Source: Acidisarcina sp. (GTDB taxonomy: Bacteria > Acidobacteriota > Terriglobia > Terriglobales > Acidobacteriaceae). Taken from it: a stretch of 64,000 nucleotides of DNA. Below, in pieces: positions 1-64,000 of the stretch. Position 1 is the first letter of the stretch, and each line of letters opens with the position of its first letter. Under the pieces are notes generated by a model, which had not been told where the DNA came from, did not search any database, and saw only the letters and a program-made list of their open reading frames with translations. The stretch spans positions 1,054,001-1,118,000 of the forward strand of contig DATLIY010000007.1 in the NCBI GenBank assembly GCA_035539175.1. The letters are read 5' to 3'. A program made the translations under genes and the position numbers.

Positions 1-1
1 T

Positions 2-376
2 GTCGAGGACGGACATACCGAGAGCGTCTCCATCAAGTTGCGCACCAAGGCTACGAAGGAAGAGATTCTGGCTGCGTGGAAGGAGTTTACGCCGCTTGCC
101 GGCCAGCAGCTCCCCACCGCCCCGGCACAGCCGGTGGAGTGGGTCGATGCGGTGGATCGTCCGCAGCCGAGGCTGGACCGCATGCGCGGCAATGGCATGG
201 CAGCAACCGTAGGCCGCCTGCGCCCCTGCGGGTTGCTGGATTGGAAGTTTACGGTAATCTCGCATAACACCATCCGCGGTGCAGCAGGTGCGGCAATTCT
301 CAATGCGGAGTTACTCGTCTCCCTGAACAAACTGGAGCCCCGGCAGGACCGGGCGCTTGCGGGATCGCCGGCATGA
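2..376 (+). CDS. asd: Aspartate-semialdehyde dehydrogenase, C-terminal part
   Basis: Only the last 124 codons are present; the 5' end lies outside the window. The enzyme reduces aspartyl phosphate to aspartate semialdehyde, the branch point to lysine, threonine and methionine. The visible part carries the RMRGNGMAATVGRLR segment and the SHNTIRGAAGAAILNAE segment close to the C-terminus. That ending looks like the archaeal/fungal subtype of Asd rather than the E. coli one, which is an inference from the motif. Its TGA overlaps the lysC ATG (ATGA), so the two are probably translationally coupled. Pathway neighbours lysC, dapB, dapA and dapD follow, which supports the call. Confidence 0.88.
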   Translation, partial: VEDGHTESVSIKLRTKATKEEILAAWKEFTPLAGQQLPTAPAQPVEWVDAVDRPQPRLDRMRGNGMAATVGRLRPCGLLDWKFTVISHNTIRGAAGAAILNAELLVSLNKLEPRQDRALAGSPA

Positions 377-1815
377 AACTGGTCGTCATGAAATTCGGCG
401 GTACCTCCGTAGAAGACCAAACCGCCATCGATCGCACTGCAAGGATTGTTGCCGGCAGAATTGCCCGGGGTCAGCAGCCCGTTGTCGTGGTCAGCGCCAT
501 GGCCAAGGTAACCGACCAGTTGCTCTCGTCGGCAAACGCCGCGGCTCGCGGAGACCGCGCCGGAGCGCTGGCAATCAGCGCGCGGCTGCGATGCCGTCAT
601 CGCGACACCGCATCGGCGCTGTTGCCGCCGGAAAAGGCCGCGCTCTACCACACCTGGATGGACGTGCGCTTCGACGCGCTGGATGAGGTACTGCGTGGAC
701 TGGCCGCCGTTGGCGAGCTGACGATCCGCGTCACCGACCTGATCGCCAGCTACGGCGAACGGCTCTCCAGCAAGCTGGTGACTGCAGCCTTTGAGGAGCG
801 CGGCATCCGCGCAGCCGCAGTCGATGCCCGCGACATCATCATCACGGATTCGCAATACGGCAAGGCTGTCCCGAACGACGAGGTGATCGAGCAGCGCAGC
901 GAGCTGCATCTGTTGCCGCTGGTCGAGGAGGGACGCGTTCCGGTGATGGGCGGATTCATCGGCTCCAATGAGCAGGGCGTGACCACCACCCTGGGCCGGG
1001 GCGGCTCCGACTTTACCGCTGCGCTGATTGGCGGCGCCATGAACGCAGAGGCGATCGAGATCTGGACGGACGTCGATGGCGTAATGACCACCGATCCGCG
1101 CATCTGCCCGGATGCCCTGCGCGTCAAGGTGATCAGCTTTGAAGAGGCGGCGGAGCTGGCCTACTTCGGAGCCAAGGTGCTGCATCCGGCCACCATCCTG
1201 CCCGCGGTGCAGAAGAATATTCCGGTGCTGGTGCTCAATTCGCGGAACCCCTCGAACGAGGGCACACGCATCATCTCGCTGGCACCGCACTGCCGCAGCC
1301 CCTTCAAGTGCATCGCGGCGAAGCGGCGGCTCACCATCATCGACGTGGTGGCCAACCGCATGCTGATGTCGCACGGCTATCTGAAGGAGATCTTCGACGT
1401 ATTCGACAAACACAAGTGCGTGGTGGATATGGTTTCCACCTCGGAGGTCAGCGTCTCGCTGACAGTGGATTCGAACGAGAAGCTGCCTGCCATCGCCGCC
1501 GACCTGAGCAAGCTCGCCGATGTGAAGTATGAGGGCCGCAAGGCGCTGGTCTGCATGGTCGGCGAGAATATTCGCGGGCAGAACGGCATTGCCGCGCAGG
1601 TCTTTCAGGCCATTCGCCACATCAACGTCCGCATGATCTCGCAGGGCGCATCTGAGATCAACATGAGCTTCATGATCGACGAGGATGACGTAGAGGAAGC
1701 GGTGCGTTCGCTTCATGCCACGTTCTTTGAAAATCCTGACCCGGCAATCTTTGACGTGGAAGCGCGGGAGGCCGCCCGGGCCGCTGCACTCGCCGCCGAA
1801 AGTGTGAAGCAATAA
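373..1815 (+). CDS. lysC: Aspartokinase, monofunctional
   Basis: A 480-residue aspartate kinase that phosphorylates aspartate as the first step of the aspartate-family pathway. The N-terminal KFGGTS motif (residues 7-12) and TTTLGRGGSDF (204-214) form the kinase active site, followed by WTDVDGVMTTDPR at 231-243. About 150 C-terminal residues form tandem ACT-like regulatory domains, including a VVDMVSTSEVSVSLT stretch, so allosteric feedback by lysine or threonine is likely. There is no homoserine dehydrogenase domain. The start overlaps the asd stop by four bases, and the stop TAA shares its last base with the dapB ATG (TAATG). This gives a tightly coupled asd-lysC-dapB unit. Confidence 0.97.
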   Translation: MKLVVMKFGGTSVEDQTAIDRTARIVAGRIARGQQPVVVVSAMAKVTDQLLSSANAAARGDRAGALAISARLRCRHRDTASALLPPEKAALYHTWMDVRFDALDEVLRGLAAVGELTIRVTDLIASYGERLSSKLVTAAFEERGIRAAAVDARDIIITDSQYGKAVPNDEVIEQRSELHLLPLVEEGRVPVMGGFIGSNEQGVTTTLGRGGSDFTAALIGGAMNAEAIEIWTDVDGVMTTDPRICPDALRVKVISFEEAAELAYFGAKVLHPATILPAVQKNIPVLVLNSRNPSNEGTRIISLAPHCRSPFKCIAAKRRLTIIDVVANRMLMSHGYLKEIFDVFDKHKCVVDMVSTSEVSVSLTVDSNEKLPAIAADLSKLADVKYEGRKALVCMVGENIRGQNGIAAQVFQAIRHINVRMISQGASEINMSFMIDEDDVEEAVRSLHATFFENPDPAIFDVEAREAARAAALAAESVKQ

Positions 1816-2498
1816 TGCTCTTTGTGATGCTTGGCCAGGGAAAGACCGGCAAGCTGGTGGGCGAGGTTGCCCGCGAGCGGGGCCATGCGGTGCGCGTGGT
1901 GTCGGAAGAAGACAATGCGAATGGCGCAGCGCTGACGGCGGAGTTCCTGAAGGGCGTAGATGCGGTGATCGACTTCACCACGCCGGAAGCGGTCCTGCAC
2001 AACATGCGGGCCTGCCTGGGACATGGAGCGCGCATGGTGGTGGGGACGACCGGGTGGTACGCCCACCTGGCAGAGATGCGTACACTGGCCGAGAGAAAGC
2101 ACGCGGCGCTGCTGTATGGGACCAACTTCTCGGTTGGCGTGCAGGTAATGTTTCGCGTGGCGCGGGAGCTTGCCAAGGCGGCCACGGGCTACACCTTCCA
2201 CATTACGGAGACGCACCACGTCAGCAAGAAGGATGCGCCGTCCGGCACGGCTCTCTCGCTCAAGCAGGTGCTGGAAGCGGCGAACCCCGCGCTGCAGGTG
2301 GAGATCAGCTCGGTGCGCGAAGGCGATGCCTCCGGCATTCACGTAGTGGAGGCCCGCTCGCAGAATGATGTTCTCGAGCTGAAGCATGAAGCCTTCTCTC
2401 GCCGCGGATTCGCCGAGGGCGCGGTGCGCGCTGCGGAGTGGGTCGCGGGCAAAAACGGCTGCTGGGACTTTCGCGAAATCTTCGAACAACTGGATTAG
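1815..2498 (+). CDS. dapB: 4-hydroxy-tetrahydrodipicolinate reductase
   Basis: At 227 residues this is somewhat shorter than the roughly 270 of E. coli DapB. It reduces 4-hydroxy-tetrahydrodipicolinate to tetrahydrodipicolinate with NAD(P)H. The nucleotide-binding loop is GQGKTG (residues 7-12), shorter than the usual GAxGRMG form. The family signature is complete: catalytic His134-His135 and KKDAPSGTA at 138-146. The shorter length seems to come from a trimmed Rossmann region, not from a truncation, because the C-terminus is intact. It is coupled to lysC by a TAATG overlap. It precedes dapA in the pathway-gene cluster although DapA acts first. Confidence 0.95.
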   Translation: MLFVMLGQGKTGKLVGEVARERGHAVRVVSEEDNANGAALTAEFLKGVDAVIDFTTPEAVLHNMRACLGHGARMVVGTTGWYAHLAEMRTLAERKHAALLYGTNFSVGVQVMFRVARELAKAATGYTFHITETHHVSKKDAPSGTALSLKQVLEAANPALQVEISSVREGDASGIHVVEARSQNDVLELKHEAFSRRGFAEGAVRAAEWVAGKNGCWDFREIFEQLD

Positions 2499-2585
2499 CG
2501 CGATTCCCTTCCCATCTCGCCGTCCTCTTCTGGCGCATCGACCGCACACATGCCTGAATCGCTGGAGAGCATGTACTCTTGAACC

Positions 2586-3059
2586 ATGAGCGCAAGTGAG
2601 AGCGGAACCCCGCAGCGGCAGAGATTGAAGCAGGCCAGGGCTGAATTTGAGGCCCTGCTGCGAAAGCTGCTGCCAGAGTGCGCGCGGGGGCGTTCCGGGC
2701 TGTTTGGGCAGCATGCGCGGGCACTGGGCCAGGAGACGGCCGCACGCTATTACAAGTGGCCTGAGGCAGACCGGCTGTTGGCGCTGAGCGAAGAGATCAC
2801 GGCCCTGCAGGAGAGCCTCGGGGATATGACCGAGATGCCGCTGTTGAGCGCGTACCAGGGCTACCGCGCGGAGAAGGGCTCCGATATTCCCAGCGAGCCG
2901 CGAATGGCGCTACGATTTTTGCAGGAGCTGAAGCGGGAGGAGTTTGCGGCGCGGGGTCTGCCGATCAACCTCGAGCGCTACCGGGAAGAAGCTGAAGAAG
3001 CGCCCGGAGAAATTTCCGGGGACGATAAAAAGGACGGCGAGACGGATGAGGGCGAATGA
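2586..3059 (+). CDS. Unknown protein, first of a tandem paralogue pair
   Basis: A 157-residue protein that I do not recognise. It is soluble, charged and probably helical, with no signal peptide or membrane segment. Residues about 17-40 hold QARAEFEALLRKLLPE followed by ARGRSGLFGQ, then WPEADRLLALSEEITALQ, and a C-terminal part with PSEPRMALRFLQELK and an acidic tail. The next gene repeats the same three blocks in the same order, so the two arose by duplication. The stop overlaps the next start (ATGA), implying coupled translation. Their place between dapB and dapA suggests a link to the lysine operon, but no function can be read from the sequence. There is no strong ribosome-binding site, so the start is uncertain. 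Confidence 0.8.
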   Translation: MSASESGTPQRQRLKQARAEFEALLRKLLPECARGRSGLFGQHARALGQETAARYYKWPEADRLLALSEEITALQESLGDMTEMPLLSAYQGYRAEKGSDIPSEPRMALRFLQELKREEFAARGLPINLERYREEAEEAPGEISGDDKKDGETDEGE

Positions 3060-3532
3060 GCCGAAGTAAGCGACTGGAAAAGCGGGATTTGCGGCTGGCG
3101 CAGGCCAGGGACGAGTTCGAAGCGCTGCTGCGCGCCTGCCTGCCCGAGGCAGCCCGCGGGCGCCTGGGCCTGTTCGATCAATACGATACCGTGCACACCG
3201 CAGCCCATAAGCTGCCCCACGACCGCCACATGAAGCGGATGAATCGCATCAACGCCGCGCTGAACCTGCTGGAAGAGGAGATCGAAGAGCCGCGGCCGGT
3301 GCAGATACACGCCAAGAGCGAGAATCGCGGCTGGCCGGAGGCCGACCATCTTCGCGAGCTTGCTGCGGAAGTTGTTGCCCTGCAGGGGCTTGCCGGAGAG
3401 ACTGAACCATGGCTGCCGCTCGATGCCTACCTGCGGGCCTGCAGCGTAAAGGGGAAAAACGCTCCCGGCGAACCGCGCCTTGCGGTGCTGCTGCAACAGG
3501 AACTGAAGGCCGGCAGCGGCGAGGCGGGCTGA
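3056..3532 (+). CDS. Unknown protein, second of a tandem paralogue pair
   Basis: A 158-residue paralogue of the preceding protein. Shared blocks are QARDEFEALLRACLPE with ARGRLGLFDQ, WPEADHLRELAAEVVALQ, and PGEPRLAVLLQQELK near the C-terminus. Between the first two blocks it has an additional segment of roughly 30 residues, rich in His, Arg and Glu, with a helical LNLLEEEIEE stretch. It lacks the acidic tail of its partner. It overlaps the upstream gene by four bases and lies 73 bp before dapA. No signal peptide, membrane segment or known catalytic motif is visible. A regulatory or structural role alongside its partner is possible but unsupported. Confidence 0.8.
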   Translation: MSRSKRLEKRDLRLAQARDEFEALLRACLPEAARGRLGLFDQYDTVHTAAHKLPHDRHMKRMNRINAALNLLEEEIEEPRPVQIHAKSENRGWPEADHLRELAAEVVALQGLAGETEPWLPLDAYLRACSVKGKNAPGEPRLAVLLQQELKAGSGEAG

Positions 3533-3605
3533 GCGGATTTTAACCCGTCGCTTTGCAGCCGTTTCCCTTCGCCCTGGCTGCCCGACGGTGTAGACTCGAC
3601 GAGTT

Positions 3606-4529
3606 ATGGAACTGACAGGTTGTGGGACAGCACTGGTAACGCCGTTTCGGCATGACGGCAGTTTGGACGAACACGCGCTCTTTTCCCTGGCGCAATGGCA
3701 GATCGACAGCGGCATCCATTTTCTGGTCGCCTGCGGAACCACGGCCGAAACGCCGACGCTGACCTATGACGAATGGGTGACGGTAATCCGCATCGTGGCT
3801 GAGGCCTCCGGGGGGCGCGTTCCGGTGTGGGCCGGGTGTACGCACAACTCCACGCGGGAGGCGGTCCAGCGTGCCCGGGTGGCCGCAAAGATCCCCGGGG
3901 TTTCCGCCATCCTGACGGCGAACCCCTACTACAACAAGCCGACCCAGGAGGGGCAGTACCAGCACTTCAAGGCCATCGGCGAGGCTGTCGATATGCCGGT
4001 CGTGATTTACAACATCCCCAGCCGCACGGGCACCAATCTTGAGCCGAAGACGATCGCACGGCTGGCGCAGGATGTTCCGACGATCCAGGCCGCGAAGGAG
4101 TCGAGCGGCGTGCTGAGCCAGATTACCGAGCTCATCAATCTGCTGCCCAGCAACTTCAAGGTCTTCGCTGGAGACGATCCGGTCGCTCTGCCGGTGATCT
4201 CCGTGGGCGGCGCCGGACTAGTGTCCGTAGCCTCAAACGAGATTCCCTCGGAGATGGCGGAGATGGTGAATGCGGCGCTCCAGAACGAGTGGTCCATTGC
4301 CCGCCGGATTAACCGCAAGTTCTACCCGCTGATGTTGGCGAACTTCTGGGAGACGAGCCCCTCGCCAGTGAAATACGTGATGGAGCTGATGGGCAAGATC
4401 AACTCCACGGTCCGCCTGCCGCTGGTTCCTCCACAGCCCGAGACCCGCAGAAGGCTCGAACGGCTGGCGGGAGAGCTCGGGCTGCTGAAGTTTGCCCCCG
4501 CGCCTGAGGGCGACATGCGAATGTTTTAG
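3606..4529 (+). CDS. dapA: 4-hydroxy-tetrahydrodipicolinate synthase
   Basis: A 307-residue TIM-barrel aldolase that condenses pyruvate with aspartate semialdehyde. Visible hallmarks are GTTAE at 44-48, the catalytic Tyr135 in YNIPSRTG, and the Schiff-base Lys164 in QAAKESSG. A conserved GDD motif follows (FAGDDPVALP), with GGAGLVSVASN downstream. Length and motif spacing match the family. It is the committed step of diaminopimelate and lysine synthesis and sits between dapB and dapD with the same orientation. Confidence 0.96.
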   Translation: MELTGCGTALVTPFRHDGSLDEHALFSLAQWQIDSGIHFLVACGTTAETPTLTYDEWVTVIRIVAEASGGRVPVWAGCTHNSTREAVQRARVAAKIPGVSAILTANPYYNKPTQEGQYQHFKAIGEAVDMPVVIYNIPSRTGTNLEPKTIARLAQDVPTIQAAKESSGVLSQITELINLLPSNFKVFAGDDPVALPVISVGGAGLVSVASNEIPSEMAEMVNAALQNEWSIARRINRKFYPLMLANFWETSPSPVKYVMELMGKINSTVRLPLVPPQPETRRRLERLAGELGLLKFAPAPEGDMRMF

Positions 4530-4640
4530 GTACGCCGCCGGGCCTTCGAGGCCCCGGAGTGCCCCTGGTACCTCTCGCATTCCTCCCTTCCTGGTCTCCT
4601 GACGTGGAAGACACACCGGAACCTGGCTGAACTTTTAGCT

Positions 4641-4693
4641 GCGACCCCTGACCGCGAACCCTGGCTGCGAACCCTGGCTACAACCCCCCGGCT
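4641..4693 (+). repeat. Degenerate 13-bp tandem repeat between dapA and dapD
   Basis: The 13-mer GCGAACCCTGGCT occurs twice in perfect tandem (4654-4666 and 4667-4679). A diverged copy precedes it from 4641 and another follows to about 4693. The CTGGCT core also occurs at about 4623 and 4702. This lies in the 266-bp dapA-dapD gap, which otherwise shows no gene. Confidence 0.7.
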
Positions 4694-4795
4694 GAGCGAA
4701 TCTGGCTGCCGGGAAGCCGAAGATGTGGAATTTCTCCGGCAAAAGATCGGCCCGTTTCTCCTTCGGGCACCGAATCCGGATATATTGAGGACTCT

Positions 4796-5650
4796 ATGGC
4801 TGAACAAGATACTTCCCTGAAAACACGGATTGAGCGCTTCTTTGCAGCAGGGCCGGCGGTGGTGAATGACTCCGGCGCGATGCACACGTTTATGGAGCTG
4901 CGGGATGCGCTGGAAGAGGGCAAGATCCGCGCGGCGGAGCCCGACGCTGGCTCTCCCTTTGGCTGGCGCGTCAATGCCTGGGTGAAGCAGGGCATCCTGC
5001 TGGGCTTTCGCCTGGGCGTGATGCGGGAGATGGGTGGCGAGGAGTTTGGCTTTATCGACAAGCACACCTATCCGATGCGGCACTTCGCGGTCGATGACGG
5101 AGTGCGCCTGGTTCCCGGGGGATCGTCGGTACGGGCAGGCGCGCATCTGGCCAAGGGAGTGGTCTGCATGCCGCCGATGTACGTCAACGTAGGCGCCTAT
5201 GTGGACGAGGGCACCATGGTGGATTCGCATGCCCTGGTGGGCAGTTGCGCGCAGATTGGCAAGCGCGTGCACCTGAGCGCGGCGGCCCAGGTAGGCGGCG
5301 TGCTGGAACCGGTGAACGCGAGCCCGGTGATCCTGGAGGACGATGTGCTCGTGGGCGGCAACTGCGGCGTCTACGAGGGCACCGTGGTGCGCAAGAAAGC
5401 GGTGCTGGCGGCGGGAACGATCCTGACGCGGGGCACACCGGTCTACGACGTGGTGAATGGCGAAGTGCTGCGGGCCACCGCAGACAAACCGCTGGTAATC
5501 CCCGAGGGCGCCGTAGTCGTACCCGGGTCGCGGTCGATCGCCAAGGGCAAGGGCGCGCAGTGGGATCTGAACGTCTATACCCCGGTGATCGTGAAGTATC
5601 GCGACGAGAAGACTGAACTGAGCCTGGTGCTCGAAGACCTGCTGCGATAG
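4796..5650 (+). CDS. dapD: Tetrahydrodipicolinate N-succinyltransferase
   Basis: A 284-residue left-handed beta-helix acyltransferase that succinylates tetrahydrodipicolinate. It places this organism in the succinylase branch of lysine synthesis. The N-terminal helical domain (about residues 1-100) includes FGWRVNAWVKQGIL. It is followed by hexapeptide repeats such as SVRAGAHLAKGVVCMPPMYVN in the middle and a run through GAYVDEGTMVDSHALVGSCAQ. Length fits E. coli DapD (274). It begins 266 bp after dapA, so it may have its own promoter. No dapE or dapF is visible in the window. Confidence 0.95.
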   Translation: MAEQDTSLKTRIERFFAAGPAVVNDSGAMHTFMELRDALEEGKIRAAEPDAGSPFGWRVNAWVKQGILLGFRLGVMREMGGEEFGFIDKHTYPMRHFAVDDGVRLVPGGSSVRAGAHLAKGVVCMPPMYVNVGAYVDEGTMVDSHALVGSCAQIGKRVHLSAAAQVGGVLEPVNASPVILEDDVLVGGNCGVYEGTVVRKKAVLAAGTILTRGTPVYDVVNGEVLRATADKPLVIPEGAVVVPGSRSIAKGKGAQWDLNVYTPVIVKYRDEKTELSLVLEDLLR

Positions 5651-5711
5651 GCCCTATTGAGGGCCGCCGCAGGAACTTGAGGCTGCTCCATGTGCTAGCA
5701 TCAAAGTTTCC

Positions 5712-7367
5712 ATGGATGAAAGCAAATTAAAGATCATTCCTCTGGGCGGTCTAGGCGAATTCGGGATGAATTGCCTCGCCCTTCGCTGGCAGGACGACAT
5801 TATCGTCATCGACGCCGGCTTGATGTTTCCCGAAACCGAACTGCTCGGTGTGGACATTGTGGTGCCGGATATCACCTACCTGGTGGAGAACCGGGAGTGT
5901 GTCCGCGCCATTATCCTCACCCACGGTCACGAAGACCATATCGGCGGATTGCCCTGGATCCTGAGCGAGCTGAACGTACCGGTCTATGCGACCGAGTTTA
6001 CGCTGGCCTACGTTGAGGGCAAGCTGGACGAGCACAAGCTGCTCGACCAAGCCGAGCTGATCGAAATCGAGCCGAAGCGCAAATTCACAATTGGGCCGTT
6101 CACGGTGGAGCCGATCCGCGTGACGCACAGCCTGGTGGATTGCGTAGCTCTGGCGATTGAAACCCCGGTTGGGGTGGTAGTGCACACCGGCGACTTCAAG
6201 ATCGACCTTTCTCCGCCGGATGGCAAACCCTTTGACCTGCATACCTTTTCCGATTACGGCAAGCGCGGAGTGCTGGCGCTTCTGCAGGACTCGACCAACG
6301 TGGACCGCCCCGGCTACACGCCGAGCGAGTGGGCGGTTCGGCCGCGGCTGGACGAGATCTTCTCGCGGGCCAAGCGCAAGCTGTTCTTCAGCTGCTTCTC
6401 GTCCTCCATCTATCGCATCCGGATTGCGCTGGAGCTGGCGGCCCTGCACAAGCGCAAGGTGGCCATCGTTGGCCGCTCGATTGTGGAGTCGTCGGAGATC
6501 GCGCAGGACCTGGGCTATATCGAGATTCCTCCGGGGCTGCTGATCAATCCCGGGCAGATCAAGGACTATGCGGCCCACGACGTCATGGTGATGATCAGCG
6601 GCACGCAGGGCGAGCCAATGAGCGCCCTGTCACGCGCTGCGGTGGACAACCATAAGTACGCGCACATTGAGAAGGGCGACACGGTCGTGCTGAGCTCGCG
6701 CGTGATCCCCGGCAATGAGAAGAGCATCTTTCGCGTCATCGACCACCTCTACCGCCGGGACGCGCAAGTAATCTACGACGACGGCGCTTCGGGACTGATC
6801 CACGTCAGCGGACACGGCAGCCAGGAGGAATTGCGCCTGATGACGAATCTGCTGCAACCGAAATTCTTCATCCCGGTACACGGCGACTACCGTCATCTGA
6901 AGCGGCACTCGGACGTAGCCATGAGCACGGGCGTGGTGGAGACGGCGATTCTGCTGGAGGACGGCGATGTTCTCGAACTGGATGCCAGGTCCGCAAAGAA
7001 GAATGGCAAGGTCACGGCGGGACGCATCTGCATCGACTCCGGCTCGACCGGCGACGTGGTGGAAGACCTGGTGATCCGCGACCGCCGGCTGCTGAGCGAA
7101 GACGGTTTTGTGCTGGCGATTGTCACCATCAACAAGCTGACGGGCGAAGTGGAGCGGCAGCCGGAGATCGTGTCGCGTGGATTTGCTGCGGCCGATATCG
7201 CCGACGAGGCGCGCGATATCGTGGCGCGGACGCTGGAGAACTCTTCCACCGAGGAGAAGGCGGACTACGGAGTCACCAAGGAAAAGATCCGCATCGATCT
7301 GAAGCGCTATATCCAGAAGCAGACTGGCCGCCGGCCGCTGATCATGCCGGTGATTCTGGAGATCTGA
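5712..7367 (+). CDS. rnj: Ribonuclease J
   Basis: A 551-residue metallo-beta-lactamase/beta-CASP ribonuclease with 5'-3' exonuclease and endonuclease activity in RNA turnover and maturation. The zinc-binding motif HGHEDHIGG is at residues 71-79. Further metal ligands sit in VHTGDFKID and in HVSGHGSQEEL, a beta-CASP signature. The C-terminal domain is complete and ends in a KEKIRIDLKRYIQKQTGRRP helix region. Length matches the roughly 555 of Bacillus RNase J1. A second RNA-decay nuclease, RNase E/G, is encoded at 41.6-44.9 kb. Confidence 0.96.
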   Translation: MDESKLKIIPLGGLGEFGMNCLALRWQDDIIVIDAGLMFPETELLGVDIVVPDITYLVENRECVRAIILTHGHEDHIGGLPWILSELNVPVYATEFTLAYVEGKLDEHKLLDQAELIEIEPKRKFTIGPFTVEPIRVTHSLVDCVALAIETPVGVVVHTGDFKIDLSPPDGKPFDLHTFSDYGKRGVLALLQDSTNVDRPGYTPSEWAVRPRLDEIFSRAKRKLFFSCFSSSIYRIRIALELAALHKRKVAIVGRSIVESSEIAQDLGYIEIPPGLLINPGQIKDYAAHDVMVMISGTQGEPMSALSRAAVDNHKYAHIEKGDTVVLSSRVIPGNEKSIFRVIDHLYRRDAQVIYDDGASGLIHVSGHGSQEELRLMTNLLQPKFFIPVHGDYRHLKRHSDVAMSTGVVETAILLEDGDVLELDARSAKKNGKVTAGRICIDSGSTGDVVEDLVIRDRRLLSEDGFVLAIVTINKLTGEVERQPEIVSRGFAAADIADEARDIVARTLENSSTEEKADYGVTKEKIRIDLKRYIQKQTGRRPLIMPVILEI

Positions 7368-7371
7368 GCAA

Positions 7372-7405
7372 GGCGAACCGGGGCGGTTCCCAGCCCCGGT
7401 TCGCC
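7372..7405 (+). terminator. Strong hairpin after RNase J
   Basis: A perfect 13-bp stem (7372-7384 with 7393-7405) has an 8-base loop and begins five bases past the rnj stop. There is no U-tract directly after it, so it may act as a 3'-end stabiliser or a factor-assisted terminator. Pyrimidine-rich near-repeats of CCGGTTCGCC follow. Confidence 0.6.
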
Positions 7406-7518
7406 CCTCCCGGTTCGCCTCTCCCGTTCGCTTTGGACTCCCCATCTGGACGACCACAGTCGCACTCCGCAGTCGCCTTGACTGGATTCCCTGGTTGGAC
7501 TTTTCAGGAGCAACGCTG

Positions 7519-8484
7519 ATGCTGATTTCTCTTGCCGACATCGAAGCTGCGCAGCAACGCCTGCGCGGTGTGGCAGTCCATACGCCACTGGTGGCGATGG
7601 AGGACTCTGGCGGCAACGGCTGTCTGTGGATTAAGGCGGAGTGCCTGCAACCCATCGGCAGCTTCAAACTGCGCGGGGCCTATAACAAAATCTCTCTTCT
7701 CAGCCCGGAGGAGCACCGTCGCGGCGTCATCACCTACTCCAGCGGCAATCATGCCCAGGGCGTTGCGTATGCGGCCCGTGCGCTCGGACTGAAGGCCGTG
7801 ATCGTGATGCCCGCGAATGCACCCCAGGTAAAGCAGCAGGCTACGGCAGCCCTCGGCGGAGAGATTGTGCTGGTCGGTCCGTCGAGCCAGGAACGCAGGC
7901 AGAAAGCCGAAGAACTTGCGCGGGAATTTGGCTATACCGTGATTCCGCCCTACGACGACCCGGCCATCATTGCCGGACAGGGAACCTGCGGTCTGGAGAT
8001 TGTTGCCGATCTGCCCGACGTGGAGTTGGTTCTGGCGCCAGTCGGCGGGGGTGGACTGTTAAGCGGAGTGGCCGCGGCCATCAAGCTTTCGCGGCCCGGC
8101 ATTCCGGTCTTCGGCGTGGAGCCGGAGCTTGCAGGCGATGCGGCAGAGAGCTATCGCGCCGGAAGGATCGTCTCCTACACCGGCGAACAGACCACGCGAA
8201 CCATAGCCGACGGGCTGCGCACGCAAAGCATTGGCGAGCTGAACTTCGCGCATATTCGCGCCTACGTCGATGGCATTGTCACCGTGACCGAGGCGGAGAT
8301 TCGCAGCGCAATGCGGCGCATGATCTTCTCCACCCGGCTGGTGACGGAGCCAAGCGGCGCAGTAGCCACGGCAGCCGCGCTCTACCACGCGGCGGAGCTG
8401 CCCCACTCCCGCAAGACGGTGGCGGTAATGAGCGGCGGCAATGTGGAACCGGAGATCCTGCGTGCGGTAATCAGCGAAAGCTGA
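7519..8484 (+). CDS. Threonine/serine dehydratase, PLP-dependent
   Basis: A 321-residue fold-type II PLP enzyme. It probably deaminates threonine to 2-oxobutyrate and/or serine to pyruvate; a serine racemase activity is possible in this family. Lys50 in GSFKLRGAYNK is the PLP Schiff-base residue, SSGNHAQG at 74-81 binds substrate, and VGGGGLLSG at 175-183 binds the PLP phosphate. There is no C-terminal ACT-like regulatory domain, so it is the short catabolic (TdcB-like) form and not biosynthetic IlvA with feedback control. The start is chosen at 7519 because AGGAG lies at 7506-7510, eight bases upstream. An in-frame start 24 bases earlier lacks this site. Confidence 0.9.
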   Translation: MLISLADIEAAQQRLRGVAVHTPLVAMEDSGGNGCLWIKAECLQPIGSFKLRGAYNKISLLSPEEHRRGVITYSSGNHAQGVAYAARALGLKAVIVMPANAPQVKQQATAALGGEIVLVGPSSQERRQKAEELAREFGYTVIPPYDDPAIIAGQGTCGLEIVADLPDVELVLAPVGGGGLLSGVAAAIKLSRPGIPVFGVEPELAGDAAESYRAGRIVSYTGEQTTRTIADGLRTQSIGELNFAHIRAYVDGIVTVTEAEIRSAMRRMIFSTRLVTEPSGAVATAAALYHAAELPHSRKTVAVMSGGNVEPEILRAVISES

Positions 8485-8530
8485 CTGGAGCAGACTGCGA
8501 GAGTCCGCCAGGGTGGCTGATAGGAATGCG

Positions 8531-8566
8531 GCTTGAGGAAGGCCGCTCTCCCGGCCCCCCTCAAGC
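8531..8566. terminator. Hairpin between convergent genes
   Basis: An 8-bp perfect stem (GCTTGAGG, 8531-8538, with CCTCAAGC, 8559-8566) has an inner GGCC/GGCC pairing. It lies between the convergent dehydratase and the secreted two-module protein. No clear U-tract is present on either strand, so termination is inferred from position. Confidence 0.4.
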
Positions 8567-8624
8567 CTCCTCCGGCCCTCTATTGCTTTCCGGCTCTCTG
8601 CACTCTTTTGATATCCCCGGTGCC

Positions 8625-9338
8625 TTATGGAGCGATGCGATCCGTGAGGGTGTCCGTGTGGTAGGAGATGTTCTCCCGCAACTCGAACCAGCCTCCCGTG
8701 CCCTTTCTGGTCTCCTTTTCCGTAGCCTCCTCCAGGTTTGCAAAATCCTGCCACGAGTTGTAGCGGGAGATCTCAAGGAACTGCCACGGCGCGCCTTCAA
8801 GATGCCGCAGAATCACGGTACCGGCGGTGCGCTCCGCACGTGAGGCTCCGGGCGTAGTCAGCACCTTCAGCAGATCATCCCGATGCCCTGGAAGCGCACG
8901 ATAGACGGCAACCAGATACACCGCATCGGCGGTCTTCCCTGCCGAGTCGCCGGTGATGCCCATGGCGCGGGCAAACTCCTCCCAGGGCGGGCCGCTGACA
9001 AACGTGTCGCCATGCCAGATGCTCAGGTCGCGCGCGGAGGGAGGCATCGGAGTACCGGCGGCATCCACCGTGGCTTTGGTGCCCATGTGCTCGATAACCG
9101 CATAGTCCCAATCCTCACCGGATTGATGACGCAGGACCAGGAAATGCCCAGGCATCGGCGCCTTGGGGTCTGGAGTCTTCAGGTAGTCCGCTAGCGGCCC
9201 GGCCTTGCCAGGTGCGGCCTTGGTGATGTGGACATGGTAGACGTCCGTCCATGCGGCGTGCTGCGCGGGTGGGTCTTGCGCGTTGCAGATAGATGCGAGG
9301 AACAGCGAGGCAACAAAGAACGCGCCTGTGCTTTTCAA
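8625..9338 (-). CDS. Secreted protein with two ferredoxin-like modules
   Basis: A 237-residue exported protein. The first 20 residues form a signal peptide ending CNA-QD. I do not recognise the exact family. The mature part looks internally duplicated: VYHVHITKAAPGKAGPLADYL (33-53) resembles VYLVAVYRALPGHRDDLLKVL (140-160), and LVLRHQSGEDWDYAVIEHM (68-86 region) resembles VILRHLEGAPWQFLEISRY (175-193 region). That pattern suits two tandem dimeric alpha/beta-barrel halves, as in NIPSNAP or antibiotic-monooxygenase-like folds; this is inference. No catalytic residues can be assigned. It is convergent with the dehydratase and stands alone. Confidence 0.8.
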   Translation of the reverse strand: MKSTGAFFVASLFLASICNAQDPPAQHAAWTDVYHVHITKAAPGKAGPLADYLKTPDPKAPMPGHFLVLRHQSGEDWDYAVIEHMGTKATVDAAGTPMPPSARDLSIWHGDTFVSGPPWEEFARAMGITGDSAGKTADAVYLVAVYRALPGHRDDLLKVLTTPGASRAERTAGTVILRHLEGAPWQFLEISRYNSWQDFANLEEATEKETRKGTGGWFELRENISYHTDTLTDRIAP

Positions 9339-9520
9339 GGTAGTTCCCTCCAGATCTGATTTTTTTACCGGGGGAGACCGTGGGATGGGCCGAGAAGCGA
9401 AGTATCAATAGCAGGCGTACAGAGCGGTGTCAAGCTCTCGCGATGCGGGAGGCGGCGTCTCAGTTTTCTCCCCGTAGTTGATCCATCAAGCGGATCCTTC
9501 GCTTCGGGGATGAAGAAGGG

Positions 9521-9547
9521 GATCCTTCGCTTCGCTCAGGATGACAA
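9521..9547 (+). repeat. 27-bp dispersed repeat, copy 1
   Basis: The sequence begins GATCCTTCGCTTCGCTCAGG and ends ATGACAA. The identical 27 bases occur at 56696-56722. A 14-base partial copy (GATCCTTCGCTTCG) precedes it at 9493-9506. It lies in a non-coding gap between two minus-strand genes. Confidence 0.85.
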
Positions 9548-9580
9548 GAATGTGGGCGAAGGATGATGAGGCACTATCCC

Positions 9581-9988
9581 TCAGGGGAGAGGGCGGCCAA
9601 TCTCCCAATGGTGGCCGAAGGGATCGACGACCCGCCCCAGCCGCCAGCCGTACTCCTCATCTACCGGGAAGACCTCGGTTGCGCCCGCGTCGAGGGCTTG
9701 CGCAAAGACGGCATCGGGGTTCGCCACCGTCAGGATCATTCTCACAGAGCCGCCGCCGAGAGACTCAGGGCTGAAGTTGCCATTTTCGGGGGACTCGTCG
9801 CTGACCCAGAACTCCGCACCCTGCACGGAGAGCTTCGCTACCACCCCTCCTCCGGGAGTCTCCAGCCGATAGGCATCTGTGGCGCCGAAGGCGAATTTGT
9901 AGAACTCCACAGCCTGAGCGCTGTTCCGAACCGACAGCCAGGGCGCGATGGAGCATCGGAACGCATCCGCTGTTGGATCGAGGAACAT
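9581..9988 (-). CDS. VOC (glyoxalase-like) family protein
   Basis: A 135-residue vicinal-oxygen-chelate fold protein of the PhnB-like subgroup. The pattern PWLSVRNSAQAVEFYKFAFGA near the N-terminus, then LSVQGAEFWVSDE, and a C-terminal DPFGHHWEIG are typical of that subgroup. The latter HHWE contains likely metal-site residues. Substrate cannot be told; members range from resistance proteins to dioxygenase-like enzymes. The start is placed at 9988 because a TTAGGAGG motif lies five to six bases upstream on the minus strand. A 51-base longer reading frame exists but lacks such a site. Confidence 0.85.
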   Translation of the reverse strand: MFLDPTADAFRCSIAPWLSVRNSAQAVEFYKFAFGATDAYRLETPGGGVVAKLSVQGAEFWVSDESPENGNFSPESLGGGSVRMILTVANPDAVFAQALDAGATEVFPVDEEYGWRLGRVVDPFGHHWEIGRPLP

Positions 9989-10099
9989 CGCGCCTCCTAA
10001 GCGAAGGATGTTACACCATTCGTCAGGCCCCTTCGACACAGCCCTATCCCCTAGAATGGGGGCAAGCGCAGTGCTGAATGCGATACCCTAAGGAAACCG

Positions 10100-11089
10100 A
10101 TGAATCGACTGCTTGCCTTTGCTGTTTTTCTGCTTCCCATGGCGGCGCTGGGGGAAAAGTCCGCATCGCCCGTTCCGCAGGGTACGCGCGCCACGGTGAT
10201 TCGCGAGACGGTGGTCTACATATCCTCCGACACCTCCGCCCAGAAGGTTGGGCAGATGACCCCGGGGCGCGAGATGGTGATCGTGGAGCACAGCGGCAAA
10301 TGGCTGCGCGTCTTTGCCAACACGGACGTGGAAGAGGCTCGCGACGCGGATGTTCCGCTCTTCGGGCAGGAGTCGGCTCCCCCTCCGGTTTCAGGATGGG
10401 TGCAGGATAAGGGTGTCCTGACAGCCGAGACGCCGAATGGTGACGCGATCCTGCTGGGCGAGGCTGCCACGAAAGAACTCCTGGCCAGCGAGCCGCACTC
10501 TCCTCCGCGCGCGGCGCTCGACGCACGCCTGCTCTATCGCCGGGTCAACGATTTCTATCCGCAATCGGCGTTGGCTCCGGAGGCGGCCTGGCGCGCCGCG
10601 GATATCCGCTGGCAGTTGGAGAAGGCCGATGCCATGTCGCGTCCGTCCGCTCACGAAAAGGAGAACTACCTGCGGGAGCAATTGGACGATGAGGAACTGA
10701 AAAAGATCGAGAAGAAGTATCCGCATAGCAAATGGTCCGACATGGCTGCTTTTCTGCAGATTGACAATAAGCTGTGCGGAGACTGGCAGGGCTCTCCTAA
10801 GTGCCCGGAGAAGGAGTCGGAGACCTACGAGAAGTACGTCACCGAGCATCCTGACTCCCCCAAGGCGGCGGAAGCGCTGTATTCTGCCATGTACCGCCAA
10901 AGTGTGCTGGTAGACATCTACGCCGCGAACGAGGACAGGAAGAAATCCGACGGCGCAAAGGCGAAGGCGCGGGATCTGGCTGGTAAGCTGGTAAGTCACT
11001 GGCCGCAGACGGATTATGCGGCCAGGGCCGCCGCTTTGGTATACAAGTTGGAGCAGGATATTCCCATTTACGGTATCGATCGCGAGTAG
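10100..11089 (+). CDS. Secreted SH3-domain and TPR-like protein
   Basis: A 329-residue exported protein. A signal peptide (residues 1-18, ending ALG) is followed by a bacterial SH3-like domain at about 28-105, with TRATVIRETVVYISSD and GKWLRVFA. After it comes a helical region with repeat-like elements, such as YRRVNDFYPQSALAPEAAWRAADI (split here as YRRVNDFYPQ and LAPEAAWRAADI), YVTEHPDSPKAAEALY and LVSHWPQTDYAARAAALVY. These resemble the TPR pattern of BamD/YbgF-type proteins. Binding to peptidoglycan or envelope partners is an inference. It ends 20 bp before uppP in the same orientation, so the two may be co-transcribed. Confidence 0.85.
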   Translation: MNRLLAFAVFLLPMAALGEKSASPVPQGTRATVIRETVVYISSDTSAQKVGQMTPGREMVIVEHSGKWLRVFANTDVEEARDADVPLFGQESAPPPVSGWVQDKGVLTAETPNGDAILLGEAATKELLASEPHSPPRAALDARLLYRRVNDFYPQSALAPEAAWRAADIRWQLEKADAMSRPSAHEKENYLREQLDDEELKKIEKKYPHSKWSDMAAFLQIDNKLCGDWQGSPKCPEKESETYEKYVTEHPDSPKAAEALYSAMYRQSVLVDIYAANEDRKKSDGAKAKARDLAGKLVSHWPQTDYAARAAALVYKLEQDIPIYGIDRE

Positions 11090-11109
11090 ACGGCAGGGCC
11101 GGAGGTTTC

Positions 11110-11985
11110 TTGAACGATTACGTATTGTCTGTGTTGCTAGGCATTGTGGAGGGATTGACGGAGTTTCTGCCGGTCAGTTCCACCGCTCACCTGAGAATTA
11201 CCGAAGCATTGTTGCAAATCAATCTGACCAATCCCTACTGGAAGATGTACACCATCGTGATCCAGTTAGGCGCGATTCTGGCCCTGCTGCTGCTGTTCCT
11301 GGGCAGGATCATCGAATTTCTGCGCACCTTTCCCGAGGGCGAGGAAGGCGACCGCACCGTCTTCAACCATCCGCTGACACTGACCCTTGTCGCCTTTGTC
11401 TGCACCGCGGTTCCCTCGCTGCTGCTGACCAAGCTGATCGGCAAGCACCTGGAAAGCATCCGCATCATGGCGCTGGCGCTGGTGATCGGCGGCATCATCA
11501 TGTGGGTGGTAGACGCATGGAGCGTTCGTCGCGAGGCGACCACCAGGGACGTAGAGCAGATGTCGCTGGGGCAAGCTATCTGGATTGGCCTGTGCCAGAC
11601 GCTTTCCGCCGTCTTTCCGGGAACGTCCCGTTCCATGTCGACCATCGCCGCCGGTCAACTCGTGGGTATGACCCGCTCGGCTGCGCTGGAGTTCAGCTTC
11701 CTGGTCTCGATTCCAACCATGATCGCGGCGACCGGCTACGACCTGCTGAAGACTCTGCACCCGAAGCACGTCGAGGGCGCGGAGGCGATAGCTCCCCTGG
11801 TAATGACGGGACACGACTGGGTTGTGCTGGCCATCGGCTTCGTGGTCTCGTTTGTGGTGGCCCTGGGATGCGTGGAGTGGTTCCTGCAGTGGGTCCGCAA
11901 TCACGGATTCGTACTGTTCGCCATCTACCGCATCGTTGTGGGCGGATTGCTACTGGTCTTTGGCACGAAGCTCTTCGGAATGTAG
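11110..11985 (+). CDS. uppP: Undecaprenyl-diphosphatase UppP
   Basis: A 291-residue integral membrane phosphatase that recycles undecaprenyl diphosphate to the monophosphate carrier of cell-wall synthesis. Loss or gain affects bacitracin sensitivity. Both family motifs are present: EGLTEFLPVSSTAH near residues 14-27 and PGTSRSMSTIAAG in the second half. Eight or so hydrophobic segments are visible. The start is TTG at 11110, with GGAGG at 11101-11105 four bases upstream; no ATG fits. It has the same orientation as ftsK, 265 bp downstream. Confidence 0.95.
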   Translation: MNDYVLSVLLGIVEGLTEFLPVSSTAHLRITEALLQINLTNPYWKMYTIVIQLGAILALLLLFLGRIIEFLRTFPEGEEGDRTVFNHPLTLTLVAFVCTAVPSLLLTKLIGKHLESIRIMALALVIGGIIMWVVDAWSVRREATTRDVEQMSLGQAIWIGLCQTLSAVFPGTSRSMSTIAAGQLVGMTRSAALEFSFLVSIPTMIAATGYDLLKTLHPKHVEGAEAIAPLVMTGHDWVVLAIGFVVSFVVALGCVEWFLQWVRNHGFVLFAIYRIVVGGLLLVFGTKLFGM

Positions 11986-12250
11986 AGGATAGGCGGAGCC
12001 GGGAGGCTGTCCCGGTTCCCTGTCCCAGTCCGCTATCTCAGCCTCCCTGCCCCGTTCCCCCGATCCCTGTATCTGCCCTGCCTGCCGGTTCCGCGTACCC
12101 CGTTCTGGTAGTTGGAGATGTGGATACCACCCCGGGGATTTTGTCCCCCCGGAGAGTCCATTCTGGGATAATTGGAATTGCTCTGGTGTTCGGGATGTGT
12201 TGCCGATGGACCGAATTTCCGTTCCACCGCGGGCATCGTCGCGCGCCTCA

Positions 12251-14773
12251 ATGAAGCCACTCAAATTGGTACTGACGCCTACGCGCAACCGCCGCCTGAA
12301 CGAACTGGTCGGGCTGATGCTGCTTGTTGCGGCTAGCCTCCTTCTCCTCTCGCTTCTCTCCTATCGGGCTACGGACCCCTCGCTGAATACGGTGGGCGGA
12401 TTTGCCGCGGGCCGTCCTGCGCACAACTGGACGGGGCTGATCGGCGCCACCATCAGCGATCTGCTATTGCAGGTCGAGGGCCTTGGCGCGTTCTGCTTTC
12501 CCCTGTTTCTTGGCGGCCTCGGCTACACCTGGCTGCGTTCCAGGCCGGCAGGGCCACCCCTGGCCAAGTGGAGCGGAGTGGCTCTGAGCCTGATTTTTGT
12601 GCCGGCGCTGCTCGGCCTGTTGCCCGGCCATATGCTGTGGATGCATACTCTTCCGATTGAAGGGCTGGTGGGCCACCTGGTGGTGGACGCGCTGGTTGCC
12701 TACCTGAACTTTCCCGGAGCCTGCGTGGTGGTGGTGACGATGGTCGCCATCGCTGCCTACCTGAGCACGACTTTCTCCTTTAACACCAGCCGCGATTGGC
12801 TGGTGGTGCGTTTTGCGTTTCTGTCGAACTGGCGCGATCGCTGGACCAACTGGAAGATGGCGCGTGCTCGGGCCAAAGAACTGAAGCGCGCCCGCAAACA
12901 AGAAGCAGCTCGCGAAAAAGCACTGGTAAAGGCTCGCAAGGCAGTCGGCAAGTCGCAGAAGGTGACTCCAGCCACGACCGAGGAAGAAGAGGACACGGGC
13001 AATCGTCGTGCCGGCTTTGCCGAACTCTACGACGAGCCTGCGCCGCCGCCAACCCTATGGGAGCAGATGCCGCGCGCGAAGGTTCCCGATCCCGAACCGG
13101 AGCCTATTCCGGTGGAAGAGTTGAAGCCCCGGCTGGTGCCTCCGCGGGCCAAGGCTGTCCCGGACCCCGTGCCGACGCCGGAGGAGGGCTGGGTTGAAGA
13201 CGCCGCTGAGCCAGGCCAGCCGCAGCAGCAGGATGCAGACGAAGGCATCGTGGTCGGCGAACGCGCCGACGCTGTGCTCCGACCGGTAACCGTGACTCCG
13301 AAATCGGTCAGCGGCTTCAAGCTGCCGCCCAGTTCCCTGCTCTTCCGCAGTGAAGAGGAGCAGGTAGTCCGCGAAGATGAACTGCGGGCAGATGCCCAGG
13401 TGCTGGTGGAGAAATGTGCCGAGTTCGGCGTGCTGGGCCAGGTGGTGCAGATCAATCCCGGGCCGGTGGTCACGACCTTCGAGTTCCGGCCCGAGGCGGG
13501 CGTGAAGTATAGCCGCGTCACTGGCCTCTCCGACGATCTCTGCCTGGCGATGCGGGCAGAGAGCATCCTGATCGAGCGCATGGCAGGCAAGAGCACCGTG
13601 GGCATCCAGGTTCCGAACCATGAGCGCGAGACGATCTGGTTGCGGGACGTCATCGAATCGGAGACCTTCGGGCATGCCAAGTCGCGTCTGACTCTGGCAA
13701 TGGGCAAGGACATCAACGGCCGCATTGTGACCGCAGATCTGGCGACCATGCCTCACGTGCTGATCGCAGGATCGACGGGCAGCGGCAAATCGGTGGCCAT
13801 CAACGCCATGATCATGTCCGTGCTCTATCGCTCCACGCCGGAGCAGGTACGGCTGATCCTGGTCGATCCCAAGCGCGTGGAACTGGGGATGTACGAGGGG
13901 ATTCCGCACCTCTTTACGCCCATCATCACCGAGCCCAAGCTTGCGGCGAATGCTCTGCGCAATGCGGTGCGCGAGATGGAGCGGCGGCTGAAGCTGCTGG
14001 CCTCCCGCAGCGTGCGCAACATCGACCAGTACAACAAGCTGTTTGAGAATGGCACGCCGAGCATGTTCGAGGACTCGGAGGAGCAGCAGCCGCTGCCCTA
14101 CATCATCATCATCATCGACGAGCTTGCCGACCTGATGATGCTGGATAAGTCGAATGTGGAAGAGGCCATCACGCGGCTGGCGCAGATGGCGCGTGCCGTG
14201 GGCATCCACCTGATCCTTGCGACCCAGCGGCCCTCGGTGGATGTCATCACAGGGCTGATCAAGGCCAACGTGCCGACGCGGATCTCCTTCCGCCTGGCAA
14301 CCAAGGTGGACTCGCGAACGATTCTGGATTCGAATGGAGCGGAGTGCCTCCTGGGCCGCGGCGACATGCTCTTTCTGCCGCCGGGAACCTCGCGCCTGCA
14401 GCGCCTGCACGCTCCCTTCGTAACGGAAAAAGAGACGGCGGCGGTGGTTGGCTTCTGGAAGAATCAGGGCGAGGCGGAGTATGCGCACGGATTCCTCGAT
14501 TCTCCCAAGGACGACAAGGGGCGCGACCTGGATACAGTGAGCGACGACGACAACGACGAGTTGTTCGAGGACGCGGTGCGCCTGATTCTGGAGTTCGGCA
14601 AGGCTTCCACTTCCCTGCTGCAACGTCGTCTGCGCATTGGCTACGGACGCGCGGCGCACCTGATCGACATGATGGAACGCGACGGCATCGTAGGCCCCGC
14701 CGATGGCTCCAAGCCAAGAGAGATTCTGAAACCACCGGACTGGCTGAACCAGGTCGATCCTGTCATGCGCTAG
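12251..14773 (+). CDS. ftsK: DNA translocase FtsK/SpoIIIE
   Basis: About 840 residues. It is anchored at the division septum and pumps chromosomal DNA during segregation. Four N-terminal membrane segments lie within about residues 17-170. A charged linker with Pro- and Glu-rich stretches (about 195-360) follows. The RecA-like motor has Walker A GSTGSGKS near residue 507, then VDPKRVELGMYEGIPHL, IIDELADLMM (Walker B) and LILATQRPSVDVITG. The C-terminal winged-helix gamma domain (RLRIGYGRAAHLIDMMERDG) reads DNA polarity. The start is uncertain: ATGs at 12197, 12206 and 12251 are in frame, and none has a clear ribosome-binding site. I chose 12251 because it precedes a normal cytoplasmic N-terminus. 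Confidence 0.95.
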   Translation: MKPLKLVLTPTRNRRLNELVGLMLLVAASLLLLSLLSYRATDPSLNTVGGFAAGRPAHNWTGLIGATISDLLLQVEGLGAFCFPLFLGGLGYTWLRSRPAGPPLAKWSGVALSLIFVPALLGLLPGHMLWMHTLPIEGLVGHLVVDALVAYLNFPGACVVVVTMVAIAAYLSTTFSFNTSRDWLVVRFAFLSNWRDRWTNWKMARARAKELKRARKQEAAREKALVKARKAVGKSQKVTPATTEEEEDTGNRRAGFAELYDEPAPPPTLWEQMPRAKVPDPEPEPIPVEELKPRLVPPRAKAVPDPVPTPEEGWVEDAAEPGQPQQQDADEGIVVGERADAVLRPVTVTPKSVSGFKLPPSSLLFRSEEEQVVREDELRADAQVLVEKCAEFGVLGQVVQINPGPVVTTFEFRPEAGVKYSRVTGLSDDLCLAMRAESILIERMAGKSTVGIQVPNHERETIWLRDVIESETFGHAKSRLTLAMGKDINGRIVTADLATMPHVLIAGSTGSGKSVAINAMIMSVLYRSTPEQVRLILVDPKRVELGMYEGIPHLFTPIITEPKLAANALRNAVREMERRLKLLASRSVRNIDQYNKLFENGTPSMFEDSEEQQPLPYIIIIIDELADLMMLDKSNVEEAITRLAQMARAVGIHLILATQRPSVDVITGLIKANVPTRISFRLATKVDSRTILDSNGAECLLGRGDMLFLPPGTSRLQRLHAPFVTEKETAAVVGFWKNQGEAEYAHGFLDSPKDDKGRDLDTVSDDDNDELFEDAVRLILEFGKASTSLLQRRLRIGYGRAAHLIDMMERDGIVGPADGSKPREILKPPDWLNQVDPVMR

Positions 14774-14794
14774 GTCGATCCTTTCATGGGCTAG
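14753..14794 (+). repeat. 21-bp tandem duplication spanning the ftsK stop codon
   Basis: Units 14753-14773 and 14774-14794 match at 19 of 21 bases and both end in TAG. The first unit encodes the last residues and stop of FtsK. The second is a non-coding copy directly after it. Confidence 0.85.
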
Positions 14795-14834
14795 GCGTGC
14801 GTCGTTCTCATGGCTTCCTTGCTGACTGGTGGCT

Positions 14835-16736
14835 CTACGTGTCGCGGCGAAGAGCCAGCCAGTCGTGCTGATAGGCGAAGCTGATGGCGAGCAGCACCAC
14901 GCCCAGCGCCAAAAAGCTGGCCACGCGATATCCCTGGCTGAGTTGACTGGCATCGAAGAGAAATACCTTGGCAATCGCCAGCGCGAGCAGGACCAGGGCC
15001 TGCCAGCGCAGGAACGCCGAGCGCGCGAGGAAACCCGTCGCCATCAACGCCGCCCCATAGGCCATGAACCAGCCGCTGTAGGCAAATTGCGAATAGACCA
15101 GATCGCGGGGATCGATCACTCTGCAGAGGTTCCCGGCAAGGCTGGCTCCGCAGGTCCAGTAATGGTGAATTTCAAATGCGACGGACCATAGCGCCACGAC
15201 ATTGAAGGCAATCGTGAGGAGGGCAGCGAGTGCGCTCCAGGAGAGCACGGACTTCTGCTCCGCATGCCTGAGGCCCAGCACACTGATCCGCAGGGCGACG
15301 GCAAAGGCCGCAAGCGCCGCCATGTATGTGGCGAAGTGGGCATTGAGAACGACGTCCACCGGCTGATGCAGCGGATCGCTGATCTCCAGCAGCAAGAGGC
15401 TGAGGAAGCAGAGGACCACAACGGCAGCGCCCAGTTCGCGCCTGCCGGGACGAGGCCGCCAGAATGCGATGGCGATCCCTGCCAGCGCTTCCCCCAGCCA
15501 CCCCAGCACGATGGCGTATCCAGTGAAGTGGAACCAGATGGCGAGCGCGACAAAGAAGGCGGCCAGCGCCTCCTGCGTGACGAAGAACTTGCGCTCGGCG
15601 ACGTTTGCCCGCGGTTGCAATCGCGCGAGGTGGGATAGCGCGATCGACGCTGCAGCCAGGACGAGCGCGATCCACTGGCGCAGCCACGCCTGCTGCGGGT
15701 GCGCCACCAGCGAATATGCCTCGATGGCCGCGAGCAAAGCAATCGCGACCGGAGCGGCGACAAGAAATATACTCGCAGCGGGCGGGGCGGACTCGCTCCC
15801 GAAACTGCGCAGGGTAAGCAGCGGAACAGCCGAAAACACTACGAAGAACAGCGCCACAAACGTGAGCGTAAGAGCGGCCAGGGGTGGGTGGTAGAACTCG
15901 CCAAACCAGGCAAAGAAATAGAATCCCGTGCCAACGAAGGCTCCAACCGGCAATCGCAACCAGGACCGCAAATCCGCCAGCAGTACCACTCCGACGGAGA
16001 GCAGCAGCAGGTAGCCGAAGAGAAAGATCTCGTGATCCTCGCCGGTAGACAGCAGCCCCGGAGTCACCAGCCCACCCAGCAGCGCATAGGTTGCCAGCAC
16101 CTCGGATCGCTGCCGCCAGGAGAAATATGCATTTGTAACCGTTACTGCGACCATACCAAGAAAGGCCACCGCAGCCGGCACCAGGTGATAGACATTGAAC
16201 GAGGCCCACAGGGACAGGTACGCGATACCGCTGCCCAATGCTTTGAGCGTGTAAGAAAATGCGGGGTATCCCTTATGGCGAAAGCGCTCCGACCAGAGCG
16301 CGAGAGCCACAGCCAGAATCAGCCCAATCGCGATCTGCACCGGCGGCCCAATCCAGTTGCGATCGAAGGCCAGCTTGAGGAACCAGGCCATGGCGAAGAG
16401 GACGGCGACAATCCCGACGCGGTTGAAGAGCTGCGAGCCGATTCGCTGCTCCAGCGTCCTAGTTGTACCCGCCGTTTTAGTACCCGCCGTAGTGCCTGAT
16501 TTTGCTGTGCCCGATGTTGTTACGCCCGATGTTGTCGTGCCCGTCTCTCGGATATGTTCCGGCACAGGTGGCGTTTCGCCGGGCCGTCGCACGGTGGCTG
16601 CCGGAGGCGGCGTGGCAGCTTGCCCAGGCGGGGTCGGGGATGCCGCAGAGTCTGGCATAGCCTCCAATCGCTGGACACGAGCCGCCAGTTCCCGAACCTG
16701 CTGCCGTAACTCCTCGAGTTCGCTATCCCGACCCAT
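14835..16736 (-). CDS. DUF2339-type polytopic membrane protein
   Basis: A 633-residue membrane protein of unknown role. It starts with a short coiled coil (residues 2-26, with SELEELRQQVRELAARVQRL) and a Pro/Thr/Gly-rich linker to about residue 90. About 20 hydrophobic helices follow, beginning near the conserved LEQRIGSQLFNRVGIVA block typical of DUF2339. Internal stretches such as SYTLKALGSGIAYLSLWA are also characteristic. The reading frame runs further upstream, but those codons look unlike protein and the natural start is the ATG at 16736 ahead of GRDSELEEL. It is convergent with ftsK and divergent from the YncE-like gene. Confidence 0.85.
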   Translation of the reverse strand: MGRDSELEELRQQVRELAARVQRLEAMPDSAASPTPPGQAATPPPAATVRRPGETPPVPEHIRETGTTTSGVTTSGTAKSGTTAGTKTAGTTRTLEQRIGSQLFNRVGIVAVLFAMAWFLKLAFDRNWIGPPVQIAIGLILAVALALWSERFRHKGYPAFSYTLKALGSGIAYLSLWASFNVYHLVPAAVAFLGMVAVTVTNAYFSWRQRSEVLATYALLGGLVTPGLLSTGEDHEIFLFGYLLLLSVGVVLLADLRSWLRLPVGAFVGTGFYFFAWFGEFYHPPLAALTLTFVALFFVVFSAVPLLTLRSFGSESAPPAASIFLVAAPVAIALLAAIEAYSLVAHPQQAWLRQWIALVLAAASIALSHLARLQPRANVAERKFFVTQEALAAFFVALAIWFHFTGYAIVLGWLGEALAGIAIAFWRPRPGRRELGAAVVVLCFLSLLLLEISDPLHQPVDVVLNAHFATYMAALAAFAVALRISVLGLRHAEQKSVLSWSALAALLTIAFNVVALWSVAFEIHHYWTCGASLAGNLCRVIDPRDLVYSQFAYSGWFMAYGAALMATGFLARSAFLRWQALVLLALAIAKVFLFDASQLSQGYRVASFLALGVVLLAISFAYQHDWLALRRDT

Positions 16737-17018
16737 GCCCGTCAATGTACAGCAAGCGAGACAGGAGGCAAAGATATGCGGCAGACGGAGGCGCCAGGGG
16801 CCTCCTCCTATGGCACTGTGCGGAGGCATCTTGCAGAACTCGAGTGTACAAGGTTGGTTCGTGACGGATCGAGAGTCCGCGTCACCATCGATGGCAAGGC
16901 ACACGATCGATGGCACGGCAAACACGATCGAGGACCACAACACAAAGAGATCCGTAAAAGAGATCCGTCGATATTCGCAGGAATGGATTAGGATTTCCGT
17001 GTGCCTGGAGGCACCCGA

Positions 17019-18071
17019 ATGTTGGATGCAAAGAGAATTACCTCCCACGCCGTCTTTGCAGCGATGAGTGCGCTTGTGCTGATGGCTCCGGTTCGATTGC
17101 CCGCGGCCGAGAGCGCATCTCCCTACACGGTGCAGCAGACGTGGACCATCGGCGGTGAAGGCGGATGGGATTATCTAACCGTCGATTCGACGGCGCGGCT
17201 GCTCTACATTGCACGCGGCCCTCGCGTGCAAATTGTCAATCTGCAGACGGGCAAGCTGGCGGGGGAGATTGCCGGTTTCCAGGGCACGCATGGAATCGCG
17301 CTCGATGCATCCGGCAAGTCAGGCTACATCAGCGACGGCAGAGGCAACCGCGTCGCCGTCTTTGACCGAGCCACGCGCAAGGTGACGGCGACCATCGCGA
17401 CGGGCAAAAATCCGGACGGGATTCTCTACGAACCAAAGACCGGGCGCGTCCTTGCCTTTAACGGCGGCAGCAAGGATGTAACCGTGATTGATACACATAC
17501 CAACAAGGTAGTGGCAACGATCGCTCTGCCAGGGCGGCCCGAGTTTCCGCAGGCAGATGGAAAAGGGACGGTCTTCGTGAATCTCGAAGACACCAGCCAG
17601 ATTGCACGCATCGACGCGGCCACCGCAAAGGTGACGGCAACCTGGCCGATCGCCCCTGGGGAAGAGCCCTCCGGCATGGCGATCGACGCAGCTCATGACC
17701 GCCTCTTCAGCGTGTGCAGCAACAAGAAGATGATCGTAGTCGATGCAACGTCGGGCAAGGTCGTCGCCACTCCCACGATTGGCGGCGGACCGGATGCAGC
17801 AGGTTTCGACGCGGCGGGTTCGGTCGTCTTCAGCTCGAACGGCGAAGGCACCCTGACGATACTTTCGCAGAAATCGCCGAATGATTACGAGACGCTGCAG
17901 ACGTTGGCGACCAAGCCGGGTGCGCGCACCATGGCCGTCGACCGCGCAACCGGCAAGGTCTATCTGGTTTCCGCGGACTTCGGTCCACGGCCTGCGTCCA
18001 CACCGGAAAATCCCAGACCACGGCCGGCCATTCTGCCCCACAGCTTCGTTGTGCTCGTCGTCGGACGCTGA
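17019..18071 (+). CDS. Secreted YncE-like beta-propeller protein
   Basis: A 350-residue exported protein. A signal peptide (residues 1-28, with a hydrophobic ALVLMAPV core, ending PAAES) precedes a seven-bladed propeller of YVTN/YncE type. Repeats such as NLQTGKLAGEIAGF, DRATRKVTATIATGKNPDG and DTHTNKVVATIALPGRPEF mark the blades. Family members bind DNA, heme-related partners or other ligands, and the ligand here is unknown. The start is set at 17019 because GGAGG at 17007-17011 lies seven bases upstream; a GTG at 17001 is in frame but less likely. A response-regulator gene starts nine bases after the stop, which suggests co-transcription. Confidence 0.88.
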   Translation: MLDAKRITSHAVFAAMSALVLMAPVRLPAAESASPYTVQQTWTIGGEGGWDYLTVDSTARLLYIARGPRVQIVNLQTGKLAGEIAGFQGTHGIALDASGKSGYISDGRGNRVAVFDRATRKVTATIATGKNPDGILYEPKTGRVLAFNGGSKDVTVIDTHTNKVVATIALPGRPEFPQADGKGTVFVNLEDTSQIARIDAATAKVTATWPIAPGEEPSGMAIDAAHDRLFSVCSNKKMIVVDATSGKVVATPTIGGGPDAAGFDAAGSVVFSSNGEGTLTILSQKSPNDYETLQTLATKPGARTMAVDRATGKVYLVSADFGPRPASTPENPRPRPAILPHSFVVLVVGR

Positions 18072-18079
18072 GGGCTGCG

Positions 18080-18841
18080 ATGACCAGACAGAGCCAGACC
18101 GATAAAGCGCACAGCATCCTGGTGGTGGATGACGACCCCATCAGCCGGGAGCTGGTGGCTCTCCTGCTCGGGTCGGAAGGCCATTCCGTGACCCAGGCAG
18201 CTACCGGAAACGAGGCGCTGGAGGCGCTGGCGCATGCCGATGCCCGGGAACGCCCCTCAGCCATCCTCGTCGATCTGAACATGCCGGGCCTGTGCGGAGA
18301 AGAGTTGGCGCGGCAGCTTCGCCGGCACGCCGGCAGCGACGTACGCATTCTGGCGATGAGCGCCAGTGAGCCCGCCACCACCGCACCTTTCGACGGCTTT
18401 CTGCTGAAGCCCATCGACACGGCGGCGCTTGCTCGGCTGCTGGCCGAGGACGATGCCGGGCCCGCAACGCCCAGTGGCCCTCCGGTGGCCGAGGACTCTC
18501 CCGTGCTGAATCAAGCCATCTTTGCCAGGTTGCAGGGCATGATGCCGAAGGCGTTGATGCGGGAGGTATTCGAGACCTGCATTGAGGATGTGCATCAGCG
18601 CATCCCGAAGATGACGGAATGCCTGGAGCAAGGGGACCTGAAGGGCCTGCGCCAGGCAGCGCACGCCATCAAGGGCGGCGCTTCCATGATTGGCGCGGCA
18701 AGGCTGTCGCAAATCGCAGGAAAGATTGAAGCGGGTAGTTATCAACCAGATGAGGGGCAGAGATTCCTGAAAGAATTGTCTTCTGCTTGCGACGAACTGC
18801 GGCGTATCCTGCTGGAAAGAAATGCCGGAAAGCTTTGGTGA
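18080..18841 (+). CDS. Response regulator receiver fused to an Hpt domain
   Basis: A 253-residue signalling protein. The receiver domain (about 12-122) has acidic residues Asp17-Asp18-Asp19 and phospho-acceptor Asp65 in VDLNMPG, plus Lys110 in FLLKP. A short Pro-rich linker leads to a histidine phosphotransfer domain (about 145-245) with acceptor His195 in AAHAIKGGASMIGAARL. Such REC-Hpt proteins normally act as phosphorelay intermediates for a hybrid kinase. No kinase gene lies beside it; the nearest is at 25.9 kb on the other strand. The NarL-type regulator that follows by seven bases is the likely partner or output. No DNA-binding domain is present. Confidence 0.92.
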   Translation: MTRQSQTDKAHSILVVDDDPISRELVALLLGSEGHSVTQAATGNEALEALAHADARERPSAILVDLNMPGLCGEELARQLRRHAGSDVRILAMSASEPATTAPFDGFLLKPIDTAALARLLAEDDAGPATPSGPPVAEDSPVLNQAIFARLQGMMPKALMREVFETCIEDVHQRIPKMTECLEQGDLKGLRQAAHAIKGGASMIGAARLSQIAGKIEAGSYQPDEGQRFLKELSSACDELRRILLERNAGKLW

Positions 18842-18848
18842 TCAAGGT

Positions 18849-19550
18849 ATGAAAACCACACCCATTCGAGTCAAGAGCCCGACGACGCGTGCCATCAGAA
18901 TCCTGCTGGCGGACGATCATCCTGTGGTTCGCATCGGCGTTCGAAATATGCTGCAGTCCGATCCCGGACTGGAGGTGGTGGGCGAAGCATCCGATGGCGA
19001 TGATGCGATCACGCAGACACTGGAGCTGCTGCCCGATGTTCTTCTGCTGGACGTGCAGATGCCTCGCCTGCCCGGACTGGAGGCGATGCGCGCGATCATG
19101 AGCGGCTCGCCTACTGTGAAGATTATGCTGCTGACCAGCCTGATCAGCACCCAGCAGGTGATTGAAGCGCTGCAGATCGGCGCCCGCGGCATTGTGTTGA
19201 AGGACGCCGTCACGGATCACCTGACTACGGCCATCCGGGCTGTCGCCTCGGGCGATTACTGGATCGGCGGCAAGCGGGTTGTCAATCTGGTCGGCGCGCT
19301 GCACGATCTGATGCAGAAGGCCGCGGTTCCCGAGCGGAAGACCTACGGGCTGACCCCGCGCGAACTGGAAGTGGTGGGCTGCATTGTGGAAGGTTGCAGC
19401 AATCGCGACATCGCGAAGCAGTTCTCGCTGAGCGAGGAGACGGTGAAGCGGCATCTCTCGAACATCTTCGACAAGACGGGTGTCTCCACGCGGCTGGAAC
19501 TGGCTCTGTTTGCCATCGCGCACCACCTCGTCACTCCCCAGTTTTCCTGA
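18849..19550 (+). CDS. NarL/FixJ-family response regulator
   Basis: A 233-residue transcription regulator. The receiver domain has Asp22-Asp23 (LLADDHPVV), phospho-acceptor Asp68 in LLLDVQMPRL, and Lys118 region IVLKDA. The C-terminal LuxR-type helix-turn-helix is LTPRELEVVGCIVEGCSNRD, continuing IAKQFSLSEETVKRHLSNIF. It starts seven bases after the REC-Hpt gene, so the two are almost surely one operon. An earlier in-frame ATG at 18822 would overlap that gene and is less likely. The cognate sensor kinase is not next to it. Confidence 0.92.
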   Translation: MKTTPIRVKSPTTRAIRILLADDHPVVRIGVRNMLQSDPGLEVVGEASDGDDAITQTLELLPDVLLLDVQMPRLPGLEAMRAIMSGSPTVKIMLLTSLISTQQVIEALQIGARGIVLKDAVTDHLTTAIRAVASGDYWIGGKRVVNLVGALHDLMQKAAVPERKTYGLTPRELEVVGCIVEGCSNRDIAKQFSLSEETVKRHLSNIFDKTGVSTRLELALFAIAHHLVTPQFS

Positions 19551-19582
19551 TTTTTAGTTTTCCTAAGCTTAATCCGCAACCG

Positions 19583-19627
19583 GAGCGAAGCCCTCACACC
19601 GCTGCAGCGTGGGGGGCTTCGCTCTTT
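19583..19627 (+). terminator. Rho-independent terminator after the regulator pair
   Basis: A perfect 11-bp stem (GAGCGAAGCCC, 19583-19593, with GGGCTTCGCTC, 19614-19624) encloses a 20-base loop that itself contains a CGCTGCAGCG palindrome. TTT follows at 19625-19627. It lies 32 bases after the NarL-type gene. Confidence 0.8.
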
Positions 19628-19685
19628 GTGGCTCTCCCGGTCAGACGCAACGCATCCAATTACAAAAATCGACGGAGGTACTGCC

Positions 19686-20561
19686 GTGAAGATCGCCTTT
19701 CTTGGGCTGGGAAAGATGGGAATGCCAATCGCCCGGAGGCTGCACGAAAGCGGAGCCGATGTGACGGCGTGGAATCGTACTGCGAAGCCGATGGCTGAGC
19801 TTGGCGGATTGCAGGTAGCCCCAGCGGCGAAGGACGCAGTCGCCGGATGTGACATCGTCTTTACCATGCTGAACGACGACGCGGCGGTGAGCAGCGTTGT
19901 GCTTGGTGAGGGAGGAGTCGCCACATCTATGGCTCCGGGCGCAATCCATGTCTCGTTGAGCACCATCAGCGTGCAACTCTCCGAGCGGCTGACGGCGGAG
20001 CACAGCAGACTGGGGCAGACCTTTGTCGCCGCGCCTGTCTTCGGCCGCCCGAACGTTGCGGAGCAGGGCAAGCTTTGGATCGCGATCGCCGGAGAGCCAG
20101 CTGCAGTCGAGCGCCTGCATCCTCTGCTGTCCGCCATCAGCCGGGGCATCACCATTGTGGGTGCGGAGCCCAGGCAGGCCCACGCGCTCAAGCTGGGCGG
20201 CAACTTCATGATTACCGCCATGATCCAGGCGTTGAGCGAGGGCTTCGTCTTCGCGAGCGCACAGGGCATCGATCCCACGGTTTTTCTGGAGACGGTGAAT
20301 GCGGCGCTCTTCCAGTCGCCGTTCTATGCGTCCTATGGCAAGGTCATGCTCAATCCGACGAAACAGCCCGAGGCAACCATCGCGCTCGGCATCAAGGACA
20401 CCAACCTTCTTCGGGAAGCGGCCAGCGCCAGCAAGACACGTCTGCCGCTGGCGGATCTGCTCGGGCGGCAGTTGCAAATGGCGTCCGACGCCGGTCTGGC
20501 GCGAGAGGATTGGGCCGTCGGGCAATACCATCTGGCGCAGAGCGTGGCTCTCACCCGATAA
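19686..20561 (+). CDS. NAD(P)-dependent beta-hydroxyacid dehydrogenase
   Basis: A 291-residue member of the 3-hydroxyisobutyrate dehydrogenase family. The N-terminal Rossmann motif is FLGLGKMGMPIARRL (GLGKMG at 7-12), and the catalytic Lys169 with Asn173 appears in ALKLGGNFMI. A helical C-terminal domain completes the fold. Substrates in this family include hydroxyisobutyrate, tartronate semialdehyde and glyoxylate; this one cannot be assigned. The start is GTG at 19686, with GGAGG at 19674-19678 seven bases upstream. An SDR gene follows 25 bp later, so the two may be expressed together. Confidence 0.9.
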   Translation: MKIAFLGLGKMGMPIARRLHESGADVTAWNRTAKPMAELGGLQVAPAAKDAVAGCDIVFTMLNDDAAVSSVVLGEGGVATSMAPGAIHVSLSTISVQLSERLTAEHSRLGQTFVAAPVFGRPNVAEQGKLWIAIAGEPAAVERLHPLLSAISRGITIVGAEPRQAHALKLGGNFMITAMIQALSEGFVFASAQGIDPTVFLETVNAALFQSPFYASYGKVMLNPTKQPEATIALGIKDTNLLREAASASKTRLPLADLLGRQLQMASDAGLAREDWAVGQYHLAQSVALTR

Positions 20562-20586
20562 CTCGCATCTTGATACTATGGGCGTT

Positions 20587-21360
20587 ATGACGGCACTCAA
20601 TGGCAAGATCGTTTTCATTACTGGAGCGAGCGCGGGTATCGGCGAGGCCTGCGCCCAGGCATTTGCATCGGCAGGAGCGCGGCTGCTGCTGGCAGCAAGG
20701 CGCAAGGATCGGCTGGAGCAGAGCGCTCTGAAGCTGCGGAGCCTGGGCGCTCCCGATGTTCACCTGCTGCAATTGGATGTGACCCAGGCAACGGCTGTAG
20801 CAGCGGCCATCTCCGGCCTGCCGGAGCAGTGGAAGGCTATCGATGTGCTGGTGAACAACGCCGGGCTTAGCCGCGGACTGGATAAACTCTACGCCGGGCA
20901 ACTGGACGACTGGGAAGAGATGATCGACACCAACGTGAAGGGGCTGCTCTACGTCACGCGCGCGGTCGTTCCTGGAATGGTGAGCCGGGGCCGCGGCCAT
21001 GTCGTCAACCTGGGATCGACGGCAGGTGAGCTCACCTATCCCGGCGGAGCTGTGTACTGCGCCACCAAGGCGGCAGAGCGCTCCATCAACGATGGCCTGC
21101 GGCAGGATCTTCTAGGGACACCGGTACGGGTGACCACCGTCGATCCCGGCATGGTGGAGACTGAGTTCAGCGAGGTACGCTTCCGAGGCGATACGGAGCG
21201 GGCTGCGAAGGTCTACCATGGGCTTACCCCGCTGACCGCGGCAGATGTGGCAGACGCCATCCTCTGGGCGACGACCCGGCCTGCCCACGTGAACATTGCC
21301 CGCGTCTCGCTAACATCGATCGATCAGGCCAATTCGCTCTTATTTAACCGGAAAGCGTGA
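20587..21360 (+). CDS. Short-chain dehydrogenase/reductase, YdfG-like
   Basis: A 257-residue classical SDR. It has the cofactor motif TGASAGIG at 12-19, NNAG at 90-93, and the catalytic Ser144, Tyr157 and Lys161 (YCATK). The PGMVETEFSEVRF segment after the active site is typical of YdfG-type 3-hydroxy acid/serine dehydrogenases. That fits the hydroxyacid dehydrogenase upstream, but substrate use is an inference. Two ATGs (20578 and 20587) are possible starts and neither has a clear ribosome-binding site. Confidence 0.9.
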   Translation: MTALNGKIVFITGASAGIGEACAQAFASAGARLLLAARRKDRLEQSALKLRSLGAPDVHLLQLDVTQATAVAAAISGLPEQWKAIDVLVNNAGLSRGLDKLYAGQLDDWEEMIDTNVKGLLYVTRAVVPGMVSRGRGHVVNLGSTAGELTYPGGAVYCATKAAERSINDGLRQDLLGTPVRVTTVDPGMVETEFSEVRFRGDTERAAKVYHGLTPLTAADVADAILWATTRPAHVNIARVSLTSIDQANSLLFNRKA

Positions 21361-21569
21361 TCGAAGCAGGGTTCTCGCATACACTCCGAACAAACATTCG
21401 GGCGGGGCGAAACCCCGGCATCTTTTCAGAGCGTTTTCTTAGAGCAAGAGCGGAAGATGTGGGATATTCCAGCGTCCACGCCCGGCGCTCCATTGCTCCA
21501 TAGACAGTTGCTCTGGATACACAGGGATAGATTGCTTCGTCAGCAGCAGGCTGCGCGACGGCGGTTCGA

Positions 21570-21824
21570 TTAAGCGAGCGCTTCCAGCTTCAGTTCAACA
21601 TCAGCCAGTGCAGCGGTCAGAGCGGCGCGGCGATAAGGACTGGCGGTACGCTCCGACAGGATCCGTTCCCGCTGCAGGTTCAGAACCTGCCTCTCGCGCT
21701 CAACAGCGGCTTTGGCGATCGCCAGTTGCCGCTTGAGTTCTGGAGTCAACTCCGTCCGGGCCGATTCCGACTCTTTGAGTGCCATTTGCTCTTCTACGCT
21801 TTTGCTTTCCCATCCTTTAGACAT
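21570..21824 (-). CDS. Small helical protein of unknown function
   Basis: An 84-residue hydrophilic protein, starting SKGWESKSVEEQ and continuing as one or two long charged helices (LTPELKRQLAIAKAAVERER then LNLQRERILSE). It looks like a genuine gene: the codon pattern is coherent, a plausible start is present, and no better frame overlaps it. No domain, metal site or membrane segment is visible. It is divergent from the quinone-reductase-like gene. Function unknown. Confidence 0.65.
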   Translation of the reverse strand: MSKGWESKSVEEQMALKESESARTELTPELKRQLAIAKAAVERERQVLNLQRERILSERTASPYRRAALTAALADVELKLEALA

Positions 21825-21912
21825 ACTTCTATGTTACGTGTTTTTCCACAATCCGGAGCATACTTTGTCGCATCTTCACTGTAGTCGATGTCATTTAACA
21901 CAGGAGTCAACG

Positions 21913-22926
21913 ATGAAAGCATGGCGAATTGGGACTTTTGGAGTGGAGCAACTGGAGCAGGTGGAGATCGCTATGCCAGTTCCGGGGCCGCGAGATGTTC
22001 TGGTGCGCATCCATGCGGTTTCCTTGAACTTCCGCGATCTATTGATGGTAAAGGGGCTTTACAACCCCAAGATGGCGCTGCCACGAATTCCCTGCTCTGA
22101 CGGTGCCGGGGAGATCGTCGAAGTCGGCTCCGAGGTGCAGGGCTGGAAGGTGGGCGACCGCGTCGCAGGCATCTTCATGCAGAACTGGCTGGATGGGAAC
22201 CTCACCGCTGCCAAGTCTCGTGGCGCATTGGGCGGCGACATCGACGGCATGCTGGCCGAGTATGTGGCGCTGCCGGCTGAGGGAGTGGTGGCCGTTCCTG
22301 CACACCTGACGTATGGGGAGGCCGCGACTCTACCGTGTGCCGCCGTGACCGCATGGAATGCCGTGAACCGCGCGCACCAGGTGCGAGCGGGAGAGACGGT
22401 GGTCATCCAGGGAACGGGTGGAGTATCGCTCTTCGCCCTGCAATTCGCCAGGTTGCTGGGAGCACGCGTCATCGGAACCTCCAGCAGCGATGAAAAGCTG
22501 GCCAGGGCCAGGAAGCTCGATCTCGATGCTGGATTGAACTACCGCAAGCAATCGGACTGGGCTTCCTGGGTTCTGGAGCAGACCGGCGGAGAAGGCGCGG
22601 ACCTGATCGTCGAAGTGGGAGGAGCGGGAACCCTGCAGCAGTCGCTGAAGGCGGTGCGTTTTGCCGGGACTATCGCGCAGATCGGCATTCTGACGGGGAA
22701 TGAGGAGAAGCTTCCCATTGGCCCTATGCTGCATAAACAGATCAGGATACAGGCGATCTCGGTCGGCTCAAGACAGGACTTCCTGGACATGAATCGCGCT
22801 ATTAGCCACTCCAAGCTGAAACCGGCTATAGGTAACGTATTTAGTTTCAACAGCATAAAGGAAGCCCTCGCAACGATGGAAGGCGGATCGCACTTCGGCA
22901 AGATCGTCATTCGCATTACGGACTAA
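21913..22926 (+). CDS. Zinc-type alcohol dehydrogenase-like oxidoreductase
   Basis: A 337-residue medium-chain dehydrogenase/reductase. The N-terminal GroES-like domain contains ISLN-type VSLNFRDLLMVKG and PCSDGAGEIVEVGSEVQGWKVGD. The Rossmann domain includes VVIQGTGGVSLFALQFARLLGA. The usual catalytic-zinc Cys is absent from the N-terminal domain (SLNFRDLL replaces the Cys-Gly-type site), so it is more like the zinc-free quinone reductase group. Substrate unknown. The start is at 21913, with AGGAG at 21902-21906 six bases upstream. Confidence 0.9.
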   Translation: MKAWRIGTFGVEQLEQVEIAMPVPGPRDVLVRIHAVSLNFRDLLMVKGLYNPKMALPRIPCSDGAGEIVEVGSEVQGWKVGDRVAGIFMQNWLDGNLTAAKSRGALGGDIDGMLAEYVALPAEGVVAVPAHLTYGEAATLPCAAVTAWNAVNRAHQVRAGETVVIQGTGGVSLFALQFARLLGARVIGTSSSDEKLARARKLDLDAGLNYRKQSDWASWVLEQTGGEGADLIVEVGGAGTLQQSLKAVRFAGTIAQIGILTGNEEKLPIGPMLHKQIRIQAISVGSRQDFLDMNRAISHSKLKPAIGNVFSFNSIKEALATMEGGSHFGKIVIRITD

Positions 22927-23117
22927 CCATCTAAACCCATGGCCATGAGTAAAAACGAGATGAATTTCTCATCTCTATAGGTGCTACTTTTGGCGTATTG
23001 TGGCATCTCTATAGACGTGCAGATTCGGCGGCTATTAACGCCGGACCTCCACTGAGTGGAATTTGGCCCTTTCCCAGATCTGCTTGCCAAACTCAGGGGA
23101 GATGAAAGGAGACTCGT

Positions 23118-23402
23118 ATGGAATGGATATATGCTGTCTTGGATTTCCTGTACGACGCCCTCTTCGGATGCCGACATGACAGGCTGACGCGCCCCTTTAC
23201 CATTGAACGGCAGACCTACAAGGTTTGCCTCGACTGCGGAAGACACATGTATTACTCCGCGGAACGGATGGAGCCACTGACTCCCCGCGAACTTCGCCGT
23301 ATGAGAGAGATTGAGGCCGGCGAGGTGAAAATTCTTCCAACTCCGACACACACGCCGCATCTGGTTCCCAGCGCGGATCGAGAGACGGGTGCCGCCGCAT
23401 AA
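23118..23402 (+). CDS. Small protein with a possible zinc-ribbon
   Basis: A 94-residue protein I do not recognise by name. A hydrophobic N-terminal stretch (MEWIYAVLDFLYDALFGC) is followed by CRHDRLTRPFTI and YKVCLDCGRHMYYS. The Cys/His arrangement (Cys18, His20, then CLDC at 37-40) could bind zinc. The C-terminal third is Pro/Thr-rich. A good ribosome-binding site (AAGGAG at 23106-23111) sits six bases ahead of the ATG, and a strong terminator follows, so it appears to be its own transcription unit. The role is unknown. Confidence 0.75.
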   Translation: MEWIYAVLDFLYDALFGCRHDRLTRPFTIERQTYKVCLDCGRHMYYSAERMEPLTPRELRRMREIEAGEVKILPTPTHTPHLVPSADRETGAAA

Positions 23403-23414
23403 ACCGATACCTGC

Positions 23415-23465
23415 GGGCAGGGAGGCGAGTCACTCCTCCCTACCCGGTCTCCTTCCGGTTTTTTT
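23415..23465 (+). terminator. Rho-independent terminator after the 94-residue gene
   Basis: An 11-bp stem with one mismatch (23415-23425 with 23435-23445) has a 9-base loop. A small CCGG...CCGG hairpin and seven T residues (23459-23465) follow. Confidence 0.75.
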
Positions 23466-23627
23466 CGGCACAGCTTTCGGCACATTCTTGGGTCGACCAG
23501 GGAAATCCCCATTTCCTGGATGACTTTTTTCGTCGTATGAACGTCGAAAGGCTGAGCTTCGTGTTCAATAGGAATTGGTGGCTCGCAAGGGCCTCCATCC
23601 AAAACACAAGAAAAGGCCGGTCTTTCC

Positions 23628-25844
23628 ATGATGATCAAAATTTCCTTGCAGCGTGTGGCTGGGCTCATCCTGCCGCTTGCCCTTATGGTTGCAGGTTGCG
23701 GCGGCAACACCTCCAGCCCCAGCAACGGAACTTTCAGCATCAGCCCGGCATCGACCACCCTGGATACCAATACACAGCAGACCTTCAAAGCCACCCTGAA
23801 TAACGGGCAGCCGGCAAACGTGACCTGGCAGGTTGCGAACGGCGATACAACCGCTGGCGCAGGCAGCATCACAACTGCAGGCGTGTATACCCCGCCGGCA
23901 TATCTCACCGCCAATTCCGTGCAGGTTCGCGTGACCGCCACGCTCAACAGCAATACTTCCAGCAGTGCCTCGGCGATGGTGACGGTAACCCCGGGATTCC
24001 TGCAGCCCTTGAGCCCGGAGAACTCCTCGCTCACCGCCGGATCGAGCATGGACGTGCAGGGCTCGATCTCCGAGGTCGGCGCGGGCAAGATTAATTGGGT
24101 GGTGAGCACCACGGCAAACGGTTCAGACGGCGGCTCATCGCTGGGCACGCTCAGTCAGTCCTCCTGCCAGACAGGCGCCAACACCTACACCACCTGCAGC
24201 GTCACTTATAAGGCGCCCGCCACGCTTCCCTCAAGTCCATCGGTCTATGTAGTGGCGCAGGCGAACAGCAGCACGTCCACTACGCCGCTGCACATCCTGC
24301 TGGATTCGCAGGGGGTGAACAGCTCGCCGGTGACCAACCAGAATGCACAGACAGGGCTGGTGCAGATGGGGACCTCCGGCGGAAACAACAATGACTACGA
24401 TCTCCAGAAGGACCAGACCGGAGCATCCTTCATCAGCGATTGCTGCGGCGGAACCCTGGGTTCCCTGGTAGAGGACAGCGCCGGAAACCACTACATCCTG
24501 AGCAACAATCACGTGCTGGGAGAGTCCGACCAGGCGCGCGTCGGGGATTCCATCGTACAGCCCGGCCTGATCGATGGCGGCTGCACACCCTATGGCCAGA
24601 ACGGCGCCACCGTTCGCCCCGTAGCGACCCTCACGGCTTACGTACCCCTCTCCAGCACGCAGACCAATGTTGACGCAGCCATTGCCCGAGTCAGCTCCAC
24701 CGTGGACACCTCAGGCGCTATCCTGCAGATTGGTCCGCTGCAATCGGGACTGCTGACGGCGGCTCCCCCGGCAGGCGGAACGGGTGAACCACTGACCGCG
24801 GGAAGCTTCACCGCCGGATCGCTGCGGGTGGTCAAAAGCGGACGCACCACCGGGCTGACCTGCTCGACCGTCGAATCCATCAGCCAGAACGTGAGCGTGG
24901 ATTACTTCAAGGACTGCGCCGAGACGACCGGCTATCTGACCAAGACGTACACCAACCAGATCTCCATCGGCGGCAACAGCTTTAGCGATGCCGGAGATTC
25001 CGGATCCATGGTTCTTGACGCCAGCAACGCACAGCCCATCGGCCTCTTCTACGCGGGGGGCAACGGATTCAGCGTTGCGAGCCCCATCGGAGAGGTGCTG
25101 AACGAAGTGGCGACACAGGCGGGCCAGAGCAGCGGAAGCTTCAAGGTTACGGGCGGCGGCCAGCACCCCATAACCTGCCTGAACTACGACACCAATACCG
25201 TCACTGCTGCGTCCGCCGTGAGCGTCTCCCCGACAGCGATGGCAGCCGCGCAGCAGGCAGCCAGCATAGCGGAGGCTTCGCTGGTTGACGCCAAAAAGGG
25301 CATCCTGGGAACGGCAACCGGCAAGAGCATGGATAGCCCGGGAGAGGCCGCCGTAATTGTCTATGTGGACCAGGAGAAGGTAAATGTGCCCGTGCCTGCG
25401 GCAATTGGCGGGGTACGAACTCTGGTGATCCCGGCGACCGCCAACAGCGTCGCCAGCCATACCGCCGCGTCCTCCCACATGGTTCCAGCGGGAATCCACC
25501 TTCCGGCAAGCGTATTGGCCCCGGCCATTGCCGTGAAGGAGCAGAACTGGAAATCGCTGATGAAGGATCCCGCGTTCTTCGGCGTGGGCGTCTCGCAGAG
25601 CCACGACAATCCGGCGGAAGCTTCCCTGCTGGTCTACGTCGATCGCAAGAAGACACCGCGCTCGATGCCTGCAACCGTCGGCGGCCTCCGGGTACGCTAC
25701 GTAACGATGGACCGTTTCCACGTCACGCGGTCGAAGTCCATCGGACTGCCACATCCAACCAGCTGTGGCATTCGCTCAATCCTCGCTCCGGGAAAGGCAG
25801 CGAACGACGCACCTCTGGGCGGGCGGCAGCTGCCTCTCCAATAA
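23628..25844 (+). CDS. Lipoprotein with Ig-like domains and a NAL1-like serine protease
   Basis: A 738-residue exported lipoprotein with lipobox VAGC (Cys24). Two Ig/BIG-like beta domains follow: about 35-122, starting FSISPASTTLDTNTQQTF, and about 124-225. A chymotrypsin-fold region (about 240-505) has likely triad residues His295 (LSNNHVL), Asp349 (TNVDAAIARV) and Ser458 (DAGDSGSMV), and the KSGRTTGLT motif at 403-411 seen in NAL1-type proteases. The C-terminus holds two similar modules (about 555-602 and 646-696) sharing a G-x-S-x-D-x-P-x-E-A, VYVD and IGG-VR pattern. The triad is inferred from motif spacing. Substrate unknown; it is probably tethered to the outer membrane or periplasmic face. 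Confidence 0.88.
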   Translation: MMIKISLQRVAGLILPLALMVAGCGGNTSSPSNGTFSISPASTTLDTNTQQTFKATLNNGQPANVTWQVANGDTTAGAGSITTAGVYTPPAYLTANSVQVRVTATLNSNTSSSASAMVTVTPGFLQPLSPENSSLTAGSSMDVQGSISEVGAGKINWVVSTTANGSDGGSSLGTLSQSSCQTGANTYTTCSVTYKAPATLPSSPSVYVVAQANSSTSTTPLHILLDSQGVNSSPVTNQNAQTGLVQMGTSGGNNNDYDLQKDQTGASFISDCCGGTLGSLVEDSAGNHYILSNNHVLGESDQARVGDSIVQPGLIDGGCTPYGQNGATVRPVATLTAYVPLSSTQTNVDAAIARVSSTVDTSGAILQIGPLQSGLLTAAPPAGGTGEPLTAGSFTAGSLRVVKSGRTTGLTCSTVESISQNVSVDYFKDCAETTGYLTKTYTNQISIGGNSFSDAGDSGSMVLDASNAQPIGLFYAGGNGFSVASPIGEVLNEVATQAGQSSGSFKVTGGGQHPITCLNYDTNTVTAASAVSVSPTAMAAAQQAASIAEASLVDAKKGILGTATGKSMDSPGEAAVIVYVDQEKVNVPVPAAIGGVRTLVIPATANSVASHTAASSHMVPAGIHLPASVLAPAIAVKEQNWKSLMKDPAFFGVGVSQSHDNPAEASLLVYVDRKKTPRSMPATVGGLRVRYVTMDRFHVTRSKSIGLPHPTSCGIRSILAPGKAANDAPLGGRQLPLQ

Positions 25845-25861
25845 ACGAAACTAAAACGGAA

Positions 25862-25905
25862 CCACCCCTCACGCTTGCTCGCCTACGGGCAAACTTGAGG
25901 GGTGG
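25862..25905. terminator. Hairpin between convergent protease and sensor-kinase genes
   Basis: A perfect 10-bp stem, CCACCCCTCA (25862-25871) with TGAGGGGTGG (25896-25905), has a further TTGC/GCAA pairing inside. On the minus strand a T-rich run (GTTTTAGTTT) follows after a few bases. It may serve both convergent genes. Confidence 0.55.
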
Positions 25906-25949
25906 CGATTCGCCGTCAAGGAGTGGAGGCTCGCCGTCTGGGGAGTGCT

Positions 25950-27854
25950 CTACGTATTGCTGCGGCTTTCCATCTGACCTTCGATGATCTGCTCATCGAC
26001 TTTCGCGTCCAGCATCCGCTCGGGAAAGAAGAGCATAAAGACAGTGCCCGACGGCTTTCCGCTGGAGGCGGGGCGGCTGCGCACCATGACGATGCCGTCG
26101 TGCTTTTGAATAATCTCCGCACTGACCCAGAGTCCGAGTCCGGTCCCAGTCACTTCCTTTGTCGTAAAGAACGGCTCGAAGATGTGTTTGCGAACCGACG
26201 CATCCATTCCTGAGCCCGTATCGGCTACAAATATGCGGACGCCTTTGACGGCAGGATCCCGCCAGGAGCGCGAGCGTCGCACCTCCACGGCAAGCTGCCC
26301 ACCTGTCTGCATGGCGTCCACCGCGTTGCCAACCAGATTGGCGAAGAGCTGACGCATCTCCCCGGCAAAGCAAAAGAGTTCGCCTCCGGGACGGTAGTTT
26401 CGCTTGACCTCGATGTTGAAGCCGTTCATGCGCCCCTGGTGCAGGGAGAGTACGGAGTCGATCAAATCCGGCACATTCGAGAACACCGGCAGCGTCGATT
26501 GACGGTAGAAGCGGAGCGTCTGCTGGGTGATCTCGGAGACGCGAGCGACCTCATGCTGCGCCATCTCTGCGTACCGCGTCGCGTCGCGATCCAGCGAGGA
26601 ATTCATGTGTAGCAGGTAGAGCAGATTGGTGACCGCTTCCAGCGGATTGTTGATCTCGTGCGCGATGGAAGCGGCCAGCCTGCCCACGGCGGCCAGCTTT
26701 TCCGTCTTGCGCAGAGCCTCCTCCGAACGAATGCGCTCGGTGGTATCGACGATGATGGCGCCGACCCAGCGCACCGGCTGCAGGCCGGTTCTTACGGGAT
26801 ACAGGTTGATCAGCCAATGGCGTGTGGTGCCGGGCTCTCTGGGAAGTTCGGTACTCAGCTCAACGTCCTGTATCGCCGTTCCCGTGGAAAAGACCTGACG
26901 GATGAGCTCCTCTATCTGGAATGAGGCGGGAGTGGGAATCAGCTCCGATGGAGATTTCCCCAACTGGCGGCTGATCGGCAGCCCATTCAGATCGGCGAGG
27001 AATCCGTTGATGCGCACGTAATGGCACTTGCGGTCGAAAAAACCAAAGCCGGTGGGCGCATTCGCCAGCATGGAATCCAGCAGCGCCAGGGTGTCGTTCA
27101 GCCCCGAGCGCTGCTCGTCCATGGACGAAACCATCAGGTTAAACGCGGTGGTGAGATCCGAAGCTTCGTTCGATGAGAGCACCGGTAACGGGAAGCGGTG
27201 ATGGGAGGAGGGATCGCGCATGAGCTGCCGCGTGCCTTCGCGCAGGACCGCCAGCGGTCGGGTAATGGACTGGGCCATGACCAACGCGACCAGCACCGAC
27301 GCAAGGATGGCGCACAAGGCATAGAGAGACGTGATGCGCAGAAGCGAGGAAACCTGCTGGTGATCGGGCGCAGTGTCCTCATAGATCCAGGCAAAACCGA
27401 TCAGCTTTCCGTCGGCCATGATCGGAGCTACCGCCTCCCCGATATCCTGATTTTCAGGATCGATGGCAGTGCGAAATGACTCGGGATCGTGCATCGGGTG
27501 AAGATGCTGGCGCTCGCTCGGAGACAGAACGTAGAGGCCATTGGAGGTGGAATCGCTGCTGGCAACCGTGCGGCCATTGGCATCCGTTACCTGGGCCGCA
27601 TGAACCGACGATGTGTCCATGATGGTGTTGACGATGAGCTGCAACGTGTCAAACTGGCCGGAAGTCAACAGGGGGGCAGCCTGGGATGCGAGCACCGAAG
27701 CCTTGGAGTTCAGGCGCAACTGCGCTCGATGGCGAATCTCGGTCGTCTGCTGGCGCACCAGTGCGATGGCGAAAGAGAGCAGCAGAATGCTCTCCGTCAC
27801 GATCAATCCCGCAATAAGCTGACTGCGAATGGTGCGGGGTTTCCAAAAGTTCAT
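25950..27854 (-). CDS. Membrane sensor histidine kinase with HAMP and PAS
   Basis: A 634-residue sensor kinase. An N-terminal membrane helix (residues 15-36, with LIAGLIVTESILLLSFAIAL), a periplasmic sensor region and a second membrane helix near 190 precede a HAMP linker (SITRPLAVLREGTRQLM). A PAS-type domain follows. The dimerisation/phospho-acceptor domain has His399 in SIAHEINNPLEA. The ATPase domain shows LVGNAVDAM, DTGSGMD and TKEVTGTGLGLW boxes. No response regulator is adjacent, so it is an orphan; the REC-Hpt gene at 18.1 kb is a conceivable partner. The start is the ATG at 27854; the frame extends upstream with poor coding character. Confidence 0.93.
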   Translation of the reverse strand: MNFWKPRTIRSQLIAGLIVTESILLLSFAIALVRQQTTEIRHRAQLRLNSKASVLASQAAPLLTSGQFDTLQLIVNTIMDTSSVHAAQVTDANGRTVASSDSTSNGLYVLSPSERQHLHPMHDPESFRTAIDPENQDIGEAVAPIMADGKLIGFAWIYEDTAPDHQQVSSLLRITSLYALCAILASVLVALVMAQSITRPLAVLREGTRQLMRDPSSHHRFPLPVLSSNEASDLTTAFNLMVSSMDEQRSGLNDTLALLDSMLANAPTGFGFFDRKCHYVRINGFLADLNGLPISRQLGKSPSELIPTPASFQIEELIRQVFSTGTAIQDVELSTELPREPGTTRHWLINLYPVRTGLQPVRWVGAIIVDTTERIRSEEALRKTEKLAAVGRLAASIAHEINNPLEAVTNLLYLLHMNSSLDRDATRYAEMAQHEVARVSEITQQTLRFYRQSTLPVFSNVPDLIDSVLSLHQGRMNGFNIEVKRNYRPGGELFCFAGEMRQLFANLVGNAVDAMQTGGQLAVEVRRSRSWRDPAVKGVRIFVADTGSGMDASVRKHIFEPFFTTKEVTGTGLGLWVSAEIIQKHDGIVMVRSRPASSGKPSGTVFMLFFPERMLDAKVDEQIIEGQMESRSNT

Positions 27855-28005
27855 AAGTGCAACCTGATCTCCGTTAGCTGTTCTTCCCCGGAGCAATTTC
27901 CATCTTTGCCATGGTCGCGTCAGACTAAGAATACGCCGCATTCGCCTCGTAGCCGCCCTCCTGCCTGCGAGTCAGCGGAGGCGATCTGAAGTGCCTCGAA
28001 GTAGC

Positions 28006-29052
28006 TCAGCGAGCGGGAATCATCTTTTCCTTCAAATCGGATGCAATCTGGTGCCCGTGGAACCGCCCGTTCTCGATAAAGATCTCGTTCGTCCTCTTCC
28101 CGGCAACGATGACCCCTGCGAGATAGACTCCGGGGACATTGCTCTCCAGCGTTCGCCGGTCGCACACAGGCAAACGATCCTCGCCCTCAAGCTGGATTCC
28201 GAGGGCGGTAAGGAAATCAAAATCGGGATGATAGCCCGTCATGGCAAAGACGTAATCATTCGCAACGGTCACTTCTCCCTGTGGGGTGGCAAGGACTGCA
28301 CTATCTTCATGGATGCTCAGAACATGGGATTGGAAGTGTGCCTGAATTTCCCCATGCTTGATGCGGTTTTCTATGTCGGGCAGTATCCAATACTTTACAT
28401 GCTTGTGCATGGCAGGGCCGCGATGCACAAGGGTGACCCGCGCGCCGTGCCTCCACAACTCCAGCGCCGCGATGGCAGCCGAGTTCTTACCGCCAATCAC
28501 GAGCACGTCCAGATTGTAGTAGGGATGCGGGTCCTGGTAGTAGTGCAGAACCTTGGACAACTTCTCGCCAGGAATCTTCAGGTAATTTGGCAGGTCGTAA
28601 TATCCGGTGGCGAGGATGATCTTGCGCGTAGAGAAGGCGCGCTCACGCCCGAAACGGTCACTGGTGACGACCTGAAAAGCTCCATCGCTGCCGCTGACCT
28701 GGCGCACCCTCTGGTATTGGCGAACGTCGAGGTGGTAGTGATCCGCGACCTTGCGGTAATACTCCAGCGCCTCGGCGCGGTTGGGCTTCTGGTTCGGGCT
28801 GGCGAAGGGAATGTTGCCGATCTCCAGCAGCTCCGGCGTGGTGAAGAACGTCATGTGCGAGGGGTAATGGAAGAGCGAATTACACAGGCAGCCCTTATCC
28901 ACCAGCACCACGCGCAGGCCCAGTTGCTGGGCATCGATGGCGCAGGCCAGCCCGGTAGGACCGGCGCCGACAACCAGAACGTCGAACTCTTCCTCCCCGG
29001 CGCCTCCACGCCCAAAAGGCAGCGGGGTGAGGGTATTGCTGGTTTCACTCAT
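28006..29052 (-). CDS. ypdA: YpdA-type flavin disulfide reductase
   Basis: A 348-residue FAD/NAD(P)H oxidoreductase of the YpdA family, in which characterised members reduce bacillithiol disulfide. The FAD motif GAGPTG is at 29-34, and an NAD(P)-binding VIGGKNSAAIAALEL motif lies mid-protein. The KGCLCNSLFHYPSHMTFFTT segment, with a Cys pair, is a YpdA hallmark. A late TGYHPDF and GVYLAGVIVAG complete the fold. It implies a bacillithiol-type low-molecular-weight thiol, which would need bshA/B/C elsewhere in the genome. It is divergent from the aspartase-type gene. Confidence 0.88.
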   Translation of the reverse strand: MSETSNTLTPLPFGRGGAGEEEFDVLVVGAGPTGLACAIDAQQLGLRVVLVDKGCLCNSLFHYPSHMTFFTTPELLEIGNIPFASPNQKPNRAEALEYYRKVADHYHLDVRQYQRVRQVSGSDGAFQVVTSDRFGRERAFSTRKIILATGYYDLPNYLKIPGEKLSKVLHYYQDPHPYYNLDVLVIGGKNSAAIAALELWRHGARVTLVHRGPAMHKHVKYWILPDIENRIKHGEIQAHFQSHVLSIHEDSAVLATPQGEVTVANDYVFAMTGYHPDFDFLTALGIQLEGEDRLPVCDRRTLESNVPGVYLAGVIVAGKRTNEIFIENGRFHGHQIASDLKEKMIPAR

Positions 29053-29128
29053 CTCTCTAGGTTAGACGATGCGGCGCCGGGATTGCAGGCGATTTACGCA
29101 GGCAATCCGGTGCGCCGTTTTCACTCAC

Positions 29129-29158
29129 CTGACTGAGTTCATCTTGCTGCTCTATACT
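29129..29158 (+). promoter_or_regulatory. Candidate promoter ahead of the aspartase-type gene
   Basis: CTGACT (29129-29134) and TATACT (29153-29158) lie 18 bases apart, 75 bases ahead of the gene start. The -10 matches the bacterial consensus at five of six bases and the -35 at four. It is a prediction from sequence only. Confidence 0.35.
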
Positions 29159-29233
29159 CAAAGTCCTCGGAAGGCTATTGGCTCAGGCGATAGTCCTCCA
29201 TTCCCACACAAGCAGCACGAGGAGCGATTCGAA

Positions 29234-30667
29234 ATGTCGGAAGTTCGCAAGGAAAAAGATTCACTTGGATTTGTTGAGGTGCCTGCCAAAGCCTACTATG
29301 GCGCACAAACCGCGCGTGCGGTGGAGAACTACCCCATCTCCGGCATGCGGGCGCATCCGCAGCTCATTCGTGCCCTGGGGATGGTGAAGCGGGCCGCAGC
29401 CGAAGCCAACAAAGAACTGGGGCTGGTGGATGCACACCGCGCCGACGCGATTATCCAGGCGGCGCAGGAGGCGATCGACGGCAAGTGGAACAACGAGTTT
29501 GTCGTGGACGTCTTCCAGGCGGGCGCGGGCGTCAGCCTCCACATGAACACCAACGAGGTGATCGCCAACCGCTCGAATGAGATTCTGGGAGGGGCTCTCG
29601 GCGAGTATGCCGAGGTTCACCCCAATGACCACGTGAACTATGGGCAGTCGACCAACGACGTCTTCCCCACCGCGATGCGCGTAGGAACGCTGCTGGCGCT
29701 GGAGACGCTGTATCCGGTGCTGGATGCGCTGGCCGCCACCTTCGCCGCCAAGGGGAAGGAGTTCCACGGCATCATGAAGTCCGGGCGCACGCACATGCAG
29801 GACGCAGTGCCCATGCGGCTGGGGCAGGAGTTCGCGGCCTACGGACTCGCGATCGAGAAGGGCAGGAGATTCCTGCACGATGCGTCAGACTCGCTGCGCG
29901 AGCTGGGACTGGGCGGCAGCGCGGTGGGCACCGGCATCAACACGCATCCCGACTATCGCGCCAAGGCAGTGGCGAACCTGGCACGCATCTCCGGCCAGAA
30001 GCTGACCCCCGCCGAGGATATGCGCTGGGCGATGCAGTCCAACGCCTGCATGGGAGAGGTAAGCGGCGCACTGCGTGCGATCGCGCTGGAGGTCATCCGC
30101 ATCTCGAATGACCTGCGCCTGCTCTCCTCCGGTCCCAACACTGGCTTCGCGGAGATCTTCCTGCCAAGCCTGCAGCCGGGCTCGTCCATCATGCCGGGAA
30201 AGATCAACCCGGTCATGCCGGAGCTGGCGGCGATGGTGAGCTTCCAGGTAGTTGGCAACGATACTGCCGTGGCATATGCGGTGCAGGCAGGACAGCTCGA
30301 GCTGAACGTCATGATGCCGACGATGGCCTACAACGTTCTGCAGAGCATCACCATCCTGGCCAACATGCTGCGTCAGTTCAACCTGCGGTGCGTCGCCGGA
30401 ATCACGGCCAACGCCGCCCGCTGCGACTTCTACGCGCAGAGCACGGTATCGCTGGCCACCGCGCTCAATCCCTACATTGGCTATGCCAAGGCAGCGGAGA
30501 TTGTGAAGGAATCGGTAGCCACGGGTGAATCCATCATCAAGATTGCCCGGGCGAAGAAGCTGCTGACCGAGGAGGAGATTGCCGAGATCCTCGACCCGGT
30601 GCGCATGACCGAACCGCAGTATCCGCTGGAAGCCGCGAAGCAGCGGGACGCCAAGACAAAAGCCTGA
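29234..30667 (+). CDS. aspA: Aspartate ammonia-lyase (aspartase/fumarase superfamily)
   Basis: A 477-residue homotetrameric lyase that most likely converts aspartate to fumarate and ammonia. The signature PGSSIMPGKINPVMPE is at 315-330, with catalytic Ser318. Earlier conserved regions are GQSTNDVFPTAMR (137-149) and SGRTHMQDAVPMRLGQE (183-199). NPVMPE after the signature points to aspartase more than to fumarase FumC (usually NPT), but fumarase activity cannot be excluded. Length equals E. coli AspA (478). The start at 29234 is supported by GAGGAG at 29219-29224. A bidirectional terminator follows. Confidence 0.85.
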   Translation: MSEVRKEKDSLGFVEVPAKAYYGAQTARAVENYPISGMRAHPQLIRALGMVKRAAAEANKELGLVDAHRADAIIQAAQEAIDGKWNNEFVVDVFQAGAGVSLHMNTNEVIANRSNEILGGALGEYAEVHPNDHVNYGQSTNDVFPTAMRVGTLLALETLYPVLDALAATFAAKGKEFHGIMKSGRTHMQDAVPMRLGQEFAAYGLAIEKGRRFLHDASDSLRELGLGGSAVGTGINTHPDYRAKAVANLARISGQKLTPAEDMRWAMQSNACMGEVSGALRAIALEVIRISNDLRLLSSGPNTGFAEIFLPSLQPGSSIMPGKINPVMPELAAMVSFQVVGNDTAVAYAVQAGQLELNVMMPTMAYNVLQSITILANMLRQFNLRCVAGITANAARCDFYAQSTVSLATALNPYIGYAKAAEIVKESVATGESIIKIARAKKLLTEEEIAEILDPVRMTEPQYPLEAAKQRDAKTKA

Positions 30668-30697
30668 GGCCCGGAGTTGAATCCGGCCCACAAACAA

Positions 30698-30743
30698 AAA
30701 GGCCGTGCCCTGAGATCCTCTCTCGGGCACGGCCTTTGTTTTT
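30698..30743. terminator. Bidirectional rho-independent terminator
   Basis: A perfect 13-bp stem (AAAGGCCGTGCCC, 30698-30710, with GGGCACGGCCTTT, 30725-30737) is followed by GTTTTT. The A-run on the other side gives a U-tract on the minus strand. It lies between the convergent aspartase-type gene and the barrel gene. Confidence 0.88.
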
Positions 30744-30754
30744 GGATTCCCTGC

Positions 30755-31519
30755 TTAACGCTTGTGGAAGCGGTAGACGATCCCCGCCGTAAAGCCGAGA
30801 TTGTACTGGTTCGAGCTGCCGAAACGGGTATATAGAAAATCCGGGGTAACTCGAACAGCCAGTGCCGGGCTGACGTTGTAGTCCAACGGGATGCCGCCAT
30901 CGAGGGCCACGGAATTGCCGTTGGGGTACAGGCCGATCAGGGTTCCCGGAAGTCCGTTGGTATTGGTGTCGAAGTTTCCGTGGGAGACGCCGACCAAAAC
31001 GCGGACGCTGCTGGCCAGGCGCTGCCCCTGTGTAATCCGGTATTGCGGCCCCGCCATGAACACGTACTGGCTGATGCTGGGCATAAACACCTGGTATTGG
31101 TTGTTGTAGGTGTAGGCCGCACCATAGTTGCCGCGGGTATCGACGGTGATTCCCAGCTTCGGCCGGATATAGTCGGTCAGCCCGACGTTCCATCCAACTT
31201 CGGTCGAACGCTGCAAGCTGTCGCCGGGACGGAAGCGCTGGTAGCTAAAGCCGCCATATGCCTCATATTTGTGCCCGTAGATATCTTTAACCAGTGCCTG
31301 AATGCGCTGCTGACGCCGGGCGCGTACCCGCGCAGCCGCCGACTGTGGCCCCGCTGCCGCCGGGGGCGCCGGCGTGGTCTGGGCTGGCTCCTGCGCTGGT
31401 TCCTGGGCTGCAGGAGCAGCGTCGGTGCTGGTGCTGGTCTGTGCGCGCATCGCGGGCGCGGCAAGAAGAATAGACAGAAGGGGAAATAGAAAATACTGCT
31501 TGAGCTTGCTACGGTGCAT
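30755..31519 (-). CDS. Secreted outer-membrane beta-barrel-like protein
   Basis: A 254-residue exported protein. The signal peptide (residues 1-26, LLSILLAAPAMRA then QTS) leads to a Pro/Ala/Thr-rich linker of about 35 residues, then a region of alternating hydrophobic/aromatic strands (YEAYGGFSYQRF, PDFLYTRFGSSNQYNLGFTA) ending in IVYRFHKR. The pattern fits an 8- to 10-stranded barrel. No enzymatic motif is present. The start was placed at 31519 because a GGAGG lies upstream of it on the minus strand. It is divergent from the cytochrome gene. Confidence 0.82.
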   Translation of the reverse strand: MHRSKLKQYFLFPLLSILLAAPAMRAQTSTSTDAAPAAQEPAQEPAQTTPAPPAAAGPQSAAARVRARRQQRIQALVKDIYGHKYEAYGGFSYQRFRPGDSLQRSTEVGWNVGLTDYIRPKLGITVDTRGNYGAAYTYNNQYQVFMPSISQYVFMAGPQYRITQGQRLASSVRVLVGVSHGNFDTNTNGLPGTLIGLYPNGNSVALDGGIPLDYNVSPALAVRVTPDFLYTRFGSSNQYNLGFTAGIVYRFHKR

Positions 31520-31711
31520 GAACCTGAAAGCCTCCACGACTAAGCTGCCGGTAAAAGAAGGGCAGAAAAAACTTCGCTCTTTGTATTAAAGCATCTGCAT
31601 CGCCCAAGTGACTCTGCTTTCGGCTAGAATCAGCGAGATAGCGTGGGGGGCATGCTGCGGAACCTACCCTGATCCTGCACAAAAAACCGAACACCACGAG
31701 GCTGAAAACTG

Positions 31712-32296
31712 ATGAAGACCTTTCTGTTGGGCCTGTTGTTAGGCGTTCTATGTGTCCCCCTGGGGGCGTTAGTCTACTTCCAGGCGGGAACGCCACCTGT
31801 GGCCGTCTCAGACAAGCCCTTCCCCATGGAAGAGACGCTGGTCCACATTCCCATGCATGCGCGCATTCGCAGGGAAGCGGCCAAAGCAGTGCCCATGGAA
31901 GCCAGCGCCACCAATCTGGAGGCAGGGGCCCACATCTATCGTCAGCAATGCTCGGCATGCCACGGGCTCTATGGACGGCCATCCGCCTTCGCGTCGCACA
32001 TGTATCCCGTTGCCCCGCAGCTTTGGCAACCGCATGGCAACGGAGTGGTGGGAGTAAGCGACGATCCGCCGAGCGAGACCTACTGGAAGGTCGCCAACGG
32101 CATCCGGCTCACCGGCATGCCCTCGTATAGCAAGGTATTGAATCAGACCGAGATGTGGCAGGTATCCCTGTTGCTGGCCAATGCGGATAAACCGATGCCG
32201 CCTGGGGTTCTTGAACTGCTGAAGAGACCCTTCGATTATGACCCGCCGGCGACAGGCGCGGACGCAGCGGTCCTTCCTACCTCACCGGCAAAGTAA
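31712..32296 (+). CDS. c-type cytochrome, membrane-anchored or exported
   Basis: A 194-residue monoheme cytochrome c. An N-terminal hydrophobic helix (residues 3-22) serves as signal or anchor. The heme motif CSACH is at 80-84 and the likely distal ligand is Met136 (LTGMPSYS). The spacing fits a class I cytochrome of about 90 residues. It is not adjacent to a recognisable oxidase or dehydrogenase, so its electron partner is unknown. A terminator follows. Confidence 0.9.
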   Translation: MKTFLLGLLLGVLCVPLGALVYFQAGTPPVAVSDKPFPMEETLVHIPMHARIRREAAKAVPMEASATNLEAGAHIYRQQCSACHGLYGRPSAFASHMYPVAPQLWQPHGNGVVGVSDDPPSETYWKVANGIRLTGMPSYSKVLNQTEMWQVSLLLANADKPMPPGVLELLKRPFDYDPPATGADAAVLPTSPAK

Positions 32297-32343
32297 ATCC
32301 ACGGATCTAGACCATCGCGGCTCTAAACCATGCCGTGGCTAAG

Positions 32344-32380
32344 ACGGGCAGCCAGTTCTCCAACCGGCTGCCCGTTCCTT
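32344..32380 (+). terminator. Rho-independent terminator after the cytochrome gene
   Basis: A perfect 10-bp stem (ACGGGCAGCC, 32344-32353, with GGCTGCCCGT, 32366-32375) has a 12-base loop and is followed by TCCTTTTCT. The end touches the convergent DUF481 gene. Confidence 0.78.
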
Positions 32381-32382
32381 TT

Positions 32383-33579
32383 CTAGTGAAGTGTGTAGCC
32401 GACTCCCGCCGTGAACTGGAAGGAGTTGTTCTTGAAGCCCGTCGGAGGATTGTTCAGATAGTTGTCCACCGCGCCGAGGTTGAAGCTCAGCCGCTTGTAG
32501 ACCGGGAAGACCAATCCCGCCGATACGTTCGACGAAAAGGCATTGGTGTCGTTGTAGGAGACGTTCGCTACCCCCGCTTCATTCAGCAGCAATCCAGCGG
32601 GAAGCTTGCGCCAATATGTCTCGCCAAAGCTTGAGCCGACAAGGCTGGTGCTGGGCTGCACCGGCGGCACGGGCACAAGAAAGGTGTCTGCGGAGAAGGT
32701 CTGATGTTCATAGTGGATATCGGCCTTCGCATCCAGTTGCTGGTTTTTCTGTTGGATGATCGTGTAGCCGACGCCACCTCCATAAATCTGCTGCAGGCTC
32801 AGGCCCTGGGAGTAGTTGTGGTCCCAGGCGCCATCGACAAGCACATAGAACCGCGACGTCAAGTACTCATCGCGCTCCGCATCCGCGTGGAAAATAGAGG
32901 TCTTGGTGTCAAGGGTTCCGGGCTGGTGCACCTTGCCGTAGATGTCCGTAAAATTGGCGGTGGTGCGATTGCGCGGCGCCAGCCAGCTAACACCGGGAAC
33001 GAGCCTCGCCAGCGCGAGCCCAACGTTGAAGTTCTGGCTGTTTTGCGTCGCCTCCACAAAGGCGGCACCCGCGGTTACCGTGCCATTCCAACCGTGGAAG
33101 AAGCTCGGCTCGTGGCGGAGAGCCTTCTCGAAGCTCGCCTGGTCGATCACAGTGTCCGCGTTCTTGGTGGCAATCGCTGGGGCTGCCGCGCCGGTGGCGC
33201 TCTCAACCTGAATCTCGGTTCCCGTGGCGTGGATCGTTCCCTGCGGAACCTCGGAGTCGGGAGTCTTCCTGCTCAGCTTCTGCCCTTTCTGGATCACTGC
33301 GAACTTCTCCGTAGTCCGCAGTTCTTTTATCTTGTCCCAACCAACCGTAATGTCTCCCGCATTGTCGCTGTGAAAGACGAGCTTATCTCCGCTGGAGTGC
33401 AGAAACGTGCCGGTTAGCTGATCTCCATTGGTGAATACCACTACATCGGTTCCTGGCTTCGGGTCACCCGTACCATCCGCCAGCAAGGCATGATTGGCTC
33501 CGCTAAGCGCCACAATCACGGCGAGAGTCCATCGGATGCTGGCAAATCCTGCTCGAGCACGAGGAAATATATCTGGCAT
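32383..33579 (-). CDS. DUF481-type outer-membrane protein
   Basis: A 398-residue exported protein. A signal peptide of about 35 residues is followed by VVFTNGDQLTGTFLHSSGDK, then SDNAGDITVGWDKIKEL: an SH3-like N-terminal domain often seen ahead of DUF481 barrels. The C-terminal half (from about 150) shows barrel strands and ends VGYTLH. Function of the family is unclear, possibly salt-stress or outer-membrane related. The start is at 33579, with GAGAGG six bases upstream on the minus strand. It lies 136 bp downstream of the TonB-dependent receptor gene on the same strand. Confidence 0.85.
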   Translation of the reverse strand: MPDIFPRARAGFASIRWTLAVIVALSGANHALLADGTGDPKPGTDVVVFTNGDQLTGTFLHSSGDKLVFHSDNAGDITVGWDKIKELRTTEKFAVIQKGQKLSRKTPDSEVPQGTIHATGTEIQVESATGAAAPAIATKNADTVIDQASFEKALRHEPSFFHGWNGTVTAGAAFVEATQNSQNFNVGLALARLVPGVSWLAPRNRTTANFTDIYGKVHQPGTLDTKTSIFHADAERDEYLTSRFYVLVDGAWDHNYSQGLSLQQIYGGGVGYTIIQQKNQQLDAKADIHYEHQTFSADTFLVPVPPVQPSTSLVGSSFGETYWRKLPAGLLLNEAGVANVSYNDTNAFSSNVSAGLVFPVYKRLSFNLGAVDNYLNNPPTGFKNNSFQFTAGVGYTLH

Positions 33580-33715
33580 AACAGACCTCTCTCCCAAAGA
33601 AAAATTCCGGCTTCCAGCGAACCTGATTCGTAATGCGAGCAAGGTCAATTAGATGCAGAAGGTAGTATGCGAGTAGTGGCAAAAGAAGAAAGATCGCAGA
33701 GACGGGAGGTTTCCT

Positions 33716-35737
33716 TCAGCGTTTGAATTCGTAGCGCAGGGAAGCACCGCCGAAGGATCGCAATGGAACCCCGACGATGCGCTCGATGGGCAAGCTCCCT
33801 GCAGGCAGGGCGAAGGTCTCGAGGGTCTGTCCCGAGTAGCCATTCGCCAGAGAGCCATGAAGAGAGACAACCCAGCGCCCATCACCCAGCGATTTCTCCA
33901 GGCCAAGGCGGATCTCCTGCACAGGCACAGCGCGGAAGCTGTCCCCCAGCGGCTTCTCGCCAACGTATTCGTATTCCGCCTTTGCTGCGGTGTGGAATGG
34001 AAGGCGTTCGATAGTGCCGATCGAATCGACGATCAGCCGCGGAGCTTCCGGCACCGGCTGATGCAGAGCACGGTCAGTTGCGTTGGCCTGCGAGTACGAG
34101 GCGAGAAGCAAACCACGGGAGTAGCGCCTCCGGGCCAGAATGGTGAAGTAGCGGTTTAGCGAAGGGCCGTTGTCCTGCTGCAGTCCGGTATCAGGATCAA
34201 TCCTGGCCAACTCCTCGGAGTTCGTCTGATGGGCAAGCGTCACCCGCAACTCCGTTCCGGCGATCACCTTGCCTACAACCAACTGGTACTCGCGCGATTG
34301 AGTGATGAGCGCACCATGGCCGGTTCCGGAGCCGATGCGCGGGTCATTCTCGTGAAAAGCCTTTCCAAAGCTCAACGAGAGCTGCGGCAGGACTCCGCCC
34401 TGTTCCCTTCCCCAGGTCAGCGTGATCTTCGGGCTGGTAGTTCGCGGCGTCTGGGTGTAGGAGTTCGCCGAAGTGAGCTTGTCGGTATTGGCAAACTGGA
34501 TCTCGTCGTGCCGCACCCCTGCATAGACCCGGAGGCGATGCCCCAGATCCCCTTCGAGAGCCGCGAAGGGAGCATAGTCGCTGATGGTCAGGTCATTCCC
34601 GGTAACGAGCCGCAGGGTTCCCTGAGCATCCGCATGAGCCAGGTCGAGGCCGCGCGGGGCATCCCGCCGGTAGTCCAGCCCGGCAAGCGCATAGAAGCGC
34701 GCGCCAATCTTCTGCGTATAGGTTGCGTTGGCGCCCTGCACGGTGCGGAACTCGCTCTGCTCAATCAGGCCAAGTCCGAAGTTGGAGTCGAGAGCAAGGC
34801 TATACGTGCGTGAGAATGCCGAGAGCGTAAGGAGTTGCCGCTCGGAGGGCCGCCAACTGTCTGTGATCACAGCCAGCGTGGTGTGGGTCAGATCCTTCTG
34901 TCGGGGATCGATGGTATCGTCCGCGACCGGCGTCGCCAGCGGGATAAGCCCGGGAAGACGGGAGAATCCGTAATAGGCTGCGCCAAACGCCGTGAGCCGA
35001 TGATTGCCGAGGGTCCAGACCCGCTGGGCGTTGACCTTGTACTGCTGCCGCTCTTCCGGACGGGCCAGAAAGCCGTTCCCGAAGGATGCCTCCACCACGA
35101 TCCACGCCAGCCTGGCGGAGTTTCGTGGAGACCAGCCAGCGGACACGTCTCCGTCGCGGCCATCGCTCGTCAACTGCAGGAAAGGAGCAAGGCGGTCCCG
35201 CAGGCTGTAATTCACCGCGAGGTTGATCGAGTGATCGCCATAGCGCGCGTTAAAAGCTGCGTTATCCACTTCGACGCCGCCGAGGATCGCCGGTATAAGC
35301 AGGTTGGGGTCGGCGTAACCATTGCCATGCGCATTCGCGGTCAGGTTATTGGGAAAGAGGAAATCCCCGATCTGAAAGAACTGGACGACTGGCTCTCCAT
35401 GATCTCCGGCAACTCCGGGGGCAAAATACTGCGGTGCCTTGATGCCGCCGGACGCAGTCTCCGCCGGATAGCCGGGAATGGAAAATGGAATCCCCGGCCG
35501 GCCGGGATCGGCGGGCAGCAGATCCTCGCGGCTGAATGCCGAGGCGGACGGATCCGGCGCAAGCGCATCCTCGTGCGCGTATACCATCACGCTCTCCTTC
35601 AGGGAAAGCGCGAGCGGCGTTCCCCGGGCAGAAGAGACGTCATCCTGCGGGCTCTGCTGGCCATAAATCACCCCTGGAATGCAAAAAATGAGCAGGCTGG
35701 CCGTCCATCGAGCGCATTTTCGGGGCATATTGCCCAT
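33716..35737 (-). CDS. TonB-dependent receptor-like outer-membrane protein
   Basis: A 673-residue exported barrel. The signal peptide ends near VIYGQQ (about residue 26). The N-terminal part includes QFFQIGDFLFPNNLTANAHG and PAILGGVEVDNAAFNAR, which resemble plug-domain and first-barrel elements. The remainder shows about 20 amphipathic strands and ends GASLRYEFKR. Substrate unknown. The start is uncertain between 35737 and an ATG nine bases later. It is divergent from mqnC, and the DUF481 gene is just downstream, so both may share a transcript. Confidence 0.82.
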   Translation of the reverse strand: MGNMPRKCARWTASLLIFCIPGVIYGQQSPQDDVSSARGTPLALSLKESVMVYAHEDALAPDPSASAFSREDLLPADPGRPGIPFSIPGYPAETASGGIKAPQYFAPGVAGDHGEPVVQFFQIGDFLFPNNLTANAHGNGYADPNLLIPAILGGVEVDNAAFNARYGDHSINLAVNYSLRDRLAPFLQLTSDGRDGDVSAGWSPRNSARLAWIVVEASFGNGFLARPEERQQYKVNAQRVWTLGNHRLTAFGAAYYGFSRLPGLIPLATPVADDTIDPRQKDLTHTTLAVITDSWRPSERQLLTLSAFSRTYSLALDSNFGLGLIEQSEFRTVQGANATYTQKIGARFYALAGLDYRRDAPRGLDLAHADAQGTLRLVTGNDLTISDYAPFAALEGDLGHRLRVYAGVRHDEIQFANTDKLTSANSYTQTPRTTSPKITLTWGREQGGVLPQLSLSFGKAFHENDPRIGSGTGHGALITQSREYQLVVGKVIAGTELRVTLAHQTNSEELARIDPDTGLQQDNGPSLNRYFTILARRRYSRGLLLASYSQANATDRALHQPVPEAPRLIVDSIGTIERLPFHTAAKAEYEYVGEKPLGDSFRAVPVQEIRLGLEKSLGDGRWVVSLHGSLANGYSGQTLETFALPAGSLPIERIVGVPLRSFGGASLRYEFKR

Positions 35738-35912
35738 GATAAGACGCTCCCCCTGCTCCAGAATCAGCCTTGTCCCAAAATCAGCGTTGCCGCAGAATCA
35801 GACTCGCTGCAAACGCCGATTCCGGGGGCAAACCAGCAAAAACCTGGCCAGTCTGGGGAGTTGGAGACCCCCGGCACTCGCCGAACGCTCTCGGGGGCTT
35901 TAAAATCTAGAT

Positions 35913-36959
35913 ATGTCGTTAACTCGCCAGCAGGCTCTTGACTATTTCCGCTCCGACGATCTGATCGGCCTGGGCATGGAAGCCGATGCGCTTCGCCGCA
36001 GGCTCCACCCCGAGGGAGTGGTCACCTACATCATCGATCGCAACATCAACTACACCAACTACTGCACCGAGTACTGCACCTTCTGCGCCTTCTACCGGCC
36101 GCTCAAGGGCCCCCAGGCCTCGGAAGGCTACATCCTGGACTTCGAGACGATCTACGACAAGATCGCGGAGACGCTGGAGATGGGCGGCACCGGCGTATTG
36201 ATGCAGGGCGGCCTGCACCCGGACCTGAAGATCGACTACTTCGAGAAGATGCTGACGGGCATCAAGCAGCGCTTCCCGCAGATCTGGCTACATTGCTTTT
36301 CCGCGTCGGAGATTCTGGCGATTGCCGAATACAGCGGCATCACGGTCCGCGACACGATTGCGCGGCTGCGCGATGCCGGGCTGGCCTCGATACCGGGCGG
36401 CGGCGCGGAGATCCTCGACGACGAAGTTCGCCATCGCATTGCGCGGCTCAAGTGCTCCACAGCGGACTGGCTGCTGGTGCACCGCACGGCTCACCAGCTT
36501 GGCATGCGCACCACGGCTACTATGATGTTCGGCGTGGGTGAGACTTTTGAGCAGCGCATCAACCACTTTGAAGAGGTCCGCCGCCTGCAGGAAGAGACGG
36601 GCGGATTCACCGCCTTTATCCCCTGGAGCTTCCAGCCGACGAACACCGCGCTTGGCGGCCGCGGATGGGAGGAAGCTACCTCGGTCGAATACCTGAAGGT
36701 ACTCGCCATCTCGCGCCTCTATCTCGATAACGTGGAGAATGTGCAATCCAGCTGGGTGACCCAGGGGCTGAAGGTGCTGCAGATGGGTCTGCACTTCGGC
36801 GGCAACGATGTGGGATCGGTAATGCTGGAAGAGAACGTGGTGAAGGCCGCGGGAACCGCCAACCACACCACGGAAGAGGAGCTCCGTCGCCTGATTCGCG
36901 ATGCAGGGTTTAAGCCCGTGCAACGCGATACGCTCTACCGGACCATGTTCCTGAACTAG
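35913..36959 (+). CDS. mqnC: Cyclic dehypoxanthinyl futalosine synthase
   Basis: A 348-residue radical SAM enzyme of the futalosine route to menaquinone. The cluster motif is Cys51, Cys55 and Cys58 in YCTEYCTFCAF, an atypical spacing matching the CxxxCxxC of radical SAM. Further hallmarks are GVLMQGGLHPDLKIDY and ATMMFGVGETFEQR. It is close in sequence type to MqnE and CofH, but the N-terminus and VTYIIDRNINYTNYC suit MqnC. No other mqn gene lies in the window. Confidence 0.93.
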   Translation: MSLTRQQALDYFRSDDLIGLGMEADALRRRLHPEGVVTYIIDRNINYTNYCTEYCTFCAFYRPLKGPQASEGYILDFETIYDKIAETLEMGGTGVLMQGGLHPDLKIDYFEKMLTGIKQRFPQIWLHCFSASEILAIAEYSGITVRDTIARLRDAGLASIPGGGAEILDDEVRHRIARLKCSTADWLLVHRTAHQLGMRTTATMMFGVGETFEQRINHFEEVRRLQEETGGFTAFIPWSFQPTNTALGGRGWEEATSVEYLKVLAISRLYLDNVENVQSSWVTQGLKVLQMGLHFGGNDVGSVMLEENVVKAAGTANHTTEEELRRLIRDAGFKPVQRDTLYRTMFLN

Positions 36960-37056
36960 ATATGCCCGGCGGCATCTACACGTACAACTGCGGGGGCTGT
37001 GCATCCTCGCGTACAATTGGCAACAGAAATTCGGCCGAAGATGCCGCTGCGGAGGC

Positions 37057-38754
37057 ATGATCCTGCTCGCCCCTATGTTCCTGAAGTTTGCGGTTGGAAA
37101 GACTTTCGCAGTGTCCTGCATGTTGAAAGCGCATACCTTTGCAGCCCTGATGCTGGTGGCCGACCAGCACAGTCTGCAGCACTATTTGCGCACCCACTAC
37201 GCCGACCGCACCTTCGAGCATCTCTACCGCTGGAACCCGTTCGACATCATGCTGCTGATCCCGTACTTCACCGTGATGATCGTTCTTGCGGCGTACGGCA
37301 TGCACCGCTACCAGCTCGTCTACCGCTACTACAAGAACAAGAAGAATCTCGACATCACGCCCTCAGGCCAATTCGCGGAGCTGCCGCGCGTCACCATTCA
37401 GCTGCCCATATTTAACGAGCAGTTCGTGATCGACCGCCTGCTGGAAGCCTGCTGCAACCTCGACTATCCGGAGGACAAGCTGGAGATCCAGGTCCTCGAT
37501 GACTCCACCGACGAGACCAAAGTGGTGGCTCGCGAGATGGTGGAGCGCTATCGCGCCGCCGGGCACCCCATCGTCTATGTGCATCGCGAGAATCGCCACG
37601 GCTACAAGGCTGGGGCGCTCGACGCCGGACTGAAGACGGCAACCGGCGAATTTATCGCCATCTTCGATGCGGACTTTGTACCGCCAAGAGACTGGCTGAT
37701 GCGTGTGATTCACCACTTCGCCGATCCCAAAATCGGCATGGTGCAAACGCGCTGGACCCACCTGAACCGCGACTTCAGCTTCCTTACGCAGGTAGAGGCG
37801 ATCCTGCTCGATGGCCACTTTGTGCTGGAGCATGGCGCACGCGCACGCAGCGGCGTCTTCTTCAACTTCAACGGTACGGCGGGCATGTGGCGGCGGCAGG
37901 CCATCTCCGACGCAGGCGGATGGCAGCACGACACGCTCACCGAGGACACCGACCTGAGCTATCGGTCGCAACTTGCAGGATGGAAGTTCAAATACCTGCC
38001 CAACGTGGAGTGTCCCGCGGAGCTGCCCATTGAGATGACTGCCTTCAAGACGCAGCAGGCGCGCTGGGCCAAGGGCCTTATCCAGACCTCGAAGAAGATT
38101 CTCCCCCAGGTGCTCCACAGCAACGTTCCCCGCCGCGTCAAAATTGAGGCGATCTACCACCTGACCGCGAACCTGAGCTACCCGCTGATGGTGGTTCTCT
38201 CGGTGCTGCTGATGCCGGCAATGGTCATCCGCTTCTACCAGGGATGGTTCCAGATGCTGCTCATCGACGTGCCGCTTTTTCTTGCCTCGACGTTTTCCAT
38301 CTCCTCTTTCTACCTTGTCTCGCAGAAGGAGCTCTTCCCCGGCAAATGGTATAAGACGCTGCTCTTCCTGCCGTTCCTGATGGCGCTGGGCATCGGGCTG
38401 ACGGTGACCAATACTATCGCCGTGATGGAGGCGATCTTCGGTATTAAGAGCGCCTTCAAGCGCACGCCGAAGTACCGCGTACAGCAGAAGGGCGAGAAGT
38501 CGCAGGCCGCCAAGTACCGCAAGCGCCTCGGCATCATTCCCTGGATCGAGCTGGTCATCGGCTGCTACTTCGCGCTGACGATCTGGTATGCCATCACCAA
38601 CGAGAACTACTTCACGGTGCCCTTCCTGCTGCTCTTTGTGGTGGGCTACTGGTATACCGGGCTGCTATCGCTCTTTCAGGGGCGCTTCGAACGCTTCCGC
38701 CGCGGTGCAAATCTCGAGGAGTCCTCGCCCAAGCCATTCCCCGTCGGAGTATAG
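37057..38754 (+). CDS. Family 2 glycosyltransferase, cellulose-synthase-like
   Basis: A 565-residue membrane glycosyltransferase of the GT2 fold. Processive-type motifs are VLDDSTD (147-152), DAD at 204-206, TED at 295-297 and QQARWAKG at 333-340. An N-terminal helix pair and four to five C-terminal membrane helices fit a transporter-synthase. It resembles CslA/ManS-type beta-mannan or glucan synthases, but the product cannot be read. The start is uncertain: 37057 has GGAGG only one base upstream, and ATGs at 37075, 37120 and 37150 are also in frame. Confidence 0.88.
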   Translation: MILLAPMFLKFAVGKTFAVSCMLKAHTFAALMLVADQHSLQHYLRTHYADRTFEHLYRWNPFDIMLLIPYFTVMIVLAAYGMHRYQLVYRYYKNKKNLDITPSGQFAELPRVTIQLPIFNEQFVIDRLLEACCNLDYPEDKLEIQVLDDSTDETKVVAREMVERYRAAGHPIVYVHRENRHGYKAGALDAGLKTATGEFIAIFDADFVPPRDWLMRVIHHFADPKIGMVQTRWTHLNRDFSFLTQVEAILLDGHFVLEHGARARSGVFFNFNGTAGMWRRQAISDAGGWQHDTLTEDTDLSYRSQLAGWKFKYLPNVECPAELPIEMTAFKTQQARWAKGLIQTSKKILPQVLHSNVPRRVKIEAIYHLTANLSYPLMVVLSVLLMPAMVIRFYQGWFQMLLIDVPLFLASTFSISSFYLVSQKELFPGKWYKTLLFLPFLMALGIGLTVTNTIAVMEAIFGIKSAFKRTPKYRVQQKGEKSQAAKYRKRLGIIPWIELVIGCYFALTIWYAITNENYFTVPFLLLFVVGYWYTGLLSLFQGRFERFRRGANLEESSPKPFPVGV

Positions 38755-38872
38755 AAAGCGGCCAGGCTTCTCTGGCTCAATTGGTGTGCTTTTAAGCCTC
38801 AATTGACGCGCTTCGCCGCGGCTACTCTACTCCAGGACATAACAGCTCAGATTGCTCTACACTCTTCTCAAG

Positions 38873-40219
38873 ATGAAGAGACTGTTACTGGCTATCCTGC
38901 TTTTCTTCCTTGGCGCGTCCACAGCGCCCGCTCTCGAGAAACAACCTGCTGCCGACTATCATGCGCGGCGCGTTGCGCTGGCCAGTCATCTTGATGGCGG
39001 CGTGGCCATCCTGTTCGCGGCGCAGGAGCCGGTGCTCGACTTTATGCCCTACCGGCAAGACGAGGACTTCTACTACCTGACCGGATGGAATGAGCCGGGA
39101 GCCGCACTGCTGATCGAAGGCGAAGCCTCCGCGGCTGCCGGAAATCCTGCGCACCCCTATCGCGAGGTGATGCTGCTGCCGACGCGCAACCTGCGCCTGG
39201 AGCTCTACACCGGAGTCAAGCTGGACGCCAGCTCGCCCGGCGCTGTGTCGGCAACCGGAGTCGCCGACGTGCAGCCGATGACGGAGCTGCCCTCGCTGCT
39301 CAGCCAGATGCTGCGCGCGGACAGCCGCCTGCGGCAGAGCATCTGGGCGCAGCACGATTCGCCCGACGCGAAGGCGCTGCTGACCTGGACCTCAACCACA
39401 CTCGGCACCGCCAGTGTTCCCGATGCGCGCGACGTGAGCGAGTTGACGACACCGCTGCGCATACTGAAGGATGCCCGGGAGATTGACCTGCTGACCAAGG
39501 CCACAGACGCTTCCATGGTGGCGCAGCGCGCGATGATGCGGGCGGTGCATCCGGGAGCAAGCGAGCGCACCGTCGCAGGAATCATCATCGAGAACCTGAT
39601 GGCACAGGGATGCGAGCGGCCCTCGTATTCGCCCATCGTTGGCTCGGGATTGCAGTCTACCGTGCTGCACTACGCGGAGAACCTGCATACAATGCAGGCG
39701 GGCGATGTGGTGGTGGTCGATGCCGCCGGCGAATACTCGATGTACGCCTCGGACATTACGCGCACGGTCCCTGTCAGCGGTCACTTCAGCGCGCGCCAGC
39801 GGGAAGTATACGATGTAGTTCTGGGAGCGCAGCGAGCAGCGATGGCTGCGTTTGTCGCGGGCAAGTCGAAGATCAACGATCGTGAGCATCGCGACCCCGA
39901 CTCGCTCGATACCGTGGCGTGGAACTACATCAACACGCATGGCAAGGACCTGCACGGCGAGCCGCTCGGCAAATACTGGATTCATGGCCTTGGCCACTCG
40001 GTCGGTATCGATGTGCACGATCCCATGGACTACACAAAGGCCATCCCTCCTGGCGCCGTCTTCACCATTGAGCCGGGAGTCTACATTCCCGAAGAGAAGC
40101 TAGGGGTGCGAATCGAGGATATCTACCGCGTGGATGAACACGGCAAGCTGATCGACCTGACGGAAAAGCTGGCGCATACGGCCGACGAAGTGGAAGCGGC
40201 AATGAAGGCAAAAGAGTGA
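38873..40219 (+). CDS. Exported Xaa-Pro aminopeptidase P
   Basis: A 448-residue M24 metallopeptidase. A signal peptide (residues 1-21, LLLAILLFFLGASTAPALE) sets it apart from cytoplasmic PepP. The creatinase-type N-domain is followed by a pita-bread domain with metal ligands Asp283 (VVVDAAGE), Asp294 (YASDITRT), His375 (GLGHSVGIDVHD), Glu400 (TIEPGVY) and Glu415 (GVRIEDIY). It would cleave the N-terminal residue before proline in the periplasm. The start was set at 38873 (KRLLLAI); an alternative TTG lies 21 bases upstream. The next gene overlaps its stop. Confidence 0.9.
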   Translation: MKRLLLAILLFFLGASTAPALEKQPAADYHARRVALASHLDGGVAILFAAQEPVLDFMPYRQDEDFYYLTGWNEPGAALLIEGEASAAAGNPAHPYREVMLLPTRNLRLELYTGVKLDASSPGAVSATGVADVQPMTELPSLLSQMLRADSRLRQSIWAQHDSPDAKALLTWTSTTLGTASVPDARDVSELTTPLRILKDAREIDLLTKATDASMVAQRAMMRAVHPGASERTVAGIIIENLMAQGCERPSYSPIVGSGLQSTVLHYAENLHTMQAGDVVVVDAAGEYSMYASDITRTVPVSGHFSARQREVYDVVLGAQRAAMAAFVAGKSKINDREHRDPDSLDTVAWNYINTHGKDLHGEPLGKYWIHGLGHSVGIDVHDPMDYTKAIPPGAVFTIEPGVYIPEEKLGVRIEDIYRVDEHGKLIDLTEKLAHTADEVEAAMKAKE

Positions 40220-40617
40220 GAATACTGCAGTCGTTTCTGGCTATCGGCGGCGGCTTCCTTTCGATCGCCATCCTGGTGGCGATCACAACCCTGGTGCTCA
40301 AACGCATCGCGCCGGAGATGGTAGACGAAGAATCGGCATCGCAAAAGAAACCGAGACGGTTACATTTGCTGCTGAACCTGGGATACAGTGCCCTGTTTGG
40401 CGCTGTCGGAGGCTACGTCACGGCGTGGATCGCCCACGCAAACCCGATCATCCACACGCTCGCCCTGGCGCTGGTAGTGTTGCTACTCAGCGCCATGGCC
40501 GCATTGCAGATGAAGGGCAGACAGCCGGTGAGCTATCAACTCGCGCTTACTGCGCTCACGCCTTTGGCCGTTCTGGGTGGAGGCTTGCTGCGCCTGAAGC
40601 AACTCGGCTTGCTTTAG
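40216..40617 (+). CDS. Small polytopic membrane protein, unknown
   Basis: A 133-residue protein with about four hydrophobic segments (roughly 6-28, 54-72, 78-96 and 107-122). A charged loop (DEESASQKKPRRLH) lies between the first two. It starts with GTG overlapping the aminopeptidase stop (GTGA), so it is likely co-translated. No family is recognised. Confidence 0.75.
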   Translation: MRILQSFLAIGGGFLSIAILVAITTLVLKRIAPEMVDEESASQKKPRRLHLLLNLGYSALFGAVGGYVTAWIAHANPIIHTLALALVVLLLSAMAALQMKGRQPVSYQLALTALTPLAVLGGGLLRLKQLGLL

Positions 40618-40626
40618 CTGGTTTGG

Positions 40627-41421
40627 CTACCAGCGAAAGCCAAACGTAACCGGAACAACCCTGGTGGCGCGGCCCGGCGTGTCGATCCAGGTGTAACGCG
40701 CCTCAGAAAAGAATTTGCCACCGCTCCAGTTACCAAATGTAAATCCGCCGCCGATGTTCATGCCTCCCTGGCTGGTTGCAAAGTGACTCACCACCACGTT
40801 TCCGGTGTAGTCGTAGGGATAGCAGAAAAAGAAATCGCAGTAGTAGCTGTTGATGATGCCGGGCTGGGTGAAGGCCGTGTATTTGCGGTAGAACCCGCCG
40901 CCACCGGTGAGATAGCCGCCCCACGAACCGCCGGTCTTATAGTCCCACACAGGATTCAGCGTGAGCGACCAGATGTGCACATAGCCGCCGGGCTCGCCAA
41001 CCTGTGCCAGCACCTTCGCGGGGATCTTGTTGCTGTCGAACTGGTACTCCCCGATCATCGAAAAATTACGATCGAAGCGATATCCGGCACCCGCAACGAC
41101 ATTCCACCCATAGGTAAGATCGTGCTGGTCCTCGTCGGCTGGAGTGGTGAAGCCCCCGCCAAACTTGGCTGCAAAATGGCTCACCCACGGACTATGCGAT
41201 GGATAGCCGTATGCAGGCACAGCCTGCCCGTTGCCTTCGAGCGCATGCAGATGGAGCGGAGCCGCATCTCCGGGATCGACCATGCTGTGATATTCGTCAG
41301 AACTGGATACCTGACTGGACACCTGGGCCTGAAGGGCCGGGGCTCCGTTCGATAGCAGAAGAATAGCGGCAATAGTAGCGACTTTGCAGATCGGAGGAAC
41401 AAGAGAACGCAATGAAAGCAT
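40627..41421 (-). CDS. Secreted outer-membrane porin-like barrel
   Basis: A 264-residue exported protein. A signal peptide of about 32 residues (ending APALQAQ) is followed by a barrel of about eight strands, with WNVVAGAGYRFDRNFSMIGEYQF and a C-terminal VPVTFGFRW ending in an aromatic residue. The start is at 41421, with GAGGAG five bases upstream on the minus strand. It is convergent with the small membrane gene, nine bases apart. Function unknown. Confidence 0.8.
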   Translation of the reverse strand: MLSLRSLVPPICKVATIAAILLLSNGAPALQAQVSSQVSSSDEYHSMVDPGDAAPLHLHALEGNGQAVPAYGYPSHSPWVSHFAAKFGGGFTTPADEDQHDLTYGWNVVAGAGYRFDRNFSMIGEYQFDSNKIPAKVLAQVGEPGGYVHIWSLTLNPVWDYKTGGSWGGYLTGGGGFYRKYTAFTQPGIINSYYCDFFFCYPYDYTGNVVVSHFATSQGGMNIGGGFTFGNWSGGKFFSEARYTWIDTPGRATRVVPVTFGFRW

Positions 41422-41557
41422 AAGTCTCCTCGAACACAACTCGCCCAACAGGATCGAAGACCTCGCGACGGCCGGCACACTGCTGCCCGTCACCACTTTT
41501 GTTAGACGCGATCCTGCGGAGTTTGTTGCGCGAGGGCTTACTTCCCGCATTACGCAA

Positions 41558-41583
41558 AAAGGCCGGGACTGATCCCGGCCTTT
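41558..41583 (-). terminator. Rho-independent terminator of RNase E/G
   Basis: A perfect 11-bp stem (41558-41568 with 41573-41583) has a 4-base loop. On the minus strand it is followed by TTTTTGCG, and it lies about 25 bases past the RNase E/G stop. Confidence 0.85.
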
Positions 41584-41608
41584 CGCGCGATGAAGTATGG
41601 TTTTGTGT

Positions 41609-44600
41609 TTAGTGGATGTCGAACTGCTCCGGATGCAGACTTGGATCGCTCTTCACGATGATGTTCTTGCTGATCATCTCTTCAAGCTCGGTCAGCCATT
41701 TTGCATTGTGATCCTTCAACGTCTTCACCACATCAGGATGCACACGCAGCAGAACATCTCCGTGATCGAAAGTCTTCTGCATCTTGTGCATCTCAACGTA
41801 GATCTCGTTGCAGACTGTGACCGGGCTCTTCACCATTCCCGTTCCCTGGCAGATGGTGCACTGCACGCTCAAGGTGCGCTCCAGCGACTGCTTGACGCGC
41901 TTGCGGGTGATGGCGACCAATCCGAAATCGTTGAACTGGAGAACCTTCGACGGCGCACGATCCGCCTTCAACGCCTCTTCCAGTGCCTGCATCACGCGAT
42001 GGCGATTCTTGCGCTCATCCATGTCGATGAAGTCGATGACGATGATGCCGCCGAGATCGCGGAGACGAATCTGTCGCACGATCTCTGGAATCGCGTCCAG
42101 GTTGGTCTTGAGAATCGTATCCTCAAGCCGCGCCGTCTTGCCCACATACTTGCCGGTGTTGATGTCAATTGCGACAAGCGCCTCGGTCTGGTTGATGACG
42201 ATCGAACCACCCGACTTGAGCCATACCTTAGACTTCAGCGCCTTGCTGATTTCGTCCTGGATGCCAAACTGTTCGAAGAGCGGCGTCTCCTTGGTATAGA
42301 GCTTGACGCGGCGCACCAGGGATGGCTGGAAGCGGTTGAGGAAGCGCACGATGCGCTCGTATTCCACTTCGCTATCCACCCAGATAGAAGAGAAATTATC
42401 CGACACCTGATCGCGCAGGATGCGCTCGACAAGGTTGAGGTCGTGATAGATCAGGGCCGGTGCCTTGGCTGAGTCGGAGCGCTGCTTAATCTCCGCCCAC
42501 AGGCTGATTAGGAAACGGATGTCGGCGCGGAGATCTTCTTCGCTGGCTCCATCCGCAGCCGTGCGCACGATGAATCCGCCGCTGTTCTCTCCCTTTTCGC
42601 TGATCAGAATCCGCTTCAGCCGCTGGCGCTCTTCGTCGGAAGAGATCTTACGCGAGACCCCGACGTGATTGACGGTCGGCATAAAGACCAGGAACCGGCC
42701 CGGCAGCGCGATATGACTGGTGATGCGGGCACCCTTCTTGGCGATGGGCTCCTTCGCGATCTGAACCAGAATCTCCTGGCCCTGCTTCAATAAGTCGCTG
42801 ATGATCGGCAGATCGGTCATCTGCGCCGTGGATCTGCGTCCACGATCTCCACCACCGCTGTTGCCGCGACGGCGGCCGTGGCGTCCACCACGTCCTCCGC
42901 GACGCCCTTCATCGCTGCGGCGGCTGGGAGCGGGAGCACCGTCGGCGGCGGGAGCTTCTTCCTCCGATTCCTCATCGAAGTCTTCGCCAATCGCTTCTAC
43001 TTCGGACTCTTCGTCGCTCTCCTCATGCTCTTCCTCGGTCTCGGTCTCTTCGGTCGCCACGTCGGAGTGGAACGCAACGTTGACGCGGGTATCGAGATGC
43101 GTATCACGAACCAGCTCGCCAAGGTCCGCGTCGGTCAGGCTATGGTCAATGGTCTCTTCTTCCAGCTCATCCAGATCGTGTTCTTCGCTATGCGCATAGA
43201 GAGGGGTAAAGTCGTACTCCTCTTCGTCGATAACCTCTTCTTCAATCACTCCACGGCCGGGCGCAAATCCCTGGATCGTTCCGACGCTGGTACCGCTGTC
43301 TTCCGTGCCGCTCTCTTCCTCTATCTCCTCAAAGTCTTCGGCTACATCCTGCAGTTCTTCGAGAGACTGTTCCTTGTTGAGCAGCTGCTCCTTCTCCGCG
43401 GCAGCTTCGTTCTCCTCGGCATTCACGGGCGCAGCGGCGGTCTCTTCGACACTCGCAGGCTCGACGGCCGGGGTCACTGGGATCTCCTGCGAATGCTCGG
43501 CAAGCTCGCCGGTTCCAAGGACGCGATCCACATGCACACGGTCAACGTGGTGCTGGACTTCGGCAGCAGCCTCGCTGGGTGCCTCAACTTCGGCCTTCTC
43601 CTCTGCGGGAGTCACGAGGCGGAACTCGCTCGGCGCGGTAGGATCCACGCGATACGACGCTGAGGCATGCGTCGGTTCGGTTTCCTCAGGAAACGGCTCA
43701 ACCCGCTGCTCGGAATCGTGATGGTGTTCGGGATGCTTGATCTCGGCGACTGGTTCAGCTTCTATGGTCGGCTCGGCAGCGTGGCCCACAACCGCCTCAG
43801 TCTCTTCTTCCGCCGCTTCATATTGCGCTTCTTCCGCAGCCTCGAACTGAATCTCTTCCGGCGTCTCTACGTTCGTATCGGCGTGCGCATCAACGTCCGC
43901 TGCGGTCGCGGAAGCCTCTGCCTCGTGCTCGGCAGGAGCGGGCGTCTCCTCAACGTGGGTCGCGCCTGTCGCCGGCGCCAGCGGCACATCATTGCGATAG
44001 CGGGAGATCGTCTCACCCGGCAGCAGATTGCCGCCATCCCACTCGATCGGGGTTTCGATCAGTGTGGACGGCTTGAAGGTCGTGTAGACCGGCGTCGGCC
44101 GCGCAGGCTCAACAGGATTACTGGGCAGCGCTTCAATCTCAATCTCCGGCTCCTGGGCGGGTGCGTGGCCGTACTTCGAGAGTGACTCGCCGGGCAGAAA
44201 GACGGCCGCGGAGGATGCAGAGGATTGCGGCGCATGCGTCGATTTGCGCGGCTCCTCGGCGATGAAGGGCTCGGCCTCGTGCTCTGCGTGGGCCGCGTGG
44301 ATCGAATACGTCTCCGAGGCTTCGTCGAAGCTCTCTTCCTGTGTGGATGGCTCGGCCTCGCGCACCGGTTGCTGTCCGCGCATACCGCGGCGGCGGCCAC
44401 GGCGGCCACGCCAGCGGCGGGTTCCGCCCTGCTCAAACTCTTCTTCCCTGCCCTCTGTCGGGGAGGGTGTGACAACCGCAGCCTCTTCCGCCAGTTGATC
44501 CGGACGAGCGGCACGGGGCGGGCGATTCTCTCGCGGTTCGCGGGCTTGCTGATCGCGGGACTCGCGCGGTTCTCGGGCTTGCGGTTCGCGAGATTCGCGC

Positions 44601-44935
44601 GGTTCGCGCTCGCGGCCACGTCCTTCGCGGCCACCTTCGCTCTCCCGCCCGCCCTCCCGGCGGCCATGAGCGGAACCAACACGCTCAAAGTCGGCAGAGT
44701 CTTCCTGCTCTTCAAGAAAATCGGTGACGTAGAGGAATGCGTCGCGCTCCAGACCTACGTCGACAAATGCCGACTGCATGCCCGGCAACACGCGGGTCAC
44801 GCGGCCCTTGTAAATGGAGCCGGCTAGGGTGTACTCATTTTCGCGCTCGTAGTAAATCTCTGCGAGCTCATCGTTCTCAATAATCGCCAGCCGCGTTTCA
44901 TGGGGCGTGCTGGAAATGCATATCTCTTTTGACAT
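41609..44935 (-). CDS. rng: Ribonuclease E/G with a long acidic insertion in the S1 domain
   Basis: A 1108-residue endoribonuclease of the E/G family, active in mRNA decay and rRNA maturation. The S1 half-domain at about 38-77 (IYKGRVTRVLPGMQSAFVDV) is followed by an insertion of about 625 residues (about 80-705), rich in Glu, Arg and Pro with REPRES-like repeats. The S1 domain then resumes at QGQEILVQIAKE. Catalytic Asp residues lie in VAIDINTGK and VIDFIDM. The zinc-link CTIC is at 1026-1029 and the fold ends soon after, as in RNase G, without an RNase E-type C-terminal scaffold. AGGAGAGG precedes the ATG. RNase J is also encoded at 5.7 kb. Confidence 0.95.
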   Translation of the reverse strand: MSKEICISSTPHETRLAIIENDELAEIYYERENEYTLAGSIYKGRVTRVLPGMQSAFVDVGLERDAFLYVTDFLEEQEDSADFERVGSAHGRREGGRESEGGREGRGREREPRESREPQAREPRESRDQQAREPRENRPPRAARPDQLAEEAAVVTPSPTEGREEEFEQGGTRRWRGRRGRRRGMRGQQPVREAEPSTQEESFDEASETYSIHAAHAEHEAEPFIAEEPRKSTHAPQSSASSAAVFLPGESLSKYGHAPAQEPEIEIEALPSNPVEPARPTPVYTTFKPSTLIETPIEWDGGNLLPGETISRYRNDVPLAPATGATHVEETPAPAEHEAEASATAADVDAHADTNVETPEEIQFEAAEEAQYEAAEEETEAVVGHAAEPTIEAEPVAEIKHPEHHHDSEQRVEPFPEETEPTHASASYRVDPTAPSEFRLVTPAEEKAEVEAPSEAAAEVQHHVDRVHVDRVLGTGELAEHSQEIPVTPAVEPASVEETAAAPVNAEENEAAAEKEQLLNKEQSLEELQDVAEDFEEIEEESGTEDSGTSVGTIQGFAPGRGVIEEEVIDEEEYDFTPLYAHSEEHDLDELEEETIDHSLTDADLGELVRDTHLDTRVNVAFHSDVATEETETEEEHEESDEESEVEAIGEDFDEESEEEAPAADGAPAPSRRSDEGRRGGRGGRHGRRRGNSGGGDRGRRSTAQMTDLPIISDLLKQGQEILVQIAKEPIAKKGARITSHIALPGRFLVFMPTVNHVGVSRKISSDEERQRLKRILISEKGENSGGFIVRTAADGASEEDLRADIRFLISLWAEIKQRSDSAKAPALIYHDLNLVERILRDQVSDNFSSIWVDSEVEYERIVRFLNRFQPSLVRRVKLYTKETPLFEQFGIQDEISKALKSKVWLKSGGSIVINQTEALVAIDINTGKYVGKTARLEDTILKTNLDAIPEIVRQIRLRDLGGIIVIDFIDMDERKNRHRVMQALEEALKADRAPSKVLQFNDFGLVAITRKRVKQSLERTLSVQCTICQGTGMVKSPVTVCNEIYVEMHKMQKTFDHGDVLLRVHPDVVKTLKDHNAKWLTELEEMISKNIIVKSDPSLHPEQFDIH

Positions 44936-45351
44936 TCTGCCTCTCCTGTCCGGCAGGCTGAACCTGACGAACGTCCGGCGAGGCGATCAGAACAGGAATT
45001 CTCCTGCTCCCGGGGTACCGGAAAGGATTGGGGCAGACGAAGAGATGGCCGTAGCGAAGAAGATACCTTGTGTGAGGAGTTGCGAATACCTCCGCCCTGA
45101 ACCGGGTGGAGGCTCACTGAAAGGATCGTAGTGCTTTTGGAGGCTATCTGGGCGCAATGAGTTTGTGACCGCTTCAGCCTTGTAATAAGGCGGGGCCGTT
45201 ACCCGTCGTTGCGCGCTCATACCCAATCCTGCCCGGCCCGGTGATCCACCCGGCCGGCTGTAATAGTTTTAGACTTAACTTCCTAACCCCCGGCATCGCA
45301 CTTGCGCACTGCCGGACAAAACAAAAACCTTGTGGTCTCAGCCGCAGCCCT
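44936..45351. other. Gene-free 416-bp stretch upstream of RNase E/G
   Basis: Between rodA and the RNase E/G gene, both on the minus strand. I see a ribosome-binding site next to the RNase E/G start and several short inverted repeats, including CCGGCA/TGCCGG at 45290-45295 and 45310-45315. A 79-codon minus-strand frame (44987-45226) looks non-coding. It could hold a promoter and a long 5' leader. E. coli rne has such a leader for autoregulation, so a regulatory role here is an inference. Confidence 0.4.
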
Positions 45352-46452
45352 CTAGTTCACGAAGCGGTTCATGCGGACGTTCATTACCATTCCGAGAGCC
45401 AGAAACGTAAACAGAACCGAAGACCCGCCGTAACTCATAAGCGGCAATGGGATTCCGGTTACAGGCATCAATCCGACCACCATCCCTACATTGACCGCGA
45501 TCTGAAAGATCAGCACGGCCACAACGCCCATGACCAGGAACGTTCCGGAGAGATCGGCAGCTGTTTGAGCGTTTTGTATCAAACGCATCAATATGAAGAA
45601 GTATAGCAGTAGCACCGAGACCGCGCCCACAAAGCCATGCTCCTCGCAAAACGCCGCGAAGATGAAGTCTGTGTACGGAATCGGCAAAAAGTCACCCTGA
45701 GTTTGCGTCCCCTTGGTAGCTCCCTTGCCCCAGATGCCTCCCGAACCTACAGCGATCAGGGATTGGCGAATCTGGTATCCGCTGCCTCTGGGATCGTTGT
45801 CCGGATTCACAAAGCTGGTCAACCGTGCCTTCTGGTAAGGCTTGAGGACCTTGCCGCTATACCAGGCGCCGCCAATAGCTACAGCTCCGGCCAACGCGAG
45901 AATGGCCGCCTGTTTCCAGCGGATTCCACCGAGGAACAGTCCACACAGCAGGATGGGGGTATAGGTGAGAGCGGTTCCCAGATCAGGCTGTTTCAGCACC
46001 ATGAGCATGGGTAGACCCACCAGTGCAAAAGCCTTGAAGATGTCGCCCCAGGTCAAATCTCTTCCGGCCAGATTGGTGAAGTAGCGCGCCACGGCAACAA
46101 TCAGGATGAGCTTGACCCACTCCGACGGCTGAAAATGAACGCCTCCCGGCAGCTTGATCCAGCGCCGCGCTCCCAGTACCTTGGTGCCCACCACCATCAC
46201 AGCGAGCAGCGCAACAATCGACACACCATAGGCGTAGTGTACGTAGTCGATCAGCCGGTGATAGTTGACCAGGCTCAGTGCGAACATGCCTACGAGTCCG
46301 CCCAGCAGCCAGATCACCTGCGTCTTGTCAAAACCCACGAACTTGGTGTGCAGCGTAGCAGAGTAGATCTCCGCTACGCTGATGACCGACAGCAGGAGTA
46401 CCAGGCCTAGAAGTACCCAGTCGAAGTCACGAAATGAGAGAAATCGCCGCAT
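45352..46452 (-). CDS. rodA: Rod-shape-determining peptidoglycan polymerase RodA
   Basis: A 366-residue SEDS-family glycosyltransferase with about ten membrane helices, polymerising glycan strands together with PBP2. Hallmarks are ARRWIKLPGGVHFQPSEWVK, VLKQPDLGTALTY, and the late NVGMVVGLMPVTGIPLPLMS motif with SYGGSS. Its length matches RodA (about 370). It lies 53 bp downstream of mrdA in the same orientation, ending the mre-mrd cluster. Confidence 0.95.
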   Translation of the reverse strand: MRRFLSFRDFDWVLLGLVLLLSVISVAEIYSATLHTKFVGFDKTQVIWLLGGLVGMFALSLVNYHRLIDYVHYAYGVSIVALLAVMVVGTKVLGARRWIKLPGGVHFQPSEWVKLILIVAVARYFTNLAGRDLTWGDIFKAFALVGLPMLMVLKQPDLGTALTYTPILLCGLFLGGIRWKQAAILALAGAVAIGGAWYSGKVLKPYQKARLTSFVNPDNDPRGSGYQIRQSLIAVGSGGIWGKGATKGTQTQGDFLPIPYTDFIFAAFCEEHGFVGAVSVLLLYFFILMRLIQNAQTAADLSGTFLVMGVVAVLIFQIAVNVGMVVGLMPVTGIPLPLMSYGGSSVLFTFLALGMVMNVRMNRFVN

Positions 46453-46505
46453 CCTGATTCTTTCCTGCTCTCGCCGTTATCTTATTGAAAACAAATGCCA
46501 TACAG

Positions 46506-48572
46506 CTAAGGCAACCGCACCGCTGCTACCGATGGATGTGCGGCAGCCGCAACGGCAGAGGGCTTGCCTGTATTCGTATTTCCCTGGCCCCTGTTCCCCT
46601 GTCCTGCGTCTCCCTGCCCCGCAGATCGCTGGCCCGGGGTCACGAAGAAGTGCCCACCTCGCAGAGAGGCCGAATTGGCCGTGTCCGCGGGCGGCTCCGT
46701 CCATATCGCTCCCACCTCGACCGGGGCTGGAGGCTGCTTCGCCTCCTCCAGGTTGTTGTCGCGTTTGCGCTGCTTATCTACGTAGGCCAGCACTACCTGG
46801 GCAGCCAACCTGCCTGCCAGAGTACCGTGCTCGCCGCCCTCGAACAGGACGCAGACCACAATCTCGGGATTGCGCCTGGGAGCCACGCCGACAAACCACG
46901 CATTATCTTTCTTGCTGACGCCGACTTTCCCCTTGGACTGATGACCGATGACCTGTGCGCTGCCCGTCTTTCCGGCGAAATCGATGCCCTCCAGGTGACC
47001 GCTGGCGGCGGTTCCTCCCGGTCCCATCACCATTGCCATGGCGTCGGTGATCGTCTCCCAGTTCGACGGGTCAAGGGGAATTCGCTGGTCGCCTGAGCCC
47101 GGAAACGACTCAAGCAACGCCTGGCGATATTCCGCCGGAACCTGATCCTCGTTCACCACGTGGGGACGCCGCAGAACGCCGCCGGAGGCGATTCCGCCGA
47201 TGGCGCGCGCCATCTGGATCGGCGTAGTTGCAATCGCACCCTGTCCGATGCCCACGGAAATGGTCTCTCCGGCGTACCACTTCTCATGGAAATTCTTCAG
47301 CTTCCACTCTTCCGAAGGCATGACGCCGGGAACTTCATTCGGCAGATCGATACCCGTTTTCTGCCCCAGGCCGAGTTGGTGGGACCAATAGGCAATCTTG
47401 CCGATTCCCAGCTTCTCCGCGAGAGTGTAGAAAAAGACGTCGCAGGATTGCCAGATGGCCTTGGTGATATCGGTCGAGCCATGCCCATGCTTCTGCCAGC
47501 ACTGGAAGTAGCGCCCATAGAACGTCGCGCCGCCGCCGCAGTTGACGTGCAGCGTCTGAGCGATTCCCTCCTGCAGTCCGGCCGTCGCCATGATGATCTT
47601 GAACGTTGAACCCGGCGCCAGTTGCCCCTGGATCGCTTTGTTGAGCAGCGGGTGATTCGGATCGGTAACCAGCCTGCTCCACTCATCCCGATGAATGCGG
47701 ATGGCGAAGGCATTGGGATCGAAGGCCGGGTGGCTGACCATCGCCAGAATCTCCCCGGTGCGCGGATCCATGGCAACGACGGCGCCGTTACGCTCGCCGA
47801 GTGCCAGCTCGGCGGCTCGCTGCACATCGATGTCTATGGTGAGCTTCAGATTCTGGCCGCCAACCGCCGGCTCCTTGCCAAGCCGCCCTACCTCGCGGCC
47901 GTGGCTGTCCACGATCACATCGCGAGAGCCGTCCCGCCCCCGCAGAAGCTGGTCGTAAGTCTCCTCCACACCGGATTTGCCCACCACGTCTCCCGGCATG
48001 TAGTAGGCATACTTGGGATCGTTGAGCATATCCTCGCTAACCTCGCCGACGTAGCCGACGAGATGCGCGGCAAAGTTGTCGCGGGGGTAGAGCCGACGCT
48101 GTTCGTCGATCGTCTCCAGTTCCGGCAACTCGTTGCGATGGGCCTCGAGGAACGCCTGCTCATCCGGTGAGAGATCCTGCTTCAGCGGCAATGGCTGATA
48201 AATAGGCGCGGCGCGGTAATGCTTGAGAATGCCCTGGAGCTGATCCACATCCATATGCAGGCCGCGTGCGATCAAGGGCAGATCCGGCGTCAGGTCGCGA
48301 CCCTGCTCCCGCACCAGAAAGCACGAAACCGAGGGATAGTTGTCTACCAGTACGCGGCCATCGCGATCGAAGAGCCTGCCGCGGGGCGCGAGAATTGGAA
48401 CTTTCCGTATGCGGTTCTGCTCCGCCAGGGCACGATAATTCTGCGCCCCCAGGACCTGTAATCTCCACAAACCGGAAATCAGCACCAGCAGAATCGCCAC
48501 GATCACGTATTGCGCGACGGCCAGCTTCATTGCCGGCAGCTTCTCTTCCCGGTTTAGTTTGTCCGAATACAC
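46506..48572 (-). CDS. mrdA: Penicillin-binding protein 2 (transpeptidase)
   Basis: A 688-residue class B PBP that cross-links peptidoglycan for rod elongation with RodA. A membrane helix at about 16-36 (AVAQYVIVAILLVLISGL) anchors it. The dimerisation region includes APRGRLFDRDG (62-72). The transpeptidase motifs are Ser322-x-x-Lys325 (STFK), SCD at 376-378 and KTG at 535-537. A tail from about 610 is low-complexity, with GQGDAGQGNRGQGN repeats and Ala/Pro runs. The start is GTG at 48572; an ATG 42 bases later is an alternative. Confidence 0.95.
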   Translation of the reverse strand: MYSDKLNREEKLPAMKLAVAQYVIVAILLVLISGLWRLQVLGAQNYRALAEQNRIRKVPILAPRGRLFDRDGRVLVDNYPSVSCFLVREQGRDLTPDLPLIARGLHMDVDQLQGILKHYRAAPIYQPLPLKQDLSPDEQAFLEAHRNELPELETIDEQRRLYPRDNFAAHLVGYVGEVSEDMLNDPKYAYYMPGDVVGKSGVEETYDQLLRGRDGSRDVIVDSHGREVGRLGKEPAVGGQNLKLTIDIDVQRAAELALGERNGAVVAMDPRTGEILAMVSHPAFDPNAFAIRIHRDEWSRLVTDPNHPLLNKAIQGQLAPGSTFKIIMATAGLQEGIAQTLHVNCGGGATFYGRYFQCWQKHGHGSTDITKAIWQSCDVFFYTLAEKLGIGKIAYWSHQLGLGQKTGIDLPNEVPGVMPSEEWKLKNFHEKWYAGETISVGIGQGAIATTPIQMARAIGGIASGGVLRRPHVVNEDQVPAEYRQALLESFPGSGDQRIPLDPSNWETITDAMAMVMGPGGTAASGHLEGIDFAGKTGSAQVIGHQSKGKVGVSKKDNAWFVGVAPRRNPEIVVCVLFEGGEHGTLAGRLAAQVVLAYVDKQRKRDNNLEEAKQPPAPVEVGAIWTEPPADTANSASLRGGHFFVTPGQRSAGQGDAGQGNRGQGNTNTGKPSAVAAAAHPSVAAVRLP

Positions 48573-48645
48573 CTGGTTGCAGCTCGCTCTTCACTCTCTA
48601 GAATACTGCCAATTGCTCTACCAGCCGGGATGCGTATCGACTGGA

Positions 48646-49170
48646 TCAATTCTCGCGTTTGGCGCGATCCAGCAGGGCGAACAGGACCACTGCCAGCAGC
48701 GCATTGACCACCGCGCGGATCAACTCGTGCACCCAGCTCCAGGGTGCCTCCATGGCCAGCATGCGGTGCACAATCAGCAGGGTGATGGCGCTGTTCAGCA
48801 TCGCCGCTCCAAAATTGAGGATCAGGCGCGTGCCGTGGTTGTCCACATCGATGCGAACCCCAATCGATGCAGCCAGATAGCCGATGATCGTCTTGGAAAT
48901 GCCATTGATGCCGAGCGGCCGCTGCGTGAGCGCATCCTGGGCGATCCCAATGATCGCGCCGGTCAGCGTTCCGGCGATGGGATTACGCCGCGCTACCGCG
49001 AAATATACGGTGATAATCAGCGGCAGATCCACGATGCCGAAGCGCCAGAAGTGCAGCGGAAGATAGGCCTGGAGCCCGAGTGCTGCCAGGGGTACCAGCA
49101 CCGAAACCAGCCACGAAAACGAGTAGACCTCGGCGTCGCGGCGCGAATTGGCGTTCATCAACATGGCCAC
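48646..49170 (-). CDS. mreD: Rod-shape-determining protein MreD
   Basis: A 174-residue membrane protein with five hydrophobic segments, part of the elongasome. The IVDLPLIITVYFAVARRNP and GIAQDALTQRPLGINGISK stretches are typical. It follows mreC and precedes mrdA in the usual order. The start is GTG at 49170, almost touching the mreC stop; internal ATGs at 49164 and 49158 are possible. Confidence 0.92.
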   Translation of the reverse strand: MAMLMNANSRRDAEVYSFSWLVSVLVPLAALGLQAYLPLHFWRFGIVDLPLIITVYFAVARRNPIAGTLTGAIIGIAQDALTQRPLGINGISKTIIGYLAASIGVRIDVDNHGTRLILNFGAAMLNSAITLLIVHRMLAMEAPWSWVHELIRAVVNALLAVVLFALLDRAKREN

Positions 49171-49173
49171 GGG

Positions 49174-50706
49174 CTACAGTCTCCCTCCCGGAGGAGTTGC
49201 TGCGTCCGGGGCTGCTGTCTGCGGCCTGGTTTGCTCGGGCCTTGGCTTGGGTTGCGCAGGATTGGCTGGATTCGATTGCTCAGGACGGTGCTGCGCAGGC
49301 TTAGGTTGCACAGGTTTTGGGGCACTTCCCTCCGGGGACACCGCTCCCGGCTTTCTGGTAGCAGTACCTTCTGATGCGGGAGCCTGCGACGGCTTGCCCA
49401 CGCTCTTCGTCCCGGTGCCGCTGGCCGTCTTACTCGCAGCGCCAGCAGAACCTGTAGCAGAACCTGTAGCAGAACCTGTAGCAGAACCAGCACCAGTAGA
49501 ACCCGTGGTTCCCGCGCCGGGCGTTTTGGCGCTGGTGCCGGCTGAATTCAGCGATTTTCCTGTCGTGGAGCTGCCTGCTCCCGTGCCCGAAGCCGGACGT
49601 GGAGTCTGCCCGCCTGGGGTCATGGTATTGGCGGATGGTATCGTGGCCGGGGAGAAGCGGTCTGGATGCAACGGCACACCCGGCCTGGGGGGACGGCCCG
49701 GGTCGCCTCCTGGCGCTTCCGGCGTTGCATCGGGTGCCGTGGGCGGCGCGTTGGGGTCCTTCAGGCCCGGCAGGCGTTCGGAGAGGATATCGGCGGCGCG
49801 CTTCTGGGATGCTGCTTCAATCGCACTTTGGGCCAGGTCGCGCTGTTCTGCCGCAGGCATCTTATCGTTCACGCCGGTAATCACCAGCACCTCTTCCAAC
49901 CGTGTCAGGTTGGCGGCGGGCTTGACCACAAGCGCAAGGTAGCCGTCATGGTCGGGATCGGGAACCTTGCGCTCCACGACTCCAACCGGCAAGCCTCGCG
50001 GAAACACGCCATCCCCGCCGCTGGTCAGGACACGATCGCCCACCTTGATCTGTTCATCTGGCGCGACGTTGACGATCTGCGGCTGGCCCAGCGAGTTGCC
50101 CCGAAGAACGCCCCGAATCCGCGAGGTCTCGAGCATCACGCCTGCTCCGCTTGTCTGGTCGGAGATGATCAATAACTGAGAGGTGTCGGGAAAGACATCG
50201 CGAATCTTGCCCACAATGCCGTCGGGAGTGATGACCGGCATATCCGGCTTCAGACCGTCGTTGGATCCCTTGTCGATGTAGAGCACATGCGCCACGTCGG
50301 AGCCCGCGGTGCCGATTACCTGCGCCGGTTGCGTGGTGGAGATGTAGTGCTCCTTGAAGGAAAGCAGTTGCTGCAGGCGCTGGCCCTGGCGCGCGTCTTC
50401 GGCAAGTCCCGCCTGTTCAATCCGCAGGCGATTCACTTCTGCCTTGAGATCCTGGTTCTGCTGGCGCACGCCGCGCAGATAGGCATAATTCGACCACACG
50501 CCGCGCAAACCGCCGCCCATGGAGTGAACCCAGCGCTCGGGGGGCGAGATCAGGCTCACCACCCAATAGCGAATCAGCCGGACCTGCCCGGTCTCCGGCG
50601 CGCCCGGAATGGGACGCCGAACCTGGACGGCAAGGCCGACGACCTGGGCGAGCAGGACAGCGATCAGCACCAGGACGTTCTTATACCGGCTGAAAAATGA
50701 TTCCAT
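49174..50706 (-). CDS. mreC: Rod-shape-determining protein MreC with a long low-complexity tail
   Basis: A 510-residue periplasmic scaffold linking MreB with PBP2. It has an N-terminal membrane helix (about 10-28), a coiled coil (about 75-105, QQNQDLKAEVNRLRIEQ) and the beta domains of MreC (about 120-275, with DKGSNDGLKPDMPVITPDG). The tail from about 300 to 510 is rich in Pro, Ala, Gly, Ser and Thr and contains GSAT tetrapeptide repeats. Typical MreC is 280-350 residues, so the tail is unusual. It sits between mreB and mreD. Confidence 0.95.
   Translation of the reverse strand: MESFFSRYKNVLVLIAVLLAQVVGLAVQVRRPIPGAPETGQVRLIRYWVVSLISPPERWVHSMGGGLRGVWSNYAYLRGVRQQNQDLKAEVNRLRIEQAGLAEDARQGQRLQQLLSFKEHYISTTQPAQVIGTAGSDVAHVLYIDKGSNDGLKPDMPVITPDGIVGKIRDVFPDTSQLLIISDQTSGAGVMLETSRIRGVLRGNSLGQPQIVNVAPDEQIKVGDRVLTSGGDGVFPRGLPVGVVERKVPDPDHDGYLALVVKPAANLTRLEEVLVITGVNDKMPAAEQRDLAQSAIEAASQKRAADILSERLPGLKDPNAPPTAPDATPEAPGGDPGRPPRPGVPLHPDRFSPATIPSANTMTPGGQTPRPASGTGAGSSTTGKSLNSAGTSAKTPGAGTTGSTGAGSATGSATGSATGSAGAASKTASGTGTKSVGKPSQAPASEGTATRKPGAVSPEGSAPKPVQPKPAQHRPEQSNPANPAQPKPRPEQTRPQTAAPDAATPPGGRL
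49444..49490 (-). repeat. 12-bp tandem repeat inside mreC
   Basis: The unit AGCAGAACCTGT on the plus strand occurs three times exactly (49444-49479) plus a partial fourth. It encodes repeats of Gly-Ser-Ala-Thr in the MreC tail. In-frame 12-bp units allow length change without frameshift. Confidence 0.9.
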
Positions 50707-50859
50707 AGTCCCGAATAAGGCTATTGAAGCATGCCCTGAGAGCGCTTCGTTTGCCAGTATGTGGAAAGATACTCATCGCCAGAATCGCGGCGTAAAAAGG
50801 ATTGCGGCGCAAAAAACGAGCGCGGCCACACTCACCAGGGAGCGAGGCCGCGACGCTGT

Positions 50860-51924
50860 TCAATCGATCTTGATCTTGCGCAGCAGGCGGAAGTCGCTCA
50901 GCATCTTGCCCGTGCCCAGCACCACGCTCGCCAGCGGATCATCGGCAATCGATACCGGCAATCCCGTCTCTTCGCGGATGCGCTTATCCAGATTCTTGAT
51001 GAGCGCTCCACCGCCGGTCAGCACAATGCCCCGATCGCTGATATCGGCGCTCAATTCCGGAGGAGTCCGCTCCAGCGCGACGCGAATTGCATTCATGATG
51101 GTTGAGATGCACTCGGTCAGTGCCTCGCGAATTTCGCTGTCGTCGATGGTAATCGTCTTCGGCACGCCCTCGATGAGGTTGCGGCCCTTGATCTCCATCG
51201 TCAGGGGCTTGTCCAGCGTGTAGGCCGATCCGATCTCAATCTTGATCTGCTCCGCGGTGCGCTCGCCGATCAGCAGGTTGTACTTGCGCTTGAGGTAATT
51301 CATGATGGCCTCGTCCATCTGATTGCCGGCCATGCGCACCGAGCGCGAGTAGACGATGCCGGAAAGCGAGATCACGGCGATATCCGTGGTGCCGCCACCG
51401 ATGTCCACTACCATGTTGCCCGAGGGCTCGGTGATGGGCAAACCCGCGCCAATCGCGGCCACCATCGCCTGCTCCACCAGGAAAACCTCGCTGGCCTTGG
51501 CGCGATAGGCGGAGTCTTCCACCGCTCGCTTTTCCACCTGCGTGATCTCCGAAGGCACACCGATAACGATGCGCGGATGCACCAGCATCTTGCGGTTGTG
51601 CGCCTTCTGGATAAAGTAGTTCAGCATTTTTTCCGTGATCTTGAAATCGGCGATCACACCGTCTTTCATCGGCTTGATGGCGACGATGTTGCCCGGGGTG
51701 CGGCCCAGCATCTCTTTCGCCTCTTTGCCGACGGCCTCAACCTCACCGGTGTTCTTGTTGATGGCTACGATGGACGGCTCATTGACAACAATTCCCTTGC
51801 CCCGTGCATAGACGAGGGTGTTGGCCGTTCCCAGATCGATTGCCAGATCACTGGAAAACACACTAAACAGCGAGCGCACTCCGTGCGACCGCGAGGAACG
51901 CGATTGAAAACCATTCGATGACAT
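50860..51924 (-). CDS. mreB: Actin-like rod-shape protein MreB
   Basis: A 354-residue actin homologue that guides lateral wall synthesis. Phosphate and adenosine motifs are [10 protein letters not shown] near residue 29, [11 protein letters not shown] and [12 protein letters not shown]. It has about 20 residues of Ser/Arg-rich N-terminal extension before [14 protein letters not shown]. The start is placed at the ATG at 51924; a TTG 27 bases upstream would extend it further. It heads the mreB-mreC-mreD-mrdA-rodA series. Confidence 0.96.
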
Positions 51925-52250
51925 GAATACGGGACTTTTCCTGAAACTCAACTAATTGTAAGGCCAGAGTTGCATTGTCGCATGCAAAGCGCAACCATTT
52001 GTTGCGTTGTTGCGGCCAATGAACAACGAACCCCCTAAGATTCTGCAAATATTCCCGCAATCGACCGCATCCATCGGACACAGAAGGCAGGGCCACAGGG
52101 TAAGCGGCTGCGCGCCCAATCTCCCGCATCTTCTTCAGGGTATTGGTCCTTCAGGCGCTGGACTGGAGGGTGGATGGAAAACCAGCCAGTGGAGAAGCTT
52201 GCTAGTATTCTTACCCGTTGAATGATTTCTGAACGCGGAAAGCAGATTCC
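51925..52250. other. 326-bp divergent intergenic region between mreB and aldehyde dehydrogenase
   Basis: No gene is evident. It should hold the mreB promoter and the opposite-strand aldehyde dehydrogenase promoter. I see the inverted repeat TTGCAT-n6-ATGCAA at 51970-51987. No clear -35/-10 pair was found. Confidence 0.4.
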
Positions 52251-53735
52251 ATGTCCACACCTGTATATAAAAACCTGATCGGCGGCCAATGGGTCGCGGC
52301 GCACTCCGGCAAGACCTTTCTCAACATCAACCCGGCGCATCACGAGGATCTGGTGGGCGAATTTCCATCCTCCGACGCAGTGGATATAGCCGACGCTGTA
52401 GCCGCTGCCAAGGCTGCCTTTGCCACCTGGCGGTTGACGCCGGCGCCCAGGCGGGCGGAGATTCTCTACCGCGCGGGCGAGCTCCTGATCCAGCGCAAGG
52501 AGCAGTATGCCCGCGACATGACACGGGAGATGGGCAAAGTACTGAACGAGACCCGCGGCGACGTGCAGGAGGCCATCGACACCGCCTTCTATATGGCAGG
52601 CGAGGGGCGCCGCCTCTTCGGCCAGACCACCCCCTCCGAACTCCGTAATAAATTCGCCATGTCGGTACGCATGCCGGTGGGCGTCTGCGGCATGATCGCG
52701 CCATGGAACTTCCCCATGGCTATCCCCTCGTGGAAGCTCTTTCCCGCGCTGGTCTGCGGCAATACCTGCGTCATCAAGCCCGCGGAGGACACGCCCCTCT
52801 CCACCTACAACCTGGTCCAGGCGCTGATGGATGCCGGCCTGCCGCCGGGCGTGGTGAACATTGTCGCCGGCTTTGGTCCGGAGGCGGGCGCGCCGCTCGT
52901 CGTCCATCCCGACGTTCGCGCCATCTCCTTCACCGGATCGAGCGAGGTGGGCCGCATGGTGGCCCAGGCCGCGGCGGCAAACTTCAAGCCCTGCTCGCTG
53001 GAGATGGGCGGCAAGAATGCCATGATCGTGATGGAGGACGCCAATCTCGACCTTGCCCTCGATGGCGCGGTATGGGGAGCCTTTGGCACCACCGGACAGC
53101 GCTGCACAGCCACCAGCCGCATCATCCTGCACAAGGACATCGCAGCCGAATTCACCGAGCGGCTGACGGCTCGCGCCCGGGCCCTGCGCGTCGGCGACGG
53201 GCTGGACGAGCAGGTAGAGATGGGCCCGCAGATCAACCAGCAGCAGATCGAAACCTCCACCCGCTACGTTGAGATGGCAACCCGCGAGGGAGCAAAACTG
53301 CTTTGCGGCGGCGACCGCCTGCGGGACGGCGCGCATGCCAAGGGCACCTTCTTCGCGCCGACCGTCTTCAGCAACGTGACCCCGGCGATGCGCATTGCGC
53401 AGGAAGAGGTCTTCGGGCCGGTGATCAGCCTGATCGAGTGCAGCAGCCTGGAAGAGGCGATCGAGCAGGCGAACGGGATTCAATACGGGCTCTCGACAGC
53501 GCTCTACTCGCGCAACGTCAATCGCGCCTTTGCCGCAATTCGCGATCTCGAAGCAGGCATCACCTACATCAATGCGCCGACCATTGGCGCCGAGGTTCAT
53601 CTGCCCTTTGGCGGCGTAAAGCAGACCGGCAACGGCCATCGCGAAGGGGGCATCGGCGCGATTGACTTCTACACCACGTGGAAGTCCGTATACGTGGACT
53701 ACTCCGACAAATTGCAGCGGGCGCAAATGGACTAG
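52251..53735 (+). CDS. NAD(P)-dependent aldehyde dehydrogenase
   Basis: A 494-residue aldehyde dehydrogenase. The active-site Cys285 lies in [11 protein letters not shown] and the general-base Glu251 in LEMGGKN. The cofactor loop FTGSSEVG is at 227-234 and the [12 protein letters not shown] segment at 151-162. It is closest in character to semialdehyde dehydrogenases acting on small acidic substrates (succinate- or aminoadipate-semialdehyde types), but the substrate is inferred. The next gene is convergent. Confidence 0.92.
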
Positions 53736-53741
53736 GGCGTC

Positions 53742-53788
53742 GAGCGTAGCGGCAGGGAGATATGGATCGCTTCCTCTCCGCTACGCTC
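53742..53788. terminator. Shared hairpin between aldehyde dehydrogenase and Lrp genes
   Basis: A perfect 11-bp stem (GAGCGTAGCGG, 53742-53752, with CCGCTACGCTC, 53778-53788) starts six bases past the aldehyde dehydrogenase stop and lies between convergent genes. No U-tract is evident. Confidence 0.6.
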
Positions 53789-53822
53789 CAGCGGTATCGG
53801 CAAACGAGGTAGCGTTTCCGCC

Positions 53823-54302
53823 TTACATCACGGCTCGCACGGCGAAGCTTGACTCAATGCGAGTGACTCCGGGCATGCGCGACAGCTCATGCTGATGCAG
53901 GTGCTCATAGTCGCCAATGTCGGCCACCTTGGCCACCAGCATGTAGTCGTACTGGCCTGCCATCAGGTGGCAGGAGATCACGCTGGAACAGCGTTTGATG
54001 GCGACTTCAAAGGCCTGAAGCATATCGGCGGATTGCCGCTCCAGCGTCACCCGAATGAACACGGTCATCTGCTTGCCCAGCGCGCCATCGCTGACCAGCG
54101 CCTGGTAGCCGCGGATCGCGCCGCACTGTTCGAGCGCCTGGATGCGCCTGGAGGCCGCCGAAGGCGACAATCCCACGGCCTCGCCCACCTCGTAGTTCGT
54201 CGCCCTTCCCCGCTTTTTCAGAAACGCCAAAATTGCCTGGTTCAGAGGTTCGCTGCACACTTCTTGCAACAAGGCGGCTAATGCATCTTGTTTCGTGCTC
54301 AT
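53823..54302 (-). CDS. Lrp/AsnC-family transcription regulator
   Basis: A 159-residue regulator with an N-terminal winged helix-turn-helix (TNYEVGEAVGLSPSAASRRI at 34-53, reading head LEQCGAI) and a C-terminal RAM ligand-binding domain. It is divergent from alanine dehydrogenase, 111 bp away. In other bacteria Lrp-type regulators adjacent to ald activate it in response to alanine, so the same role is probable here. Confidence 0.92.
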   Translation of the reverse strand: MSTKQDALAALLQEVCSEPLNQAILAFLKKRGRATNYEVGEAVGLSPSAASRRIQALEQCGAIRGYQALVSDGALGKQMTVFIRVTLERQSADMLQAFEVAIKRCSSVISCHLMAGQYDYMLVAKVADIGDYEHLHQHELSRMPGVTRIESSFAVRAVM

Positions 54303-54367
54303 TCCTTAGTTTTAGCACGCCTTTTGCAAACATATCGACGGCGGGCGGTACTACGATGAACAGGCAA

Positions 54368-54394
54368 GGCGCTCCCTCAAGATGAAGGAGCGCC
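54368..54394 (+). promoter_or_regulatory. Hairpin in the leader of alanine dehydrogenase
   Basis: A perfect 8-bp stem (GGCGCTCC, 54368-54375, with GGAGCGCC, 54387-54394) ends 19 bases ahead of the ald ATG. The ribosome-binding site AGGAG (54404-54408) lies just after it. It could affect expression, or be an operator for the divergent Lrp protein. Confidence 0.45.
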
Positions 54395-54413
54395 GCAGGC
54401 TATAGGAGAGCAA

Positions 54414-55529
54414 ATGATTATTGGCGTACCGAAAGAAATCAAGGACCACGAGACTCGCGTCGGCATTACCCCCGCAGGGGTAAAGGCGCTGGTGGACGCC
54501 GGGCAAAAAGTGCTGGTGGAAACTCATGCCGGCGAGGCGTCCGCATTTACCGATGACGAGTACCAGAGCGCCGGCGCGGAGATTGTGGGATCGGCGCATA
54601 ACGTCTGGGGTGTGGCCGACATGATCGTCAAGGTCAAGGAGCCGGTCGAGAAGGAGTATGGCTTCTTCCGCGAGGGACTTATTCTCTTCACCTATCTGCA
54701 CCTCGCACCGGTGCCCGAACTGACGCGCGAACTGCTGACGAAGAAGGTGATCGGCATCGCCTATGAAACAGTGCGCGATGCCCAGGGCGCTCTGCCTCTG
54801 CTGGTGCCGATGTCGGAGGTAGCGGGGCGCATGGCCGTGCAGGTTGGCGCGTCGTATCTGGAGAGCGAGCGCGGCGGGCGCGGCCTGCTGCTCGGCGGAG
54901 TCCCGGGCGTGCCCCCTGGGAACGTCTGCATTATCGGCGGCGGCATCGTGGGCACGAACGCGGCCAAGATTGCGCTCGGCATGGGAGCCAAGGTCACGCT
55001 GGTGGATAAGAACCTGAACCGCCTGCGCGACCTGGACGACATCTTCAATGGACGCGTCTACACCCTGGCCTCCAACGCCTACAACCTGGCCCATGCAGTC
55101 AGCGATGCGGACCTGGTAATTGGAGGCGTGCTGATCCCCGGCGCGGCAGCCCCCAAGATTGTCACCAAACACATGGTCTCGAAGATGAAGAAGGGCGCTG
55201 TGATTGTCGATGTGGCCATCGATCAGGGTGGATGCATCGAGACGGCGCGACCCACGACACACAGCGATCCTGCCTACACCGTCAACGGCGTGGTGCACTA
55301 CTGCGTGACGAACATGCCTGCCGCGGTGCCGAATACCTCGACGCTGGCGCTGACAAACTCCACCTTCCCTTACGTTCTGCGTCTGGCGCAGAGCGGAGTG
55401 AGGGCGGCTGCACTTGCCGATCCGGGCTTTGCCGAGGGCTTCAACACGGTAGAGGGCACGCTGACCTGCCAGGCGGTCGCCGAGTCGCAGAAGCAGAGCT
55501 GGAAGCCGCTGCTTGAGGTTCTGGGGTAA
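54414..55529 (+). CDS. ald: Alanine dehydrogenase
   Basis: A 371-residue NAD-dependent enzyme that interconverts alanine and pyruvate plus ammonia. Active-site residues match the family: Arg15, Lys75 in KVKEP, His96 in YLHLAP and Asp in DVAIDQGG. The Rossmann motif [13 protein letters not shown] is in the middle. Length equals that of Bacillus and mycobacterial Ald (371-378). It follows the Lrp-type gene divergently and ends at a strong terminator. Confidence 0.97.
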
Positions 55530-55558
55530 AGAACTGTAGCAAACTAAGCTGAAAACAA

Positions 55559-55594
55559 CGATAGGCCGCGATCAAAATCGCGGCCTATCGTTTG
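55559..55594 (+). terminator. Rho-independent terminator of ald
   Basis: A perfect 14-bp stem (55559-55572 with 55577-55590) has a CAAA loop, followed by TTTGTT. It lies 30 bases after the ald stop and also ahead of the convergent lipoprotein gene. Confidence 0.88.
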
Positions 55595-55625
55595 TTCCTG
55601 AAACTATCTGCTGTCGTGTTCGTGA

Positions 55626-56489
55626 TTAGTGGAGCTCGACTGCGCGTGCCAGGCGGAAGGTCAGCACGGTCTCTGCCGGCAGGACCAGATCCTTATTCCC
55701 TGTGAAAGCAGTGGCTGCCGTACCCGCGCCTGCACCGGCCAGACCGCCAATCAAGGCGCCCATTCCACCACCTGCAAGGCCGCCGATAAGAGCGCCTCCG
55801 CCCGCGCCTCCGCCGATAAATCCAGCCGTGCGCTTGCCCTTACCCTTTGCCGCGCGCGAAATCGAGCTGGTATCGAGCGTGTACGTATTGCCGTTGAGCT
55901 GCATGCTGTCCAGACGAACCGCAAGCAGGCCTGCGCCTTTGAAGCGTCCCCGGGCCTTTGCTGCCGTCACCGTACCATTCACCGGCGTGCCTGCAGGAAC
56001 CAGAACCTGCCCGTTTTCTTCTACGGGGGAGGCCACGGTCGCTGAAAAGCTTTGGCCGGGCGAGCTGCCCTTGGCGCTCAAGGTCTGCCCCAGGCGCACC
56101 CGCAACTCGGTTCCCACGGGAATCTGGAGGTTGGCTCGTGCTGGAGCCCCGGCAGAATTCTCCGCCCCTTGCGGTATCGCGGCAGACGACCTGCTCTGCG
56201 GGACAGCAGCCGCTCCCGGCGCTGCGGCAGGGATGCCCTGAGAGGCGTCTGCTGGAGCCGTACCGGCGGCCGGGGCTACCCCGGCAGGCGCTGCACCCCC
56301 AGAGGGCTGAGCAGCGTAGGTATTCGCCCTTCCGGGCCGTGCTGCGGGACCGGGCTGGGTATCCACGGGTGGCTGGTTATCGGCGGGTGCATTGGTTGCA
56401 ACCTGATTGCTTCTGCAACCCGCACTGAAGAGAACAACAATGGCCGCGACTACAGGAAGATAGAATTTGACCCTACGAATAGCTTTCAT
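55626..56489 (-). CDS. Glycine-zipper lipoprotein
   Basis: A 287-residue exported lipoprotein with lipobox SAGC (Cys25). A Pro/Ala/Gly-rich linker (about 30-115) leads to a beta-rich region (about 120-210, with VGTELRVRLGQTLSA and VLVPAGTPVNGTV). Next comes a glycine zipper (about 225-265, GGAGGGALIGGLAGGGMGAL), which may insert in or associate with membranes. Function is unknown; similar proteins are often envelope-associated. It is convergent with ald and divergent from the NtrY-like gene. Confidence 0.85.
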   Translation of the reverse strand: MKAIRRVKFYLPVVAAIVVLFSAGCRSNQVATNAPADNQPPVDTQPGPAARPGRANTYAAQPSGGAAPAGVAPAAGTAPADASQGIPAAAPGAAAVPQSRSSAAIPQGAENSAGAPARANLQIPVGTELRVRLGQTLSAKGSSPGQSFSATVASPVEENGQVLVPAGTPVNGTVTAAKARGRFKGAGLLAVRLDSMQLNGNTYTLDTSSISRAAKGKGKRTAGFIGGGAGGGALIGGLAGGGMGALIGGLAGAGAGTAATAFTGNKDLVLPAETVLTFRLARAVELH

Positions 56490-56695
56490 CGTTTCTTGTT
56501 TGATGGCTCGTCTCGCGCTTGTGGTTGTTTGTTGTTTGTCAGGATATCCGGATTTCTCCCCGCTGGGACTGACCCGGTGGAGGGATGCAGGATTCCACAG
56601 AAGATAGCAGCTATAACCCGCAGGACGTAGCAGCCTATAATTCGTTCAACGTGACACCGCTCGCCCGGCATGCTCGCGCGAGCGTCGGATCAGCA

Positions 56696-56722
56696 GATCC
56701 TTCGCTTCGCTCAGGATGACAA
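56696..56722 (+). repeat. 27-bp dispersed repeat, copy 2
   Basis: Identical over 27 bases to 9521-9547. Its ATG is in frame with the NtrY-like gene 54 bases downstream, so the repeat contributes a spurious or alternative start. It lies in the 280-bp gap before that gene. Confidence 0.85.
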
Positions 56723-56769
56723 AGCCTGCATGCTGGCGTGGCGTCGGACCGGTTTGTCGGAGCAACAGC

Positions 56770-59043
56770 TTGGCGGATAACTCGAAGCGGAAGATCACGG
56801 TATGGATTCTGGGCGGCGGCATGCTGCTGCTCTTTCTACTGCTGGGCGCGCTCAACGCCTTCAACTTCAGGTTTCTCCATCCGCGCAGCATCGGACAGAT
56901 CTTTCTCTTCACCTCTCTCTCGGTTGTCGTTTTTCTGCTCTTCGTTGTCGTATTGATTCTCCTTTTTCGCAACATCCTCAAGCTCTTTGCCGATCAGCGC
57001 AGCCGTGTGCTGGGTTCGCGCTTGCGCTCGCGCATGTTGCTGGGAGCGGTGCTGCTGTCGTTTGCTCCCGCGCTGTTCATGTTCGCGTTCAGCTACGGAT
57101 TGATGAACCGGTCCATCGATCGCTGGTTCTCACAGCCCACCTCTCAGTTGCGGGAGGACTCGACACGCGTGGCGCTCGCGCTGGAGCAATACGCCTCGGC
57201 CAATGCACGCGCCGAGGCGGGATCGCTTGCTTCTTCGGAGGGAGTCAACCGGGGCCTGCAAAACCGCGATTCTGCCGCGATCCTTGAAGAGATGGAAAAC
57301 CATCGCCTCGGTCTTGAAGGCGGCTTCGCGATGGTGTATCGCGATGGCAAAGTGCTCGCCGAATATCAGGTCCCGAATGGACAGAAGCTCACCGCGATTC
57401 ACTCCTGGCTGGACGACAGCAGTGAGATGAAGCCTCCGGCTGGCGAGCCGCTGAACACGACCGTATTAAGCGCCGCACAGCGCGCCGACAATCCCATTGT
57501 TGCCATGGGCTCGCAGGAGTATTCGCTCGGCATCGCAACCAGCCGCGAGCATGGTGTGGTGGTTGTTGGCCTGCCGCTGCCGCAGGGCTTGAGCACGACG
57601 GTGGAGAGCATCCGCACCGGAGCGCGCGACTACTGGATCCTGTTTCGCGCCCGCAATCGTATCCGCAGCACCTACCTGCTGCTGCTGCTGCTGCTGACGG
57701 CGTTGATTTTCTTCTCCAGCAGCTGGCTCGCGCTCTTCCTCTCCAAACAGATCACGCGGCCGGTGGAAGAGCTGGCCGACGCAATGGGAGAAATTGCCGC
57801 CGGCCACTACAAGCATCGAATCCAGGAGAATACGACACAGGAACTCGGGGAGCTGATTCGCTCCTTCAATCACATGGCTGCCGATCTCGAGGAGAGCCGC
57901 ACGCTTGCTGAAACCTCTACCACCAAGCTCTCCGCCGCCAACCTCGCGCTCGACGAGCGCCGCCGCGAACTGGAGACGATTCTGGAGACGATTCCCAACG
58001 GAGTCGTCACGCTGGACCCGGATCTTCGCGTTCTCCAGGCAAACCGGGCCTTTACCGATCTGACCAACACGCATGGCCGGCCGGGGGTTCAGGGGCTGCC
58101 TCTCAACGAGATACTTCCCGAAGAGATTGCCGAAGAGCTGATGCGGCTTGTCCGTCGCAGCCACCGCATGGGCATGGCCTCTACCGAGTTTGAAATGCGC
58201 GGCCCTGGAGGCATGGTGAACCTGGCTGCCACCATGGCGTCGCTGGTGCTGCAGGACGGAAAGCGCGGCTCCATTCTGGTTCTGGAAGATGTGACCGAAG
58301 CGCTGCGAGCCCAGCGGCAGGTTGCGTGGAAGGAAGTAGCGCAGCGCGTGGCCCATGAGATCAAGAATCCGCTGACGCCTATCGGCCTTTCCGCCGAGCG
58401 TATTCGACGGCATATCGACCGCAACGTACCGGAATCGCCCGCCGTGATTCGCAAATGCAGCGAGGTGATTCTTGGCTCGGTCGAGACCATGCGTACCCTG
58501 GTGGACCAGTTCGGTGCCCTGGCGCAGTTCCCAACGGCTCAACCCAAGCCAACCGATCTGAAGCAGGTGATTGAAAGCTCGCTGATGCTCTTTGCCGGCA
58601 GGATGGAAGGCATCCGCATCAAGCGGCACATGGACGCGAAACTACCGCTGGTGATGGTGGACGCGGAAGGCATGAAGCGCGCCCTGGCCAACCTGATCGA
58701 CAACGCCGCGGAAGCGATGCAAGGCAGCCTGGTGAAGGTGCTCACCATTGAAACCGCGCTCAACGAGAGCCACGGAGCGGCGGAGATCATCCTCGCCGAC
58801 ACTGGCCACGGACTTACCGACGACATGCGCGAGCGCCTCTTCCTGCCCTACTTCTCGACCAAGCAGAGAGGCACCGGCCTGGGACTGGCCATCGCCGCAA
58901 AGATTATTCAGGAGCACCACGGAACGATTCGCGCAGAATCAAACACTCCCGCCGGTGCACGGTTTATTGTGGAATTACCCCTTGCGGAGAATGGCGCAGG
59001 CAACGAACCAGCGCCCTGGAAGGATGACAGGACCCCGGCATGA
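56770..59043 (+). CDS. ntrY: NtrY-like membrane sensor histidine kinase
   Basis: A 757-residue sensor kinase. Three N-terminal membrane helices and a fourth near residue 310 (LLLLLLLTALIFFSSSWLAL) precede a HAMP domain (QITRPVEELADAMGE) and a PAS domain. The phospho-acceptor is His529 in RVAHEIKNPLTP. ATP-binding boxes are LIDNAAEAM, DTGHGLTD and KQRGTGLGLAI. The architecture matches NtrY, which works with NtrX. The start is TTG at 56770, with GGAG at 56759-56762 seven bases upstream; an ATG 54 bases upstream lies inside the dispersed repeat. It overlaps the regulator gene by four bases. Confidence 0.9.
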   Translation: MADNSKRKITVWILGGGMLLLFLLLGALNAFNFRFLHPRSIGQIFLFTSLSVVVFLLFVVVLILLFRNILKLFADQRSRVLGSRLRSRMLLGAVLLSFAPALFMFAFSYGLMNRSIDRWFSQPTSQLREDSTRVALALEQYASANARAEAGSLASSEGVNRGLQNRDSAAILEEMENHRLGLEGGFAMVYRDGKVLAEYQVPNGQKLTAIHSWLDDSSEMKPPAGEPLNTTVLSAAQRADNPIVAMGSQEYSLGIATSREHGVVVVGLPLPQGLSTTVESIRTGARDYWILFRARNRIRSTYLLLLLLLTALIFFSSSWLALFLSKQITRPVEELADAMGEIAAGHYKHRIQENTTQELGELIRSFNHMAADLEESRTLAETSTTKLSAANLALDERRRELETILETIPNGVVTLDPDLRVLQANRAFTDLTNTHGRPGVQGLPLNEILPEEIAEELMRLVRRSHRMGMASTEFEMRGPGGMVNLAATMASLVLQDGKRGSILVLEDVTEALRAQRQVAWKEVAQRVAHEIKNPLTPIGLSAERIRRHIDRNVPESPAVIRKCSEVILGSVETMRTLVDQFGALAQFPTAQPKPTDLKQVIESSLMLFAGRMEGIRIKRHMDAKLPLVMVDAEGMKRALANLIDNAAEAMQGSLVKVLTIETALNESHGAAEIILADTGHGLTDDMRERLFLPYFSTKQRGTGLGLAIAAKIIQEHHGTIRAESNTPAGARFIVELPLAENGAGNEPAPWKDDRTPA

Positions 59044-60395
59044 ACCATGTGCTGATCGTCGACGACGAAGCCGAAATTCGCGAATCACTGGAAGAGATAT
59101 TGCAGGAGGAGGGCTATACGGTCACCTCGACGGCGACCGCCTCCGAAGCCCTGGTGCTGATGCGCGACGCTCCCTATGACGTCGTGCTGCTGGATATCTG
59201 GCTGCCCGACCGGGACGGCCTGGATGTTCTCGCAGACCTGCATGCGCTGGATATAGAGAGTAAGCCGGAGGTGGTGATCATCTCCGGGCACGGCACGATC
59301 GAAACCGCGGTCAAGGCCACCAAGCTTGGCGCATTCGATTTTCTTGAGAAGCCGCTCTCGCTCGATCGAACCCTGATCGTTGTCAAGAATGCCATCGAGG
59401 GCAAGCGGCTGCGGAGCGAGAATCAGGAGCTGAAGCGGCAATTCTCGCATCACGCGCCCATCACGGGAGAGAGCGTTCCGGTAAAGGCTCTGCGGCAACA
59501 GATCAAGCTGATGGCGCCGACCAATGGCCGTGTGCTCATCTACGGCGAATCCGGCTCTGGCAAGGAGTTGATTGCGCGCGCGATTCACGAACAGAGCCTG
59601 CGCGTGGAGCGCGTCTTCGTAGAGCTGAACTGCGCGGCCATCCCCGAGGACTACATCGAGAGCGAGCTCTTCGGCTATCGCCATGGGGCGGTCGCTGGAG
59701 GCCCGCCGGAGAAACGCGGAACGTTCGAACGCGCGAATGGCGGCACGCTCTTTCTGGATGAAGTGGGCGACATGAGCCTGAAGACCCAGGCCAAGGTGCT
59801 GCGCGCACTTGACGAACAGCTCTTTACCCCGGTCGGCGGGGCACAACCCCTGCGTGTCGACGTGCGCGTCATCGCCGCCACCAACAAGGATCTGGAAGAA
59901 GAGATTGCCAAGGGCAACTTCCGCGAAGATCTCTTCTACCGCCTCAACGTAATCCCGTTCTACGTGCCGCCGCTGCGCAGCCGGAAGGAAGATATTCCGC
60001 TGCTGGCACGCGAGTTCATGCGCGAAGTGGGCCGCGAATACGGCAGGCCGCGCGTCGAGATCAGCGAAGAAGCGATCGCTGCGCTGCAGCAATACCATTG
60101 GCCGGGCAATGTGCGCGAATTGAAGAACATGATCGAGCGCATCCTCATCCTCAATCCCACGGTGACGCGCGTCGAACGCAAGCACCTGCCCATGCTCGTC
60201 TACCGCGCCGGAGCCAGGCGCAGCGAAGAGTTCAGCACGCTGCAGCAGGCCCGCGAGGCCTACGAGCGCGAATACATCCTGAAGAAGATCGATGAGTGCC
60301 GCGGCAATGTAAGCCGTGCCGCCGAAGGCCTGGGACTGGAGCGCAGTCACCTCTATCGCAAGATGAAAACCCTCGGCATCACGGTTCGCGAGTAA
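59040..60395 (+). CDS. ntrX: NtrX-like response regulator with a changed GAFTGA loop
   Basis: A 451-residue NtrC-type regulator. The receiver has Asp8-Asp9, phospho-acceptor Asp52 and Lys104. The AAA+ domain has Walker A GESGSGK (169-175) and Walker B GGTLFLDE (234-241), and the C-terminal Fis-type helix-turn-helix is near 420-448. The loop that normally reads GAFTGA, which contacts sigma-54, reads GAVAGG (216-221). Activation of sigma-54 promoters is therefore doubtful, and it may act as a repressor or with sigma-70. Its four-base overlap with the kinase gene suggests a two-component pair. Confidence 0.92.
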   Translation: MNHVLIVDDEAEIRESLEEILQEEGYTVTSTATASEALVLMRDAPYDVVLLDIWLPDRDGLDVLADLHALDIESKPEVVIISGHGTIETAVKATKLGAFDFLEKPLSLDRTLIVVKNAIEGKRLRSENQELKRQFSHHAPITGESVPVKALRQQIKLMAPTNGRVLIYGESGSGKELIARAIHEQSLRVERVFVELNCAAIPEDYIESELFGYRHGAVAGGPPEKRGTFERANGGTLFLDEVGDMSLKTQAKVLRALDEQLFTPVGGAQPLRVDVRVIAATNKDLEEEIAKGNFREDLFYRLNVIPFYVPPLRSRKEDIPLLAREFMREVGREYGRPRVEISEEAIAALQQYHWPGNVRELKNMIERILILNPTVTRVERKHLPMLVYRAGARRSEEFSTLQQAREAYEREYILKKIDECRGNVSRAAEGLGLERSHLYRKMKTLGITVRE

Positions 60396-60401
60396 GCGAT
60401 G

Positions 60402-60430
60402 AAAAGCCCGTGCGCAGTGCACGGGCTTTT
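60402..60430. terminator. Bidirectional rho-independent terminator
   Basis: A perfect 12-bp stem (AAAAGCCCGTGC, 60402-60413, with GCACGGGCTTTT, 60419-60430) lies between the convergent ntrX-like and era genes. The A/T ends give U-tracts on both strands. Confidence 0.88.
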
Positions 60431-60465
60431 CATGTCCAGATACCCGGAACCTATCCCGCTTCGCT

Positions 60466-61578
60466 TCAGGACTTATCCCGCTCCTTGTCCCGCTGGTCCG
60501 CCTCTTCAATCACCGCGGCCTTGTTGGCAATCTCTTCCAGTTGCTTACGCCAGTCCAGCGTCTCGAGGAATCCACGCGACTGCCGCCAGTTTTCTTCCAC
60601 GATAACAACCAGTTCGAGGTAAACTCGGGTGCCCAGCAGGGATTCAATCTCCTTGCGTGCGGAGGCGCCAATCGCCTTCAACTTGCTGCCGCCCTTGCCG
60701 ATCAAAATCGCCTTCTGGCCTGCGCGCTCGCAATAGATCGCGGCGGAAATGCGGGTCAGCGGAAGCTTCTCCGGCGCAGTGGAATTCTTCTTTTTCGGTC
60801 GCGCCGGAGGTGGCTCCTCAAAGCGCTCCACCACCACGGCGGACGCATAGGGAATCTCCTCGCCTGTCGTCAGCAGGATCCGCTCGCGGATGAGCTCCGC
60901 CACGAGGAATCGCTCCGGCTGATCGGTGAACTGATCCTTGGGAAAGTAGCGCTGGCCCTCGGGCAGATGCGCGATGAGCCGCGCCACCAGGCGATCCAGG
61001 CCATCTCCCTTGCTGGCGCAGATGGGAATCACCTCAGCGAAGGTGTGCAGTGCGGAGAGCTGCGCAATCAGGGGGAGCAGCTTGTCCTTGGCCACCAGAT
61101 CGATCTTGTTCAGCAACAGGAAGACGGGGCAATCGAGCTTGCGGACCAGTTCCAGCACGAACTCGTCTTCGGTCAGATCCTGAAAGCTGCGACGTGCCGC
61201 GCCCTTCCCGGCCTTGTCCTCCGATTTGTCGGCCGCCTCTTCCGCCGCATCCTCCCTGGGGCGCAACTGCAGACGCCGCGTCGCATCCACCATCAGCAAC
61301 ACCACGTCGCGCGACTCCAGCGCGTCGTAGACTTCCTGCATCATGCGCCGGTCCATCAGCGTGCCCGGCTTGTGTACCCCTGGCGTATCCACAAAAACAA
61401 TCTGGGCTGCCTGATGCACGCCCTTCTTCGCCGGGACATCCAGGATGCCGTGGATACGGGTGCGGGTGGTCTGCGGCTTGTTGGTGACAATCGCGACCTT
61501 CTCGCCGATCAGGGCGTTGAGCAGCGTTGACTTACCCGCGTTCGGACGTCCGAGGATGGAAACAAAACCAGATCGCAA
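60466..61578 (-). CDS. era: GTPase Era with extra segments
   Basis: A 370-residue ribosome-assembly GTPase that binds 16S rRNA. G1 GRPNAGKS is at 10-17, DTPG at 64-67 and NKID at 157-160. The KH domain carries AILIGKGGSKLKAIG. Typical Era is about 300 residues; the extra length lies in a charged insertion between G3 and G4 (about 106-138), a linker with ARPKKKNS, and a charged C-terminal tail. It is followed on the minus strand by the terminator shared with the ntrX-like gene; upstream are the CorC-like gene and ybeY. Confidence 0.94.
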   Translation of the reverse strand: MRSGFVSILGRPNAGKSTLLNALIGEKVAIVTNKPQTTRTRIHGILDVPAKKGVHQAAQIVFVDTPGVHKPGTLMDRRMMQEVYDALESRDVVLLMVDATRRLQLRPREDAAEEAADKSEDKAGKGAARRSFQDLTEDEFVLELVRKLDCPVFLLLNKIDLVAKDKLLPLIAQLSALHTFAEVIPICASKGDGLDRLVARLIAHLPEGQRYFPKDQFTDQPERFLVAELIRERILLTTGEEIPYASAVVVERFEEPPPARPKKKNSTAPEKLPLTRISAAIYCERAGQKAILIGKGGSKLKAIGASARKEIESLLGTRVYLELVVIVEENWRQSRGFLETLDWRKQLEEIANKAAVIEEADQRDKERDKS

Positions 61579-61638
61579 TCTGTGACACTCCCTTATCTCT
61601 GCTCTTGCTTTGTATCAGGTATCGGCAGCAGCAGGCCA

Positions 61639-62925
61639 CTATACCGATGGCGCCGCCATCTTTCCCACGCGCAGGCGTTCAATGCGGCGATCCGTCGAGG
61701 AGAGCACCTCGAAGCGGAGACCCTCCGCCTCCACCACCTCGCCGGGCAGCGGAATGCGTCCTACCGTTTCGCTGACGAGCCCGGCAACCGTCGTCGCAGC
61801 ATGTCCCTCGTTCTTCTCCCATGCGTCGCCAAAGAGATCTTCCAGGCGCTCCACCTCGAACGTTCCTGGAACGACCCAGCTTCCATCGGCTTCACGTACT
61901 GGCCGGTCGAGCAGGTCTTCCTCTTCGTGCTCGTCGGAGATGGCTCCGACAATCTCCTCCAGCAGATCTTCGATTGTGACCACCCCGGCAACGCCGCCAT
62001 ACTCATCGATCACAACGCGCATATGCTGCTTTTCCCGCTGCATTTCGCGGAGCAGCTCGTTCACCTTCTTCGTCTCCGGCACAAAGGCTGCGGGGCGCTG
62101 GATGTTGGCCACGGTAAGCGTATGCGCATCGGCGTCGGTAATCTGCAACAGGTCGTGCGCAAATGCGATCCCGGTAATCGTATCGATCGAATCCTCGAAC
62201 ACCGGAACGCGCGAATAGGGATGCCCATCGAGAGCGGCCAGAAACTGCTCGAGGGTCAGGCTGCCGGGAACCGCGAAGACTTCGGGCCGAGGAGTCATCA
62301 CGTCGCGCACCACCTTGTCGCCAAACTCCACGGCGGAACGGATCAGGTCGCGGTCGCTCTCCTCCAGAATACCTTCTTCTTCGCCTGCCTCCAGCAGAGC
62401 GTCCACGGCTTCAGAGGGGCTCTCTTCCTCATCGCGCGCCGGAGGCTCGGCCAGAGAGGCAATGGACAGCAGGAAGCCCAGCAGCAGCGTGACTGGAAAT
62501 ACCAGGTAAAACAGGATCCGCAGGATGACGCGGTAGCGCGCAATCCAGAGCCCGCGCGTCCGGGTAAAAAAGACGAAGGGCAGCAGCCGGTTGAACAGGA
62601 CCACGACCAGCACCACGCCGAGAACCGCCTGTCCAATCTCCGCAGGGCTTGGCCGGTCCGTAATCGAAGCACGATCGAAGAGGAGCACCCCGAACAGCAG
62701 CGCCACGCAGGCCAGCGAAAGCTGCGAAACCACGGCCGCCGACAGCGCAATGCGATCCGGGCTCATTCCCAGGCGAGGCTCCACCTTTTGCTCCCACGCG
62801 TCGATATTCTCCTGAAATTCGCGCGAGAGAAATTTGCCCATCTCCGAATACATCCGGTCCACATAGGAGCCGAGCGTAAGGACAAACAGCAGAACCAGGA
62901 TCAGCAGTACGGCGCCGATGCTCAT
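61639..62925 (-). CDS. HlyC/CorC-type transporter-associated protein
   Basis: A 428-residue membrane protein. Three or four N-terminal helices are followed by a tandem CBS-domain pair (about 195-330, with VMTPRPEVFAVPGSLTL and HMRVVIDEYGGVAGVVTIED) and a CorC_HlyC domain at the C-terminus. Family members (CorC, YfjD, CNNM) are linked with magnesium or cobalt export. It is commonly encoded next to ybeY and era, as here. Its start overlaps the ybeY stop by four bases. Confidence 0.92.
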   Translation of the reverse strand: MSIGAVLLILVLLFVLTLGSYVDRMYSEMGKFLSREFQENIDAWEQKVEPRLGMSPDRIALSAAVVSQLSLACVALLFGVLLFDRASITDRPSPAEIGQAVLGVVLVVVLFNRLLPFVFFTRTRGLWIARYRVILRILFYLVFPVTLLLGFLLSIASLAEPPARDEEESPSEAVDALLEAGEEEGILEESDRDLIRSAVEFGDKVVRDVMTPRPEVFAVPGSLTLEQFLAALDGHPYSRVPVFEDSIDTITGIAFAHDLLQITDADAHTLTVANIQRPAAFVPETKKVNELLREMQREKQHMRVVIDEYGGVAGVVTIEDLLEEIVGAISDEHEEEDLLDRPVREADGSWVVPGTFEVERLEDLFGDAWEKNEGHAATTVAGLVSETVGRIPLPGEVVEAEGLRFEVLSSTDRRIERLRVGKMAAPSV

Positions 62926-63539
62926 GGCTGTTTGCTCCGTTTTGCCGGGGGCGCGGTTCGCGTGGCGCGCTTCCTGGGAGCACTCTTCTTCGCAGTGCGC
63001 GTCTTCACGGGGGCAGCCTTTCGAGCGACAGGCTTCTTCGTTGCCTCTCCGCTGCGCTGGATCAGCCCCAGCGGCAAGCCGAAGCGTTTTCTCAAGCTGC
63101 TCTCGCGCCGCGCCATCTGGCCGGAATCCGTCTCGTGATCCAGCCCCGCCAGGTGCAGCAAACCATGCAGCAGCAGCACCTTCACTTCCGTCTGCAGCGT
63201 ATGCCCAAAGGCCCGGGCCTGGCGCGCAGCCGTCTCCAGCGAGACCGCCAGATCGCCCGCCAGCAGCGCAGTCTTTCTTCCGCTGCTCACCGGCTCTGCC
63301 GCAGGAAAGGAGAGCACATCCGTAGCTTTATCCTTCTTGCGAAATTGACGATTGAGCTCGCGGATGGTGCGATCGTCGGTTAACAGAACGGAGATTTGAC
63401 CCTTCACGCCTACCCCTTCGGCCGCAAGACCGAGAAAGCTGGAAAGCTCGCGCCTACCAAGGGGGGCGGTCCTCCCGGAGGAGGTTCCGGAAGCGGCGGC
63501 CAGAGAAGCTAACAAATTTGCAGGTTCAATAACGATCAT
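62922..63539 (-). CDS. ybeY: rRNA maturation RNase YbeY with a basic tail
   Basis: A 205-residue metal-dependent endoribonuclease in 16S 3'-end maturation. The metal-binding histidines are 125, 129 and 135 in HGLLHLAGLDH. The core is preceded by about 45 residues. A basic C-terminal tail from about 163 (KKPVARKAAPVKTR, then KKSAPRKRATR) is unlike the usual 150-residue family and could bind RNA. It is upstream of the CorC-like gene and overlaps it; PhoH precedes it, as in many bacteria. Confidence 0.93.
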   Translation of the reverse strand: MIVIEPANLLASLAAASGTSSGRTAPLGRRELSSFLGLAAEGVGVKGQISVLLTDDRTIRELNRQFRKKDKATDVLSFPAAEPVSSGRKTALLAGDLAVSLETAARQARAFGHTLQTEVKVLLLHGLLHLAGLDHETDSGQMARRESSLRKRFGLPLGLIQRSGEATKKPVARKAAPVKTRTAKKSAPRKRATRTAPPAKRSKQP

Positions 63540-63579
63540 TGCCTGGAGCGATCACCGACACGTGCGCTCGTTGCCCTCA

Positions 63580-63616
63580 GAAAAAAACGAAACAGGAGAG
63601 CCGAAGCCCTCCTGTT
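63580..63616 (-). terminator. Rho-independent terminator between phoH and ybeY
   Basis: A stem of 11 pairs with one G-T wobble (63591-63601 with 63606-63616 on the plus strand) encloses a TTCG-type loop. On the minus strand a run of seven T residues follows. It ends phoH just ahead of ybeY. Confidence 0.82.
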
Positions 63617-63635
63617 GATGGTATCGCACTCGGCT

Positions 63636-64000
63636 CTACTGCGGCTTCACCGAGGGATGTGCGGCAGCGGCCTTGGAGCCTGGCTTCGCCAGCACCGGGC
63701 TCTCCGCCATGGTCAGCGGCAACTCTGGCTGGTTGCGTCCGAAGCTGTCGTACGCCCGCACAATTCGCTGTACCAGCGAGTGGCGCACCACATCTCCTTC
63801 CTCAAAGTGGCAGAAGCGGATTCCCTCCACTCCTTCCAGCACATTGATCGCCTCTACCAGTCCAGACTTCTTGGGATTGGGGAGATCGATCTGCGTGATA
63901 TCGCCGGTGATGACCGCCTTGGAGTTGTTTCCGAGGCGCGTCAGGAACATCTTCATCTGCTCGGTAGTGGTGTTCTGCGCCTCATCCATGATGATGAAGG
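63636..64000 (-). CDS. phoH: PhoH-like ATPase, C-terminal part
   Basis: Only the last 121 codons are in the window; the gene continues past the right edge. [20 protein letters not shown] is the Walker B region of PhoH/PhoL proteins. It is followed by [15 protein letters not shown] and [14 protein letters not shown], as in the family. PhoH is an ATPase associated with RNA and with YbeY. A Pro/Ala/Lys-rich short tail closes the protein. Confidence 0.9.

Follow-up and report, generated by a model that had tools for sequence, protein, structure and literature searches.

To our knowledge, the scaffolds of RNase E enzymes sit mainly at the ends of the protein. An RNase E/G family gene in a window of 64 000 nucleotides from Acidisarcina sp., the whole stretch of DNA analysed here, raises the question of whether a degradosome could be built from a different part of the enzyme. 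In sampled members of one Acidobacteriota class, a long arm is located in the middle of an RNA-binding domain, in contrast to the tail of well-studied relatives. The gene product is probably an enzyme that starts RNA breakdown. Its ORF is unbroken over positions 41609–44935 (minus strand) and was divided as follows:

41609–44935, minus: RNase E/G family gene (rng/rne), 1108 aa, intact ORF
44705–44824, minus: first S1 half, residues 38–77, with F57/F67 aligned to E. coli F57/F67
42812–44704, minus: S1-loop insertion, residues ~78–708, predicted disordered, 632 aa between HMM anchors
41861–42811, minus: second S1 half, 5' sensor and catalytic part, residues 709–1025
41612–41860, minus: zinc-link cysteines C1026/C1029 and C-terminal domain PF20833

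The catalytic region was matched by PF10150 (345.6 bits, cut-off 25.5), with K734, R791, T792, D924 and D968 aligned to E. coli K112, R169, T170, D303 and D346. The catalytic Asp pair and the zinc-link Cys pair were identical to the aligned E. coli residues, which we take to be D303/D346 and C404/C407, respectively. The S1 RNA-contact and 5'-sensor residues (F57, F67, K734, R791 and T792) were all retained in an S1 domain split by the insertion, their E. coli counterparts presumably being F57, F67 and K112 for RNA contact and R169/T170 for the sensor. RNase G was the top scorer among the four RNase E/G equivalog models listed from NCBIfam, with a score below its cut-off (PRK11712, 506.5 bits vs 594). 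The protein stops 79 residues past C1029 and has none of the extended non-catalytic tail that follows the zinc link and small domain in type I RNase E. As judged from its sequence, the C-terminus is RNase G-like, as an earlier note on this DNA had proposed. The genome of origin contained one RNase E/G gene and one PNPase match.

The same note had claimed that an insertion of ~625 residues at 42821–44700 (residues ~79–705) splits the S1 domain at a loop that is short in E. coli RNase E, and comparison with known structures confirmed both points. Residues 5–77 aligned to residues 4–77 of E. coli RNase E and residues 709–1038 to 87–416 (phmmer against PDB, chain 2vrt), while on the isolated E. 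coli S1 domain (1slj) residues 39–76 fell on 10–47 and 709–746 on 58–95. As the E. coli S1 domain matches both flanks, the insertion lies inside the S1 fold and not outside it. The loop comprises ~10 residues in E. coli RNase E, ~73 in Caulobacter RNase E and ~630 here. The S1 domain was left unclosed in both AF2 models, with S1 halves mostly at pLDDT 35–62 in one of them, which leaves homology as the basis for a folded S1 domain.

No Pfam family matched the insertion, which contained 127 Glu, 53 Arg, 33 Asp and 7 Lys in 628 residues, ordered as an Arg block, an acidic stretch and a second Arg block. Its charge blockiness (z 9.0) was similar to that of the E. coli RNase E C-terminal domain (z 6.9), and z exceeded 3 in 113 of 116 class insertions. 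AF2 pLDDT was mostly 29–47 along the insertion. The loop thus has the predicted disorder and charge-block make-up of a degradosome scaffold, in agreement with the scaffold-like region previously described there.

Relatives were collected as the best 80 loci of a genome scan, with Acidobacteria-type titles except for L192 and L203. An insertion of 331–863 aa was measured in 72 of 80 named loci; in the remaining eight, the open frame held no first S1 half, perhaps because it was broken or ran into a contig end. Across the class proteins measured, insertion length ranged from 303 to 869 aa, with none below 303 aa. Most insertion positions were hardly conserved. The pN/pS of the insertion was 0.30 against a same-genus homologue and 0.52–0.54 against four other homologues, and that of the catalytic part was 0.12–0.14 against the same four and 0.04, over 22 codons only, against the same-genus homologue. 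A frame or assembly artefact was rejected because of the occurrence in 72 of 80 loci and the constraint on the protein, and the insertion does not look like the product of chance or of a broken frame.

Within this variable region, a small number of elements could be distinguished:

44525–44608, minus: REPRES-like low-complexity repeats, residues ~110–137, hardly conserved
44375–44419, minus: N-side Arg block RRWRGRRGRRRGMRG, residues 173–187
44171–44200, minus: docking-like motif FLPGESLSKY, residues 246–255, with P248, G249 and E250 invariant in 70 sequences
43997–44023, minus: second, looser copy LPGETISRY, residues 305–313
42920–43975, minus: mostly acidic stretch, residues ~321–672
42830–42910, minus: C-side Arg block immediately ahead of the second S1 half, residues ~676–702

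The motif LPGES[LI][SA]KY was found in 107 of 116 class insertions (a set in which a weak redundancy filter had retained 116 of 120) and in none of 300 shuffles; the strict form was missing from nine. Pattern matches across 41 genomes fell within rne in 39 of 40 cases, and the motif was present in 0 of 25 insertions from outside the class. In the same 70 sequences, R176, R178, R179 and R181–R183 of the N-side block and R676, R681 and R682 of the C-side block were each conserved at 90 % or more. A basic cluster occurred in the first 45 % of 115 of the 116 class insertions and in the last 75 aa of 102, the latter compared with 3 of 116 in one shuffle. AF2 pLDDT rose locally at the motif in two proteins, a rise that is not unique to it, with blocks 511–520 and 601–620 reaching 47–53 in one of the models. 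A short, class-specific sequence that stays strongly constrained while the region around it is hypervariable is consistent with a docking site. The REPRES-like repeats, offered earlier as a contact platform together with long acidic stretches later in the insertion, are present, as are the acidic stretches; as a conserved contact site the repeats were rejected, being hardly conserved across the class, and the candidate partner site looks like the LPGES[LI][SA]KY peptide flanked by the two Arg blocks.

The insertion occupies the same S1-loop site as the insert of Caulobacter crescentus RNase E (PDB 4oxp), query residues 72 and 712 falling on chain residues 93 and 167; by the same anchors the insert spans ~73 residues in Caulobacter and ~639 here. 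S1 inserts of ~50–150 aa are known from alpha-proteobacteria and plants (PMC4245959) and share site, charge and predicted disorder with the present one, whose length is about four times that published upper figure (lengths for other phyla were taken from papers). The same paper describes the Caulobacter insert as charged and predicted disordered, like the insertion here, and reports binding of the helicase RhlB to an N-terminal RNase E fragment bearing it, a helix of the insert in the predicted RNA site of the crystal, where acidic side chains could mimic RNA, and, as cited there, lower activity upon deletion of the plant insert (PMC4245959). An S1-loop platform is therefore less new than the earlier note supposed: S1 inserts as such are known, while the length, motif and gene history here appear to be new. 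In Caulobacter, aconitase, RNase D and PNPase bind the C-terminal domain, whereas the enzyme here has no such tail. The E. coli and Pseudomonas scaffolds are disordered and carry Arg-rich RNA-binding motifs and short linear motifs, as here, with Arg motifs of Pseudomonas RNase E binding both RNA and RhlB; these scaffolds are C-terminal rather than in the S1 loop, and no shared motif sequence was seen in an unsystematic comparison.

The RNase E/G gene forms the end of an mre/rod cluster, with the following features upstream:

45162–45257, minus: conserved leader RNA element upstream of the RNase E/G gene, with a covarying 3' hairpin
45352–46452, minus: rodA (FTSW_RODA_SPOVE), just upstream of rne
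46506–48572, minus: penicillin-binding protein (mrdA-like)
49174–51951, minus: mreC and mreB

Of the 67 named loci whose upstream sequence exceeded 2500 b, 66 showed the rodA–rne order and 59 had the mrdA-like gene upstream. The enzyme was assigned to the RNase G type because of these mre/rodA neighbours and its RNase G-like C-terminus. RNase G (cafA/rng) shares both the short C-terminus and the neighbours, the E. coli gene presumably adjoining mre/rod genes, but in E. coli RNase G neither a long insertion nor a scaffold is known. The case for the leader RNA rests on its conservation and its 3' hairpin, in which 128 of 135 cells were paired in 27 of 29 sequences (partner-shuffled mean 80, maximum 97), with arms chosen as best stems, a choice that favours the score. 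No excess was detected for the 5' stem (152 of 168, shuffled mean 150) or the outer stem (108 of 108, shuffled 108), and single-sequence folding was no better than shuffles (z −0.80). The leader was unmatched in 34 of 69 named loci searched at E 0.05 and in 26 of 41 genomes at E 0.001. By analogy with E. coli RNase E, which controls its own level, the leader may allow the enzyme to do the same.

Acidobacteriota RNase E/G proteins with and without the insertion, a comparison that the earlier note had suggested, were placed in a tree of 124 proteins by a quick method with SH-aLRT support only and a midpoint root for drawing (own family thinned to 11, L001 and L221 omitted; 11 rows of odd composition, seven with long end branches). 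Insertions of at least 100 aa formed one clade (support 97) within the RNase G-type part, and canonical RNase E with a C-terminal tail formed a separate lineage. This C-tail lineage belongs to the same enzyme family and has a short S1 loop (11–25 aa where measured). Of its 26 rows, 23 had tails of 87–321 aa and three had tails of 5, 56 and 67 aa, because of which the label 'C-tail of at least 80 aa' needs four changes on the tree. Arg tracts were present in the seven tails looked at, charge blockiness exceeded z 3 in 12 of 14 tested, and some tails terminate in WW or W, resembling a PNPase site that has been quoted for Caulobacter. Insertion-bearing families of the phylum sample had a single RNase E/G gene, apart from one genome with two inserted copies, and the C-tail lineage was not found beside the inserted enzyme. 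Some families had a short RNase G alone and no C-tail RNase E, which indicates that loss of RNase E is not enough to bring about an insertion. S1 loops in the phylum form a graded series of 9 to 869 aa (L088 was re-measured at 190; L003 gave no catalytic reading frame), which together with the canonical C-tail enzyme provides a natural experiment in scaffold origin.

PNPase, DEAD-box helicase and RNase J were all present, and RNase Y was absent from all 61 of the class sample. In a count of 94 rows, RNase Y was absent in 36 of 39 with inserts of at least 250 aa (present in the other three) and present in 34 of 37 with inserts below 45 aa. This count left out rows with a C-tail of at least 80 aa, those in which no insert had been measured, and L111, L204, L209, L221, L240, L241, L242 and L243; most of family f1 was also dropped, down to 11 rows. 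A G120 match below the cut-off was scored as absent, and the genome of L227 (G172) was scored negative, with four other genomes of its family positive. Corrected for ancestry, the association of insert length with RNase Y loss gave PGLS P=0.11 across the 94 rows, P=0.63 within inserts of at least 100 aa, P=0.59 below 100 aa and P=0.31 without the own class. Independent pairs on well-supported branches numbered only three and were uninformative. These results weaken the link between insertion length and RNase Y loss, which does not persist once ancestry is allowed for.

The best reading is that an RNase G-type enzyme took on the role of RNase E, with a scaffold grown in the S1 loop. We are evenly divided on whether this sole RNase E/G enzyme, of RNase G type, does the mRNA-decay job of RNase E with an S1-loop arm replacing the C-terminal scaffold of the canonical enzyme. 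Most likely it would do RNase E's general mRNA-decay work. The Arg blocks could hold RNA near the S1/5'-sensor channel; together with the acidic stretch they might also favour condensates like the BR-bodies made by Caulobacter RNase E, to which charge blocks have been tied. The LPGES motif would be a docking peptide for another RNA-decay protein, in several copies per enzyme tetramer; as first guesses, PNPase is a possible partner, held tentatively, and the best-matching DEAD-box RNA helicase a somewhat doubtful one. A fuller account, also tentative, would start from Terriglobia lineages that lack canonical RNase E and RNase Y, in which an RNase G paralogue was rebuilt as the central enzyme of mRNA decay, with a scaffold inside S1, LPGES[LI][SA]KY docking a decay partner at the RNA entry channel and gene-specific feedback through the leader RNA, that is, a degradosome of independent origin and inverted architecture.

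A rather unlikely alternative is that the insertion acts in cis, folding over the S1/5'-sensor channel with acidic residues mimicking RNA and the motif binding the enzyme's own core. The shared site with Caulobacter, where the insert helix occupies the predicted RNA site, and the lower activity after plant insert deletion would fit such a loop, as would the long acidic stretch. However, ~630 residues far exceed what a cover needs, the charge blocks and Arg-rich ends resemble scaffolds, and in the AF2 monomer models, though these are weak there, the channel was not covered by any confidently predicted helix.

Alternatively, a tolerant surface loop may have grown by low-complexity additions that were mostly neutral; it would then serve at most as an entropic spacer, the motif being retained for some minor reason. 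Such growth would account for the 303–869 aa length range, the many hardly conserved positions and the pN/pS of 0.30–0.54; we regard it as improbable, given that the motif and both Arg blocks are kept class-wide and that no measured class insertion is shorter than 303 aa. Very improbable is binding of the motif to a factor from outside RNA decay, such as one of the membrane or of the mre/rod cell-shape system, that would place the enzyme in the cell. The adjoining mreB, mreC and mrdA-like genes and the rodA–rne order in 66 of 67 loci point that way, but the motif has no long hydrophobic or amphipathic stretch, and mre genes also adjoin rng in E. coli, where it has no known function in cell shape.

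Degradosomes are thought to have several origins (PMC4435900). Here, within a single phylum, a putative scaffold differs in position and ancestry and carries a defined short bait peptide, a system in which it can be asked directly which partner needs to be brought into a degradosome and whether the site on the enzyme makes a difference. Apparent N-terminal scaffolds in family f43 (L070, L071) and in L074 were rejected, as their long upstream frames lack a Met and look like read-through. In L083 (family f50), a basic/acidic N-terminal stretch of ~100 aa follows a Met and may be real.

The enzyme and two further features were located as follows:

41609-44935, minus strand: RNase E/G gene, 1108 residues (PF10150, 345.6 bits)
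45257-45162, minus strand: leader RNA element of about 96 nt, in the gap between rodA and the RNase gene
5712-7367, plus strand: RNase J gene inside the window (TIGR00649, 543 bits, above cut-off), lying some 34 kb away from that for RNase E/G

The RNase E/G gene was the sole PF10150 match in its own genome. Residues 5–77 of the protein aligned with E. coli RNase E residues 4–77, and residues 709–1038 with 87–416. The structure of the isolated E. coli S1 domain aligned on either side of the insertion (39–76 with 10–47; 709–746 with 58–95), bearing out the claim of the earlier note that the S1 domain is split. With Caulobacter RNase E (4oxp) the match stopped at chain position 93 and restarted at 167, indicating that this enzyme carries its own insert, of about 73 residues, at the same site. 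E. coli residues F57, F67, K112, R169, T170, D303, D346, C404 and C407, which we take to be important in that enzyme, were all kept at the aligned positions, so the window enzyme, with its split S1 domain, is expected to be functional. The best RNase E/G equivalog model in NCBIfam was RNase G (506.5 bits, under the cut-off of 594), and 79 residues, where domain PF20833 was found, follow the second zinc cysteine, in line with the earlier description of a short, RNase G-like C-terminus.

The insertion comprised 628–632 residues with 20 % Glu, 8 % Arg and almost no Lys, and its net charge changed from basic (Arg block 173–187) to acidic over a long section and back to basic at the end (676–702), matching the Glu- and Arg-rich composition with long acidic stretches noted before. 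Charge segregation was far above that of shuffled sequences, with a z of 9.0 compared with 6.9 for the C-terminal domain of E. coli RNase E; the median for 116 class (Terriglobia) insertions, kept from 120 by a weak redundancy filter, was 8.7 (z >3 in 113). A Pfam search of the insertion gave no match, and its pLDDT was mostly 29–47 (AF2, alignment of 70 sequences); it is probably disordered in the cell. The pN/pS was 0.30–0.54 in the insertion versus 0.04–0.14 in the catalytic part; constraint on the inserted protein sequence is weak. Long open frames at 42878-43663 (+) and 42801-43199 (+) lie antisense to the insertion and are likely by-products of its codon make-up.

The insertion was largely unconserved among 25 family proteins, the exception being the peptide FLPGESLSKY (residues 246–255; hereafter the motif). 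Across 70 class sequences, P248, G249 and E250 were invariant, and L247, S251, K254 and Y255 reached at least 90 %. The pattern PGE[ST][LIFV][SAG][KR][YF] occurred in 107 of the 116 class insertions (LPGE in 115) and not once in 300 shuffles. A slightly looser form was present in 68 of 72 measured insertions of named loci (homologous loci from a genome scan), those of L142, L178, L185 and L192 lacking it, and the motif was not found in 25 insertions outside the class. A degenerate DNA pattern gave 40 matches in 41 genomes (31 with, 10 without), of which 39 fell in rne by coordinate comparison and one had an in-frame TGA; the reversed pattern gave one match. Third codon positions differed among matches, which indicates that selection acts on the peptide. 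AF2 models of the window protein and of L193, a more distant class member, both had a short helical turn at the motif, with a local rise in pLDDT to 51/49 and to 59/49 (about 37–43 alongside in L193), respectively; residues 511–520 and 601–620 of the window protein likewise rose, to 47–53.

PF10150 matches were present in 255 of 297 Acidobacteriota genomes. Loci were sampled from the class (20) and other families (60), then 40 more were added (mainly second copies and uncovered families), and S1 loop length was taken as the distance between two HMM anchors. This comparison of enzymes with and without the insertion, as proposed earlier, gave loop lengths between 9 and 869 aa. A tree built on 124 catalytic parts placed the loops of at least 100 aa in one clade (50 rows, support 97; 46 rows, support 93 in a smaller tree), implying one change; this clade was nested in the RNase G-type part next to families with loops of 21–87 aa. 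Another lineage, of 26 rows and with 100 % support, stood apart; it had short S1 loops and C-terminal tails of 87–321 aa in 23 rows and of 5, 56 and 67 aa in the other three. All seven tails inspected contained Arg tracts. Some tails (L062, L063, L073, L074, L090, L107 and L216, from other Acidobacteriota families) ended in WW or W, resembling the PNPase-binding sequence quoted in a passage on Caulobacter RNase E; this ending was not found in 16 of the 23 tails scanned. Both copies were measured in 16 two-copy genomes: 13 paired a tailed enzyme with a short one (loop 9–47 aa), two (G124, G157) paired a short enzyme with a little-tailed member of the tailed lineage, and G326 had two inserted copies (L049 and L050, 563 and 762 aa). 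G326 excepted, families with a measured insertion of at least 100 aa had one PF10150 match per listed genome; each of these families was represented by the insertions of one genome or a few, and copies were counted in the phylum listing. Long insertions were also seen in L192 and L203, whose records, titled Acidimicrobiia and Nevskia soli, are possibly mis-binned or mislabelled. L083 (family f50) has a possible short basic/acidic N-terminal extension behind an in-frame Met, which, if real, would be a third tail position in Acidobacteriota.

RNase Y (PF12072) was above cut-off in 190 of 297 Acidobacteriota genomes and was not found in any of 61 class genomes. Longer S1 loops went with its absence in raw counts, and this was not significant after allowing for ancestry. 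The enzyme's own genome had one PNPase match and 12 DEAD-domain matches; the best of these was an RNA helicase of 418 aa that came closest to the CshA and RhlE models (under both cut-offs). Published passages describe variable, charged, predicted disordered S1 inserts of about 50–150 residues in alpha-proteobacteria and plants, and in Caulobacter a partly helical insert, with its helix in a predicted RNA site, on an N-terminal fragment bound by RhlB (PMC4245959); another gives about 50 aa as typical of alpha-proteobacteria (PMC5436854). Excerpts elsewhere report RNase E condensates driven by charge blocks (PMC10412687) and, in P. aeruginosa, RNA binding by RE[ED]R repeats as well as binding of both RNA and RhlB by Arg-rich motifs (PMC11964227). 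A 2011 survey enters 511 and two minus signs for the Fibrobacteres/Acidobacteria group, under column headings outside the passage (PMC3071783). The inserted form was not found described in open-licence literature on RNase E or degradosomes in Acidobacteriota, S1 inserts or LPGES. The insertion may be a degradosome-like scaffold arm on an RNase G-type enzyme that took over the role of RNase E, in which Arg blocks would hold RNA, the motif would act as a docking peptide and the insertion could drive condensation. What was observed is the site, conservation, charge pattern, motif, single clade and, for the sampled families that carry the insertion, the lone RNase E/G gene; taken whole, we give the scaffold reading an even chance.

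E. coli rne is under feedback control. A covariance model built from 18 leaders matched the window and 35 of 69 named loci searched (E 0.05), always upstream of the gene and with those 18 leaders included. Run on 41 genomes, it gave 16 matches in 15 of them, and all but one of the 16 fell at the rne locus. The 3' hairpin covaried, with double changes in two of 10 predicted pairs; no Rfam family reached threshold anywhere in the window and none was convincing in the leader. Some members of the class share this conserved leader RNA ahead of the RNase gene. This is consistent with feedback, which the leader RNA may mediate, and another kind of cis element is also possible. Further upstream, on the same strand, lie mreB, mreC, a PBP2-like gene and rodA; of the 67 named loci whose upstream sequence exceeded 2500 b, 66 had rodA before the gene and 59 had the PBP2-like gene.
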